Assembly (NCBI GenBank): GCA_027310565.1
Contig: DAIDAP010000006.1
Span: 1 to 46,940 of the forward strand
Source of the DNA: Chloroflexota bacterium
GTDB taxonomy: Bacteria > Chloroflexota > Limnocylindria > P2-11E
Direction: 5' to 3'
Length of the DNA: 46,940 nucleotides
Shown: positions 1-46,940 of the stretch, piece by piece
Numbering within the stretch: the first letter of the stretch is position 1
Layout of the letters: each line of letters starts with the position of its first letter
Notes under the pieces: model-generated
Database searches by the model: none
Seen by the model: the letters and a program-made list of their open reading frames with translations, nothing else
What the model was told of the DNA's origin: nothing
Made by a program: the position numbers and the translations under genes

Positions 1-113
1 TCCGTATCCTCGCCCGCGCCTGGCTGCGCGTTCTGTGGCGCTGCTGGCAGGACCGAACGTCTTATGACGACGTACGTCATCTCGCGGCCGCGGCGGCTCG
101 GTTCGCGGCCTGA
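1..113 (+). mobile_element. IS110-family transposase, C-terminal end (partial at window edge)
   Basis: From base 3 an open frame of 36 codons runs to TGA at 111-113. It contains LRVLWRCWQD followed by SYD and RH, which is the usual C-terminal signature of IS110/IS116/IS902 transposases (RVLWRCWQD..PYDP..H). The start and the DEDD catalytic part lie outside the window. IS110 elements carry no long terminal inverted repeats, and none is visible after the stop. Identification rests on this short motif only; whether the element is intact cannot be judged. Confidence 0.7.
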
Positions 114-130
114 GGTTGACACAGGAAGTC

Positions 131-526
131 TCACGCGGCGATGAGGTGGTGGAGCGGCTCCCAGTCCGTCACGATCGCGAGGATGAGCGCGGTGTCGATC
201 GCGACGCCGACCAGGAGCCACGGGTGGAACCCGATGAGCAGCAGCGCGAGCGACGCGAGCGACCCGAGCAGCGCGAGGGATCGCCACCAGTCCAGCGGCA
301 CGAGCCACCCCACGAGCGCGAGCGCCGAGAAGAGGTAGGCGAGGATCGCGAGCGTCGCGAGGCTGACCGCGAGCGGGAACGCGGCGCCCCGCAGGCCGAG
401 CGCGGCCAGCGCGCCGCGGTCGAGGCGGAACGGGTACGCCGCGGGATCGGGCGCCTCGCGGAGGAAGTACGAGGAATGGATGAGCGCGTGGAACGCGAGG
501 AAGACGGCGAGCCCCCAGCGGATCAT
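131..526 (-). CDS. Small integral membrane protein, function unknown
   Basis: A 131-residue protein with about four hydrophobic segments (roughly residues 3-20, 38-75, 80-100 and 103-122) and short polar loops, so an inner-membrane protein. The first segment holds two histidines (FHALIHSSYFLRE). ATG at 526 is preceded by GGAGG with an 8-base spacer, which supports this start. It lies tail-to-tail with the transposase remnant and upstream of the YibE/F gene on the same strand, about 110 bases away. I do not recognise a named family; general DoxX-like or DUF-type small membrane proteins look similar. Confidence 0.6.
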   Translation of the reverse strand: MIRWGLAVFLAFHALIHSSYFLREAPDPAAYPFRLDRGALAALGLRGAAFPLAVSLATLAILAYLFSALALVGWLVPLDWWRSLALLGSLASLALLLIGFHPWLLVGVAIDTALILAIVTDWEPLHHLIAA

Positions 527-634
527 CGGGCGGACCTCCGTGCATCACGCTGAGGCCTCGCCACGCGCGGCGCGACGGTCGAAGGTCCCGACCCGCGGAC
601 CCGAACGATGTCGGGTGCTCGTGCGGCGGCTCCC

Positions 635-1732
635 CTACTCCTCCTCCGCGGTCACGCCGGACCCGCCGGCGAACAGCACCGCTATCCAGGTCGTGACGGG
701 CACGCTGAGCAGGAGCCCCAGACCGGCCGCGAGCAGCGCGACCGCGGCCACCATGAGCGGCTCGCCGTTGAGCGTGACCGCGAGCGGCCGCGGCCCGACG
801 AACAGCAGCAGCGCGAGCGGAAGGACCGACCCGAGCAGCACGAAGGTGAACGTGTTCACCAGCGACGCGACGTGATCCTGCGCGGCGGCCATCCCCGCCG
901 CGAAGAGCCGGCCCCCGCGGAGGTCGTCCCGCGCCGCGGCGAGCGCCCGCACCGCGGCCGCCTGGCTCACGGCGAGATCCACGATGACGCCGAGCGAGGC
1001 GAGCACCACCGCCGCCAGCGCGAGGTCGGCCATGTCCACGCGGCCCGCGGTCGCGGTGCGCAGCGCGGTGCCCTCGCCGGCGAGCCCGGTGAGACGGGCC
1101 GACGCGAGGCCGATCGCGCCGGCCGCCGCGACGACGCCGACCCCGGCGAGCGCACCCGAGGCCGCGGCGACGCCGCTCCACCCGACAGCGTGGATCACGA
1201 ACACGCCGAGCAGGACCACGCCGACGGACGCGACGAGCGTCGCGATGAGCGGGTCCTGCCCGCGCTGGACCGCGGGGACGATCGCGACGAACACGACGAG
1301 CAGGCTCAGCGCGATGCCCGCGAGCGTCGTGAGGCCCTTCCAGCGCGCGACGGCGAGGAGCCCGACGACGAAGACCACGGCGATGGGCGCGAGGCTGGGC
1401 AGGCGGACGACCTCGGCGATCGTGTAGGTGCGCTGATCGCCCGATCGCGCGGCCGCGAGGAGGACGCGGTCACCCGGCCGCAGGAGGCCGTTCGCGTCGA
1501 TGGTGCGCTCGCCGCCCCAGTCGACCTCGACCCGCTCGCCGCGGTACAGGCTCTCGTCGAGCTCGACGCGCAGCCGCTCGAACGGCTGCGTCACCCCGCT
1601 CGGCGCCTCGCGCTCGCCGATCTCGAGCACGTCGACGACGTGGCCGGCCACCACGTCGGGCGCGTTCGCCGTCACGAGCGGCCCGCATCCGGAGAGCAGG
1701 ACGAGCGCGGCGAGCGCGAGGAGACGCGTCAC
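635..1732 (-). CDS. YibE/F family membrane protein
   Basis: A 365-residue protein that fits the YibE/F-like family (PF07907). It has an N-terminal signal peptide with a lipobox-like LLSGC around residue 15, an extracytoplasmic beta-rich region of about 90 residues, then about seven hydrophobic segments from residue 110 to the end. The part around residues 225-300 (GRVDMADLALAAVVLAS, then DHVASLVNTFTFVLLGS) is the conserved YibE/F core. The family is an uncharacterised multi-pass permease-like group. Start is GTG at 1732. The next gene on this strand (znuB-like) ends 112 bases upstream, so transcription could run through from the metal importer. Confidence 0.8.
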   Translation of the reverse strand: MTRLLALAALVLLSGCGPLVTANAPDVVAGHVVDVLEIGEREAPSGVTQPFERLRVELDESLYRGERVEVDWGGERTIDANGLLRPGDRVLLAAARSGDQRTYTIAEVVRLPSLAPIAVVFVVGLLAVARWKGLTTLAGIALSLLVVFVAIVPAVQRGQDPLIATLVASVGVVLLGVFVIHAVGWSGVAAASGALAGVGVVAAAGAIGLASARLTGLAGEGTALRTATAGRVDMADLALAAVVLASLGVIVDLAVSQAAAVRALAAARDDLRGGRLFAAGMAAAQDHVASLVNTFTFVLLGSVLPLALLLFVGPRPLAVTLNGEPLMVAAVALLAAGLGLLLSVPVTTWIAVLFAGGSGVTAEEE

Positions 1733-1844
1733 GTGACCTTAGTGTGCGCGAGTGTGCGCGCGCTCGCCGGGCGGCATCGTCGCGGCCGGCGGCTCGCTTG
1801 CCTGGAGTGCCGGACGCCGGCTCGCTCGCCTTCCGGCTCCGCCC

Positions 1845-2678
1845 TCACGCGCCGCGCGCCTCGCGGCGGCGCAGCGCCGGTCCGAGGACGAAGCGCGCGA
1901 CGAGGTAGAAGAGGAACGACAGGCTCGTCACGAAGACGCTCACCGGCGCGTTCAGCACGAGCGCGAGGGCGATGCCTCCGAGCGTGGACGCCAGCGCGAT
2001 GAGCGTGCTGTACAGGATGGAGCGCCCGGGACGCGGCGTGAGCCGCTCCGCGGCGGCGCCCGGCGTGATCATGAGCGTGAGGATGAGCAGCACGCCCACG
2101 ACCTGCACCGCCTCGGCCACCGCCGCCGCCATCACCAGCAGGAACACCACGCCCAGCGCGCCGACCGGGACGCCGCGCGCCTCGGCCACCTCGGGGTCGA
2201 CCGTCGCGAACATGAGCGGCCGGTAGACGACCGCGAGCGCGGCGAGCGTCACGACCGCGATGCCGACCAGGAGCGCGACGTCGGATCGGCTCACGCCGGT
2301 GATCGTCCCGAAGAGGATCGCGAAGGCCTGGCTCGCGTACCTCGGGTAGAGGGTGATGAAGAGGACGCCGAGGCCGAGGCCGAAGGCCAGCGTCACCCCG
2401 ACGACCGTGTCGCGGCCGCGCGCGCGCACGCCGAGCGCGCCGATGAACAGCGCGGTGATCCCGGAGCCGCCGAGCAGCCCGAGGACCGGCGGGAGGCCGG
2501 CGAGCACCGACGCCGCCGCGCCGGTGAAGCCGAGCTCGGCGAGCGCGTGGACGCCGAACGACATGTCGCGGGCGACGACGAAGCGGCTCACCGCCCCGGA
2601 CAGGAGCGCGATGACGAACCCGGCGGCGACGGCGTTCTGGACGAACTCGTACCCGAGCAGGCTCGCGAGCTGGTCCAT
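1845..2678 (-). CDS. Zinc/manganese ABC importer, permease subunit (ZnuB/MntB type)
   Basis: A 277-residue permease of the ABC-3 family (PF00950) with 8-9 hydrophobic segments. Conserved blocks are seen near residues 24-60 (ALLSGAVSRFVVARDMSFGVHALAELGFTG region) and at 195-215 (VVGVLLILTLMITPGAAA), typical of ZnuB/MntB. It forms the membrane channel of the importer with the adjacent ATPase and binding protein. ATG at 2678 overlaps the ATPase stop as ATGA, so the two are translationally coupled. Zn and Mn permeases cannot be told apart from sequence alone. Confidence 0.92.
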   Translation of the reverse strand: MDQLASLLGYEFVQNAVAAGFVIALLSGAVSRFVVARDMSFGVHALAELGFTGAAASVLAGLPPVLGLLGGSGITALFIGALGVRARGRDTVVGVTLAFGLGLGVLFITLYPRYASQAFAILFGTITGVSRSDVALLVGIAVVTLAALAVVYRPLMFATVDPEVAEARGVPVGALGVVFLLVMAAAVAEAVQVVGVLLILTLMITPGAAAERLTPRPGRSILYSTLIALASTLGGIALALVLNAPVSVFVTSLSFLFYLVARFVLGPALRRREARGA

Positions 2679-3523
2679 CAGCCGCCCTCGTGATGGTCGG
2701 CGAGCTGCGCCGGCAGGTGATGCGGCTCCTCGACCTCGAAGCCCGAGCCGGTCGCCTCGCCGACGACGAGCAAGCGATCGTGCACGCGGACGACGTCGAC
2801 ATGCGAGCGGTACAGCGCGGTGAGCCGCTCGGTCGTGAGGATCTCATCGGGGGCGCCGGCGGCCCAGCGCCCATCGACGACGAAGAGGACGCGGTCGACG
2901 AGCTCGAGCACCGGGTTCACGTCGTGGGTCACAAAGAGGACGGTGCCGCCCGTCGCGGCCCGCCAGCGCGCGATCACGTCCACGATGCCGCGCTGGCTGC
3001 CGAGGTCGAGGTGCGCGAGCGGCTCGTCGCAGAGGAGCAGCCGCGGCGCCCCGACGAGCGCCTGGGCGATGCGCAGACGCTGCTGCTCCCCGCCCGAGAG
3101 GCGGCCGACGGGAGCGAGCGCGTAGGCGGACGCGCCGACCTGCTCGATCGCGCCGCGCACGCGCGCCGTCGCGTCCGCGTCCGGTCCGCCGATGCCCCAG
3201 CGGTGACCGTCGATCCCGAACCGGACGAGGTCCACGCCGCGCAGCGCGACGTCCGGGTCGAAGCGCGAGGTCTGCGGCACGTAGCCGATCTCGGGATCGC
3301 CGCGCCGTGGCTCGTGCCCGAGGACCGCGAGCCGGCCCGACGCCGGCACGACGAGGCCGAGCACGGCGCGGAGCAGCGAGGTCTTGCCCGAGCCGCTCGG
3401 GCCGATGATCGCGGTGAACGTGCCGGACCCGACCTCGGCGGTGAGGTCAGTCCACACCCGTCGCGCGCCATACGCGAGCGTCAGGCGCTCGAAGCGGACG
3501 GCGGGCTCGCTCGTCCCCGTCAC
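2678..3523 (-). CDS. Zinc/manganese ABC importer, ATP-binding subunit (ZnuC/MntA type)
   Basis: A 281-residue ABC ATPase. Walker A is GPSGSGKTS, the signature is LSGGEQQR, Walker B is LLLCDEPLAHLD and the switch histidine is in FVTHD. It energises metal uptake through the neighbouring permease. I chose GTG at 3523 because it overlaps the stop of the binding-protein gene as GTGA and begins just before the conserved fold; a start 45 bases further upstream is open but only adds an Arg-rich out-of-frame shadow of the neighbour's end. The C-terminal 40 residues are His-rich in part (EEPHHLPAQLADHHEGG), which may bind metal. Confidence 0.93.
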   Translation of the reverse strand: MTGTSEPAVRFERLTLAYGARRVWTDLTAEVGSGTFTAIIGPSGSGKTSLLRAVLGLVVPASGRLAVLGHEPRRGDPEIGYVPQTSRFDPDVALRGVDLVRFGIDGHRWGIGGPDADATARVRGAIEQVGASAYALAPVGRLSGGEQQRLRIAQALVGAPRLLLCDEPLAHLDLGSQRGIVDVIARWRAATGGTVLFVTHDVNPVLELVDRVLFVVDGRWAAGAPDEILTTERLTALYRSHVDVVRVHDRLLVVGEATGSGFEVEEPHHLPAQLADHHEGG

Positions 3524-4401
3524 CGCGCGAGCGCTTTCTCGAGGTCGTCGAGCTGGGCGAGCTGCCACTCGCGGTAGTCGTCGAATCCGGACGGTATGGT
3601 CTCGGCGACGCCCACGACCGGGACGCCGCTGCGCGCCGCGAGCTCGCGCAGGCTCTTCGTGAGCGGGCTCGTCACCTGGCTGTTGTAGAGGAGGGCGCGC
3701 ACCCGTTTCCCCCTGATGAGGTCGTCCATCGCCGCGACGTCCGCGGGCGCGGGATCCAGCCCCTGCTCGATCGCGCGCATGAACGAGCCGGGCGTCAGCA
3801 CCACGAGGCCGATGGCGTCGGTCTGGTACTCGGCGACCGCCTCGGTGAACGCGATGGGCGCTCCGGCGTAGGCGGTCCGCAGCGCGGCGACCTTCCGGTC
3901 GATCTCCGCGAGCCCGGCGGCGTACGCATCACGACGCGCCGCGTAGGACGACGCGTTCGCCGGATCGAGCCTCGCCAGCGCGGCGGCCGCCGCGTCGGCC
4001 ACGCTGCGCATCGTCCCCGTCCGGTACCAGATGTGCGAGTTCACGTCGTCGCCGACCCCCACGAGCTCCTGGACGTCGATGACGATCCGGCCCGCCGGCG
4101 CCGAGGCGGCGAGGAGCTTGCGCATGAAGTCGTCGTACCCCACGCCGTTGAGGACGACGAGCCTGGCGTCGGCCACCGCCGCGGCGGCCGTCGGGCTCGC
4201 CTCGTACTGGTGCGGGTCGGCGCTCGGGTCCCTGAGGATGCTCGTCACGCGGACGCGATCGCCGCCCACCCGCGCGAGGAGGTCGCCGTAGAAGTTCTCC
4301 GCCGCCACGACCGGGATCCCGGACGGCGGCGGGGCCGCCGGTCCGCAGCCGAGCGCGGCCGCGCCGGCCACCGCGTAGATGAGAATCGCTCTCACGATCA
4401 A
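3520..4401 (-). CDS. Zinc/manganese ABC importer, substrate-binding lipoprotein
   Basis: A 293-residue TroA-family (PF01297) cluster A-I binding protein. The N-terminus is a lipoprotein signal (hydrophobic residues 3-17, AALGC). Likely metal ligands are His in DPHQYE, His in NSHIWY and Glu in FTEAVAEY. The third ligand is Glu rather than the His usual in ZnuA, and there is no His-rich loop; PsaA/MntC-type Mn proteins also use two His and one Glu, so the metal is open. Start is TTG at 4401 (GTG two codons later is possible). It is the first gene of the importer operon and lies directly behind the putative operator shared with the Fur-family gene. Confidence 0.88.
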   Translation of the reverse strand: MIVRAILIYAVAGAAALGCGPAAPPPSGIPVVAAENFYGDLLARVGGDRVRVTSILRDPSADPHQYEASPTAAAAVADARLVVLNGVGYDDFMRKLLAASAPAGRIVIDVQELVGVGDDVNSHIWYRTGTMRSVADAAAAALARLDPANASSYAARRDAYAAGLAEIDRKVAALRTAYAGAPIAFTEAVAEYQTDAIGLVVLTPGSFMRAIEQGLDPAPADVAAMDDLIRGKRVRALLYNSQVTSPLTKSLRELAARSGVPVVGVAETIPSGFDDYREWQLAQLDDLEKALAR

Positions 4402-4403
4402 TG

Positions 4404-4418
4404 TGAGAATGATACTCG
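4404..4418. promoter_or_regulatory. Fur/Zur-type operator between importer and regulator
   Basis: TGAGAATGATACTCG at 4404-4418 is an imperfect palindrome (GAG.AT.AT.CTC) of the form bound by Fur-family repressors. It overlaps a TATCAT -10-like element (minus strand, 4414-4409) seven bases before the importer start. A second palindrome with 5-base arms, TGAGAATCGCTCTCA, lies at 4380-4394 inside the start of the binding-protein gene. On the plus strand TACACT at 4439-4444 stands six bases before the regulator ATG. Metal-dependent repression of both genes from here is inference from layout and sequence. Confidence 0.6.
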
Positions 4419-4450
4419 ATAACCTCGGGCGGCGCGGCTACACTGCGCGC

Positions 4451-4894
4451 ATGGCGCCCAAGCGGCAGGATCGGCTGGCGAAGCGCATCACCGCGCGCGG
4501 CCGGCGTCTCACCGACCAGCGGCTCGTCGTCGCCGAGGCGCTCGCGGCGTGCCGCGAGGCCGTCTCCGCGCAGGAGCTGCACGGCCGGCTGCGCCGGGGC
4601 CATCCCCGCCTCGCCCTCGCGACGGTCTACCGCGCGCTGGAGGCGCAGGTCGAGAGCGGGATGGCGCGACGCCTCGAGCGCAGCGGACACGTCTCGGCCT
4701 ACGTCGCGTGCGAGCCGGCCCACCACCATCACCTGGTCTGCACGCGGTGCCAGCGGGTGAGCGACGTCGACGAGGCGCTCCTGCGGCCGCTGCTGCGGCG
4801 GATCGACGATCGGCACGGCTTCACGGTCGAGCACGAGCGACTCGACTTCTACGGGCTCTGCGCGTCGTGCCGCAGGAGAGCCGGCGACCGGTGA
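4451..4894 (+). CDS. Fur-family metal-responsive repressor (probably Zur or Mur)
   Basis: A 147-residue Fur-family protein. Residues 12-85 form the winged helix (LTDQRLVVAEALAA, then LALATVYRALEAQVESG). The regulatory metal site shows HHHHLVCTRC, followed by D and H residues, and the C-terminal CASC pair completes a structural Zn(Cys)4 site. ATG at 4451 is preferred over upstream in-frame codons because the protein then begins at the normal family position and TACACT stands six bases before it. The divergent Zn/Mn importer next door makes Zur (or an Mn-sensing Mur) more likely than an iron Fur, but sequence alone does not decide. Confidence 0.85.
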   Translation: MAPKRQDRLAKRITARGRRLTDQRLVVAEALAACREAVSAQELHGRLRRGHPRLALATVYRALEAQVESGMARRLERSGHVSAYVACEPAHHHHLVCTRCQRVSDVDEALLRPLLRRIDDRHGFTVEHERLDFYGLCASCRRRAGDR

Positions 4895-4901
4895 CCCTTC
4901 G

Positions 4902-4922
4902 GTATGATAGCGTCATTCATAC
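4902..4922. promoter_or_regulatory. Promoter and inverted repeat of the toxin-antitoxin operon
   Basis: GTATGA at 4902-4907 and TCATAC at 4917-4922 are perfect inverted arms separated by 9 bases, and the left arm contains TATGAT, a good -10 box. It begins 8 bases after the Fur-family stop and ends 26 bases before the antitoxin ATG. Ribbon-helix-helix antitoxins normally bind such a palindrome to repress their own operon. Autoregulation is inference. Confidence 0.5.
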
Positions 4923-4948
4923 TCGGTCCACGGCAAGGGGGCTACTCG

Positions 4949-5194
4949 ATGGTGCGACGAACGATCAGCGTGCCGCCCGCGGTCGACGAGAAGATCCGCA
5001 GGATCGCGGAGGAGGAGGGCTCGTACTCGGCCGCCGTCGCCCGCCTCGTCGAGGAGGGTGCCCGCCGCTCCGGCAAGGCGGAGCGCCCGAGCTTCATCGG
5101 CAGCATCGACGACCCGACCCTCCCGCGAGACTTCGGCCGCAATCACGAGAAGTACCTGAAGGAGGCGATCCGGCGCCTTGGCCGTCATCGTTGA
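4949..5194 (+). CDS. Antitoxin, ribbon-helix-helix type (VapB-like)
   Basis: An 81-residue protein starting RRTISVPPAVDEKIRRIAEE, the beta strand plus first helix of a ribbon-helix-helix (CopG/Arc-like) DNA-binding domain, followed by the second helix (SYSAAVARLVEEGAR). The C-terminal 35 residues (FIGSIDDPTLPRDFG..EKYLKEA) would wrap the toxin. ATG at 4949 follows AAGGGGG with about 7 bases spacing, and begins the conserved fold, whereas an upstream start at 4904 would lie inside the operator. It overlaps the toxin gene by 17 bases, as in most type II systems. Confidence 0.8.
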   Translation: MVRRTISVPPAVDEKIRRIAEEEGSYSAAVARLVEEGARRSGKAERPSFIGSIDDPTLPRDFGRNHEKYLKEAIRRLGRHR

Positions 5195-5621
5195 CACCGG
5201 CCCGCTGCTCTCGGCAGCCCATCGACGCGACGAGGCATACGGCCTCGCGGTGGCGCTCATCGACCTCGCCGCGCGTGACCTCGTCGTGCCCGATCCGGTC
5301 GTCGTCGAATGCGACTATCTCCTGCGTGAGCGCGTGGGCCCTCACGCGGCGCGGGGACTGCTGGATGCGCTCGTCAGCGGCGCGTGGAGGCGCGGCACGC
5401 TGTCGCCGTCGGTCTTCGCTCGCGCCGTCGCGATCGACGCCCGCTACGCCGATCTCGGGCTCGGCATCGCCGACGCATCGGTGATGGCGCTCGCCGAGTC
5501 GACGCGCGGAGTTATCCTCACGTTCGATTTCGCGCACTTCCGCGCGGCGCCGCCCCTGGACGGAGGGACCTGGGACCTGCTCGTGAGCGAGGCTGAGTTC
5601 GCCCGGATGGTGCGTACCTGA
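5178..5621 (+). CDS. PIN-domain toxin ribonuclease (VapC-like)
   Basis: A 147-residue PIN-domain protein (PF01850). The acidic active-site set is visible: Asp in VIVDTGPLL (residue 6), Glu in VVVECDYLL (about 44), Asp in GIADASVMALA (about 100) and Asp in ILTFDFAHF (about 117). Family members cleave tRNA or rRNA with Mg2+. TTG at 5178 is the only start before the first catalytic Asp; AAGGAGG at 5159-5165 precedes it. It sits directly after, and overlapping, its antitoxin. No terminator is seen before the convergent tldE end at 5656. Confidence 0.85.
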   Translation: MAVIVDTGPLLSAAHRRDEAYGLAVALIDLAARDLVVPDPVVVECDYLLRERVGPHAARGLLDALVSGAWRRGTLSPSVFARAVAIDARYADLGLGIADASVMALAESTRGVILTFDFAHFRAAPPLDGGTWDLLVSEAEFARMVRT

Positions 5622-5655
5622 CCGCGCATCCGCACATGACTTCCGGGTCGCGACG

Positions 5656-7020
5656 CTACAGCGGGCTCGATCCGATGAACGTGGCGCGCGCGACCTTCAC
5701 CGGCGGGCAGAGGCAGACGATCGAGCCCATCCCGTTCGACGACCACCAGTCCCGCGCGAGGCGCTGCGGCCCGAGCAGGTCGATGCCGGCGAAGAGGTCG
5801 AGCGCGCTCATCTCGTAGCGCAGGTTCGCGAGCGCGCGCGTGATCTCGCCGTGCTCGACGAGGAACGTGCCGTTGCGCGTCGTGCCGGTCATCGTCGCGC
5901 GCTTCGGGTCGGGCGTGTTCGTGTAGTGGAAGCGCGTCACCAGGACGCCGCGCGCCACCCCGGCGAGGAGCCGCTCGCGGGTCGCGTCGCCGCCGGCCAT
6001 GGTGAGGTTCCCGGCGTGCCCTCCCGGCGCGTAGCGGCGCGGGTCGGCGGCGTGGCCGGTGCTCTCCGCGCCGAGCCACTTCGCGGACTGGCGGTCGTGC
6101 ACCACGCCGCGCGCGAGGCCCCGCTCCACCAGCGCGACGCGACGCTTCGGCGTCCCCTCGACATCGAAAGGTATCGCCAGCGTGCGCGGATCGAGGGCAT
6201 CCTCCCAGAGCGAGAACGCGGGGCCGGTCACCCGCTCCCCCAGGCGGCCGGCCATGAACGAGCGGCCGTCGCGCAGCGTCTGCCCGGTGAGCCCGGTGAG
6301 CGACAGGAAGCGCAGCACCTCCGCGACGGCGAGCTCCTCGAACACCGCCTCGTACTCGCCCGGCTCGAGCCGCGCGCGATCGTGGTCGGCCGCGGCCTTC
6401 TCGATCGCGCGCGCCGCGACCGAGGCGGGATCGAGCGCGTCGATGCGCGAGGAAAGGTCCTCGGCCCAGCCCGAGCCGCCGGCGTCGGTGAGCACGAGCG
6501 CGCGCAGGTAGGCCATGGTCATCGGCGCGTACGCGGCGACCCCGCGCGTGTTCGCGACGGCGTCCTCGCTGAGCTCGAGCTGGTGCGTGCCGGCGGCGCG
6601 CATGCCCCTGGCGCGCGCCGCCTCGGCGACGCTCCTGATGGCATCGGCCTGCGCCTGGGCGGACGCGCGCGCCGTCGTCGCGTCGAGCGCGCGCGGCTCG
6701 CGGGCCGCCGCGGGCTCGGCGAAGCCGGGCCAGTCCGGGTTCGGCCGCGAGAGCTCGGCGGCCGCGCGCGCGGACGAGAGCAGGGCGCGCAGGTCCGCCG
6801 CGTCGAGCGAGGTCCCGCCCGCGATGCCGACGGCGCCGCTCACGACGACGCGCGCCTGGACGTAGGTCTCGTCGGCCGCGGCGTTCTGGTGGACCTCGTT
6901 CTTCGCGTAGCGCGTGATCGCCGATCGGCGGCGGTGCGCCCAGAGCTCGGCCTCGCCGCCGGCGTCGCGGAGGGCCCGCTCGAGGGGACCGAGGAACGCC
7001 TCGGGGCCGAGGAGGCTCAT
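5656..7020 (-). CDS. tldE: TldE/PmbA-family protein (TldD-TldE protease partner)
   Basis: A 454-residue protein of the PmbA/TldA family (PF01523). It lacks the HExxxH zinc motif, as TldE proteins do, and ends with the family's C-terminal beta-rich domain (GNLTMAGGDATRERLL, FHYTNTPDPKRATMTGTTRNGTF). TldD and TldE form a ring-shaped heterocomplex that degrades unfolded peptides and trims leader peptides of some ribosomal natural products such as microcin B17. It lies 31 bases behind tldD on the same strand, so the pair is one operon. No precursor peptide gene was seen beside it. ATG at 7020. Confidence 0.92.
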   Translation of the reverse strand: MSLLGPEAFLGPLERALRDAGGEAELWAHRRRSAITRYAKNEVHQNAAADETYVQARVVVSGAVGIAGGTSLDAADLRALLSSARAAAELSRPNPDWPGFAEPAAAREPRALDATTARASAQAQADAIRSVAEAARARGMRAAGTHQLELSEDAVANTRGVAAYAPMTMAYLRALVLTDAGGSGWAEDLSSRIDALDPASVAARAIEKAAADHDRARLEPGEYEAVFEELAVAEVLRFLSLTGLTGQTLRDGRSFMAGRLGERVTGPAFSLWEDALDPRTLAIPFDVEGTPKRRVALVERGLARGVVHDRQSAKWLGAESTGHAADPRRYAPGGHAGNLTMAGGDATRERLLAGVARGVLVTRFHYTNTPDPKRATMTGTTRNGTFLVEHGEITRALANLRYEMSALDLFAGIDLLGPQRLARDWWSSNGMGSIVCLCPPVKVARATFIGSSPL

Positions 7021-7051
7021 TGGCGCACCCTTCCCCGACGTCGACCGTGTC

Positions 7052-8479
7052 TCAACCGCGCACCTCGATCGGCACGTCGCGGAACCGCGCGTGCGCCGCG
7101 CCGTGGCCGACGCGCATGAGCTGGAGCGGCTCGCCCTTTGCGCAGGACAGGAACCCGTGCAGCTCCCAGTCGTCGGCGACGAGGTCGCACCGACCCCAGA
7201 AGTCCGGGGTGAGCGACTGGAACGCGACGCCGCGGACGTGGCCCTCGATCTCGCCGTTCCGGATGACGCGCGCGGCCTGCGTCGAGAAGTGGAAGTTCTG
7301 GCGTTTGTCGTCGAGCGAGTACGACGCGGGCGCCTCGAGGAGCAGCCCGTCGGCGACGCCGCGCAGCAGCTCGGGGTACGAGGCGGTCCCCGGATCGAGC
7401 GAGACGTTCACCATGCGCACGATCGGGAAGTGCTGCCAGCCCTCGGCGCGCGCGCTCCCGATCGCGAGCGGCAGCCCGAGCGCGGCCGCGGTCTCGCGCG
7501 AGGTGAGGTAGCCGGTGAAGACGCCGCGGTCGACGAGCCTCGTGCGCATCGCGGGCACGCCGTCGTCGTCCCACCCGAACGTCCCCATGCCGCCGGGGAG
7601 CGTCGCGTCCGCGGTCATCGACACGTGCTCGCTGCCGTAGCGCAGCGCGCCGCGATCGCGGGGCCACAGGAACGTCGTGCCAGCGAACGCGACCTCGTGC
7701 TCGAGGACGCGGTCGGCCTCCGTGGGATGGCCGCACGACTCGTGCACCAGGAGCGCGAGGAACTCGGGGGCGAGCACGACCGTGGTCGGCCGCTCCGCCG
7801 CGAGCGGCGCGTCGAGCGTCGCCTCGGCGTCGTCGCGATAGCGGCGGGCGCGCCCGACGAGGTCGAGCTCCTCGATGAACTCCCACCCCGCCTGGCGGGT
7901 GAGCCGGCCGTCGTACCGCTGCGCCGGCTTCGCGCCGGCCTTCACCGCGGTCACCGCGACGCCGGCGCCCGACTCGACGATGTGCTGCGTCACGTCGGTG
8001 CCCTCGCTCGTCACCAGGCGCTTCGTCGTGCGATACGCCGCGACCGACGAGCGCCGGACGCGCGCGTTCGGCCCGCGCAGCCCGGCGTCGGCGGCGCGCA
8101 GCAGCGCGACGCGCTCGGGCACCGGGACCGCGAACGGGTCGCGGCCGAGCGGCGTGCGGTACTCGCCGCGCTGCGCGGGCACCGCCGCGAGCTCGACGGG
8201 GCGGCCGCGCGTGGACGCGGCGGCGTCGGCGCGGCGGAACGCCTCGTCGAGCGCGCCGCGGAGCGCATCCTCGCCGGGACGGTCGGTGCCGGCGAAGCCC
8301 CACGCGCCGCGGTGGATGACGCGCACCCCGACGCCGCGATCCGCCGTGCGCGTCACCGCCTCGACCTCGCCGTCGCGCACCGTCACCGCCTCGTGCTCGC
8401 GCTCGACCGTACGCGCGTCGGCGTACGACGCGCCGCGCGCGACGGCCGCGTGGACGAGGCCGGCGATCGCGTCGGACAC
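7052..8479 (-). CDS. tldD: TldD-family metalloprotease subunit
   Basis: A 475-residue TldD protein. The zinc-binding HExxxH is HESCGHPTE at about residue 255, and the C-terminal region carries the usual TldD blocks (LTSRETAA, MVNVSLDPG, FWGRCDLVADDWELHGFLSCAKGEP). It provides the proteolytic activity of the TldDE complex with the downstream gene. I chose GTG at 8479 because an earlier open start (8536) adds an Arg-rich extension without family likeness. On this strand TACTCT stands six bases before the GTG and there is no separated Shine-Dalgarno site, so the mRNA may be leaderless. Confidence 0.92.
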   Translation of the reverse strand: MSDAIAGLVHAAVARGASYADARTVEREHEAVTVRDGEVEAVTRTADRGVGVRVIHRGAWGFAGTDRPGEDALRGALDEAFRRADAAASTRGRPVELAAVPAQRGEYRTPLGRDPFAVPVPERVALLRAADAGLRGPNARVRRSSVAAYRTTKRLVTSEGTDVTQHIVESGAGVAVTAVKAGAKPAQRYDGRLTRQAGWEFIEELDLVGRARRYRDDAEATLDAPLAAERPTTVVLAPEFLALLVHESCGHPTEADRVLEHEVAFAGTTFLWPRDRGALRYGSEHVSMTADATLPGGMGTFGWDDDGVPAMRTRLVDRGVFTGYLTSRETAAALGLPLAIGSARAEGWQHFPIVRMVNVSLDPGTASYPELLRGVADGLLLEAPASYSLDDKRQNFHFSTQAARVIRNGEIEGHVRGVAFQSLTPDFWGRCDLVADDWELHGFLSCAKGEPLQLMRVGHGAAHARFRDVPIEVRG

Positions 8480-8683
8480 CTCGTCAGAGTATCGAGACCG
8501 GGGCAGCCGGCCGGCGGCACGCGATCTGACGTACACTGTGCGAAGAGAAAACGGCGCGCGCGACGACGGATGCGTTCGTGATGACGCGCTCGCGGCCGAC
8601 GTATCGGGCGACCGGTGCGAAGCGGACGAGGGTGAGCATCTAGCGCGTGACTCCGCAAAGGGTCCGCGAACGGGTCAGGCGGC
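8480..8683. promoter_or_regulatory. Divergent intergenic region between tldD and the NYN gene
   Basis: 204 bases between divergent genes. On the minus strand TACTCT/GATACT lies just before the tldD GTG. On the plus strand TACACT at 8532-8537 is the best -10 candidate for the NYN gene; no TTGACA-like -35 is evident. If used, it would give a leader of about 140 bases before the NYN start. I see no clear small ORF, hairpin or repeat in this leader. Confidence 0.35.
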
Positions 8684-10348
8684 GTGCGAGCCCATATGGA
8701 GAAACCATTGCCTGACGTCGCTCTCCTGATCGACTGGGAGAACGTCTACTACACGCTCCGCCAACACACCACCGGCCCGCTCCCATCCACGCTCGCGATC
8801 CTCCAGGCCATCCTGCAGAAGGCCGCCGAGTTCGGCCCCGTCCGCGTCAAGCTGGCGATCTTCGGTCAGGAGGTCGCCGCCCAGGACGAGACGCTGCTCA
8901 TGGCGCTCGAGTTCACCGGCATCGAGCCGGTCGCCGTCGCCCAGCGCATGGGCGGGCGGCTCCTCAAGGGCCGCTCCGATGCGGTCCTCATCACGCGCAC
9001 GATGAAGCTCCTGTACAAGGATCGGCCCGAGCTCGAGGTCTGGTTCATCGTCTCCGGCGACCGCGACCTCAACGCGCTCTGCAAGGCGCTGAAGGACGAG
9101 GACAAGCACGTCTACCTCGTCGCCGGCGACAAGTCGCTCGCGAACGAGCTGCGCGACTCGCCGTACCTGCGCGACGACGTGTTCCTCCTCGAAGACCTCA
9201 TCCCCGAGGCGCGCTGGACGCGCGCCGGCCTGCGCGCGGACGACACGCAGGCCGGGAAGGAAGAGCGCCGCGAGGAGGCGCCGCGCACGCGCGGCCGCCG
9301 CGGCGGGCGCGGACGCGGCGCGAAGCCGCCGGTCGTCCCGGCCGTCGTCCCGACCGGCACGCCCGAGTCCGAGAAGGAGCAGCGCCGCCTCGCGGTGCTG
9401 CTCCTCGACCAGCTCGTCGCGATCCGCGCGGACGCGATGCCGCGTGGCGACTTCGTCCGGTCGGTCGTGCCGCTCTCCGAGAAGGAGGCGTCGACGGTGC
9501 TCGAGCAGCGCGTCGACGCGGGCATCGCGCAGCAGCACGTCGCGGCGCGGTTCGAGGGGCGTACGCGCGCGAAGGCGAAACAGCTCATCGCGCCGAGCCT
9601 CGAGTCGGCGCTCGTCGCCGAGACGCTCTTCCACCTGGTGCGGCTGCTGCGCCGCATCGACACCGTGACGAAGGACACCAAACGCGTTCCCGTGGTGGAG
9701 GCCGTGCTCGACCCGCTGTCGCGCGCGGATCAGCCCGGCGGACTCGCGCGCGGCCGCACCCAGCGCCGCGTCCTGCTCGAGACGCTCTACAACATCGCCG
9801 AGGAGCGCGGCGCGATCGCGAGCGAGGCGGTCCAGCGGGACGGCAAGGAGATCACGATGTGCTGGCTCGCCGAGGAGCACCCGCTCGTGCAGTACGCGCG
9901 TCAGCCCGCGGCCGGGATCGTCCACCTCTTCAACTTCGTCTCGACCACGCGCGGGCACGGCGAGCGCGCCGACTGGGTGAACGCCGCGCTCTTCGCGGAG
10001 CTGCTCTCGCGCGTCGAGGGCGACGCGCTCGAGTCGAACATGCGCGCCGCGGTCGAGCGCGGGATCATGCGGCCCGACGATCACGGCAAGAAGGCCGGGT
10101 TCGCGCTGGAGCGCGACAACGACGAGGTCCGCACGGTCCTCGGCGAGTTCCACCGCCTCGACGGCGAGGTCGCGCACGCGGCCGGCGCCGCGGCGGCCGA
10201 GAGCCCGCCGCCGCCCGCCGAGGAGCAGCCGGCCGAGGCCCCCGCCGCTCCCAAGCGGCGGACGCGGCGCGGCTCGCGCGGCGGACGCGGGCGGCGCGGC
10301 GGCCGCGGACGCCGCAAAGCGGAGACGAGCGGGCAAGCGGCCGACTGA
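8684..10348 (+). CDS. NYN (PIN-like) domain putative ribonuclease with Arg/Gly-rich segments
   Basis: A 554-residue protein. Residues 10-185 are a NYN/LabA-type PIN-like domain: acidic residues occur in VALLIDWENV, in GRSDAVLIT and in FIVSGDRDLN. Next comes an Arg/Gly-rich linker (about 205-222). From about 235 to 500 there seem to be three winged-helix-like units (DFVRSVVPLSEKEASTVLEQ; VLLETLYNIAEERGAIAS; FAELLSRVEGDALESNMR). The C-terminus is a second Arg/Gly-rich tail of about 30 residues with RGG repeats. Such tails often bind RNA. RNA cleavage or binding is inferred from the family. GTG at 8684 or ATG at 8696 could be the start. It is monocistronic by context. Confidence 0.8.
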   Translation: MRAHMEKPLPDVALLIDWENVYYTLRQHTTGPLPSTLAILQAILQKAAEFGPVRVKLAIFGQEVAAQDETLLMALEFTGIEPVAVAQRMGGRLLKGRSDAVLITRTMKLLYKDRPELEVWFIVSGDRDLNALCKALKDEDKHVYLVAGDKSLANELRDSPYLRDDVFLLEDLIPEARWTRAGLRADDTQAGKEERREEAPRTRGRRGGRGRGAKPPVVPAVVPTGTPESEKEQRRLAVLLLDQLVAIRADAMPRGDFVRSVVPLSEKEASTVLEQRVDAGIAQQHVAARFEGRTRAKAKQLIAPSLESALVAETLFHLVRLLRRIDTVTKDTKRVPVVEAVLDPLSRADQPGGLARGRTQRRVLLETLYNIAEERGAIASEAVQRDGKEITMCWLAEEHPLVQYARQPAAGIVHLFNFVSTTRGHGERADWVNAALFAELLSRVEGDALESNMRAAVERGIMRPDDHGKKAGFALERDNDEVRTVLGEFHRLDGEVAHAAGAAAAESPPPPAEEQPAEAPAAPKRRTRRGSRGGRGRRGGRGRRKAETSGQAAD

Positions 10349-10427
10349 CCGCCGGCGCGTCGCGATCGACACACGAGCGACCGGCCCTGCCCGACCGTGA
10401 TGGCACGCCATCCGCTGGACATGCGGC

Positions 10428-10829
10428 ATGCGCGAACCGCGGAGACGCAGGCGGGTCGTGATCGTCGTCGAGGACGACCCTCCGATCGGCCAGCTGCTGC
10501 GGGACGTCATCAACGACGAGGACGGCTACCTGGCGGTCCACGTGAGACGGCCGAGCGAGGCGCTCCGCGCGGTCAACACCGTCCGACCCGACCTGCTGGT
10601 CATCGACATCGGGCTCCCGGAGATGTCGGGCATCGAGCTCTACGACCGGCTGCGGTCCGATCCCGCGGTCTCCGGCGTCCCGGTGATCTTCGAGACCGCC
10701 ATCGCCGACGCGTGCCGGCGCGAGCTCCGCGAGCGCGGCGTCACCCACGTCCTCGAGAAGCCGTTCGACCTCGCGGACGTGCGGCACTCGGTGCACCGGC
10801 TCGCACCGGCGGCGGTCGGCGGACCCTAG
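10428..10829 (+). CDS. Stand-alone response regulator receiver protein
   Basis: A 133-residue CheY-like receiver (PF00072). It has the acidic pair in VVEDDPP, the phospho-acceptor Asp in LLVIDIGLPEMSG (about residue 58), Thr in FETA and Lys in LEKPF (about 112). There is no output domain, and no histidine kinase lies nearby, so its partner is elsewhere. It begins with an Arg-rich stretch (PRRRRRVV). ATG at 10428; another in-frame choice is not evident. It converges on the thioredoxin-reductase fusion gene with a 32-base gap and no clear terminator. Confidence 0.85.
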   Translation: MREPRRRRRVVIVVEDDPPIGQLLRDVINDEDGYLAVHVRRPSEALRAVNTVRPDLLVIDIGLPEMSGIELYDRLRSDPAVSGVPVIFETAIADACRRELRERGVTHVLEKPFDLADVRHSVHRLAPAAVGGP

Positions 10830-10861
10830 CCCGGGCCCCGGCGCGCGACGCCAGGGGGATC

Positions 10862-12163
10862 TCAGCGGCGGGCCGCGGCCACCTTCGTGATGTCCTCCGC
10901 CGTCGCGCGCGACGAGCGCACCAGCATGCGGAACGCCTCGAGGTCCATGGCGAGCACCTCGAGGCTCGTCTTCGCGCGCACCGTCGCGTTGCGCGGCTCG
11001 CCGGTGAGGAGACCGATCTCGCCGAAGTAGTCGCCCTCGTGGAGCTCGTTCACGACGCGCTCGCCCCCCGTGGCGTCGCGTCGCGTCACGACCGCGTCGC
11101 CGTGCGCGATGACGTACAGGTAGTCGGGCTCGTCGCCCTCGCGGATGACGGTCGCGCCGGGCGGGAACGTGCGCAGCTGCATGCGCTCGGTGGTGCGGGC
11201 GATGACCTCGCGCGGCGCCTTGGGGAACGCGCGCCCGGCGTGCTTGAGCTCCTCGATGTAGCGCTCGGCCGCCAGCACCGCGGTGGTCGCGTCGCCGACA
11301 GCGGTGGTGACCTGCTTGGCGAGCTGCGCGCGCGTGTCGCCCGCGGCGTACACGCCGGGGATGCTCGTCTGCATGTACTGGTCGGTGATGAGGTAGCCGC
11401 TCTGGTCGTGGTCGACGTGGTCGGCGAAGAGGTAGCGCCCCACCGGGCGGAAGCCGACGAAGACGAAGACGCCTTCGACCGGCAGGCGCTCGATCGACCC
11501 GTCCTTCTGCACGTCGATCCACTTGACGCCGGACGCGTCGCCGCCGATCTCCCGCACCACCGCGGGCGTCACGGTGCTCACCTTGTCCATGCCGAGCAGG
11601 CGGTCCTGGAGGATCTGCTGCGCGCGGAACTCGTCGCGGCGGTGGACGACGTACAGCTTCTTCGCGAAGCGCGTGAGGAAGAGGCCCTCCTGGAACGCGC
11701 TGTCGCCGCCGCCGATCACCGCGAGGTCGGCGCCCTTGAAGAACGCGCCGTCGCAGACCGCGCAGTACGAGACGCCCCTCCCGTGGAACTCGGCCTCGCC
11801 GGGCACGCCGAGCTTCGTCGGCTCGCCGCCGACGGTGACGATGACCGCGTAGGCGGTGTGGATCGTCCCGTCCGCGAGCTCGACGACGCGCCGGTCGCCG
11901 TCCAGGCGGATCTGCTTCACCGGCGCGTACGTCTCGATGCGCAGCCCGAACTTGCGCGCGTGATCGGCCATCTTCTGGGCGAGCTCGGCGCCGGTGACGC
12001 TCTCGAACCCCGGGTAGTCCTCGATGAGCTCGGTGTTGAGGATCTCGCCGCCGACATCCTTGGCCTCGAAGAGCACCGTGCTCATGCCGGCGCGCGCCGC
12101 GTACAGGCCGGCGGTGAGCCCGGCGGGTCCACCGCCGATGATGATGAGGTCGAAGTCGGCCAC
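10862..12163 (-). CDS. Thioredoxin reductase-like protein fused to a cyclic-nucleotide-binding domain
   Basis: A 433-residue two-domain flavoprotein. Residues 1-305 are a TrxB-type reductase: FAD motif GGGPAGLTAG, redox pair in YCAVCDG (about residues 133-136), NADPH motif GGGDSAFQEG with HRRDEFRA, and the FAD motif YAAGD. Residues 315-425 are a Crp-type cNMP-binding domain with the phosphate cassette FGEIGLLTGEPRNATV, including its Arg. It presumably reduces thioredoxin or a peroxiredoxin with NADPH, and a nucleotide might tune it; ligand and effect are not known from sequence. Start GTG at 12163 follows GAGAGG at about 8 bases. Confidence 0.9.
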   Translation of the reverse strand: MADFDLIIIGGGPAGLTAGLYAARAGMSTVLFEAKDVGGEILNTELIEDYPGFESVTGAELAQKMADHARKFGLRIETYAPVKQIRLDGDRRVVELADGTIHTAYAVIVTVGGEPTKLGVPGEAEFHGRGVSYCAVCDGAFFKGADLAVIGGGDSAFQEGLFLTRFAKKLYVVHRRDEFRAQQILQDRLLGMDKVSTVTPAVVREIGGDASGVKWIDVQKDGSIERLPVEGVFVFVGFRPVGRYLFADHVDHDQSGYLITDQYMQTSIPGVYAAGDTRAQLAKQVTTAVGDATTAVLAAERYIEELKHAGRAFPKAPREVIARTTERMQLRTFPPGATVIREGDEPDYLYVIAHGDAVVTRRDATGGERVVNELHEGDYFGEIGLLTGEPRNATVRAKTSLEVLAMDLEAFRMLVRSSRATAEDITKVAAARR

Positions 12164-12203
12164 GAGCGTCCTCTCTCCGAGCGCGAAGGTGCGCTCTCAC
12201 AGA

Positions 12204-13661
12204 CTAGAACGCGCGAGGATTCCCGCGTATTCGCTCCGTCGCCGCCTGCTCCGCGGCTTCGCCGAGGTCGCTCATGAGCGCGCGCATCCAGTCGCGCGAC
12301 GTCCAGCGCAGCACGGCCTCACGCATGAGCCCGGCGCGGCGGCGCCGCTCCTCGTCGGGCATGTCGATGGCGCGTTCGAGCGCCGACGCGGTGTCCTCGA
12401 CGGAGAGCGGGTCGATGCCGATCGCGCCCTCGGCGAGCTCGGCGTACGCGCCCGCGGCGCGCGACAGCACGATCGCGGCACGCGGATTGAGCACGGCAGC
12501 CTCCTTCGCGACGAGGTTCATCCCGTCGGCGACGGAGTTCACGAGCACGACGTCGGCAGCGCGCAGCTCGGCGAGCGCGCGGCCGCGGTCGGGGCGCTTC
12601 ACGATCTCGACGGTGCCCGGGCCGTGGCGCGCGTTCACGGCGCCGGCCGCGGCCGTGGCCTCGTCCCACTCGCGCGCGTACTCGGGGAGCTGCACGCGGG
12701 ACGGGACGACGCGGGCGACGAAGCGGACCCTTCCGGCGAGATCCGGGCGCCGCTCGAGGAGCTGCCCGAACGCCCGGAAGCCGCGCGGCACGTTCTTGAT
12801 CGGGTCCACGCGGTCCACCCGCACCACGAGCACCCGCGGGTCCTCGCGCAGCGCGCGTGCGCGCGCCTCGCTGGGCCGCAGGTCGCGCGGGTCGATCGAC
12901 ACGGGGCGAACGCGCAGGAGCGTCCGCCGGCCGCCGTGCGTGAGGCGCTCTCCGTCCGTCTCGGCCTCCGGGAGCAGCGCGCCGGCGCACGCGGCGAACT
13001 CGCGGCGCGAGCCCTCGTCCTGGAAGCCGAGCACGTCCGCCCCCAGGGCGCCGCGCAGGAGCGTCGCGAGCACGTCGTCGGGCACGGCCCGCCGCCACAC
13101 CTCGAGCCGAGGCCAGGGGATGTGCACGAAGTGCGCGAGCGGCAGGCCGGGCAGCCGTTCGCGCACCAGGCGCGGGAGCGCGTAGAGCTGGTAGTCGTGG
13201 CTCATCACCGCGACGCTGCGCTCGGGACGATGCGCCTCGCGGCTCACGGCGTCGGCGAAGATGCGGGCCGCCTCGAGGTACCGGCGCGCGAGCGCGCGCA
13301 CGCGCTCGACGGGCTCCGGGTCGACGCGCAGCGGCCACAGCCCGTGCTGGACGAACCAGAGGATGCGGTTGCTGAACGCACCGTAGAAGTCGGCGAAGAG
13401 CTCCTCGGGGATGTCGAGCAGCCGCAGCGTCAGCCGGCCGCTGCCCAGGACGCCGCCGCGCTCGCGCTGCGCCGCCGCCACCTCGCGATCCTCGGACCCG
13501 GCGGTCGCGGCGATCCACGTGACCGGCGTCGCCCGCGACAGGTGTGACAGCGCGGTCACCACGCCACCCGCGCCGCGATCGAACCGCAGGCGGGCCCCCC
13601 GGCGCGCGAAAGTGACGGGCGCGCGACTGGTGACGAGGAGCAGGGAGTCCTCGCGCCTCAG
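12204..13661 (-). CDS. otsA: Trehalose-6-phosphate synthase-like glycosyltransferase (GT20)
   Basis: A GT20 protein of about 485 residues that would join UDP- or ADP-glucose to glucose-6-phosphate. Seen motifs: VTSRAPV at the N-terminus, HDYQLYALP, HIPWP, RVDRVDPIKN (in place of the usual DYTKG) and NSVADGMNLVAKEA near the C-terminus. No ATG, GTG or TTG exists between the upstream otsB frame and the first conserved strand. The only sensible initiator is CTG at 13661, overlapping the otsB stop as CTGA, with GGAGG 10 bases upstream. Coupling to otsB or a frameshifted OtsB-OtsA fusion are the alternatives. The DPIKN variant leaves some doubt on exact acceptor. Confidence 0.85.
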   Translation of the reverse strand: MRREDSLLLVTSRAPVTFARRGARLRFDRGAGGVVTALSHLSRATPVTWIAATAGSEDREVAAAQRERGGVLGSGRLTLRLLDIPEELFADFYGAFSNRILWFVQHGLWPLRVDPEPVERVRALARRYLEAARIFADAVSREAHRPERSVAVMSHDYQLYALPRLVRERLPGLPLAHFVHIPWPRLEVWRRAVPDDVLATLLRGALGADVLGFQDEGSRREFAACAGALLPEAETDGERLTHGGRRTLLRVRPVSIDPRDLRPSEARARALREDPRVLVVRVDRVDPIKNVPRGFRAFGQLLERRPDLAGRVRFVARVVPSRVQLPEYAREWDEATAAAGAVNARHGPGTVEIVKRPDRGRALAELRAADVVLVNSVADGMNLVAKEAAVLNPRAAIVLSRAAGAYAELAEGAIGIDPLSVEDTASALERAIDMPDEERRRRAGLMREAVLRWTSRDWMRALMSDLGEAAEQAATERIRGNPRAF

Positions 13662-14506
13662 GACGCCAGCGCCTCCACGGCCGAGTTGAGCAGCGCGCAT
13701 ATCGCGCCGGGCGAGTCCACGCGGACGTCGGGCTCGACCTCCTCGGTCACGCCTGCGCCCACGGCCACGACGAGGGCGGCGCCGCCGATCGCGGCCGCGT
13801 GCTCGCGGGCCGCGACGAACGCCGGCACGTCGACCGCGTCGTCGCCGAGCACGACGAGGCCGCGGAGCCCGTAGGCATCGGCGATGGTGCGCAGGCTGCG
13901 CCCCTTGTCGCTCTCGATCGGGGCGCGGACCTCGACGTGCGCGGTGCGCGGGATGACCTCGAGTCCGCGACGCGACGCGACGCGACGCGCGACCTCGAGG
14001 ACGCGCGGGCCGACCGAGGGCTCGCGGCGGTAGTGCACGGCGAAGCCGATGCCCTTGTCCTCGAACACGAGCCCGGGGACGTTCGCCAGTGAGAGGCGCA
14101 GCATCGCCTGCGCGCGCGCGAGGCGCGCGTGGTAGCGCTCCGCCCCCGGCGGACGGAGCAGCTCGCCGCGGAACCAGCGCTCGGCGCCGTGGTTGCCGAC
14201 GTAGAGCGCCTCGTCGATGCGGACCATGCGCCACGCCTCGTCGGCGGGTCTGCCGCTCATGACGCAGAGGAGGTCCACGTGCGGCGCGATCGCCTGGAGC
14301 GCCTCGCGGCACGCGGGATCCACCCACGCCTCGCTCGGCGTGGCCACGATCGGGCTGATCGTTCCGTCGATGTCCGTGAAGATCGCGCTCGGTCGCCGCC
14401 CGAGCGTGTCCGCGACCGCCCAGCTGTTGAGATCGCCGGGGGGGCGCACGCGCGGGCGCGAGCCGTCGTCCCGGCGTGGGGAAGGGTCGATCGTCGCGGT
14501 GGCCAT
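13658..14506 (-). CDS. otsB: Trehalose-6-phosphate phosphatase
   Basis: A 282-residue HAD-superfamily phosphatase of the trehalose-phosphatase family (PF02358). Motif I is FTDIDGTIS (about residue 45), motif II is CVMSGRP, the conserved Lys is in ESDKGRSL and motif IV is VLGDDAVDVPAF. It would remove phosphate from trehalose-6-phosphate made by the downstream synthase. ATG at 14506 follows GGAGGAG with good spacing. It is the first gene of a leftward otsB-otsA pair and is divergent from the glgE operon. A tandem CGCGA repeat lies inside it. Confidence 0.92.
   Translation of the reverse strand: MATATIDPSPRRDDGSRPRVRPPGDLNSWAVADTLGRRPSAIFTDIDGTISPIVATPSEAWVDPACREALQAIAPHVDLLCVMSGRPADEAWRMVRIDEALYVGNHGAERWFRGELLRPPGAERYHARLARAQAMLRLSLANVPGLVFEDKGIGFAVHYRREPSVGPRVLEVARRVASRRGLEVIPRTAHVEVRAPIESDKGRSLRTIADAYGLRGLVVLGDDAVDVPAFVAAREHAAAIGGAALVVAVGAGVTEEVEPDVRVDSPGAICALLNSAVEALAS
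13966..13989. repeat. Pentanucleotide tandem repeat inside otsB
   Basis: CGCGA occurs four times without interruption at 13966-13985, and a near copy (CGCGC) follows. It encodes a harmless Arg/Ala/Ser stretch in otsB. Because the unit is not a multiple of three, gain or loss of a copy would shift the otsB frame and also affect coupled otsA translation. Confidence 0.6.
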
Positions 14507-14822
14507 CGGTCGCTCCTCCGGTCGCCTGCGGGGTTAGCAGTCGGGCTCGGGTCGTGAGGTGCCCTGGAGCGTCGCCGCTCCTTCGCCCCGAAGAGGTCAT
14601 TCCCCCGCTCCCTCGCCGCTCGAGGGATTCGGCCATGTCTGCGGCGTTCGCGCGTCGTCGCGAACGACATCGATGGTACCGCGAATGCGGTGTGATCGCG
14701 ATGTCGAATGACGGCACACGTGCGCGACATGCCGACCCGACGCCGATGCCGGTGCGGGGCGAGAATCACCATGGCCCGAGCGCGGAGCATCGCTCCGCGC
14801 ACGATCACGGAGGAGGTGCGTC
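14507..14822. promoter_or_regulatory. Divergent control region between otsB and the glgE operon
   Basis: 316 bases without a recognisable gene. Inverted arms GACATCG at 14666-14672 and CGATGTC at 14699-14705 could be an operator. Near the right end a perfect 9-base-pair hairpin, GCGCGGAGC (14780-14788) and GCTCCGCGC (14792-14800) with a 3-base loop, sits 9 bases before the Shine-Dalgarno run GGAGGAGG (14809-14816) of the next small ORF. I could not pick out convincing -10/-35 boxes. Confidence 0.45.
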
Positions 14823-14930
14823 ATGCCTGAGGTACAGGCGGCATCGAAGATGGGCCTCTCGGTCGGCGACGCGGCGAAGGGCGCGGTCATCGGCTCGCTG
14901 CGTGGGACCGCGGCGAGTCCGGCCGCCTAG
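14823..14930 (+). CDS. 35-residue small ORF at the head of the glgE operon (possible leader peptide)
   Basis: ATG at 14823 is preceded by GGAGGAGG at 14809-14816 with a 6-base gap, the strongest Shine-Dalgarno site in the area. The product is 35 residues, begins MPEVQAASKMGLSVGDAAKG and ends in GTAASPAA at TAG 14928-14930. Third codon positions are mostly G or C, as in neighbouring genes. The stop falls in the loop of a long inverted repeat, and the frame overlaps the presumed glgE GTG start by 29 bases. It may act as a leader or coupling peptide for glgE, or be a small functional protein; I know no family for it. Confidence 0.5.
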   Translation: MPEVQAASKMGLSVGDAAKGAVIGSLRGTAASPAA

Positions 14931-14961
14931 GGCGGCGGCGAGCCGGACCGCGGCTCCCACG
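14901..14961 (+). promoter_or_regulatory. Long imperfect inverted repeat over the small-ORF stop and glgE start
   Basis: The left arm begins CGTGGGACCGCGG (14901-14913) and continues TCCGGC (14918-14923). The right arm carries GCCGGA (14942-14947) and then CCGCGGCTCCCACG (14948-14961), the near-exact reverse complement with one bulged base. The hairpin would be very GC-rich. It includes the glgE GTG (14902) in its left stem and the small-ORF stop in the loop region, so ribosome passage through the small ORF would open it. No T-run follows, so translational rather than intrinsic-terminator control is more likely. Confidence 0.5.
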
Positions 14962-16953
14962 GTCGCGTCCGACGTCGACGGCCGGCGGCGCGTCGTCATC
15001 GACGCGGTGTCGCCGGCCGTTGCGCCGGCCGACGGGGCGCGTCATCCGGTGAAGCGCGTCGTCGGCGAGACGCTCTCGGTGGAGGCCGACGTCCTCGCCG
15101 ACGGCCACGAGCACCTGCGCTGCGTCGTGCAGCACCGCCCGGCCGGCGGCGCGACGTGGAGCGAGACGGAGATGCGCGCGCTCGGGAACGACCGCTGGCG
15201 CGCGGACCTGGCCTTCCCGGCCGTCGGTCGGTACGCGTACCGGCTGGCGGCGTGGATCGACCGCTTCGCGACGTGGTCCGACGAGCTCGCGAAGCGCGCG
15301 GCGGCCGGCGAGGACCTCACGGCGGAGCTGGGGACCGGCGCCCGCATCGTGCGCGCGGCCGCGGACGCGGCGAGCGGCGGCGATCGCGAGGCGCTGCTCG
15401 CCCACGCGGAGCGCCTCGCCGCCGGGCGCGACGGCGCGACGGCGGCATCCGAGCCGGACCTCGTCGCGCTGATGCGCCGGTACGACCCGCGTCCGCACGT
15501 GACGACGCCGCCGTCCGAGGTGCCGGTGACGGTCGAGCGCGAACGCGCGCGCTTCAGCACCTGGTACGAGCTCTTCCCGCGCTCGGCCGGACCGGCGGAG
15601 CGCCACGGCACGCTCGCGGACGTGCGCCTGCGGCTGCCGCTCGTCGAGCGGATGGGCTTCGACGTGCTCTACCTCCCGCCGATCCATCCGATCGGGACGA
15701 CCGAGCGCCGCGGCCCGAACAACACCGCCTCGCACGACGCGCGCGACACCGGCAGCCCGTGGGCCATCGGCGCGCCCGCCGGCGGCCACGACGCGATCCA
15801 CCCCGAGCTCGGCACGCTCGACGACCTGCGCGCGCTCGTCGCGGACGCGCGTGGGCGCGGCATCGACGTCGCGCTCGACCTCGCCTTCCAGTGCTCCCCC
15901 GACCACCCCTACGTGCGCGACCACCCGCAGTGGTTCCGCCGCCGCCCCGACGGGACGGTGCGGTACGCGGAGAATCCGCCGAAGAAGTACCGCGACGTCT
16001 ACCCGTTCGACTTCGAGACCGAGGACTGGCGCGCGCTGTGGGACGAGCTCCTGCGCGTCACGCTGTTCTGGGTCGAGCAGGGCATCCGCGTCTTCCGCGC
16101 CGACAACCCGCACACGAAGCCGTTCGCGTTCTGGGAGTGGCTCATCGATCGGGTGCGGGCGGCGTGTCCCGAGGTGATCTTCCTCTCCGAGGCCTTCACC
16201 CGCCCGAAGGTGATGTACCGGCTCGCGAAGCTCGGCTTCACGCAGTCCTACACGTACTTCGCGTGGCGCACCTCGAAGCGCGAGCTCGAGCGGTACTTCA
16301 CCGAGCTCACCCGCACGCCGGTCCGCGAGTTCTTCCGGCCGAACCTGTGGCCGAACACGCCCGACGTCCTCACCGAGCAGCTCCAGTTCGGCGGCAGGCC
16401 CGCGTTCGTCACCCGCGTCGTGCTCGCCGCGACGCTCGGGGCGAGCTACGGCATCTACGGTCCCGCGTTCGAGCTCGTCGAGCAGCGCGCCGTCGCGCCG
16501 GGGAGCGAGGAGTACCTCGACTCCGAGAAGTACCAGCGGCGCGCCTGGGACTGGGGCGAGCGGTCCGGCATCCGCGAGGTGATCGCGCTCCTCAACCGCA
16601 TCCGCCGCGCGAACCCCGCGCTGCAGACCGACCGCGGGCTGCGCTTCCACGCGACCGACAACGAGGCGCTCATCGCGTACAGCAAACGGAGCGCCGACGG
16701 CGCGAACGTCATCCTGACGGTCGTGAACCTCGACCCGCACCACGCGCAGGCCGGCTTCGTCGAGTGCGACCTCGCCGAGCTCGGGCTCGACACGGACGAC
16801 GCGTTCCAGGTGCACGATCTGCTCGGCGGCGGGCGGTACCTGTGGCGCGGCGCGCGCAACCACGTCGATCTCCGGCCGGACGGACTGCCCGCGCACGTCT
16901 TCACGGTCAGGAGGCGGACACGGACCGAGCGTGACTTCGACTACTACGAGTAG
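14902..16953 (+). CDS. glgE: Alpha-1,4-glucan:maltose-1-phosphate maltosyltransferase
   Basis: A GH13_3 enzyme of about 683 residues that adds maltosyl units from maltose-1-phosphate to alpha-glucan. Domains: N-terminal beta-sandwich (from RRVVIDAVSP), a helical insert, the catalytic barrel and a C-terminal beta domain. Barrel motifs are PPIHPIG, VFRADNPHTKPF (nucleophile Asp) and FLSEAFTRPK (acid Glu), close to known GlgE sites. The family N-terminus normally starts 5-15 residues before RRVVIDAVSP; GTG at 14902 is the only standard codon there and gives 24 extra residues. It lacks its own Shine-Dalgarno site, so coupling to the small ORF is likely. It overlaps treS by 23 bases. Confidence 0.93.
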   Translation: MGPRRVRPPRAAASRTAAPTVASDVDGRRRVVIDAVSPAVAPADGARHPVKRVVGETLSVEADVLADGHEHLRCVVQHRPAGGATWSETEMRALGNDRWRADLAFPAVGRYAYRLAAWIDRFATWSDELAKRAAAGEDLTAELGTGARIVRAAADAASGGDREALLAHAERLAAGRDGATAASEPDLVALMRRYDPRPHVTTPPSEVPVTVERERARFSTWYELFPRSAGPAERHGTLADVRLRLPLVERMGFDVLYLPPIHPIGTTERRGPNNTASHDARDTGSPWAIGAPAGGHDAIHPELGTLDDLRALVADARGRGIDVALDLAFQCSPDHPYVRDHPQWFRRRPDGTVRYAENPPKKYRDVYPFDFETEDWRALWDELLRVTLFWVEQGIRVFRADNPHTKPFAFWEWLIDRVRAACPEVIFLSEAFTRPKVMYRLAKLGFTQSYTYFAWRTSKRELERYFTELTRTPVREFFRPNLWPNTPDVLTEQLQFGGRPAFVTRVVLAATLGASYGIYGPAFELVEQRAVAPGSEEYLDSEKYQRRAWDWGERSGIREVIALLNRIRRANPALQTDRGLRFHATDNEALIAYSKRSADGANVILTVVNLDPHHAQAGFVECDLAELGLDTDDAFQVHDLLGGGRYLWRGARNHVDLRPDGLPAHVFTVRRRTRTERDFDYYE

Positions 16954-19900
16954 CCTCCGCGGCAGGCGCCGCGGCACGGCGGCCGCGGCGCTCGACGGCG
17001 ATCCGCTCTGGTACAAGGACGCGATCGTCTACGAGCTGCACGTGCGCTCGTTCTTCGACGCGAACGGCGACGGCATCGGCGACTTCCGCGGGCTCATCGA
17101 AAAGCTCGACTACCTGCAGGACCTCGGCGTCACCGCGCTGTGGCTGCTGCCGTTCTACCCCTCGCCGCTGAAGGACGACGGCTACGACATCTCCGACTAC
17201 ACCGACGTGAACCCGATGTACGGGTCGCTCGCCGACGTGCGTGCGTTCGTCGCCGAGGCGCACGCGCGCGGGCTGCGGGTCGTCACCGAGCTGGTGGCGA
17301 ACCACACCTCCGACCAGCACCCCTGGTTCCAGCGCGCGCGGCGCGCCAAGCCCGGGTCGGCCGCGCGCGACTTCTACGTGTGGAGCGATACGCCCGAGCG
17401 CTACCGCGACGCCCGCGTCATCTTCCGCGACTTCGAGGCGTCGAACTGGACGTGGGACCCGGTCGCGCGCGCGTACTACTGGCACCGCTTCTACGCGCAC
17501 CAGCCCGACCTGAACTACGAGCACCCGGCGGTCCGGCGCGAGCTCATGCGCGTCCTCGACTTCTGGTTCGCGGCCGGCGTCGACGGGCTGCGCCTCGACG
17601 CGGTCCCGTACCTCTTCGAGCGCGAGGGGACCACCTGCGAGAACCTGCCCGAGACGCACGCGCTCCTGAAGGAGCTGCGCGCGCACGTCGACGCGTCGTT
17701 CGACGGCCGCATGCTCCTGGCGGAGGCGAACCAGTGGCCCGAGGACGCCGCCGCGTACTTCGGCAGCGGCGACGAGTGCCACGTCTGCTTCCACTTCCCG
17801 CTCATGCCGCGCCTCTTCATGTCGCTGCGCATGGAGGACCGCTTCCCGATCGTCGACATCCTCGAGCAGACGCCGCCGATCCCCGACGGCGCGCAGTGGG
17901 GCATCTTCCTGCGCAACCACGACGAGCTCACGCTGGAGATGGTCACCGACGAGGAGCGCGACTACATGTACCGCACCTACACGCTGGACCCCGAGGCGCG
18001 CATCAACCTCGGCATCCGGCGGCGCCTCGCGCCGCTGCTCGCGAACAACCGCCGCCGCATCGAGCTCATGAACGGCCTGCTCTTCTCGCTCCCCGGCACC
18101 CCGTTCATCTATTACGGCGACGAGATCGGCATGGGCGACAACATCTACCTCGGCGATCGCGACGGCGTGCGCGCGCCGATGCAGTGGAACAGCGACCGCA
18201 ACGCGGGCTTCTCGCAGGCGAATCGCCAGCGGCTGTTCCTGCCGGTCGTCGTCGACCCCGAGTACCACTACGAGGCGGTCAACGTCGAGACGCAGCTCGC
18301 GAACCCGCAGTCGCTGCTCGGCTGGATGCGCAGGCTCATCACGCTCCGCAAGCAGCACCCGGCCTTCGGCCGCGGCACGTTCGAGCTCCTCCATCCCGAC
18401 AACCGCAAGGTGCTGGCGTTCCTGCGCCGCACCGACGCGGAGCGCATCCTCGTCGTCGCGAACCTGTCGCGCTTCGCGCAGCCGATGTCGCTCGACCTCT
18501 CGACGCTGCGGGGCGCCACCCCGGTGGAGCTCTTCGGGCGCACGCCCTTCCCGCCGATCGGCGAGCTCCCCTACCTGCTTACGCTCGGGCCGCACTCCTT
18601 CTACTGGTTCTCGCTCGAGGAGGCGCCGGCACCCGCCGCCGAGGGGGGCCGCACGCGCGCCGCGTCGCCGCTCGCCCTCGGGCAGCGGTGGCAGGAGCCA
18701 CCCGGGCCCCGGCTGCGCCGCGCCCTCGCGGAGCGGCTGCCGGCGTACGTCGCCGAGCGGCGCTGGTTCGGCGGGAAGACGCGCCGCATCCGCACGGCGT
18801 CGTTCCGGGAGCTGCTCCCGCTCGGGAGCGCGGGGCACCGCTTCTACCTCGGCCTCGCCGAGCTCGGCTACACCGACGGCGAGCCCGACACCTACCTCGT
18901 GCCGTTCGGACTCGCCGGCGCGGCGCGCGCCGGGGAGATCGCGGCGCGCGCCCCGGACGCGCTCATCGCGCCGGTCGCCGGCGAGGACGCGTCGATCGTC
19001 GACGCGACGGCGGATCCGGACTTCGGCGCGGCCCTCCTCGACGCGATCGCCAGGCGCCGCCGCTCCCGCGGGCAGGCCGGGGCGCTCGTCGCGGAGCCGA
19101 CGGCGGCGTTCGCGGCGCTGCGCTCGGGGGTCGAGGCGGGACCGACGCTGGCGCGGATCGAGCAGAGCAACAACTCGCTCGTGTTCGGCGAGCGGCTCAT
19201 GCTCAAGCTCTTCCGCCGGCTCGAGCCCGGCACCAACCCCGAGCTCGAGATCGGGCGCGCGCTCACCGCCGCCCGCTTCGCGCACGCCGCGACCACCGCC
19301 GGAAGCATCGAGTACCGGCCGGACCGCGGCGAGCCCCTCACCGTCGCGGTGCTGCAGGGCTACGTCCCGAGCGAGGGCGACGCGTGGCGGCTGGCGCTCG
19401 CCGCCTTCGAGGACTTCGCGGCGCGCGTCGCGGCGCAGCCCGCGCCGCCGGCGCCGGCGAGCGACGCCGCCGCCCTGCTCGCGCTCGCCGGCGTCCCCGC
19501 ACCGGCCGACGCCGGCGCGGCCATCGGACCCTTCCTGGAGCGCGCGGCGCTCCTGGGCCGGCGCACCGCGGAGCTGCACGCGGCGCTCGCGGCGGTCGAC
19601 GACCCCGCGTTCGCGCCGGAGCCCTTCGGCCAGCTCTACCAGCGGTCGCTCTCGCAGTCGATGCACGCGCTCGCCGCCCGCGCGCTCGACGCGCTGCGGG
19701 CGGCCCGCGTCGCCGACGACGCCCGCGACGACGCCCGGGCGGTGCTCGCGGCCGGGACGCGGCTCGAGGAGCGCTTCCGCGCGCTGCGCGGCCGCACGCT
19801 CGAGCTCACGCGCATCCGCACGCACGGCGACCTGCACCTCGGCCAGGTGCTGGCGACGCCGTCCGACTTCGTGTTCATCGACTTCGAGGGCGAGCCGGCG

Positions 19901-20238
19901 CGCAGCGTGCACGATCGCCGGCTGAAGCAGCCGGCGCTGCGCGACGTCGCCGGCGTGGTCCGCTCGTTCGCGTACGCCGCCGAGGCCGGCGCGCGCGCCG
20001 CCACGGGCGACGTGCGCGGCTGGGCCGCGGTCTGGCGCGCGCGGACCGCGGCGCGCTACCTGGCCGCGTACCTCGAGGCGTCGCGCGGCGCGGCCTTCGT
20101 CCCGCCGCGCGAGGACGACCTCCGCGTGCTCCTCGACGCGCTCGTCCTGGAGAAGGCACTCTACGAGCTGCTGTACGAGCTCAACAACCGTCCGGACTGG
20201 GTTGGCGTGCCGCTCGCGGGTCTGCGGGAGCTGCTGCG

Positions 20239-20242
<4 letters not shown>
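16931..20242 (+). CDS. treS: Trehalose synthase fused to maltokinase (TreS-Mak)
   Basis: A 1103-residue bifunctional protein. Residues about 25-570 are GH13_16 trehalose synthase (trehalose to maltose isomerisation): GLRLDAVPYL (nucleophile), LLAEANQWP (acid/base) and LRNHDELT. After a short linker, residues about 600-1103 are a maltokinase that makes maltose-1-phosphate with ATP: RLPAYVAERRWFGGKTR at its start, RTHGDLHLGQVL (catalytic loop) and FIDFEGEP (metal-binding Asp). Start GTG 16931 lies inside the end of glgE; the stop overlaps glgB as ATGA. The fusion is known in several bacterial phyla and channels trehalose into the GlgE pathway. Confidence 0.95.
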
Positions 20243-22163
<1,921 letters not shown>

Positions 22164-22167
<4 letters not shown>

Positions 22168-24575
22168 GCGAGCGCTTCGTCTGCGTCCACGCGCACTTCT
22201 ACCAGCCGCCGCGCGAGAACCCGTGGCTCGAGGCCGTCGAGCTGCAGGACTCCGCGTTCCCCTTCCACGACTGGAACGAGCGCATCACCGAGCAGTGCTA
22301 CGCGCCCAACGGCGCCTCGCGGATCCTCGACGGCGAGGGCCGCATCGTGGACATCGTCAACAACTACGCGCAGATCAGCCACAACTTCGGCCCGACGCTC
22401 CTGGCGTGGCTCGAGCAGCGCCGGCCGGACGTCTACGCGAGCGTGATCGCCGCCGACGCGCTGTCGCGGCAGCGCTTCGACGGGCACGGCTCGGCGATGG
22501 CGCAGGCCTACAACCACATGATCATGCCCCTCGCGAACGCGCGCGATAAGCGCACGCAGGTGATCTGGGGCATCGCCGACTTCCGCCGCCGCTACGGCCG
22601 CGCGCCCGAGGGGATGTGGCTCCCCGAGACCGCGGTGGACCTGGAGACGCTCGCGATCCTCGCCGAGCACGGCATCCGCTTCACGGTGCTCGCGCCGTCG
22701 CAGGCGGCGCGCGTGCGGCGACGCGGCGCGCGGACGTGGCGCGACGTCTCCGGCTCGCGGATCGACCCGTCGCGCGCGTACACGGTGCGGCTCCGCGGCG
22801 GCTCGTCCCAGATCGCGGTGTTCTTCTACGACGGCCCGATCTCGCGCGCGGTGGCCTTCGAGGGGCTCCTCGAGAGCGGCGAGCGCTTCACCGGCCGGCT
22901 CATGTCGGCGTTCGACGACGCGCGCACCTGGCCGCAACTCGCGCACATCGCGACCGACGGCGAGACCTACGGCCACCACCACACCAGCGGCGACATGGCG
23001 CTCGCGTACGCGCTGCGCCAGATCGAGTCGCGCGAGGACGTGCGGCTCACGACCTACGGCGAGTTCCTGCGGCGCTTCCCGCCGACGCACGAGGTGGAGA
23101 TCGTCGAGAACACCGCGTGGAGCTGCGTCCACGGGGTCGGCCGCTGGTGGACCGGCTGCGGCTGCAACACCGGCCGGCCCGGATGGAATCAGGAGTGGCG
23201 CCAGCCTCTGCGCGAGGCGCTGGACCATCTGCGCGACGCGCTCGCGCCGGCGTTCGAGGCCGGCGGAGGCGAGCTCCTCGGCGACGTCTGGGCGGCGCGC
23301 GACGCCTACATCGACGTCATCCTCGACCGCTCCGCCGCGACGCGCGGCTCGTTCCTGCTCGAGCACGCCGCGCGGCCGCTCGGGCCCGAGGAGCAGGCCC
23401 GCATGTGGAAGTGGCTCGAGCTGCAGCGCCAGACGATGCTCATGTACACGAGCTGCGGGTGGTTCTTCGACGAGATCTCGGGCATCGAGACCGTCCAGGT
23501 CCTGCGGTACGCCGGCCGCGCGCTGCAGCTCGCACGCGACCTCGGCGTCGGCGAGCACGTGGAGGCTCGCTTCCTCGACCTGCTCGCCGGCGCGCGCAGC
23601 AACATCGCCGAGCAGGGCGACGGGCGCGCGATCTTCGAGCGCCACGTTCGGCCCGCGACGGTCGACCTCGCGAAGGTGGGCGCGCACTACGCGATCACGT
23701 CGCTCTTCGACGGGTACGGCGAACGCTCGCGCATCTACTGCTACCGCGTCGAGCGGATGGAGCAGGAGCTCCTCTCGACGGGCATGGCGAAGCTCGCCAC
23801 CGGGCGCGTCCGCGTCTCGAGCGCGATCACGGAGGAGGCCGAGCTCCTGTCCTACGCCGTGCTGCACCTCGGCGACCACAACGTCCACGGGGCGGTCCGG
23901 CCCACGCGCGGCGACGAGCGCTACGCCGAGATGCGCAAGGGGCTGCGCGCGGCATTCGACCGCGGCGAGTACCCCGAGGTCATCCGCCTCATCGATCGAC
24001 ACTTCGCCGGCGGGACGTACTCGCTGAAGCAGCTCTTCCGTGACGACCAGCGGCGCATCATCGACGAGATCCTGCACGGCACGCTCGCGGCGGCCGAGGC
24101 GTCGTACCGCCAGGTGTACGAGCGTCACGCGCCGCTCATGCGCTTCCTGCGCGACATCAGCACGCCGCAGCCGGAGGCGCTGCTGGTGGCCGCGGGCTTC
24201 GTGCTCGACGCCGAGCTGCGCGCCGCGCTCGGCGCGGAGCCGCTCGACCTCACCCGGATCAGGGCGCTCGTCGCCGAGGTGGACAGCTGGGGCATCCCGC
24301 TCAAAAGCGAGGAGCTCGGCTACGTGCTCGAGAAGAAGATCGACGGCCTCGCCGAGCGGCTCGCCGAGCGGCCGCGCGCGATGGAGGTCCTCGAGGAGCT
24401 CGACTCGGCCGCGCAGCTCGCGCGCGCGCTGCCGTTCCGCGCGGACCTGTGGAAGGCGCAGAACGTCTACCACGCGCTGCGTTCCACCGCGGCCGAGATG
24501 GACGGGGAGAAGGACGACGCGGACTGGCTCGCGCACTACCGCAGGCTCGGCGAGGCGCTCGGGGTGCGTCCTTGA
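22164..24575 (+). CDS. GH57-family glycoside hydrolase with DUF3536 domain
   Basis: An 803-residue GH57-type protein. Residues 1-300 form the catalytic barrel: HAHFYQPPRENPW (conserved region 1), GMWLPETAVDLETL (the Glu is the likely nucleophile) and HIATDGETYGHHH (the Asp is the likely acid). The remainder is the DUF3536 region, with WSCVHGVGRWWTGCGC and a largely helical C-terminus. Relatives are annotated as alpha-amylase/4-alpha-glucanotransferase-like, but the reaction is not settled. Its place after glgB in a glgE operon suggests trimming or transfer on alpha-glucan. No signal peptide, so cytoplasmic. It converges on treT with a 37-base gap. Confidence 0.9.
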
Positions 24576-24612
24576 GTCCTGGCCGGGAGCGTGAAGGGGT
24601 GGCGCGCGACGC

Positions 24613-25848
24613 TCAGCGCGGCGCGACCAGATCCGCGTAGAGGCGCAGGTGATCGCGCAGCATGCGCGTCACCAGGAACCGTCGCCGCACCGTCTCGCGA
24701 CCGGCGTCCCCGAGCCTCCGGCGCAGCCCCTCGTCGGACAGGAGGCGCACGCAGCGGTCCGCGCACTCCGCGACGTCGGCGACGAGGAAGCCGTCGGCGC
24801 CGTCGGTGATCTGGAGCGCGATCCCGCCGGCGTTGCCGCCCACGACCGGCACGCCCTTCCACAGCGACTCGCTCACGGCGAGGCCGAAGCCCTCGCGCAG
24901 CGACTTGAGGATGCCCACGCTGGCCGCGCGCTGGAAGGCGTTCACGTCGCGCGCGTCGACGCCGTCGACGTTGGTGAGGATGCGCACGCGCGGCTCGCCG
25001 GCGGCGTGCGCGCGCGCGCGCTCGAGGTACGCCACGCCCTCGGGATCGTCGTCGGCGAGCCCGCCGACGAGCGCGAGCTGCGCGTCCGGGACGCGCCGGC
25101 GCACGATGCGGAACGCGTCGATGACCCCGAGCGGGTCCTTCCACGGATCGAACCGGGCGACCTGCACGAGCAGCGGGGACCGCGGGTCGACGTCGAAGCG
25201 TCGCAGCGTCGCCGCGACCACGCCGTCGTGCAGGTGGACGTTCTTCTCCGAGAGCGGGTCGATCGCCGGCGCGATGAGGCGCACGCGCGAGCGGTCGACC
25301 GACGCGGGCACGAAGGCCTCGATGGTGAAGACCATCGCGTCGTGCTCCTGGACGTACGGGAGGAGGAGCGCGAGCGCGGACGGGTGGGAGGTGGTGAGGT
25401 CGATGTGGCAGCGCCAGATCCACCTCGGGCGTCCGTCGGCGTTGAAGTGCCGCAGCGCGACGACCTGCGGATCGTGCGCGACGACGACGTCGGCTGCGGG
25501 CAGCTTCGGCGACTGGCGCCGGGCGACCGATTGCAGGAGCGCGCGCTGCGTCGTGCTCAGGTCGAGCGGCATGCCCTGGAGCGCGTTGTGGAGCCGCTTG
25601 GTGGCGTCGAAGAACACCGCGGGCGCGCTGATGGTCCACCACTGGGAGTCGAGGCCGACGCCGCGCTCGAGCGGCACCAGGCTCTGCAGCAGCTCGGCGA
25701 CGCCGCCGCCGTACGCGGTCGCGTTCACGTGGACGACGCGCGCGCCGCGCAGGCGCTCGGCGAGCGCGCCGATCTCGGCCATCTCGTCGTCGGCGGAGAT
25801 GCCGCGGTACGCATCGAGCGCGAGCCTGCGGAGGGGGACCCGCTTCAC
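24613..25848 (-). CDS. treT: TreT-like trehalose synthase (GT4 glycosyltransferase)
   Basis: A 411-residue GT4 protein of the trehalose glycosyl-transferring synthase type, which condenses NDP-glucose with glucose to trehalose. Seen: VVHVNATAYGGGVAELL near residue 35, RCHIDLTTSHPSAL, VARFDPWKDPLGVIDAF (donor-binding) and KSLREGFGLAVSESLWKG (the E-x7-E motif) near residue 310. GTG at 25848 overlaps the yihY stop as GTGA; upstream frame is a shadow of yihY. It closes a leftward operon that begins at the SDR. Other GT4 enzymes are possible, but the GGGVAELL and WKD blocks favour TreT. Confidence 0.8.
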   Translation of the reverse strand: MKRVPLRRLALDAYRGISADDEMAEIGALAERLRGARVVHVNATAYGGGVAELLQSLVPLERGVGLDSQWWTISAPAVFFDATKRLHNALQGMPLDLSTTQRALLQSVARRQSPKLPAADVVVAHDPQVVALRHFNADGRPRWIWRCHIDLTTSHPSALALLLPYVQEHDAMVFTIEAFVPASVDRSRVRLIAPAIDPLSEKNVHLHDGVVAATLRRFDVDPRSPLLVQVARFDPWKDPLGVIDAFRIVRRRVPDAQLALVGGLADDDPEGVAYLERARAHAAGEPRVRILTNVDGVDARDVNAFQRAASVGILKSLREGFGLAVSESLWKGVPVVGGNAGGIALQITDGADGFLVADVAECADRCVRLLSDEGLRRRLGDAGRETVRRRFLVTRMLRDHLRLYADLVAPR

Positions 25849-26696
25849 GCCTGACGCGGCTCCCAGCGCGCGCGGCCCGCGGGTGCCAGGAGCGCGTTGC
25901 ACTCCGCTCCGACAAGCACGACGAGCGAGACCAGGTACAGCCAGAGCAGGAACGCGAACGCCGTCCCGAACGTCGTGTACGCGGCCGCCGCCTCCATCGC
26001 GCGGTCGAGGTAGAGGCCGAAGCCCGCGCTGACGATCACGGATCCGACCAGGGCAACGAGCGTGCCGGGGAGCGCCGCGCGGTAGCGCATGCGGACGTTC
26101 GGCAGGCGGTGGTACGCGACGGACATCAGCGCGAAGAAGGCGGCGGCGACGAGCGCGAGCTCGACGGCGTTGATGGCGCCCGCGCCGGCGTCGCCGGCGC
26201 CGACCGCGCTCGCGGCCGCCCGCGCGATGCGACGTCCGGCGGTCACCACGACGAGCGCCGCGAGCGCGACGAGCGGGAGCGCGGCCGCGACCGCGAGGCC
26301 CAGGGCCTGCCGGCGCCACAGCGGGCCGGGCGCGGCGACGTCGTACGCGCGGTTGAGGCCCTTCACGAGCGCGCCGACGCCGCCCGCGACGCCCCAGAGC
26401 GTGCCGGCGAGCCCGAGCGTGAGGAAGCCGCCGGACCGCTCGGCGACCATCCGCGCCGCGACCTCCTCGAGGATCTGGGTGACCGCGGGCGGCAGGAGCG
26501 GGCGCCCCTCCTCGATGAGCCGGGCGAGCAGGCCGGGCAGGCCGATCGCGTCGCCGATGAAGCCGAGCGTCGCGACGAGGAGCAGCAGCAGCGGGACGAG
26601 CGCGAACAGGAACCGGTACGCCATCTCCGCCGCCATCCCGCCGAGGTCGTCCTCGCCGATCTCGCGCACCAGCGCGAGGCCGAAGCGGACGATCAC
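25845..26696 (-). CDS. YihY/BrkB-family inner membrane protein
   Basis: A 283-residue protein of the Virul_fac_BrkB/YihY family (PF03631) with six hydrophobic segments. Recognisable blocks: EMAYRFLFALVPLLLLL near the N-terminus, WGVAGGVGALVKGLNRAYD, YHRLPNVRMRYRAALPGTLVAL and FAFLLWLYLVSLVVLVGAECNA. The family was once called ribonuclease BN, but that is no longer supported; its role is unknown. GTG at 26696 gives the usual family start; the upstream extension is a shadow of the neighbour. It lies 7 bases after the DUF2269 gene and overlaps treT by four. Confidence 0.9.
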   Translation of the reverse strand: MIVRFGLALVREIGEDDLGGMAAEMAYRFLFALVPLLLLLVATLGFIGDAIGLPGLLARLIEEGRPLLPPAVTQILEEVAARMVAERSGGFLTLGLAGTLWGVAGGVGALVKGLNRAYDVAAPGPLWRRQALGLAVAAALPLVALAALVVVTAGRRIARAAASAVGAGDAGAGAINAVELALVAAAFFALMSVAYHRLPNVRMRYRAALPGTLVALVGSVIVSAGFGLYLDRAMEAAAAYTTFGTAFAFLLWLYLVSLVVLVGAECNALLAPAGRARWEPRQA

Positions 26697-26703
26697 GCCA
26701 CGC

Positions 26704-27156
26704 TCACGGCGTCGGCTTGGCCACCATGAGGAACACGATCGCGAGCACCATGAGCGACACGACGATCCCCCAGGCACGGCCGCGCGCCGCGGCGGCCCGG
26801 TACGCGTCGCTCGCCGGGCCGTCGGTCTCGAGCGCGCGCAGCTGCGCGCGGAAGCCCGGCGCGATGAAGGCGAACGCCAGGACGAGCACGAGCGCGTACA
26901 GCGCGAGCGCCCCGGCGATCCAGAACGTCGTGAGCGGATAGCCCGCGCGCAGGGCCATGAAGAGGCCCGTGAGCAGCAGGAGGCCGTAGGCGGGGTTCGC
27001 GAAGCGATCGTCGATGAGCTTGATCGTCCGCATGACGAAGCCGATGTGCTCGGGATCCCGGGCCGAGCGGGCGATCCAGATGCCGTACGACGCGTTGAAC
27101 CCGACCGCGACGATCGCGAGCGTCACGTGGATGAACTTCGTCACGGTGTACTCCAT
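26704..27156 (-). CDS. DUF2269-type integral membrane protein
   Basis: A 150-residue protein with four hydrophobic segments. It begins EYTVTKFIHVTLAIVAVGFN and contains RDPEHIGFVMRTIKLIDDRFANPAYGLLLLTG, the pattern of DUF2269 (PF10027) membrane proteins. His in FIHV and in PEHIG are conserved positions in the family. The function is not known. It stands between the SDR gene (10 bases) and yihY (7 bases), so it belongs to the same operon. Confidence 0.8.
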   Translation of the reverse strand: MEYTVTKFIHVTLAIVAVGFNASYGIWIARSARDPEHIGFVMRTIKLIDDRFANPAYGLLLLTGLFMALRAGYPLTTFWIAGALALYALVLVLAFAFIAPGFRAQLRALETDGPASDAYRAAAARGRAWGIVVSLMVLAIVFLMVAKPTP

Positions 27157-27166
27157 CCGGCCTCCC

Positions 27167-27886
27167 TCACGTCCGCGCGGTGACCGGGATCGCGGCGCCC
27201 GTCACGCCGCTCGCCTCCGCCGAGCAGAGGAAGCGGATGAGCGCGCCGAGCTCGGCCGGCGTGACCCACGCGGCCGGGTCGGCCTTCGGCATGTTCGCGC
27301 GGTTGACGGGATGGTCGATGGTGGACGGCAGCACGACGTTCGCGGTGATGCCCTCGCCCTTGAGCTCGGCCGCGAGCGACTCGGTCCAGCGGATGAGCGC
27401 GCCCTTCGCCATCGCGTACCCGGCGCCGCTGCGCCGGCCCTGCAGACCGGCGAGCGCGCCGACGGTCACGATGCGGCCGTAGCCGCGCGCGCGCATCGGC
27501 CGCACGCACGCGGCGGTCGCGGTGACCGCGGTGCGGACGTTCGCCGCCCAGAGCCGCTCGATCCCCTCGAGGTCGAGCGCCGAGCCCGCCGCGTACCCTC
27601 CGGCGAGGTTCGCGAGCGCGTCCACCCTCCCCCACGCTCGCAGCACCCCGTCGACGAAGGCCGTCATTGCGGCCGCGTCCGCCGGATCGGCCGTATCGGC
27701 GATGAGATGCGGCGCATCGGAAGAGCCGACACGATCGCCGAGTGACGCGCGCAGCTCGCCCGCCCTGTCCAGGTCGCGGACGGGCATCGCGACGTGCGCG
27801 CCGGCCTCGAGGAACATCCGCACGACCGTGCGCCCGAGGTTCCCGGTGGCCCCCGTGACGACCACCGCACGATCCGAGAACGACAT
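27167..27886 (-). CDS. SDR-family oxidoreductase resembling dihydropteridine reductase
   Basis: A 239-residue classical-length short-chain dehydrogenase. Cofactor loop TGATGNLG is near residue 11 and active-site YAMAK near 158. The catalytic Ser position (13 before Tyr) is Ala, in VGALAGLQG. This substitution, the block NLAGGYAAGS, and VLPSTIDHPVNRANMPKAD..AW match the pattern of eukaryotic quinoid dihydropteridine reductase (LPVTLDTPMNRKSMPEADF, AGAKAAL), which also lacks that Ser. So NAD(P)H-dependent reduction of a quinonoid pterin or similar substrate is possible; substrate is inference. First gene of the SDR-DUF2269-yihY-treT operon; ATG at 27886. Confidence 0.85.
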   Translation of the reverse strand: MSFSDRAVVVTGATGNLGRTVVRMFLEAGAHVAMPVRDLDRAGELRASLGDRVGSSDAPHLIADTADPADAAAMTAFVDGVLRAWGRVDALANLAGGYAAGSALDLEGIERLWAANVRTAVTATAACVRPMRARGYGRIVTVGALAGLQGRRSGAGYAMAKGALIRWTESLAAELKGEGITANVVLPSTIDHPVNRANMPKADPAAWVTPAELGALIRFLCSAEASGVTGAAIPVTART

Positions 27887-27910
27887 GATGTGGAACGTAG
27901 TATTGGTCAG
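27887..27910. promoter_or_regulatory. 24-bp bidirectional promoter between the SDR operon and dxs
   Basis: Only 24 bases separate two divergent start codons. TAGTAT at 27898-27903 is a -10-like box seven bases before the dxs GTG. The complementary strand of nearly the same bases reads AATACT, usable as a -10 for the SDR. Neither gene has room for a separated Shine-Dalgarno site behind this, so dxs at least is likely read from a leaderless mRNA. Any -35 elements must lie within the opposite gene. Confidence 0.55.
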
Positions 27911-29809
27911 GTGAGCGTCCTCGATCGCGTCGACCAGCCGAGCGACCTGCGCGCCCTGACGAAGCACGAGCTCCTGCGGCTCTGCGACGAGCTCCGCGCG
28001 TTCACGGTCGAGGCCGTGCAGAAGACCGGCGGGCACATCTCCTCGAGCCTCGGCACCGTCGAGCTCACCGTCGCGCTGCACCGCGTCTTCGAGTCGCCGC
28101 GCGACCGCCTGGTCTGGGACACCGGCCACCAGGCCTACATCCACAAGATGCTCACCGGCCGCCGCGCGCGGTTCGACACGCTGCGGCAGTTCGGCGGCAT
28201 CTCGGGCTTCCTGTCGCGGGCCGAGTCGGAGCACGACGTCTTCGGCGCCGGCCACGCGGGGACGTCCATCTCGGCGGCGCACGGCATGGCCGTCGCGCGC
28301 GACCTCATGGGCGAGGAGCGGCACGTCGTCGCGATCATCGGCGACGGCGCGCTCACGGCGGGGATGGCGTTCGAGGGGCTGAACAACGTCGGCCACGACC
28401 ACCGGCGCGTCATCGTCGTCCTGAACGACAACGGCATGAGCATCGCGCCGAACGTCGGCGCGGTCTCGCGGATGCTCGAGGCGGTGCGCACGGCGACGCC
28501 CTACCGCGGCGCGAAGCACGCCGTGCGCTCGGTGCTCGACCGCATGCCCGCGGGCGAGCTCGCCGAGGAGGCGCGGCGCCGCATCTTCACCAGCCTCAAA
28601 GCGCTCCTCATCCCGAACCTGCTCTTCGAGCAGCTCGGCTTCACGTACTTCGGGCCGGTGGACGGCCACGACCTGTTCGCGGTCGAGGGCATCCTCGAGC
28701 GGGCACGCGACTTCCGCGACGGGCCGGTGCTGGTCCACGTCCACACGCAGAAGGGCCACGGCTACGGCCCGGCCGAGGACGACAACGTGAAGTGGCACGG
28801 CGTCTCGGCGACGGGCGCGAGCAAGCCGGCCGGCCCGCAGTACACGGCCGTGTTCGCCGAGACCGTGCGCGAGATCCTCTCGCGCGACGAGCGCGCGGTC
28901 GCGATCACCGCGGCCATGCCCGGCGGCACCGGGCTCCAGCCGCTGTTCAAGGAGTTCCCCGGCCGGCTCATCGACGTGGGCATCTGCGAGCAGCACGCCG
29001 TGACGATGGCCGCCGGCCTCGCGACCGCCGGCATCGTGCCGATCGTCGCGATCTACTCGACGTTCCTGCAGCGCGGCTACGACCAGATGCTCCACGACGT
29101 CGCGGTGCAGGACCTCCCGATCGTGCTCGCGATGGACCGCGCCGGCATCGTGGGCGACGACGGCCGCACGCACCAAGGCCTCTACGACATCGGCTATCTG
29201 CGCGCGATGCCGGGCATGACGCTGATGGCGCCGAAGGACGAGGCCGAGCTGCGGCACATGATCTTCACCGCCTACCGCCACGCGGCCGAGCGACGCGGTC
29301 CCGTCGGCGTGCGGTTCCCGCGCGGCGCGGGCTCCGGCGCCCGGCTCGACGAGCCGCTGCGGGAGATCCCGCTCGGCGTCTCGGAGACGCTCCGCGAGGG
29401 CGCCGACCTCGCGATCCTGGCGTACGGCCACCCGGTGAACGCCGCGCTCGCCGCTGCGGACGCGCTCGCGCGGAACGGCATCGAGGCGACGGTGGTCAAC
29501 GCGCGCTTCGCGAAGCCGCTCGACGTCGACCGCATCCTCGCCCTCGCCGCCCGCACGACGCGCTTCGTGACGGTGGAGGAGCACGTCATCGCCACGGGCT
29601 TCGGCTCCGCGGTCGCCGAGCTGCTCGCCGAGCGCGGCGCGCGGGCGGAGACGCTCATGCTCGGCATCCCCGACGAGCACGTCGACCACGGCGCGCAGTC
29701 GCTGTGGCGGCGCCACCACGGGCTCGACGCCGACGGCATCGCGTCCGCGGTCCGCGCCCGCTGGCCGCAGCTCGTGCGCGCGAGCGCCGCGGCGGAGAGC
29801 GCGGGCTAG
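27911..29809 (+). CDS. dxs: 1-deoxy-D-xylulose-5-phosphate synthase
   Basis: A 632-residue thiamine-diphosphate enzyme making DXP from pyruvate and glyceraldehyde-3-phosphate, first step of the MEP isoprenoid route. N-terminal domain: GHISSSLGTVELTVALH, VWDTGHQAYIHKMLTGR, GDGALTAGMAFEGLNN (TPP/Mg motif). Middle domain: DVGICEQHAVTMAAGLA with the catalytic Glu, MDRAGIVGDDGRTHQG. C-terminal transketolase domain to the end. GTG at 27911 fits the family N-terminus; an upstream start would overlap the SDR gene by 90 bases. It converges with the DUF4015 gene with a 4-base gap. Confidence 0.96.
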   Translation: MSVLDRVDQPSDLRALTKHELLRLCDELRAFTVEAVQKTGGHISSSLGTVELTVALHRVFESPRDRLVWDTGHQAYIHKMLTGRRARFDTLRQFGGISGFLSRAESEHDVFGAGHAGTSISAAHGMAVARDLMGEERHVVAIIGDGALTAGMAFEGLNNVGHDHRRVIVVLNDNGMSIAPNVGAVSRMLEAVRTATPYRGAKHAVRSVLDRMPAGELAEEARRRIFTSLKALLIPNLLFEQLGFTYFGPVDGHDLFAVEGILERARDFRDGPVLVHVHTQKGHGYGPAEDDNVKWHGVSATGASKPAGPQYTAVFAETVREILSRDERAVAITAAMPGGTGLQPLFKEFPGRLIDVGICEQHAVTMAAGLATAGIVPIVAIYSTFLQRGYDQMLHDVAVQDLPIVLAMDRAGIVGDDGRTHQGLYDIGYLRAMPGMTLMAPKDEAELRHMIFTAYRHAAERRGPVGVRFPRGAGSGARLDEPLREIPLGVSETLREGADLAILAYGHPVNAALAAADALARNGIEATVVNARFAKPLDVDRILALAARTTRFVTVEEHVIATGFGSAVAELLAERGARAETLMLGIPDEHVDHGAQSLWRRHHGLDADGIASAVRARWPQLVRASAAAESAG

Positions 29810-29813
29810 CGAC

Positions 29814-30767
29814 CTACCGCAGCATGTCGTAGCGGTTCGCGGGGTCCCACAGCAGGTAGCTCTTCACGCCGCGCTCGGACGCCGCGTCGATCTGCGCCTG
29901 CACCTGCGCGCGCCCGTAGAGGTGGCGGAGCGAGAAGGCCTGGAGCCACGGGCGGAGCTGGGTCGCCCTGCCGTCCACCTTCACCAGCGCGTCGGCGAGG
30001 CCGGCGAGGATCACCCCGCGCGGCGCGAGGTCGGGGTCCGGGAACCCGTAGGAGTTCGGGGCGTAGTGGGAGGGGTACATCATCGGCGAGACCACGTCGA
30101 CGACCTTCGCCACCGCGGCGAGGTCCTGGCCGATGTTCATGTCGTCCACCGCCGTCGTGGTGAGGCCGAACAGGTCCGCCGAGAGACGGATGCGGTCGGG
30201 CAGCGCCGCGCGCATCTCGCGCAGGAAGACGTCGATCGCGGCGACGCGCGAGGCTTGATCGCCGCGGTCGAGCCGCTCGGCGCCACGGCCGGTCGGGAAC
30301 CGGACGTAGTCGAGCTGCACCTCGTCGAAGCCCATGCGGACCGCCTTCATCGCGAGGGCGATGAGCGCTGCGCGGGTCGCCTCCTTGCGCGGGTCCACCC
30401 ACGGCAGGCCGGATTCGCCGAGCCAGACGCGCCCGTCGAGCTGGAACGCGAGGTCGGGACGCTCCGCGGCGAGCGCGCCGTTCTCGAACGAGACGATGCG
30501 CGCGATGGCGTAGAGGCCCGCGTCGTGCGCGGCTTCGACGGCGGGGGACTGGTCGAACTCGTTGCCCGACGAATCCTTGACGTCGATCACGACGGCGTTC
30601 ATGCCGCTGCGCCGCACCAGCGCGTACAGGTCGGCGCGCCGGGCGGCGTCGCCCGCGACCCAGCCCGTGAGGTACACGCCGCGGACCTCGCGCGGGACGA
30701 GGTGCGCGGGGACGGGTGCGAGCCCGACCGCGTAGGTGAGGACCGCGACGAGCATCACACCGATCAC
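29814..30767 (-). CDS. Exported putative glycoside hydrolase (DUF4015/GH-like barrel)
   Basis: A 317-residue protein with an N-terminal signal or anchor (residues 1-20), then a TIM-barrel of the putative glycosyl hydrolase family DUF4015 (PF13200). Typical blocks: REVRGVYLTGWVAG, AVVIDVKDSSG, YAIARIVSFEN, WVDPRKEATRAALIAL, GFDEVQLDYVRFPTG (acidic candidate residues), and VVSPMMYPSHYAPNSYG. The substrate is unknown; family members are thought to act on cell-envelope polysaccharide. Start GTG at 30767, or ATG at 30755. On this strand TAGAGT stands eight bases before the GTG. Confidence 0.85.
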   Translation of the reverse strand: MIGVMLVAVLTYAVGLAPVPAHLVPREVRGVYLTGWVAGDAARRADLYALVRRSGMNAVVIDVKDSSGNEFDQSPAVEAAHDAGLYAIARIVSFENGALAAERPDLAFQLDGRVWLGESGLPWVDPRKEATRAALIALAMKAVRMGFDEVQLDYVRFPTGRGAERLDRGDQASRVAAIDVFLREMRAALPDRIRLSADLFGLTTTAVDDMNIGQDLAAVAKVVDVVSPMMYPSHYAPNSYGFPDPDLAPRGVILAGLADALVKVDGRATQLRPWLQAFSLRHLYGRAQVQAQIDAASERGVKSYLLWDPANRYDMLR

Positions 30768-30852
30768 AGGAGCTGACTCTACCGGCCGGTGAACGGCGAG
30801 ACGAGCCTACTTACGGTCGCAGAGTCGTACAGATCCGCTACGACGCGCCGAG

Positions 30853-31626
30853 CTAGTCGTGGTCGTCGGTCGTGTCGGGGCTGGCGGTGGAGCGCGGCAG
30901 CGTCGGCCGTGGTGTGGCGGTGCGATCGGGCGGCGCGCTCTCGCGCGGGCTCGTGGACGCGCGCGGGGTGCGCGTCGGCTCGGGGCTGCGCGTCGGCTCC
31001 GGAGTGCCCTCGCCGCGTCCCCTTCCGCGGTCGTCCTTGTTGTTGCCGCCGGCGGCTCGCTGCTCGTCGTCCCGGGCGCGCTGGAGCGCGGGCTTCGCCT
31101 GCTCCGGGACCTTCTGCTCGAGCGCGTCGATGATCGACTGGTGCTTGTCGCGCGCGGTGTCGGCGACCTGCTGGGCGGCGTCGGCCTTCTGCTGCGGCGC
31201 GCTCTGCTGGATGGCGTCGACCGCCGCGCGGAACCGCGCCGCCGCCTGGGCGTACTCCTCGGATGCCGTCGGCGCCCGGTCCGAGCGGTCGGCGACCTGC
31301 TGCAGCTCGGCGAGGCGCCGGTCGGAGATGTCCGCGAGGAGCCGCACGCGCTGGACGTCGTCGAGCGTCAGCGCGACCTGCACGTCCTCGATCGTCTTCT
31401 TCAGCCCGAACGCCGGATCGCCGGGCAGGCTGCCCGCCGACGCGGCACCGGCGCCGGCCACGAGCACGATGGCGCCGAGCGCGACCGCGAACGCCGGGCG
31501 CAGGAAGGTCCAGGCCGTGCCGCGACCCGCGCGCGGGAGCGTCGCGTTCGCCTCGGCGAGCAAGCGGGCACGCAGCTCGCGACGGAACTCCTCACGCATG
31601 CGCGGCTGCGGCAGCCGGGGCTCCAC
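30853..31626 (-). CDS. DUF5667-domain single-pass membrane protein, partner of the ECF sigma factor
   Basis: A 257-residue protein: Arg-rich cytoplasmic N-terminus (about 35 residues), one hydrophobic segment (about 44-67), then the DUF5667 region with AGSLPGDPAFGLKKTIEDVQVALTLDDVQRVRLLADISDRRL, a helical part with Gln/Ala, and a low-complexity Pro/Thr/Ser/Arg tail (EPTRSPEPTRTP repeats). The layout, and a TAGTG overlap with the sigma-factor stop, suggest it is an anti-sigma or sensor partner, although no ZAS zinc motif is seen. Such proline/threonine tails usually lie outside the membrane. Confidence 0.8.
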   Translation of the reverse strand: MEPRLPQPRMREEFRRELRARLLAEANATLPRAGRGTAWTFLRPAFAVALGAIVLVAGAGAASAGSLPGDPAFGLKKTIEDVQVALTLDDVQRVRLLADISDRRLAELQQVADRSDRAPTASEEYAQAAARFRAAVDAIQQSAPQQKADAAQQVADTARDKHQSIIDALEQKVPEQAKPALQRARDDEQRAAGGNNKDDRGRGRGEGTPEPTRSPEPTRTPRASTSPRESAPPDRTATPRPTLPRSTASPDTTDDHD

Positions 31627-32219
31627 TACAGCGCCTCCCGCGACGGGATGAGCTGGCGCAGCGCGCCGATGGCGCGGAATTGGATGCCGCGGACGGTGCC
31701 CTCGCGCTTGCCGACGATGCGCGCGATCTCCGGCGTGGTGAACCCCTCGAGGAAGCGCAGGACGATGACCTCCTGCTGGAGCGGGGTGAGCCTGGCGAGC
31801 GCCCGCCGCAGCGTGTCGCTGTCGGACCGCGCGAGCAGCTCGTCGTCGGGCTCGACCACGCGGTCGGCCTCGGGGTGGCGGAGGGCGTCCTCGAAGGAGA
31901 CCTGGCGGGCGCCGCGGCGCGCCCGGTCGATGACCGCGTTGCGCGCGATCCGGTACAGCCAGGCGAGGAACGCCTGCCGCGGCTCGTATCGTGGGATCGC
32001 CTTCAGGGCCCGCATGAACACGTCGCTCGTCAGATCCTCCGCTTCGGCGTCGTCGCGGACCCGGTAGTACACGTACCGGTAGACCGCTTCGGCGTGCCGG
32101 TCATAGAGGAGGCCGAAGGCCGCCACGTCGCCACGGCTCGCCCGGACGGCGAGGCCGGCGTCCTCGTCCCGCTCTACCGGGGTAACGGCGGCCCGCTCGG
32201 CGCCGTTAGGAGTGGCCAT
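31626..32219 (-). CDS. ECF-type RNA polymerase sigma factor
   Basis: A 197-residue sigma-70 family protein with region 2 (FGLLYDRHAEAVYRYVYYRV, DLTSDVFMRAL, FLAWLYRIARNAVIDRARR) and region 4 (LTPLQQEVIVLRFLEGFTTPEIARIVGKREGTVRGIQFRAI). Domain 3 is absent, so it is an ECF group member. ATG at 32219 (GTG at 32225 also possible) starts within a few bases of the cytochrome c stop. The gene is followed directly by the DUF5667 protein; co-expression of the three is inferred from spacing. Confidence 0.9.
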   Translation of the reverse strand: MATPNGAERAAVTPVERDEDAGLAVRASRGDVAAFGLLYDRHAEAVYRYVYYRVRDDAEAEDLTSDVFMRALKAIPRYEPRQAFLAWLYRIARNAVIDRARRGARQVSFEDALRHPEADRVVEPDDELLARSDSDTLRRALARLTPLQQEVIVLRFLEGFTTPEIARIVGKREGTVRGIQFRAIGALRQLIPSREAL

Positions 32220-32226
32220 GCTCACG

Positions 32227-32607
32227 TCACCGTAACGACGCGAGGTACGCGACCAGCGCGCCCAGGTCCTGCTCGGGGATGGCGTCGGCGAGGCCGCGGG
32301 GCATCGAGTCAGGGTACCCCGGTACCACGTAGCCACCCGGATCGGTGATCGAGGCCCGGATGTAGGCCTCCGCCGGGGTGTCCGGGAGCCGCGTCCCCGC
32401 GACCGTGCCGATGCGGTCGAGCGGGGGGCCGACCGCCCGGAAGCCGTTCCAGATGCTGGGCGCGTGGCAGGAGGCGCAGGCGGCCTGCTGGTAGACCTGC
32501 TTCCCGCGGGCGATCGGGTCCTTCGCCGGCGGCTCGGGGCCGCACGACGCCCCGACCGCCGCCGCGGCGAGAATGACCCCGAATGGCAGACCCGCTCCCT
32601 TCCGCAT
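32227..32607 (-). CDS. Mono-heme c-type cytochrome lipoprotein
   Basis: A 126-residue exported cytochrome c. The N-terminus is a lipoprotein signal (VILAAAAVGASC, Cys about residue 22). The heme site is CASCH at about 43-47, and SMPRG near residue 103 offers the axial Met. It is the first gene of an operon with the ECF sigma factor and DUF5667 protein, and it is head-to-head with the ccm operon that would attach its heme. Its ATG at 32607 lies inside the first codons of ccmA; the two coding regions overlap by 25 bases. Confidence 0.88.
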   Translation of the reverse strand: MRKGAGLPFGVILAAAAVGASCGPEPPAKDPIARGKQVYQQAACASCHAPSIWNGFRAVGPPLDRIGTVAGTRLPDTPAEAYIRASITDPGGYVVPGYPDSMPRGLADAIPEQDLGALVAYLASLR

Positions 32608-33188
32608 CGCTCCACGATGCCACGGTCGTGCTCGACGACCGGCCCGTCCTCCGCGGGGCGACGCTGGAGGCCGGCCCCGGCCTGTCGCTCCTGCGGGGCG
32701 AGAACGGCTCCGGGAAGACGACGCTCCTGCGGGCGCTCGTCGGCCTGGTCGATCTCACCCGTGGGCGACGGAGCGTCACCGGCACGCCGCTGTACATCGG
32801 CCACCGACCGATGCTCCTGCGCGGCCTGACGGCGCGGGAGAACCTCACCTTCCTGGCATCCTTCCGCGGCGTGCGCGCGGACGTCGTCGCCGCGCTGCGC
32901 CGCTGGGGCCTCGAGGACGCGATGGACCGGCCGGTCGACCGGCTCTCCGCGGGTCAGCGGCGGCGCGCCGCGCTCGCGCGGCTCGAGACGGAGCCCGCGG
33001 CGGTCGTGCTGCTCGACGAGCCGTTCGCCGACCTCGACGTCGACGCGATCATCCTGCTGCGCGCCGCGGTGAACGGCGCGCTCGCGCGCCGGCAGGCCGT
33101 CCTCATGGTCACGCATCTCCACCACGAGCTCGACGCCGACGCGGCGGCGCGCTTCCACCTCAAGGACGGCATCGTGACGCCGGCATGA
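32583..33188 (+). CDS. ccmA: Heme exporter ATP-binding protein CcmA
   Basis: A 201-residue ABC ATPase of the CcmA type: Walker A GENGSGKTT, signature LSAGQRRRAALARL, Walker B VVLLDEPFADLD, and H-loop VTHLHHE. It powers release of holo-CcmE from the CcmABCD complex. ATG at 32583 is the first start; it overlaps the divergent cytochrome gene. The next gene starts in the ATGA overlap at 33185. The operon order ccmA-B-C-D-E-F-H-I supports the call. Confidence 0.9.
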   Translation: MADPLPSASLHDATVVLDDRPVLRGATLEAGPGLSLLRGENGSGKTTLLRALVGLVDLTRGRRSVTGTPLYIGHRPMLLRGLTARENLTFLASFRGVRADVVAALRRWGLEDAMDRPVDRLSAGQRRRAALARLETEPAAVVLLDEPFADLDVDAIILLRAAVNGALARRQAVLMVTHLHHELDADAAARFHLKDGIVTPA

Positions 33189-33865
33189 GCGGCGAGCCCG
33201 TGACGCTCGGCAAGATCGTCCTCGTCGCGCTGCGCGAGCTCTTCGCGGAGCGGCGCCATCCCGACGGACTCGCCGCCGCGCTCACCTTCACCGGGATGCT
33301 CGTGCTGCTCGAGAGCCTCGCGTTCGGCCCGGGGCGCGCGCGCGAGCCGGCGACGGCGAGCGCGGTGTTCTGGATCGCGGTGGTGTTCGCCGCCTCGCTC
33401 GTCACGATGCGCTCGTTCGACCGCGAGCTCGAGGACGACGCGATCGACGCCGTCATCGCGCTGCCCGGCGGGCGCGAGGCGCTCTACGCGGGGAAGGTGC
33501 TCGCGATCGCCGTCGTCGTCGCGGTCGTCGCGATCGCGGCCGGGGCCCTCTCGATCCTGCTCCTCGACCTGGGCATCGCGCTCCCCGGCCATCTCGTGCT
33601 CGTCGGGGCGCTCGGCGTCGTCGCGCTCCCGCCGGTCGTCGTGCTCGCGAACGTCCTGACGCTGCGCGTCCGGGCGCGGGTCGCGCTCGTGCCGATCCTC
33701 GCGTTCCCGATCCTCGTCCCGCAGCTTCTCGCCGCGACGCAGGGCGCGGCCGCGGCGCTCTCCGGCGACGCGGCGGCGGCCCTCGGCTGGTCGGGCCTGC
33801 TCGCCGCGTTCGCGCTTGTGTACGCCGTGCTCGGTCTTACCATCGTCCCTGCGGCCATCGAGTGA
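33185..33865 (+). CDS. ccmB: Heme exporter membrane protein CcmB
   Basis: A 226-residue membrane protein with six hydrophobic segments. It carries the CcmB pattern ALRELFAERRHPDGLAAALTF at the N-terminus, RSFDRELEDDAIDAVIALPGGREALYAGK in the middle loop, and FPILVPQLLAAT towards the end. It pairs with CcmA as the ABC module for cytochrome c maturation. ATG at 33185 overlaps the ccmA stop by four bases; ccmC begins 22 bases after its stop. Confidence 0.9.
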   Translation: MSGEPVTLGKIVLVALRELFAERRHPDGLAAALTFTGMLVLLESLAFGPGRAREPATASAVFWIAVVFAASLVTMRSFDRELEDDAIDAVIALPGGREALYAGKVLAIAVVVAVVAIAAGALSILLLDLGIALPGHLVLVGALGVVALPPVVVLANVLTLRVRARVALVPILAFPILVPQLLAATQGAAAALSGDAAAALGWSGLLAAFALVYAVLGLTIVPAAIE

Positions 33866-33887
33866 GGGCCCAGCCCGAAGAACAGGA

Positions 33888-34589
33888 ATGATCGAGACCA
33901 CAGCGGCGCCTTTCCCGACGCTCCGACTCCGGCCATGGCTCGCGCCCGTCGCGCTCGCCGCGGCGGCCGTCGGCACGTACATGGCGCTCTTCTGGGCGCC
34001 CACCGACGCGGTCCAGGGCGAGGTGTACCGGATCATCTACGTGCACGTCCCGCTCGCCTGGCTCTCGTACCTCGCCTTCGTCGTCGTGTTCCTCGCGTCG
34101 ATCGGCTGGCTGTGGAGCCGGCGTCCGTGGTTCGACGCGCTCGCGGTCTCCTCGGCCGAGGTGGGCGTCCTGTTCACGGGCCTGTTCATCGTCGCGGGGT
34201 CGATCTGGGCGAAGCCCACCTGGGGCGTGTGGTGGACGTGGGACCCGCGTCTGGTGACCACATCGGTCATGTTCGTCATGTACCTCGGCTACCTCCTCCT
34301 GCGATCGCTCTCCACCGACTTCCAGCGGCGCGCCACGCGCGCCGCGGTGCTCGGCGTCATCGCCGTCGTCGACATCCCGATCGTGCACCTGTCGGTGATC
34401 TGGATGAACTCGATCCACCAGCTGCCGACGGTGCTGCGGATGACCGGCGGGCCGACGCTGGACCCGACCATGGGCCTGACGCTCGGCGTCAACGTCGTCG
34501 CGTTCACGCTCGTGTACCTCGCGCTCCTCGGAGAGCGCATGCACATCGAGCGCGCCCGCCAGCGGCTCGTGCTGGAGCGGCGGTCGTGA
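33888..34589 (+). CDS. ccmC: Heme-handling membrane protein CcmC
   Basis: A 233-residue protein with six transmembrane segments. The heme-handling tryptophan motif WGVWWTWDPRL is at about residues 110-120 and is flanked by conserved His in YVHVPLAWLSY and IVHLSVIWMNSIHQ. It delivers heme to CcmE. ATG at 33888 follows AACAGGA; a start further upstream would overlap ccmB out of register. The gene continues into ccmD after a 28-base gap. Confidence 0.93.
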   Translation: MIETTAAPFPTLRLRPWLAPVALAAAAVGTYMALFWAPTDAVQGEVYRIIYVHVPLAWLSYLAFVVVFLASIGWLWSRRPWFDALAVSSAEVGVLFTGLFIVAGSIWAKPTWGVWWTWDPRLVTTSVMFVMYLGYLLLRSLSTDFQRRATRAAVLGVIAVVDIPIVHLSVIWMNSIHQLPTVLRMTGGPTLDPTMGLTLGVNVVAFTLVYLALLGERMHIERARQRLVLERRS

Positions 34590-34617
34590 CGCGGGTAGAT
34601 CGAGCGACGAGCGATCC

Positions 34618-34719
34618 ATGATCGGGAACCTCGGCTTCATCGTCGCGGCGTACGTCATCGTCTGGGGCGCGCTCGCGATCTACGTCATCACGCTGCGGCG
34701 GCGACGTGACCGTCTCTAG
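34618..34719 (+). CDS. ccmD: CcmD-like small membrane protein
   Basis: A 33-residue ORF starting at ATG 34618 between ccmC and ccmE. It is one transmembrane helix (NLGFIVAAYVIVWGALAIYVI) followed by RRRRDRL, the usual CcmD topology with a basic C-terminus. CcmD is needed for release of holo-CcmE from the CcmABC complex. It overlaps ccmE by 14 bases. The identification rests on position, size and topology since CcmD sequences vary widely. Confidence 0.85.
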   Translation: MIGNLGFIVAAYVIVWGALAIYVITLRRRRDRL

Positions 34720-35131
34720 CCGCCGCGTGCTCCTCATCGCGACGCTCACCGCGGCGGTGCTCGTCGGGTTCGTCGCGGTGCAGAACCTCACGCCGTCGTC
34801 GATCTACTACCTCACGCCCTCCGAGGCGAGGCAGCAGGCCATCCCGCCCGGACAGGCGGTGCGTCTGGGCGGCCTCGTCCTGGCGGGCACGCTCGCCTAC
34901 GACCCGACCTCGCGGCTCCTGCTCTTCTCCATCGGCGACGGCACGACGAGCGTCGCGGTGGTCGGCCGGGGCGCGCCGCCGGCGCTCCTGCGGGAGGGCG
35001 CCGGCGCGGTCGTGGAAGGCGCGTTCGCCGACGACGGAACGTTCCGCGCGGTCACCGTCCTCGCCAAGCACAACGAGCGCTACGCGCCGCCGTCGCCCGG
35101 GGCCACGCCGCGGGACCGTACGGTCCCATGA
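34706..35131 (+). CDS. ccmE: Cytochrome c-type biogenesis heme chaperone CcmE
   Basis: A 141-residue protein with an N-terminal anchor (residues 7-25) and an OB-fold domain. The heme-binding His is in VLAKHNERYAPP near the C-terminus, matching the family LAKH-x-E-x-Y. It carries heme covalently from CcmC to the CcmF/H ligase. GTG at 34706 overlaps ccmD; the stop overlaps ccmF as ATGA. Confidence 0.93.
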   Translation: MTVSSRRVLLIATLTAAVLVGFVAVQNLTPSSIYYLTPSEARQQAIPPGQAVRLGGLVLAGTLAYDPTSRLLLFSIGDGTTSVAVVGRGAPPALLREGAGAVVEGAFADDGTFRAVTVLAKHNERYAPPSPGATPRDRTVP

Positions 35132-37137
35132 CCTGGGCCGACCTCGGCGCGAGCGCGCTGCGCGCCGCGCTGCCCATCGCGATCTGGGGCTGCGGGGCGG
35201 CGGTCTACGCGGTCGCGCGCCGCGACGGGCGCGCGCTCGCGTCGGCGCGCTGGGCCACGGTCCTCGTGCTCGCCTTCATCGGCCTCGCGGTGTTCGCGAT
35301 GGAGGGCGCGCTCCTCAGCCACGACTTCTCCATCCTCTACGTCGCGCAGAACAACGCGCGCGAGACGCCGCTGTTCTTCACCGCCATCTCGCTGTGGGCG
35401 GGGCTCGCCGGGTCGATCCTGCTCTGGGCGCTCGTGCTCGCCGGCGCCACGGCGTACGTCGCGTGGCGCGGAACGCGCGACCTGCCACGCCTCGCGACGA
35501 CCGCGCTCGCGATCCTCCTCGGGATGAGCGTGTTCTTCCTGCTCATCATGACGACGCCGGTGGCCGATCCGTTCACGCGGGCCGACCCGGTGCCCGCCAA
35601 CGGCCTCGGTCCGAACCCGCTGCTGCAGAACCATCCGCTCATGGCGCTGCACCCACCGCTCCTCTACCTCGGGTACGTGCTCTTCTCGGTCCCGTTCGCG
35701 TACGCGATCGCGTCGCTGATCCTCGGCGAGGCCGGCGACCGGTGGCTCGTCGCGACGCGTCGCTTCGCGCTCGTGTCGTGGGGGCTCCTCGGCCTCGGCA
35801 TCGTCGTCGGGTCGTGGTGGTCGTACGCGGTCCTCGGCTGGGGCGGGTACTGGGCCTGGGACCCGGTGGAGAACGCGGCCCTCATGCCCTGGCTCGTCGC
35901 GACCGCCTACCTGCACTCGGTGATGGTCGAGGAGAAGCGGCGCCTCCTGCGCACCTGGAACCTCGCGCTCGTCGTGGCGACGTTCGCGCTGACGATCCTC
36001 GGGACGTTCCTCACGCGGAGCGGCGTGGTGAACTCCGTGCATTCGTTCACGCAGTCGGCGATCGGGCCGGTGCTGCTCGGCTACCTCGCGGCCATCGTCG
36101 TCCTCTCCGTCGGCCTCATCCTCTGGCGGATGCCGCGGCTCGCCGAGGCGGAGGGCATCGGCGCGCCGCTCTCGCGCGAGGCGATCTTCCTGGTGCAGAA
36201 CGTCGTCTTCGTCGCCGCGACCGTCACCGTGCTCCTCGGCACGCTCTACCCGGTCTTCGCCGAAGCGCTCACCGGCGCGCAGCTCTCCATCGGGCGGCCG
36301 TACTTCGACCGGGTCGAGGTGCCGCTCGCGCTCGCGCTCCTCTTCCTCATGGGCGTCGGACCGCAGCTGCCGTGGCACGGCGCGTCGCGCGCCACGCTCG
36401 AGCGGCAGTTCACGGCGCCGATCCTCGCGGCGGCCGCGGGCGCCGCCGTCGCGCTCGCGGCCGGCCTGGACGGCGCCTTCACGGTCCTCACCTACGCGCT
36501 CGCGTTCTTCGTCGCCGCGACGGTGGTCCAGGAGTTCGCGCGCGGCGTCCGCGCGCGCGGCACGCTGCACGGCGAGCCACCGGCCGTCGCGTTCGTGAAC
36601 CTGCTGCGGCGCAGCGGCCGCCGCTACGGTGGCTACGTCGTGCACCTCGGCATCGTCGTCGTCGCACTCGCGATCGCGACGAGCCAGGCGGCGACGATCC
36701 AGGTGGAGCAGACCCTCTCGCCGGGCGGCTCGATGACCGCGGGGCCGTACACCATCACCTTCGGCGCGCTGCGCGACGCCGCCGAGCCGCAGCGCGACCT
36801 GGTGTACGCGGATCTCACCGTGACCGGCAACGGCGTGCAGGAGAACGTGCGGCCCGCGCTCGCGTTCTATCCGAACGCGACGCAGGCGATCGGCTCACCC
36901 GGGATCGCCCCCGGGCCGCGCGAGGACGTGTACACCATCCTCTCCGCGTACGACACGCGCGGGAGCTCGTGGGCCACGATCCGCGTGCTCGTCATGCCGC
37001 TGGTGTCGTGGCTGTGGATCGGCGGCGGCATCGTGGGGATCGGCGCCCTCATCGCCGCGCTCCCGCAGCCGAAGCGGCGGCCGGTCGCGCAGCGGGCCGG
37101 CGCGCTCCCCGCGGAGGCGGAGGGGGCGCGGATGTGA
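35128..37137 (+). CDS. ccmF: Cytochrome c heme lyase subunit CcmF
   Basis: A 669-residue polytopic protein with about 14-15 hydrophobic segments. It has the tryptophan-rich heme motif WGGYWAWDPVENA near residue 245, and RNSGV-like FLTRSGVVNSVHSF region following it. A periplasmic beta-rich segment precedes the last helix. With CcmH it forms the ligase that joins heme to CxxCH. ATG at 35128 overlaps ccmE; its end overlaps ccmH as GTGA. Confidence 0.94.
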   Translation: MTWADLGASALRAALPIAIWGCGAAVYAVARRDGRALASARWATVLVLAFIGLAVFAMEGALLSHDFSILYVAQNNARETPLFFTAISLWAGLAGSILLWALVLAGATAYVAWRGTRDLPRLATTALAILLGMSVFFLLIMTTPVADPFTRADPVPANGLGPNPLLQNHPLMALHPPLLYLGYVLFSVPFAYAIASLILGEAGDRWLVATRRFALVSWGLLGLGIVVGSWWSYAVLGWGGYWAWDPVENAALMPWLVATAYLHSVMVEEKRRLLRTWNLALVVATFALTILGTFLTRSGVVNSVHSFTQSAIGPVLLGYLAAIVVLSVGLILWRMPRLAEAEGIGAPLSREAIFLVQNVVFVAATVTVLLGTLYPVFAEALTGAQLSIGRPYFDRVEVPLALALLFLMGVGPQLPWHGASRATLERQFTAPILAAAAGAAVALAAGLDGAFTVLTYALAFFVAATVVQEFARGVRARGTLHGEPPAVAFVNLLRRSGRRYGGYVVHLGIVVVALAIATSQAATIQVEQTLSPGGSMTAGPYTITFGALRDAAEPQRDLVYADLTVTGNGVQENVRPALAFYPNATQAIGSPGIAPGPREDVYTILSAYDTRGSSWATIRVLVMPLVSWLWIGGGIVGIGALIAALPQPKRRPVAQRAGALPAEAEGARM

Positions 37138-37595
37138 GCGGCCGACGCCTGGCGATGCTCGTGGCGGTCCTCGCCGTCGCCGGCGCCGTCGCGTGGAGCG
37201 CGCTGCCGCGGCCGGAGACGCAGACGGAGCGCGTCGACCGCATCGCGTCGCAGCTGCGCTGCGTCGTGTGCCAGGGTCTGTCGGTGCGGGACTCGCCGTC
37301 GGAGACCGCGCGCCAGATGCGTGCCGTCGTCAGCCAGCGCGTCGGGGAGGGACGGACCGATCGGCAGATCTTCGACGAGTTCCGCGACGCGTACGGCGAC
37401 TGGATCATCCTCTCTCCGCCGCTCCTGGGGTGGACCGGGCTCATCTGGCTCGTACCGGTGGCGGCGCTCCTGCTGGGCCTCCTGCTCGCGGTGCGCTGGA
37501 TCCGGGCGGGGCCGCCGCCGCCGAAGGCGGACCCGTCTCCCGCCGACCTCGCGATGCTGCGCGAGCGCGCCGCGCGCGAGGAGGCGCTCGACTGA
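37134..37595 (+). CDS. ccmH: Cytochrome c-type biogenesis protein CcmH
   Basis: A 153-residue protein with a signal/anchor (residues 5-22), the redox motif LRCVVCQGLSVRDSPSE near 41-57 and a C-terminal transmembrane helix (about 105-123). It keeps apocytochrome Cys residues reduced for heme ligation. GTG at 37134. The gene normally between ccmF and ccmH, the thioredoxin-like ccmG, is missing here. Confidence 0.93.
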   Translation: MSGRRLAMLVAVLAVAGAVAWSALPRPETQTERVDRIASQLRCVVCQGLSVRDSPSETARQMRAVVSQRVGEGRTDRQIFDEFRDAYGDWIILSPPLLGWTGLIWLVPVAALLLGLLLAVRWIRAGPPPPKADPSPADLAMLRERAAREEALD

Positions 37596-38395
37596 GCTAC
37601 CTGCTCTTCGCGGCGCTCTTCCTCGCCGGGCTCGCGCTCGCCGCGCTGCCGTTCCTGTCGCGCCGCGCGCCCGCGTGGCCGAGCGAGGCGCCCGACGCGC
37701 GGGACGACGTCGCCCGCGCGGTGAGCGGCCTGCGCGACCTCGAGTTCGCGCGCGCCGCCGGGACGATCTCGACCGAGGACCACGCCCGCCTCACCGCCCT
37801 GCTCGCGCGCGGCGCGTTCGCGCCGGCGCGCTTGGAGCGGGCTGTCACCGCGCCGTGGCGGACCATCGTGGCCGGCGCGCTGCTCGCGGGCGCCGTCGCC
37901 GTGGTCGTCGTCGTGACGCTGCCGCGGTCGGTCGGCGATCGCGCGCCGGGCGCGCCGATCACCGGAAGCCTGCCGAGCGGTGCGCCGAGCCTCGAGCAGC
38001 TCCAGGCGCGCGCGAGCGCCGCACCGACGGACGTCCCGACGCGTCTCGCGCTCGCCGACGCGTACATCGAGAACGACCGCCTGAGCGAAGCGTCGGTGGT
38101 GTACCGGCAGGTCCTCGACCTCGACCCGCGGAACACGCCGGCCCTCAACGGCCTCGCCATCGTGCTCTTCCGCGCGGGGTCGTCGGACGGCGCGCTCCTC
38201 GCGCTCGACCGCGTCCTCACGCTCAACCCCAAGGAGCCCGACGCGCTGTTCCTCAAGGGGCTCATCCAGTACCAGCGCGAGGATTGGAAGGGCGCGGCCG
38301 CGACCTGGCGGGTGTTCCTCGACGTCGGCGAGTTCGATCCGCGCGCCGGGATGGTGCGCCCGCTCTACGACGACGCGGTGAAGCGGGCGGGGTGA
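37592..38395 (+). CDS. ccmI: CcmI-like TPR protein
   Basis: A protein of about 267 residues with an N-terminal anchor (residues 2-20), a short region with RDLEFARAAGTISTEDHARL typical of CcmI, a second transmembrane helix (about 90-110) and two to three TPR units (DVPTRLALADAYIENDRLSEA; TPALNGLAIVLFRAG; PDALFLKGLIQYQREDWKGA). The only possible start ahead of the first helix is CTG at 37592, overlapping the ccmH stop as CTGA. GAGGAGG at 37578-37584 gives a 7-base spacer. A GTG start further inside would remove the anchor. Confidence 0.85.
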   Translation: MSYLLFAALFLAGLALAALPFLSRRAPAWPSEAPDARDDVARAVSGLRDLEFARAAGTISTEDHARLTALLARGAFAPARLERAVTAPWRTIVAGALLAGAVAVVVVVTLPRSVGDRAPGAPITGSLPSGAPSLEQLQARASAAPTDVPTRLALADAYIENDRLSEASVVYRQVLDLDPRNTPALNGLAIVLFRAGSSDGALLALDRVLTLNPKEPDALFLKGLIQYQREDWKGAAATWRVFLDVGEFDPRAGMVRPLYDDAVKRAG

Positions 38396-38416
38396 ACGGC
38401 TAGAATCGGCTCATAC

Positions 38417-38430
38417 GGCGCGTCCGCGCC
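38417..38430 (+). terminator. Hairpin after the ccm operon, before tRNA-His (weak terminator candidate)
   Basis: GGCGC (38417-38421) and GCGCC (38426-38430) form a 5-pair stem with a 4-base loop; the following bases are GGCTTTCAT. The stem is short and the T-run weak. TAGAAT at 38401-38406 just upstream might be the -10 of the tRNA promoter, in which case the hairpin lies in the 5' leader of the tRNA. Confidence 0.3.
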
Positions 38431-38439
38431 GGCTTTCAT

Positions 38440-38512
38440 GGCGGCATTGGTGTAGCGGTTAGCACAGCAGATTGTGGATCTGTTAGCCCGGATTCGAATT
38501 CCGGATGCCGCC
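38440..38512 (+). tRNA. tRNA-His (anticodon GTG)
   Basis: Folded by hand: acceptor GGCGGCAT pairs with ATGCCGCC, which includes the extra G-1:C73 pair typical of tRNA-His; D stem GTGT/GCAC; anticodon stem GCAGA/TCTGT with loop TTGTGGA and anticodon GTG at 38474-38476; T stem CCGGA/TCCGG with loop TTCGAAT. The CCA end is only partly encoded (CA follows the discriminator). It lies between the ccm operon and the convergent fecR-like gene. Confidence 0.95.
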
Positions 38513-38552
38513 CAGAGTGTCGGCACCGCCGCGGGTCACGCCGCCGCGCTGA

Positions 38553-39842
38553 TCACTTCCCGCTGTCCCCATTCTTGTTCGGGCCGGTGCTCGGCCCGGT
38601 GCCCTGATCGGCGGGCGGTCCGCCGGGTCCGCCGGGGACGGCCGCGCCGGAGCCTAGCGTCGGCCGCGTCGGCAGCGTCGGCAGCGCCGACGGCGGCACG
38701 AACCCGCCCGGGCCTGGGGCCTGTCCCTGTCCCTGTCCTTGACCCTTACCCTCGCCGCGCCCGTCATCCGGCCGTCGGGCCGGTTCCGGCGTCGCGCTCA
38801 CGCCGCGCCGGCTCGGGGTGGCCGTGCCGCGCGGCAGCGCGTCGCTCTCGTCCTCGCCCAGCACGCGAGCGCCGGTCTTGCCGTCCTCACCGCGGCGCAC
38901 CTCGAAGCCGGACCGGTCCTCACCGTTCGCCGAGCGCAGCGTGTCGCGGACCTCGAGCTCGCGCCCGCGCTCCTCGACGCGGACGGTGACCGCGCCGTCG
39001 CGCCGTGGGGCGGGACCGTCCGTCCGTGCGGCGACCCGACCGTCGGGCATGTCCGGGAGCTCGACCACGACGCTGTCGCCCTCGCGGCGCACCTGCGCGC
39101 CGGGCGTCTGCGCGACGAGCTTGCCGTCGCGCGTCACGCCGTTCGTCCGGCCGAGCGGGTCCACGACGAGCGAGCTCGACGCCGCCACGGTCACGCTGAC
39201 GGTCCGCTCCGCTCTCGGCGCCGCCCGCGCCGGCGCGGGCGGCGCGTCGCGCCGCTGCGTCTGCGTCGTCCCCGCGGCCACCGGCACCTCGACGACACGC
39301 CCACCCTGCCCGGCGTCGGCGACCTGGGCGACCACCTCGCCCTCCGTCGTCGTCACCGTGGTCGCGTCGGCGTCGGAGGAGACCTCGAACTCCGTGCCAC
39401 GCACGCTCGCGGTGCTCGCCGGCGTGCGCACCTCGTAGCGCGACGCCCCGGTCGCGAGCTTCGTCACGACGTGCCAGGTGCGGCCGACGAGCTGCGTCAT
39501 GCTCACGATGGTGCCGCCGCCCGCGATCGCCTCGGCCTCATCCACGACGAGCGTCGTCAGCGGCTCGATCGTGACCGTGGAGCCTTCGAAGTACGTGATG
39601 ACGGCACGCGCGCCGGCCGCGGTCTGGATCGCGTCGCCGGGGGCGATCACCTCGCCGTCGCGCGCCGGCGCGAACGACCCGCCCGCGCCGTGGCGCACGG
39701 CCACGTCGCCCGAGAGCACGGTCAGCGTGGTCGCGGCGCCGAGCGCGCTGCCGCTGCCCGGGCCGGCGGATCCGATCGCGAGCGTGAGCGCGACGCCGAG
39801 CGCGACGATGCCGGCGAGCATCCGGAAGCGACGGACGCGCAT
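38553..39842 (-). CDS. FecR-domain exported protein with a long low-complexity C-terminus
   Basis: A 429-residue protein. The signal peptide covers about residues 1-35. A FecR domain (PF04773) spans about 40-190: VLSGDVAVRHGAGGSF, GDAIQTAAGARAVITYFEGSTVTIEPLT, YEVRTPASTASVRGTEFEVS, TEGEVVAQ. The second half is Pro/Gly/Arg-rich with GQGQGQGQ, TPEPARRP and PTLPTRPT runs. It is not next to an ECF sigma gene or a TonB receptor, so it is probably a structural or sensing envelope protein, not a classical FecR. GGGGAGG precedes the ATG at 39842. Confidence 0.85.
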   Translation of the reverse strand: MRVRRFRMLAGIVALGVALTLAIGSAGPGSGSALGAATTLTVLSGDVAVRHGAGGSFAPARDGEVIAPGDAIQTAAGARAVITYFEGSTVTIEPLTTLVVDEAEAIAGGGTIVSMTQLVGRTWHVVTKLATGASRYEVRTPASTASVRGTEFEVSSDADATTVTTTEGEVVAQVADAGQGGRVVEVPVAAGTTQTQRRDAPPAPARAAPRAERTVSVTVAASSSLVVDPLGRTNGVTRDGKLVAQTPGAQVRREGDSVVVELPDMPDGRVAARTDGPAPRRDGAVTVRVEERGRELEVRDTLRSANGEDRSGFEVRRGEDGKTGARVLGEDESDALPRGTATPSRRGVSATPEPARRPDDGRGEGKGQGQGQGQAPGPGGFVPPSALPTLPTRPTLGSGAAVPGGPGGPPADQGTGPSTGPNKNGDSGK

Positions 39843-39908
39843 GCAGGCCTCCCCATTTCCGTCCGGGACGGTCCACCCACCGTGTCCGGCCTACACGAGG
39901 CGTAACGG

Positions 39909-39941
39909 ACCCGTGGGCCGCAGGTCAGGGCCCGTTCGGGT
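39909..39941 (-). terminator. Hairpin downstream of the yvcK-argF operon (terminator candidate)
   Basis: ACCCG (39909-39913) pairs with CGGGT (39937-39941) and GGGCC (39915-39919) with GGCCC (39929-39933), with small internal bulges. It lies 43 bases after the stop of the last gene of the leftward operon and before the fecR-like promoter. No T-run follows on the minus strand, so function is uncertain. Confidence 0.35.
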
Positions 39942-39983
39942 GGGGAGCGGTCTCAGGCACGTCTCAGCGTCCGCGCGGCAGGG

Positions 39984-40445
39984 TCACTCGCGGGGCGGCG
40001 AGTACTCCGACACGGCGACGAGGAACGGACGCGTACGCCCGGGCTGGATCGTGAGCGGCTCGCCCAGGCCCGCCTTGGCGAAGATCGGGACGCGCAGCCC
40101 GTGCAGGCGCGACGTGCTGCGCTGCCACTCGGTGCCGCACACCGGACAGACGAACGCGCCGTCCGGCATGCGCTCGCCGTACGACAGCAGGATCTTCGCG
40201 CAGCAGCGCTCGACGTTCGGCTGGTGCCCGTCGGCCGAGCCGAGGTAGGGGAACGACGCCTGCGGGCCGACACGCGTGCGCCGCTCGAACGCGCGCCCGT
40301 CGGCACGTCGGTACGTCTCGGCCGCGGCCTTCGTCCACGCGGTGCCGCACTCGGGGCAGCGGAACGCGCGCTGCGGCTTGTAGAAGCCGCCCCATTCGAT
40401 GATCCAGTCCTCGCAGCAGTCCGCGAGGATCACGCGATCGGCCAT
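39984..40445 (-). CDS. Duplicated zinc-ribbon protein of unknown function
   Basis: A 153-residue protein with two similar units. Unit one has CC at residues 10-11 and FRCPECGTAW at 28-37; unit two has ERCCAKI at about 80 and FVCPVCGTEW at 98-107. In each, a CC pair precedes a CPxCGT knuckle by 17-18 residues, giving two four-Cys zinc sites and suggesting internal duplication. The last 40 residues have no Cys. ATG at 40445 overlaps the argF stop as ATGA. I do not recognise a named family; co-translation with argF is evident, its role is not. Confidence 0.7.
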   Translation of the reverse strand: MADRVILADCCEDWIIEWGGFYKPQRAFRCPECGTAWTKAAAETYRRADGRAFERRTRVGPQASFPYLGSADGHQPNVERCCAKILLSYGERMPDGAFVCPVCGTEWQRSTSRLHGLRVPIFAKAGLGEPLTIQPGRTRPFLVAVSEYSPPRE

Positions 40446-41383
40446 CAGCCCTCCCCCAGCAGCCAGCGGAGCACGGCCTTCTGCGCGTGCAGCCGGTTCT
40501 CGGCCTGATCGAAGACCGCGCTCTGCGGACCGTCCATCACGTCGTCGGTGATCTCCTCGCCGCGGTGGGCCGGAAGATCGTGCATCACGATCGCGTCAGG
40601 CTTCGCGCCGCGCAGGAGGTCCGCGTTCACCTGGTAACCGTGGAACGCGCGGCGCCGGCGCTCGTACTCCTGCTCCTGCCCCATGCTCGTCCAGACGTCC
40701 GTGTACACGACGTCCGCGTCCTTCACGGCGGCGACCGGATCGCGCAGCAGCGTCACGGTCCCGCCGCTCGCCGACGCGGCCCGTCGCGCGAGCTCGACGT
40801 AGCGCTCCTGCGGCTCGTAGCCCTCGGGCGTCGCGGCGCGCAGGTGGGCTCCGACGAGCGCCGTGCCGAGCATGAGCGAGTGCAGCACGTTGTTGCCGTC
40901 GCCCACGTAGGCGACCGTCACCCGACGCAGATCGGGACCCTTGCGCTCGCGGATGGTGAGGATGTCCGCGAGGCCCTGGCACGGGTGGGTGAGATCGCTC
41001 AGGCCGTTGATCACCGGGATGCTCGACCAGCGCGCGAACTCCTCGATCGTCTCGTGCGCGTTCGTCCGCAGCACGACCGCGTCGACCATGCGGCTCACGA
41101 CGCGCGCCACGTCCGCGACGCTCTCGCGGCGCCCGAGACCCACCTCCTGCGGCGAGAGGTAGACGCAGTGACCTCCCAGCTCCACCATCCCCACCTCGAA
41201 CGACAGCCGCGTCCGCAGGCTCGGCTTCTCGAAGATCTGCGCGAGGGTGCGCCCCGCGAGCGGCCGCGCGTGGCGGCCGCGGCCGGCCTTGAGCGACGAC
41301 GCCTCGTCCAGCAGCCGCGCGAGATCGGACGGACCGAGATCGGCGACGGAGACGAAGTGACGCACCCGCGATGCCACGGTCAC
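40445..41383 (-). CDS. argF: Ornithine carbamoyltransferase
   Basis: A 312-residue carbamoyltransferase that makes citrulline from ornithine and carbamoyl phosphate. Carbamoyl-phosphate motif FEKPSLRTR near residue 55, HPCQ near 137, ornithine loop DVWTSMGQE near 232. The usual HCLP signature is HDLP (in MHDLPAHRGEEI), so the conserved Cys is Asp. The rest of the C-terminus (AENRLHAQKAVLRWLL) is standard. GTG at 41383 overlaps the yvcK stop as GTGA. No other arg gene is nearby. An acetyl- or succinyl-ornithine relative remains possible because of the altered motif. Confidence 0.88.
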   Translation of the reverse strand: MTVASRVRHFVSVADLGPSDLARLLDEASSLKAGRGRHARPLAGRTLAQIFEKPSLRTRLSFEVGMVELGGHCVYLSPQEVGLGRRESVADVARVVSRMVDAVVLRTNAHETIEEFARWSSIPVINGLSDLTHPCQGLADILTIRERKGPDLRRVTVAYVGDGNNVLHSLMLGTALVGAHLRAATPEGYEPQERYVELARRAASASGGTVTLLRDPVAAVKDADVVYTDVWTSMGQEQEYERRRRAFHGYQVNADLLRGAKPDAIVMHDLPAHRGEEITDDVMDGPQSAVFDQAENRLHAQKAVLRWLLGEG

Positions 41384-42408
41384 GAGAGCGCCCGCAGCGC
41401 CGGCCGGCGACGGTCGTCGACGAGCGCGGTGAGCGCGCGCGCCAGCCGCTCGGCGTCGTGGCGGATGGTGTCCTGCTTGCGCCACAGCTCGCGCGGCCCG
41501 CTCCACTTGTCGATGATCGGCGCGGTCACCGCACGCACGCCCAGGGCGCGGATGCGCTCGAGCTCGAGCGCGCTCGGCTCCAGGTACTCGAGGCCCTGCC
41601 GCGCGTAGTGGCGCCGGAGGTGGTCGGGCGGCGCGTCGTCGTTGACGAGCGCCACGTCGAGCCCCGAGCCGCCGAGGTAGTCGCGGACCGCGGAGACGTG
41701 GTCGGCGAGCGCCATCCCGTCGGTCTGCCCGGGCTGCCGGGTCGTGTTCGCGACGTAGACGACGAGCCCCTCGGCGTTCGCGACGGCGCGCGCGATCTCG
41801 GGGATGAGCAGACACGCGCACACGGTCGTGTAGAGGCTGCCGGGACCGAGCGTGACGAGATCCGCGGCGGCGATCGCCTCGACGCTCCCCGGCGTCGCCG
41901 CGACGTGATCGTCGGTGAGGAAGATGCGGCGGATGGGCGCCTTCCCGACGGCGCGGACGCTCACCTCCTCCTCGACGACCGTGCCGTCCTCGAGCTCCGC
42001 GGAGAGGTGCGTGTTGTACAGGGTCACCGGCAGCACGCGGCCGCGGAGCTTGAGCAGCCGCGACGCCTCCTCGACGGCGCGCAGGAACGAGCCCTCCTGC
42101 TGCGTCAGGGCCGCGAGGAACAAGTTGCCGAACGCCATGCCGTCGAGGTCCTCGCTCTTGTCCGTGTCGAAGCGGTGGTTGAAGAGGCGCGTGAGGACGG
42201 GGTCGCCCTCGGCGAGGACGGTCAGGGCGTTCCGGATGTCGCCCGGCGCCGGCACGTCGAGCGCGATGCGCACCTTTCCGGTGGAGCGACCCGAGTCGGT
42301 GACGCCGATGAGCGCGGTGATGTCGTCGGTGTAGGCGCGCAGGCCGCGCATGACCGTCGGCGCGCCGAGGCCGCCCCCGACGCAGACGACGCGGAGCGGC
42401 CGATCCAC
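41380..42408 (-). CDS. yvcK: YvcK/CofD-like protein (gluconeogenesis factor family)
   Basis: A 342-residue protein of the YvcK family (PF01933). N-terminal VVCVGGGLGAPTVMRGL, then GVTDSGRSTGKVR, PGDIRNALTVLAEGDPVLTRLFNHRF, MAFGNLFLAALT and DLVTLGPGSLYTTVCACLL follow the family. YvcK binds UDP-sugars and supports cell-wall growth under gluconeogenic conditions in Bacillus and Mycobacterium. It usually neighbours rapZ and whiA; here it is followed by argF. GTG 42408 begins one strand before the glycine loop; GTG 42432 is also possible. Confidence 0.9.
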   Translation of the reverse strand: MDRPLRVVCVGGGLGAPTVMRGLRAYTDDITALIGVTDSGRSTGKVRIALDVPAPGDIRNALTVLAEGDPVLTRLFNHRFDTDKSEDLDGMAFGNLFLAALTQQEGSFLRAVEEASRLLKLRGRVLPVTLYNTHLSAELEDGTVVEEEVSVRAVGKAPIRRIFLTDDHVAATPGSVEAIAAADLVTLGPGSLYTTVCACLLIPEIARAVANAEGLVVYVANTTRQPGQTDGMALADHVSAVRDYLGGSGLDVALVNDDAPPDHLRRHYARQGLEYLEPSALELERIRALGVRAVTAPIIDKWSGPRELWRKQDTIRHDAERLARALTALVDDRRRPALRALS

Positions 42409-42450
42409 GTGGGCATCTTGGCAGATATGCACGAGCTCGAGCGAACGTAG

Positions 42451-42472
42451 GGGCCGCCCCGGGGGGCGGCCC
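42451..42472 (-). terminator. Perfect 10-bp GC hairpin upstream of yvcK
   Basis: GGGCCGCCCC (42451-42460) and GGGGCGGCCC (42463-42472) form a perfect 10-pair stem with a minimal loop. It lies between the leftward 63-residue membrane protein gene and yvcK, so it may end the first transcript or act in the yvcK leader. No T-run follows on either strand. Confidence 0.4.
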
Positions 42473-42498
42473 ATACGACCGTCGTGAGGCGCCGGCGG

Positions 42499-42690
42499 CT
42501 ACCCCGCCTTGCGCATGTCGGCGACCGCGCGGCGCACGACCGCCCGGCGCGCGACGAGCTCCGCTCGCCACGCCCTGCGCCGCTCGAGCGCCTCGTCGAA
42601 GCCGCGCTCGTACGCGCCGATCGCGAGGAAGCCGACGACGATCATCCCGAGCGCGACGCCGAGCAGCAGACCCGCCAGCAGCATCTCCAT
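42499..42690 (-). CDS. 63-residue single-pass membrane protein
   Basis: The protein starts EMLLAGLLLGVALGMIVVGFLAIGAY, one hydrophobic helix, then a charged helical region rich in Arg, Ala and Glu (FDEALERRRAWRAELVARR). ATG at 42690 has GGAGA with a 5-base spacer; a longer open frame upstream to 42858 is Pro/Gly-rich and lacks a credible start context. It lies divergent from the ABC exporter ATPase. No family recognised; coiled-coil-like C-terminus is possible. Confidence 0.6.
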   Translation of the reverse strand: MEMLLAGLLLGVALGMIVVGFLAIGAYERGFDEALERRRAWRAELVARRAVVRRAVADMRKAG

Positions 42691-42864
42691 GTGGTCTCCA
42701 TCCCCGCGCACCCCCGCGGACCGCTGGGCCGCGTGGCAAGCAACGGGCGTGCCAACCCCGCCGGCCGGGCGGGCGGGGGCGCCGGCCGGCCCCGGCCTGG
42801 CCGCCGGCTCGTGTCGCGCACCGGAGATCCCTTGACGGCACGCGACACTAGAATTCACCGGGCG

Positions 42865-43590
42865 ATGAATTCACCCACCGCCGCCATCGTGGCGCGCGAC
42901 GTCCGCAAGCGGTTCGGCGCCGTCGAGGCCCTGCGCGGCTTCGACCTGGAGGTCGCTCCGGGGGAGATCGTCGGCCTGCTCGGCCCCAACGGCAGCGGGA
43001 AGACGACCTTCATCCGCTCGGTCGCCGGGCTGCTGCGCGTCGACGGCGGAGTGGAGCGCGTCCTGGGGCGCTCGCCGCGCGAGGCCGTCGCGGCGGGGCT
43101 CGTCGGCTACATGACCCAGACGCCGGCGCTGTACCAGGAGCTCTCGGTGCAGGAGAACCTCGCGTTCTTCGCCGCGCTGCGCGACGTCGCCGGGACGGCG
43201 GCCGCGATCGACGAGGCGCTGCGCGTCGTGGGCCTGGCCGAGCGCCGGCGGTCACCGGTCGCGACGCTCTCCGGCGGCATGCGCCAGCGCGTGTCGCTCG
43301 CCGTCGCGCTCCTCGGGCGGCCACCGCTGCTCCTCCTCGACGAGCCCACGGTCGGCGTCGATCCGGCGCTGCGCCGAGAGTTCTGGGCGTTCTTCCGCGA
43401 GCTCGCCGGTCAAAGGACCGCGGTGCTCGTCTCGAGCCACGTCATGGACGAGGCCGAGCGCTGCGACCGGCTCGCGCTCATCCGCGCCGGCCGCGTCATC
43501 GCCGAGGGCAGCGCGGCGCGCATCCGCGAGCGCGCGGGCGCCGCGGACCTCGAGGAGGCCTTCCTGCGCCTCTCGGAGTCGGTGGCGTGA
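42865..43590 (+). CDS. ABC-2 type exporter, ATP-binding protein
   Basis: A 241-residue ABC ATPase: Walker A GPNGSGKTT, signature LSGGMRQR, Walker B LLLLDEPTVGVDP, H-loop SSHVMDEAERC. It is of the CcmA/NatA/DrrA drug or natural-product exporter type. ATG at 42865 follows the -10-like TAGAAT (42849-42854) by 10 bases. GTGA links it to the membrane partner downstream. The exported substrate is unknown. Confidence 0.92.
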   Translation: MNSPTAAIVARDVRKRFGAVEALRGFDLEVAPGEIVGLLGPNGSGKTTFIRSVAGLLRVDGGVERVLGRSPREAVAAGLVGYMTQTPALYQELSVQENLAFFAALRDVAGTAAAIDEALRVVGLAERRRSPVATLSGGMRQRVSLAVALLGRPPLLLLDEPTVGVDPALRREFWAFFRELAGQRTAVLVSSHVMDEAERCDRLALIRAGRVIAEGSAARIRERAGAADLEEAFLRLSESVA

Positions 43591-44714
43591 GCGGCCGGCG
43601 CGTCGCGGCCGTCGCCCGGCGGATCGTCGAGCAGTTCCGGCACGACCGCCGCTCGCTCGGGTTCCTCTTCGGCGTGCCGCTGGTGATCCTCGTGCTCATC
43701 TACTACCTGTTCACGCCGACCGGCGGCGCGACGACGCAGGCCGTCGCGATCGTGAACGAGGACGCCGGCCCGGGAGGCGGCGTGCTGGCCGACGCGCTCG
43801 CGTCCGCGCCGGAGCTCGACGCGCGGCGCGTCTCCGCGGCCGATGCCGACGCCCTGCTCCGCGACGGCCGCGTGAACGCGATCATCACGCTCCCGAGGAC
43901 CTTCACCCAGGACGCGCTGACCTCGCGATCGCTCGCCCTGTCGATCCAGCTCGAGGGATCGGATCTGTTCGTCAACGCCAACACCCTCGGCTCGATCCAG
44001 CGGGCCGCCCTCGGCGGGCTCGCGTCCGCCCTCGCGAACCTGCCCGGCGGCGCCTCGGGGAGCGGGCTCAAGCTCGACGTGACCTACCTCTACGGCGGCC
44101 CGGACTGGGGGACGCTCGACTACCTCGCGCCGGTGATCATCCCGTTCCTCGCGTTCTTCCTCATCTTCGTGCTCACCGACGTGTCGTTCCTGCGCGAGCG
44201 CGCGGGCGGCACGCTGGAGCGGCTCCTTGCGAGCCCGCTGCAGCGAGCCGAGCTCGTCCTCGGCTACGTGCTCGGGTTCCTGGTGTTCGCGCTCCTGCAG
44301 ACCGTCGTCCTGGTGCTCTTCGCCATCTACGTGCTCGGGCTGAGGTCGAACGGCTCGATCGCGGCCGTCTTCGCGGCGCAGATCGCCATGGTGCTCGTCG
44401 CGGTGAACCTCGGCCTGCTCCTGTCGGCGTTCGCGCGCAACGAGTTCCAGGCAGTGCAGTTCATCCCGGTGGTGCTGCTGCCACAGCTGCTCCTCTCCGG
44501 CATCCTCATCCCGATCCAGACCCTCCCCGACCTGCTGCGGCCGCTCGCCTGGCTCATGCCGCTCACCTACGCGAACGAGGCGACCCGCGCGGTGATGGTG
44601 AAGGGGGCGCCGCTCACCGATCCGGTGGTGTTCCGGGATCTCGGCGCGATGGTGCTGCTCGCCGTCGCGCTCGCCCTGCTGGCCTCCCGCACGATCCGCC
44701 GCGAAGTCGCCTAG
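43587..44714 (+). CDS. ABC-2 type exporter, permease protein
   Basis: A 375-residue permease of the ABC-2 family (PF12698). One hydrophobic segment near the N-terminus (about 26-42), a large external domain (about 45-175, beginning TTQAVAIVNEDAGPGGG), then five C-terminal segments from FLAFFLIFVLTDVSFLRERAGGTLERLLASP onward, with LRPLAWLMPLTYANEATRAVM near the end. It matches the YhhJ/DrrB-like layout. GTG at 43587 overlaps the ATPase stop as GTGA. Confidence 0.92.
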   Translation: MSGRRVAAVARRIVEQFRHDRRSLGFLFGVPLVILVLIYYLFTPTGGATTQAVAIVNEDAGPGGGVLADALASAPELDARRVSAADADALLRDGRVNAIITLPRTFTQDALTSRSLALSIQLEGSDLFVNANTLGSIQRAALGGLASALANLPGGASGSGLKLDVTYLYGGPDWGTLDYLAPVIIPFLAFFLIFVLTDVSFLRERAGGTLERLLASPLQRAELVLGYVLGFLVFALLQTVVLVLFAIYVLGLRSNGSIAAVFAAQIAMVLVAVNLGLLLSAFARNEFQAVQFIPVVLLPQLLLSGILIPIQTLPDLLRPLAWLMPLTYANEATRAVMVKGAPLTDPVVFRDLGAMVLLAVALALLASRTIRREVA

Positions 44715-44758
44715 GCTGATCGGCGGGCCCCTCGAACCTCGCTCACGGGAGGGCGCGC

Positions 44759-45376
44759 ATGCGGCTCTCGCTGATACCGCGCAAGTCCGTCTTCTTCACG
44801 CAGTTCCAGCGGCACGCCGACAACACAAAGGAGGCGGCCGAGGCGCTCGTGCGGCTCCTGGAGGACTTCACCGACGTCGAGCGCAAGGTCCGCGACATGC
44901 ACGCCATCGAGCACTACGGCGACAAGCTGACACACGAGATCATCCGCGAGCTGAACGCGACGTTCGTCACGCCGCTCGACCGCGAGGACATCATCGGCCT
45001 CGCGTCCCGACTCGACGACGTCGCCGACCTCTGCAACGACGTCGCCGAGCTCATCCACCTCTACAAGGTCACGCGCGTCCGCCCGGCCGCGGTGCGCCAG
45101 GCGAAGACGCTCGTCGCGGCGACCGGGCAGCTCGTCGAGATGATGAAGAACCTCGAGCGCCTCACCGACCTCGAGGAGCACTGGATCAAGCTGCACACGT
45201 ACGAGAACGAGGGCGACGACATGTTCCGCGACGCCGTCGGCGAGCTCTTCGCGTCGGAGCGCGACGCGATCGAGATCGTGAAGTGGAAGGACATCTTCGA
45301 GCACATCGAGTTCGCGATCGACCGCTGCGAGGACGTCGCGAACATCGTCGAGACCATCAAGATCAAGCACTCCTGA
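44759..45376 (+). CDS. DUF47 (PhoU-like) phosphate-transport regulator
   Basis: A 205-residue all-helical protein of the DUF47/YkaA family (PF01865): RKSVFFTQFQRHADNTKEAAEAL, EHYGDKLTHEIIRELNATFVTPLDREDI, HTYENEGDDMFRDAV, DIFEHIEFAIDRCEDVANIVETI. Such proteins pair with PiT transporters and resemble PhoU; they may gate or regulate transport. ATG at 44759 follows GGGAGGG. The PiT gene begins 6 bases after its stop. Confidence 0.93.
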   Translation: MRLSLIPRKSVFFTQFQRHADNTKEAAEALVRLLEDFTDVERKVRDMHAIEHYGDKLTHEIIRELNATFVTPLDREDIIGLASRLDDVADLCNDVAELIHLYKVTRVRPAAVRQAKTLVAATGQLVEMMKNLERLTDLEEHWIKLHTYENEGDDMFRDAVGELFASERDAIEIVKWKDIFEHIEFAIDRCEDVANIVETIKIKHS

Positions 45377-45382
45377 GAGCCC

Positions 45383-46387
45383 GTGGACCAGGCGCTGCTG
45401 CTCGTCGTCCTCGTGGTGATCCTCGGCGTCGCGTTCGAGTTCGTGAACGGCTTCCACGACGCCGCCAACGCCATCGCCACGGTCGTCGCCACCCGCGTGC
45501 TGTCGCCGCTCCAGGCCGTCGCGCTGGCCGGCATCCTCAACTTCGTCGGCGCGCTCTCCGGCGAGGCTGTCGCGAGGACGCTGGGCAGCGGCATCGTCGA
45601 CGCGAGGGTCGTGACGCAGGACCTCGTCGTCGCCGCGCTCCTCGCCGCGATCGCGTGGGATCTGTTCACGTGGCTCCTCGGCCTGCCGACGTCCTCGAGC
45701 CACGCCCTCATCTTCGGGCTCATCGGCGCGGCGGTGGCCGAGAACGGCTTCGGCGTCGTCGTCGTCGCGGGCGTCGAGAAGACGACCTTCGGCATCGCCT
45801 ACTCGCCCGCGATCGCGTTCCTCGGCGGGTACCTGCTGATGCTCGCGCTCTACTGGCTCCTCGTGCGCGCGTCCTTCGGTGCGGTAAACCGCTTCTTCGG
45901 GCGCGCCCAGATCCTCTCGAGCGCGTACATGGCGTTCAGCCACGGCGGGAACGACGGGCAGAAGACGATCGGGGTCATCGCGCTCGCGCTCTTCGCGTAC
46001 GGCGGCGGCGTCGGGACGCTCGAGATCCCCCTCTGGGTGAAGCTCGTCAGCGCCCTCGCGATGGGCCTGGGCACCGCCAGCGGCGGCTGGCGGATCATCC
46101 GCACGATGGGCCAGCGCATCACGGCCCTCAAGCCGGTGAACGGCTTCGCCGCCGAGACCGCGGCCGGGACGGTCATCGAGGTCGCGACGCGCTTCGGCAT
46201 CCCGATCTCGACCACGCATGCGATCAGCGGGGCCATCCTCGGCGTCGGGGCGACCCGGCGGCTGTCCGCGGTGCGCTGGGGCGTCGCGGGGCGCATCGTC
46301 ACGGCCTGGGTGCTCACGATCCCCAGCTGCTTCGCCCTCGGGTACGTGCTCGCGCTCCTGCTCCGCGCCCTCGGCGTGCGCGCGTAA
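45383..46387 (+). CDS. pit: PiT-family inorganic phosphate transporter
   Basis: A 334-residue membrane transporter of the PHO4/PiT family (PF01384). The duplicated signature is present: EFVNGFHDAANAIATVVATRVLSP near the N-terminus and FSHGGNDGQKTIGV near residue 190; GLPTSSSHAL and PISTTHAISGA are the matching second motifs. About ten hydrophobic segments. GTG at 45383 directly after the DUF47 gene. It would import phosphate (as metal-phosphate) with low affinity using the proton or Na+ gradient. Confidence 0.95.
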   Translation: MDQALLLVVLVVILGVAFEFVNGFHDAANAIATVVATRVLSPLQAVALAGILNFVGALSGEAVARTLGSGIVDARVVTQDLVVAALLAAIAWDLFTWLLGLPTSSSHALIFGLIGAAVAENGFGVVVVAGVEKTTFGIAYSPAIAFLGGYLLMLALYWLLVRASFGAVNRFFGRAQILSSAYMAFSHGGNDGQKTIGVIALALFAYGGGVGTLEIPLWVKLVSALAMGLGTASGGWRIIRTMGQRITALKPVNGFAAETAAGTVIEVATRFGIPISTTHAISGAILGVGATRRLSAVRWGVAGRIVTAWVLTIPSCFALGYVLALLLRALGVRA

Positions 46388-46940
46388 TCACCGCGGTCGC
46401 CGCCTCGGCCGCGGCGTACTTCGCGGTCAACACCGCGCTCGCCGCGGCGGTCATCGCGCTCAGCGAGCGCCAGGGCACCACGACATCGGCACCATCGGCG
46501 TCCCGGAGCACCTGCTGCGCAAGCCGGGCGCGCTCGACGAGACGGAGTGGAGCGAGGTCAAGGCCCACCCGACGATCGGCGCGAACCTGCTCGCCAACGT
46601 CCCGATGCTCGAGCGGGTCCGCCCGATCGTGCTCGGCCACCACGAGCGCTACGACGGCACCGGCTACCCGCAGGGTCTGCGCGGGGACGAGATCCCGCTC
46701 GCGGCCCAGATCATCGCCGTCGCCGACGCCTACCAGGCCATGACCCAGACCCGTCCGTACCGCCAGGCGCTGAGCAGCAAGGCCGCGCTCAAGGAGCTGC
46801 GCGCCAACGCCGGCACGCAGTTCAACCCGGTCGTGGTCGAGGCCTTCGTCGCCGCGGTGGTCGACGAGCGCCGCAGGAGCGCGCACGGCCAGGGTGTCGA
46901 GACGACGCGGATCTACCAGCAGGCGCTCGAAGCCGTGCGG
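46388..46940 (+). pseudogene. Disrupted HD-GYP phosphodiesterase gene (partial at window edge)
   Basis: Two pieces in different frames. In the frame of 46387, bases up to about 46470 encode AYFAVNTALAAAVIALSER, which looks like the last transmembrane part that precedes HD-GYP domains in membrane-bound family members. Then, one frame off, from 46476 a 155-codon open frame runs to the window end: HHDIGTIGVPEHLLRKPG, LGHHERYDGTGYPQGL, VADAYQAMT, matching HD-GYP (HD, HHExxDGxGYP). The membrane part has no start (pit fills the upstream bases) and the beginning of the HD fold is missing. So it is a decayed gene, a recombination junction or an assembly join. Confidence 0.6.

Follow-up and report, generated by a model that had tools for sequence, protein, structure and literature searches.

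In the window (the whole stretch of 46,940 nucleotides from a Chloroflexota bacterium that was analysed), the otsA-like gene probably starts at a CTG codon at 13661 and forms a translationally coupled pair with otsB, whose stop codon the CTG overlaps as CTGA. The sole ortholog pair found in the otsB-otsA arrangement among 28 genomes of the family (genome G017, 54% identity) consists of two separate genes in the -4 nt arrangement, joined by ATGA. Relative to the first conserved strand, its ATG is at -7 codons, the exact offset of the CTG in the window, so in this one ortholog pair a start codon stands at the same site. A CTGA in the -4 register is cheap by itself; the conserved offset in the ortholog is what exceeds chance. 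The features are listed in Table 1.

Table 1. Features of the otsB-otsA junction and of the second CTG junction in the window.
Feature	Position	Strand	Remarks
otsB, trehalose-6-phosphate phosphatase, 282 aa	13658..14506	-	ATG start; stop TGA 13660..13658
otsA-like glycosyltransferase family 20 gene, 485 aa	12204..13661	-	read from CTG (fMet-RREDSLLLVTSRAP...)
Proposed otsA start codon CTG	13659..13661	-	overlaps the otsB stop as CTGA
Shine-Dalgarno-like GGAGG	13672..13676	-	ends 10 nt before CTG 13661
Rival start ATG in the otsA frame	13698..13700	-	no Shine-Dalgarno core of at least 4 nt
TPR-repeat protein gene	37592..38395	+	TPR families; CTG start 37592..37594, overlaps upstream TGA 37593..37595
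Shine-Dalgarno AGGAGG	37579..37584	+	7 nt before CTG 37592

An earlier sequence-only reading of this DNA had described the CTGA overlap at 13661 and a GGAGG 10 nt upstream, and both were confirmed. The otsB frame ends with GCG TCC TGA (13660..13658, - strand), and the otsA frame runs across the junction as CTG AGG CGC GAG GAC TCC CTG CTC CTC GTC ACC. CTG 13661..13659 and the TGA of otsB have two bases in common, giving a 4-nt overlap. If CTG is the start, then start and stop share two bases on one strand as in an NTGA (-4 nt) pair, with CTG in place of the ATG or GTG of such pairs. The 3′ end of the 16S rRNA reads GGATCACCTCCTTTCT, which is standard.

The same reading had found no usual start in the otsA frame ahead of the first conserved strand. 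It had missed ATG 13700..13698, which is in the otsA frame 13 codons 5′ of the CTG and whose overlap with otsB would be 43 nt. It is the sole standard start within 59 codons upstream of CTG 13661, and the frame stays open far upstream of the CTG. Downstream, the next standard start in the frame is GTG 13562, within the conserved domain. A standard start is therefore near CTG 13661, and none is near the CTG at 37592.

The OtsA search (28 family genomes, E 1e-40) matched three genomes: the source genome, G017 and G009, the last as a fragment without the N-terminus. The OtsB search (29 genomes of the order, E 1e-20) matched the source genome and G017. The otsA gene of G017 has an additional GTG at -4 codons from the first strand, and no standard start further upstream than the ATGA was found within 60 codons. 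Thirty OtsA homologs on named contigs (L033-L062) were compared; in 25, the standard start closest upstream of the first strand is 3-6 codons away from it. The others have it at -1, -12, -14 and -42, except for the homolog of the Actinomycetes MAG CSMAG_651 (L033:250-300, +): there, an in-frame stop lies at -17 codons, and from this stop to the first strand no standard start occurs.

The main alternative is that the ordinary ATG 13700 is the start of otsA, which would overlap otsB by 43 nt, and that the CTGA is coincidental. This ATG is in frame with otsA and lies at -20 codons from the first conserved strand. It would fit most of the 12 other OtsA loci of the class: 9 have their first standard start 17-23 codons ahead of the strand (19-23 in seven). 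Such overlaps also exist elsewhere, as sole starts 6-22 codons upstream were found in 5/76 pairs of other register. In seven of the 12 class loci (L006, L007, L008, L011, L013, L015 and L016), however, otsB is convergent to otsA; the pair is therefore not overlapping there and the arrangement differs. GGAGG precedes CTG 13661, whereas ATG 13700 has no core of four nucleotides. It also counts against the ATG that, of 859 gene ends, about 12% have a standard start in that frame within 20 codons. The segment of 13 codons that separates ATG 13700 from the CTG has a dicodon score of -14.0. Each of 55 ATGA genes scores higher over its first 13 codons (mean +3.2), and such a value is usual for the -1 frame at the end of a gene (mean -20.9, n 351). 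The segment looks non-coding, though the overlap with otsB would constrain it anyway. Two trainings gave different onsets for the otsA coding signal, 13670 the first time and a point 48 nt 3′ of the CTG the second time; because the two onsets differ, the coding signal alone does not separate the two starts. Against ATG 13700 also stands G017, where ATGA occupies the position of the CTG with no further standard start in the 60 codons upstream, and we regard a start at ATG 13700 as unlikely. CTG 13661 appears to be the better otsA start, and we hold this with fairly high confidence. The earlier proposal that otsA starts at CTG is thus probably right, by the ATGA offset in G017, the N-termini of the homologs and the Shine-Dalgarno sequence.

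The earlier reading had also suggested a frameshift that joins OtsB to OtsA. They would then be made as one protein, through a -1 frameshift or because a base is missing in the assembly. The two frames abut, otsA has no strong start, and bifunctional synthase/phosphatase proteins exist (the PRK14501 model of such proteins was matched by both the OtsB and the OtsA part). We rejected this fusion, which is highly improbable: the last 193 nt of otsB contain neither an XXXYYYN heptamer, the slippery site of a programmed -1 frameshift, nor a run of at least five equal bases, G017 keeps two separate genes in the -4 nt register, and this register recurs at other junctions of the bacterial family. We give very little credence, too, to a sequencing or assembly error by which the C at 13661 replaces the first base of an ATG or GTG. 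G017 does have ATG where the window has CTG 13661, but the window holds a second CTG case and other assemblies repeatedly show near-cognate junctions, so an error at 13661 is not needed.

The identities of the two proteins were compared with family models. OtsB matched PF02358 with 92.4 bits and passed the curated cut-off of TIGR00685 (125.8 bits vs 68.05). OtsA had a strong family-level match to PF00982 (267.9 bits) but did not reach the cut-off of TIGR02400, trehalose-6-phosphate synthase (243.1 vs 564.85), and is therefore a divergent family-20 enzyme. Its best solved relatives are trehalose-phosphate synthase (5lqd) and then VldE (3vdm). The product of the OtsA-like protein may be other than trehalose-6-phosphate.

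Two cases of CTGA had been claimed for the window, and we took the other one to be 37592..37594 (+), at the start of the TPR gene. No standard start was found at -50..+25 codons around this CTG. From 25 loci of the gene, three were dropped (no N-terminus, contig edge, low identity) and 22 were kept. The junction is CTGA in the source genome and ATGA (15) or GTGA (6) in 21/21 rows of relatives from 20 genomes, G008 contributing two rows. By ungapped projection, 13 of these starts fall on the projected place and 6 miss it by one codon; in the two rows of G008 the distance is four codons. The TPR gene is the clearest candidate for a CTG start and a stronger case than otsA. In total, four in-register CTGA junctions are present in the window (2681, 13661, 37592 and 40448). 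Those at 2681 (-) and 40448 (-) are ordinary CTGATG with 1-nt overlaps.

Junctions were then counted in 1,122,625 of the 2,794,070 bases of the source genome (40%; stretches plus the window). A dicodon gene caller without a start-codon requirement gave 967 genes. Among the 704 same-strand neighbours, the downstream frame stayed open over the stop at 464 junctions, and 334 of these were in the -4 register, with the codons ATG (80), GTG (134), TTG (10), CTG (65) and NTA (45). C precedes TGA in 251/619 TGA-ending genes of the sample. In 30 of the 65 in-register CTGA junctions the next codon is ATG (CTGATG), an ordinary 1-nt overlap. Without filtering, no other standard start at -20..+10 codons was present in 16/65 CTGA, 10/45 NTAR and 25/130 other-register junctions, which is no excess. 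For these two reasons the raw CTGA count was discarded as general evidence. At junctions without other starts, a Shine-Dalgarno core of at least 4 nt was seen in 6/16 CTGA, 23/53 ATGA and 5/25 other-register cases, and one of at least 5 nt in 1/16, 13/53 and 1/25, respectively. The Shine-Dalgarno sequences at such CTGA junctions are modest.

A different result was obtained with a filter that required coding onset within 15 nt of the junction and a gene score of at least 60, with starts scored at -20..+8 codons. The standard start was missing in 10/39 CTGA, 2/8 CTAR, 0/9 GTAR and 5/66 other-register junctions. Compared with the pooled controls (other register plus GTAR, 5/75), the p-value for CTGA is 0.006; the filter was chosen during the analysis, so p-values are indicative. 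NTAR was dropped as a neutral control, because in relatives the pattern extends to ATAG and CTAG. The otsA junction is outside the 10 filtered CTGA junctions because of ATG 13700 and the 48-nt coding onset. When the limit was set at 30 nt, 14 near-cognate junctions without a standard start were found in the source genome. Two of these were judged false, C4:57315 with an ATG at +11 codons (MDFDLSPEQ) and C8:100245 with an ATG at +10. The sequence-only reading had suggested that this lineage routinely uses CTG in coupled overlaps. Counted on 40% of the genome, this goes too far for CTGA as such; the filtered subset does lie above the controls, and the relatives add ATAG and CTAG to the habit.

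Relatives were scanned with the same dicodon caller, namely the same genus (379 kb, G001-G003) and genus g5 (366 kb, G008, G018 and G022). In the same genus, the standard start was missing in 3/4 CTAR, 0/4 CTGA, 0/3 ATAR, 0/2 GTAR and 1/17 other-register junctions. In g5, the corresponding counts were 4/4 ATAR (6/6 at 30 nt), 1/2 CTGA (3/4 at 30 nt), 0/2 CTAR, 1/4 GTAR and 2/13 other register. When the family was pooled, 20/66 near-cognate junctions (CTGA, CTAR and ATAR) had no standard start, compared with 9/111 for other register plus GTAR (p 0.00016). G030, from another family of the class (400 kb), had 0/10 near-cognate and 3/19 other-register junctions without a standard start. The family differs from it with p 0.04 (20/66 vs 0/10), this outside control being small. 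At the strict limit the Methylorubrum extorquens AM1 megaplasmid (400 kb) offered no near-cognate junctions for scoring; at 30 nt it had 1/1 without a standard start, but with an ATG at +10.

Several near-cognate junctions were followed across genomes, with the locus of the source genome included in each count. For the MFS transporter at C6:75642 (18 loci, 3 dropped), no ATG, GTG or TTG is present at -20..+8 codons in 14/15, and the last has GTG at +8. Nine junctions read CTGA, four CTAG (3 genomes) and two ATAG. A GAAGGG-like Shine-Dalgarno sequence is followed, two codons on, by CTG, ATA, ATC or GTC depending on the genome, so the exact start codon there is uncertain. NuoD at C8:108740 (30 loci, 8 dropped) has CTGA in 11, ATAG in 5, TTGA in 1 and none seen in 5. 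A standard start is missing in 11/22, and two have CTGATG. In five NuoD loci (L182 and L184-L187) the frame is closed by a stop two codons upstream of the CTG or ATA. For the MFS transporter at C4:13756 (30 loci, 9 dropped), GTGA is present in three genomes of the same genus, CTGA in 3, ATAG in 5, CTAG in 3 and GTAG in 1, with no overlap seen in 6; 14/21 have no standard start. Of its three CTGA loci, one is that of the source genome; of the other two, one has a further start and one has none. That the pattern returns in separate assemblies speaks against sequence errors. As a pattern in the sequences, the recurrence of near-cognate codons at stop overlaps is supported in the family and is conserved between genera; the family probably has a true habit of starting coupled genes at such codons.

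The translation from CTG looks like a complete N-terminus for nuoD, a putative fmt and a transporter-like gene, the last named by reading and having GAGG 7 nt upstream. The gene read as fmt, methionyl-tRNA formyltransferase (LSTRVVFLGTPAFAVP), is located in the source genome at L114:18197 (-, C8). It is at CTGA with GGAG 5 nt upstream, and its other standard starts are at -38 and +14 codons only. A dihydropyrimidinase-like gene of G022 (LTDVAIRGGTVVTPDG; L250:7200, -) is at CTGA with AGGAGG 7 nt upstream; its frame is open just 22 codons upstream, where no standard start is found. Other cases are at CTAG. The frame of ftsH in G001 (L240:3384, +) opens 22 codons upstream and has its first standard start at +17. 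For miaA of the source genome (L104:14926, +, C8) no standard start was found at -50..+25 codons, and the real start may be an ACG three codons upstream, after GAGGG. At C6:91602 and C6:75642, ATC is located two codons upstream of CTAG. Some CTAG cases, these three among them, may start elsewhere.

Apparent near-cognate starts were also seen outside overlaps. The alaS gene of the source genome (C8, L111:6440-6442, -) has an apparent ATA start with an SD-like AAGGGAG upstream. An in-frame stop is at codon -3 before the ATA, which is followed by IDSAEIRERF; no standard start precedes the conserved domain, and the next one sits inside it. The match to PF01411 begins at query residue 7, and the alignments to solved AlaRS chains at residue 4 or 5, the ATA being residue 3. 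In G008, the gene of a Clp N-domain protein (L256:8764-8766, +) seems to start at an ATA located 5 nt behind GAGGTG, and its frame is closed by a stop at codon -4. When genes without a standard start were sought irrespective of junctions, no excess was found in the source genome. In closed frames the counts were 12/295 for the source genome, 6/110 for the genus, 16/110 for g5, 5/116 for the other family and 4/59 for Methylorubrum. With free upstream DNA they were 22/363, 6/111, 17/117, 7/139 and 7/101 in the same order. Several start-less genes of this search were rejected as overshoot of the caller, for example rpoA, whose ATG is just outside the range.

In the mechanism that we propose, otsB and otsA would be translationally coupled and share the common NTGA overlap of -4 nt, with CTG where the ortholog has ATG. 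A ribosome terminating at the otsB TGA would be kept near the CTG by the GGAGG 10 nt upstream. It would then re-initiate one base back, with fMet-tRNA on CTG. Near-cognate codons may be tolerated at junctions of this family, probably since coupling delivers the ribosome to the right place. The purine that follows the codon in CTGA and ATAG may assist through a fourth pair with the initiator tRNA. The sequence itself, the conserved offset, the ATGA of the ortholog and the lack of standard starts at several conserved junctions are observed; initiation at CTG, its re-initiation mode and coupling as the reason for tolerance are what we infer. The tRNA of the same-genus genome G001 that we take to be the initiator, by likeness to the E. 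coli sequence, has the usual G-C stem. As this tRNA looks ordinary, the explanation would have to be sought in coupling as such or in initiation factors. No tRNA-Met was found in the source-genome stretches scanned, and no IF3 was found by a short motif in the DNA scanned.

A wider reading is that start-codon choice is relaxed family-wide at stop overlaps. CTG, ATA and possibly ATC or CTA would then be stable conserved starts, even for the housekeeping gene nuoD, and occasionally without an overlap (alaS, ATA). From the sequence comparisons, we consider this tentative, the balance tipping slightly against it. Gene callers generally seek ATG, GTG and TTG, and genes of this family at some operon junctions would be truncated, extended or missed. 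If near-cognate starts at stop overlaps are stable over genera, re-initiation after termination would be less strict about the start codon than de novo initiation. Such leniency, if true, bears on how coupling works, and the family offers natural junctions with CTGA, ATAG and CTAG, those of NuoD and two transporters.

CTG is a start codon in NCBI table 11. CUG expression in E. coli is given as 0.86% of that of AUG, which counts against a CTG start, and CUG accounts for 0.024% of bacterial initiation codons (PMC11497404). An ancestral AUG changed to CUG in 2 of 61,358 starts among close genomes (PMC5622118). The -4 nt NTGA overlap with termination-reinitiation is described in PMC6728339, PMC10666635 and PMC12548453. 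NTGA is by far the commonest spacing motif according to a review (PMC12548453), and a survey gives ATGA or GTGA for -4 nt overlaps and a rare non-canonical ATT for -5 nt overlaps only (PMC10666635). Among the matches listed, which cover part of the literature, we recognised no paper on CTG or ATA starts at coupled overlaps. The otsB-otsA junction is like the known -4 nt NTGA overlap in its register and in the two bases shared by start and stop. It differs in that the proposed otsA start is CTG, and relatives also have ATA or CTA with TAG. Compared with the rare bacterial CTG starts, the CTG would likewise be read by the initiator tRNA; here, however, such starts are at stop-overlap junctions and recur within one family. 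As in the start-codon switches reported in PMC5622118, CTG is found at a conserved site that is ATG or GTG in relatives, whereas here at least two such cases (13661 and 37592) are present in one 47-kb window.
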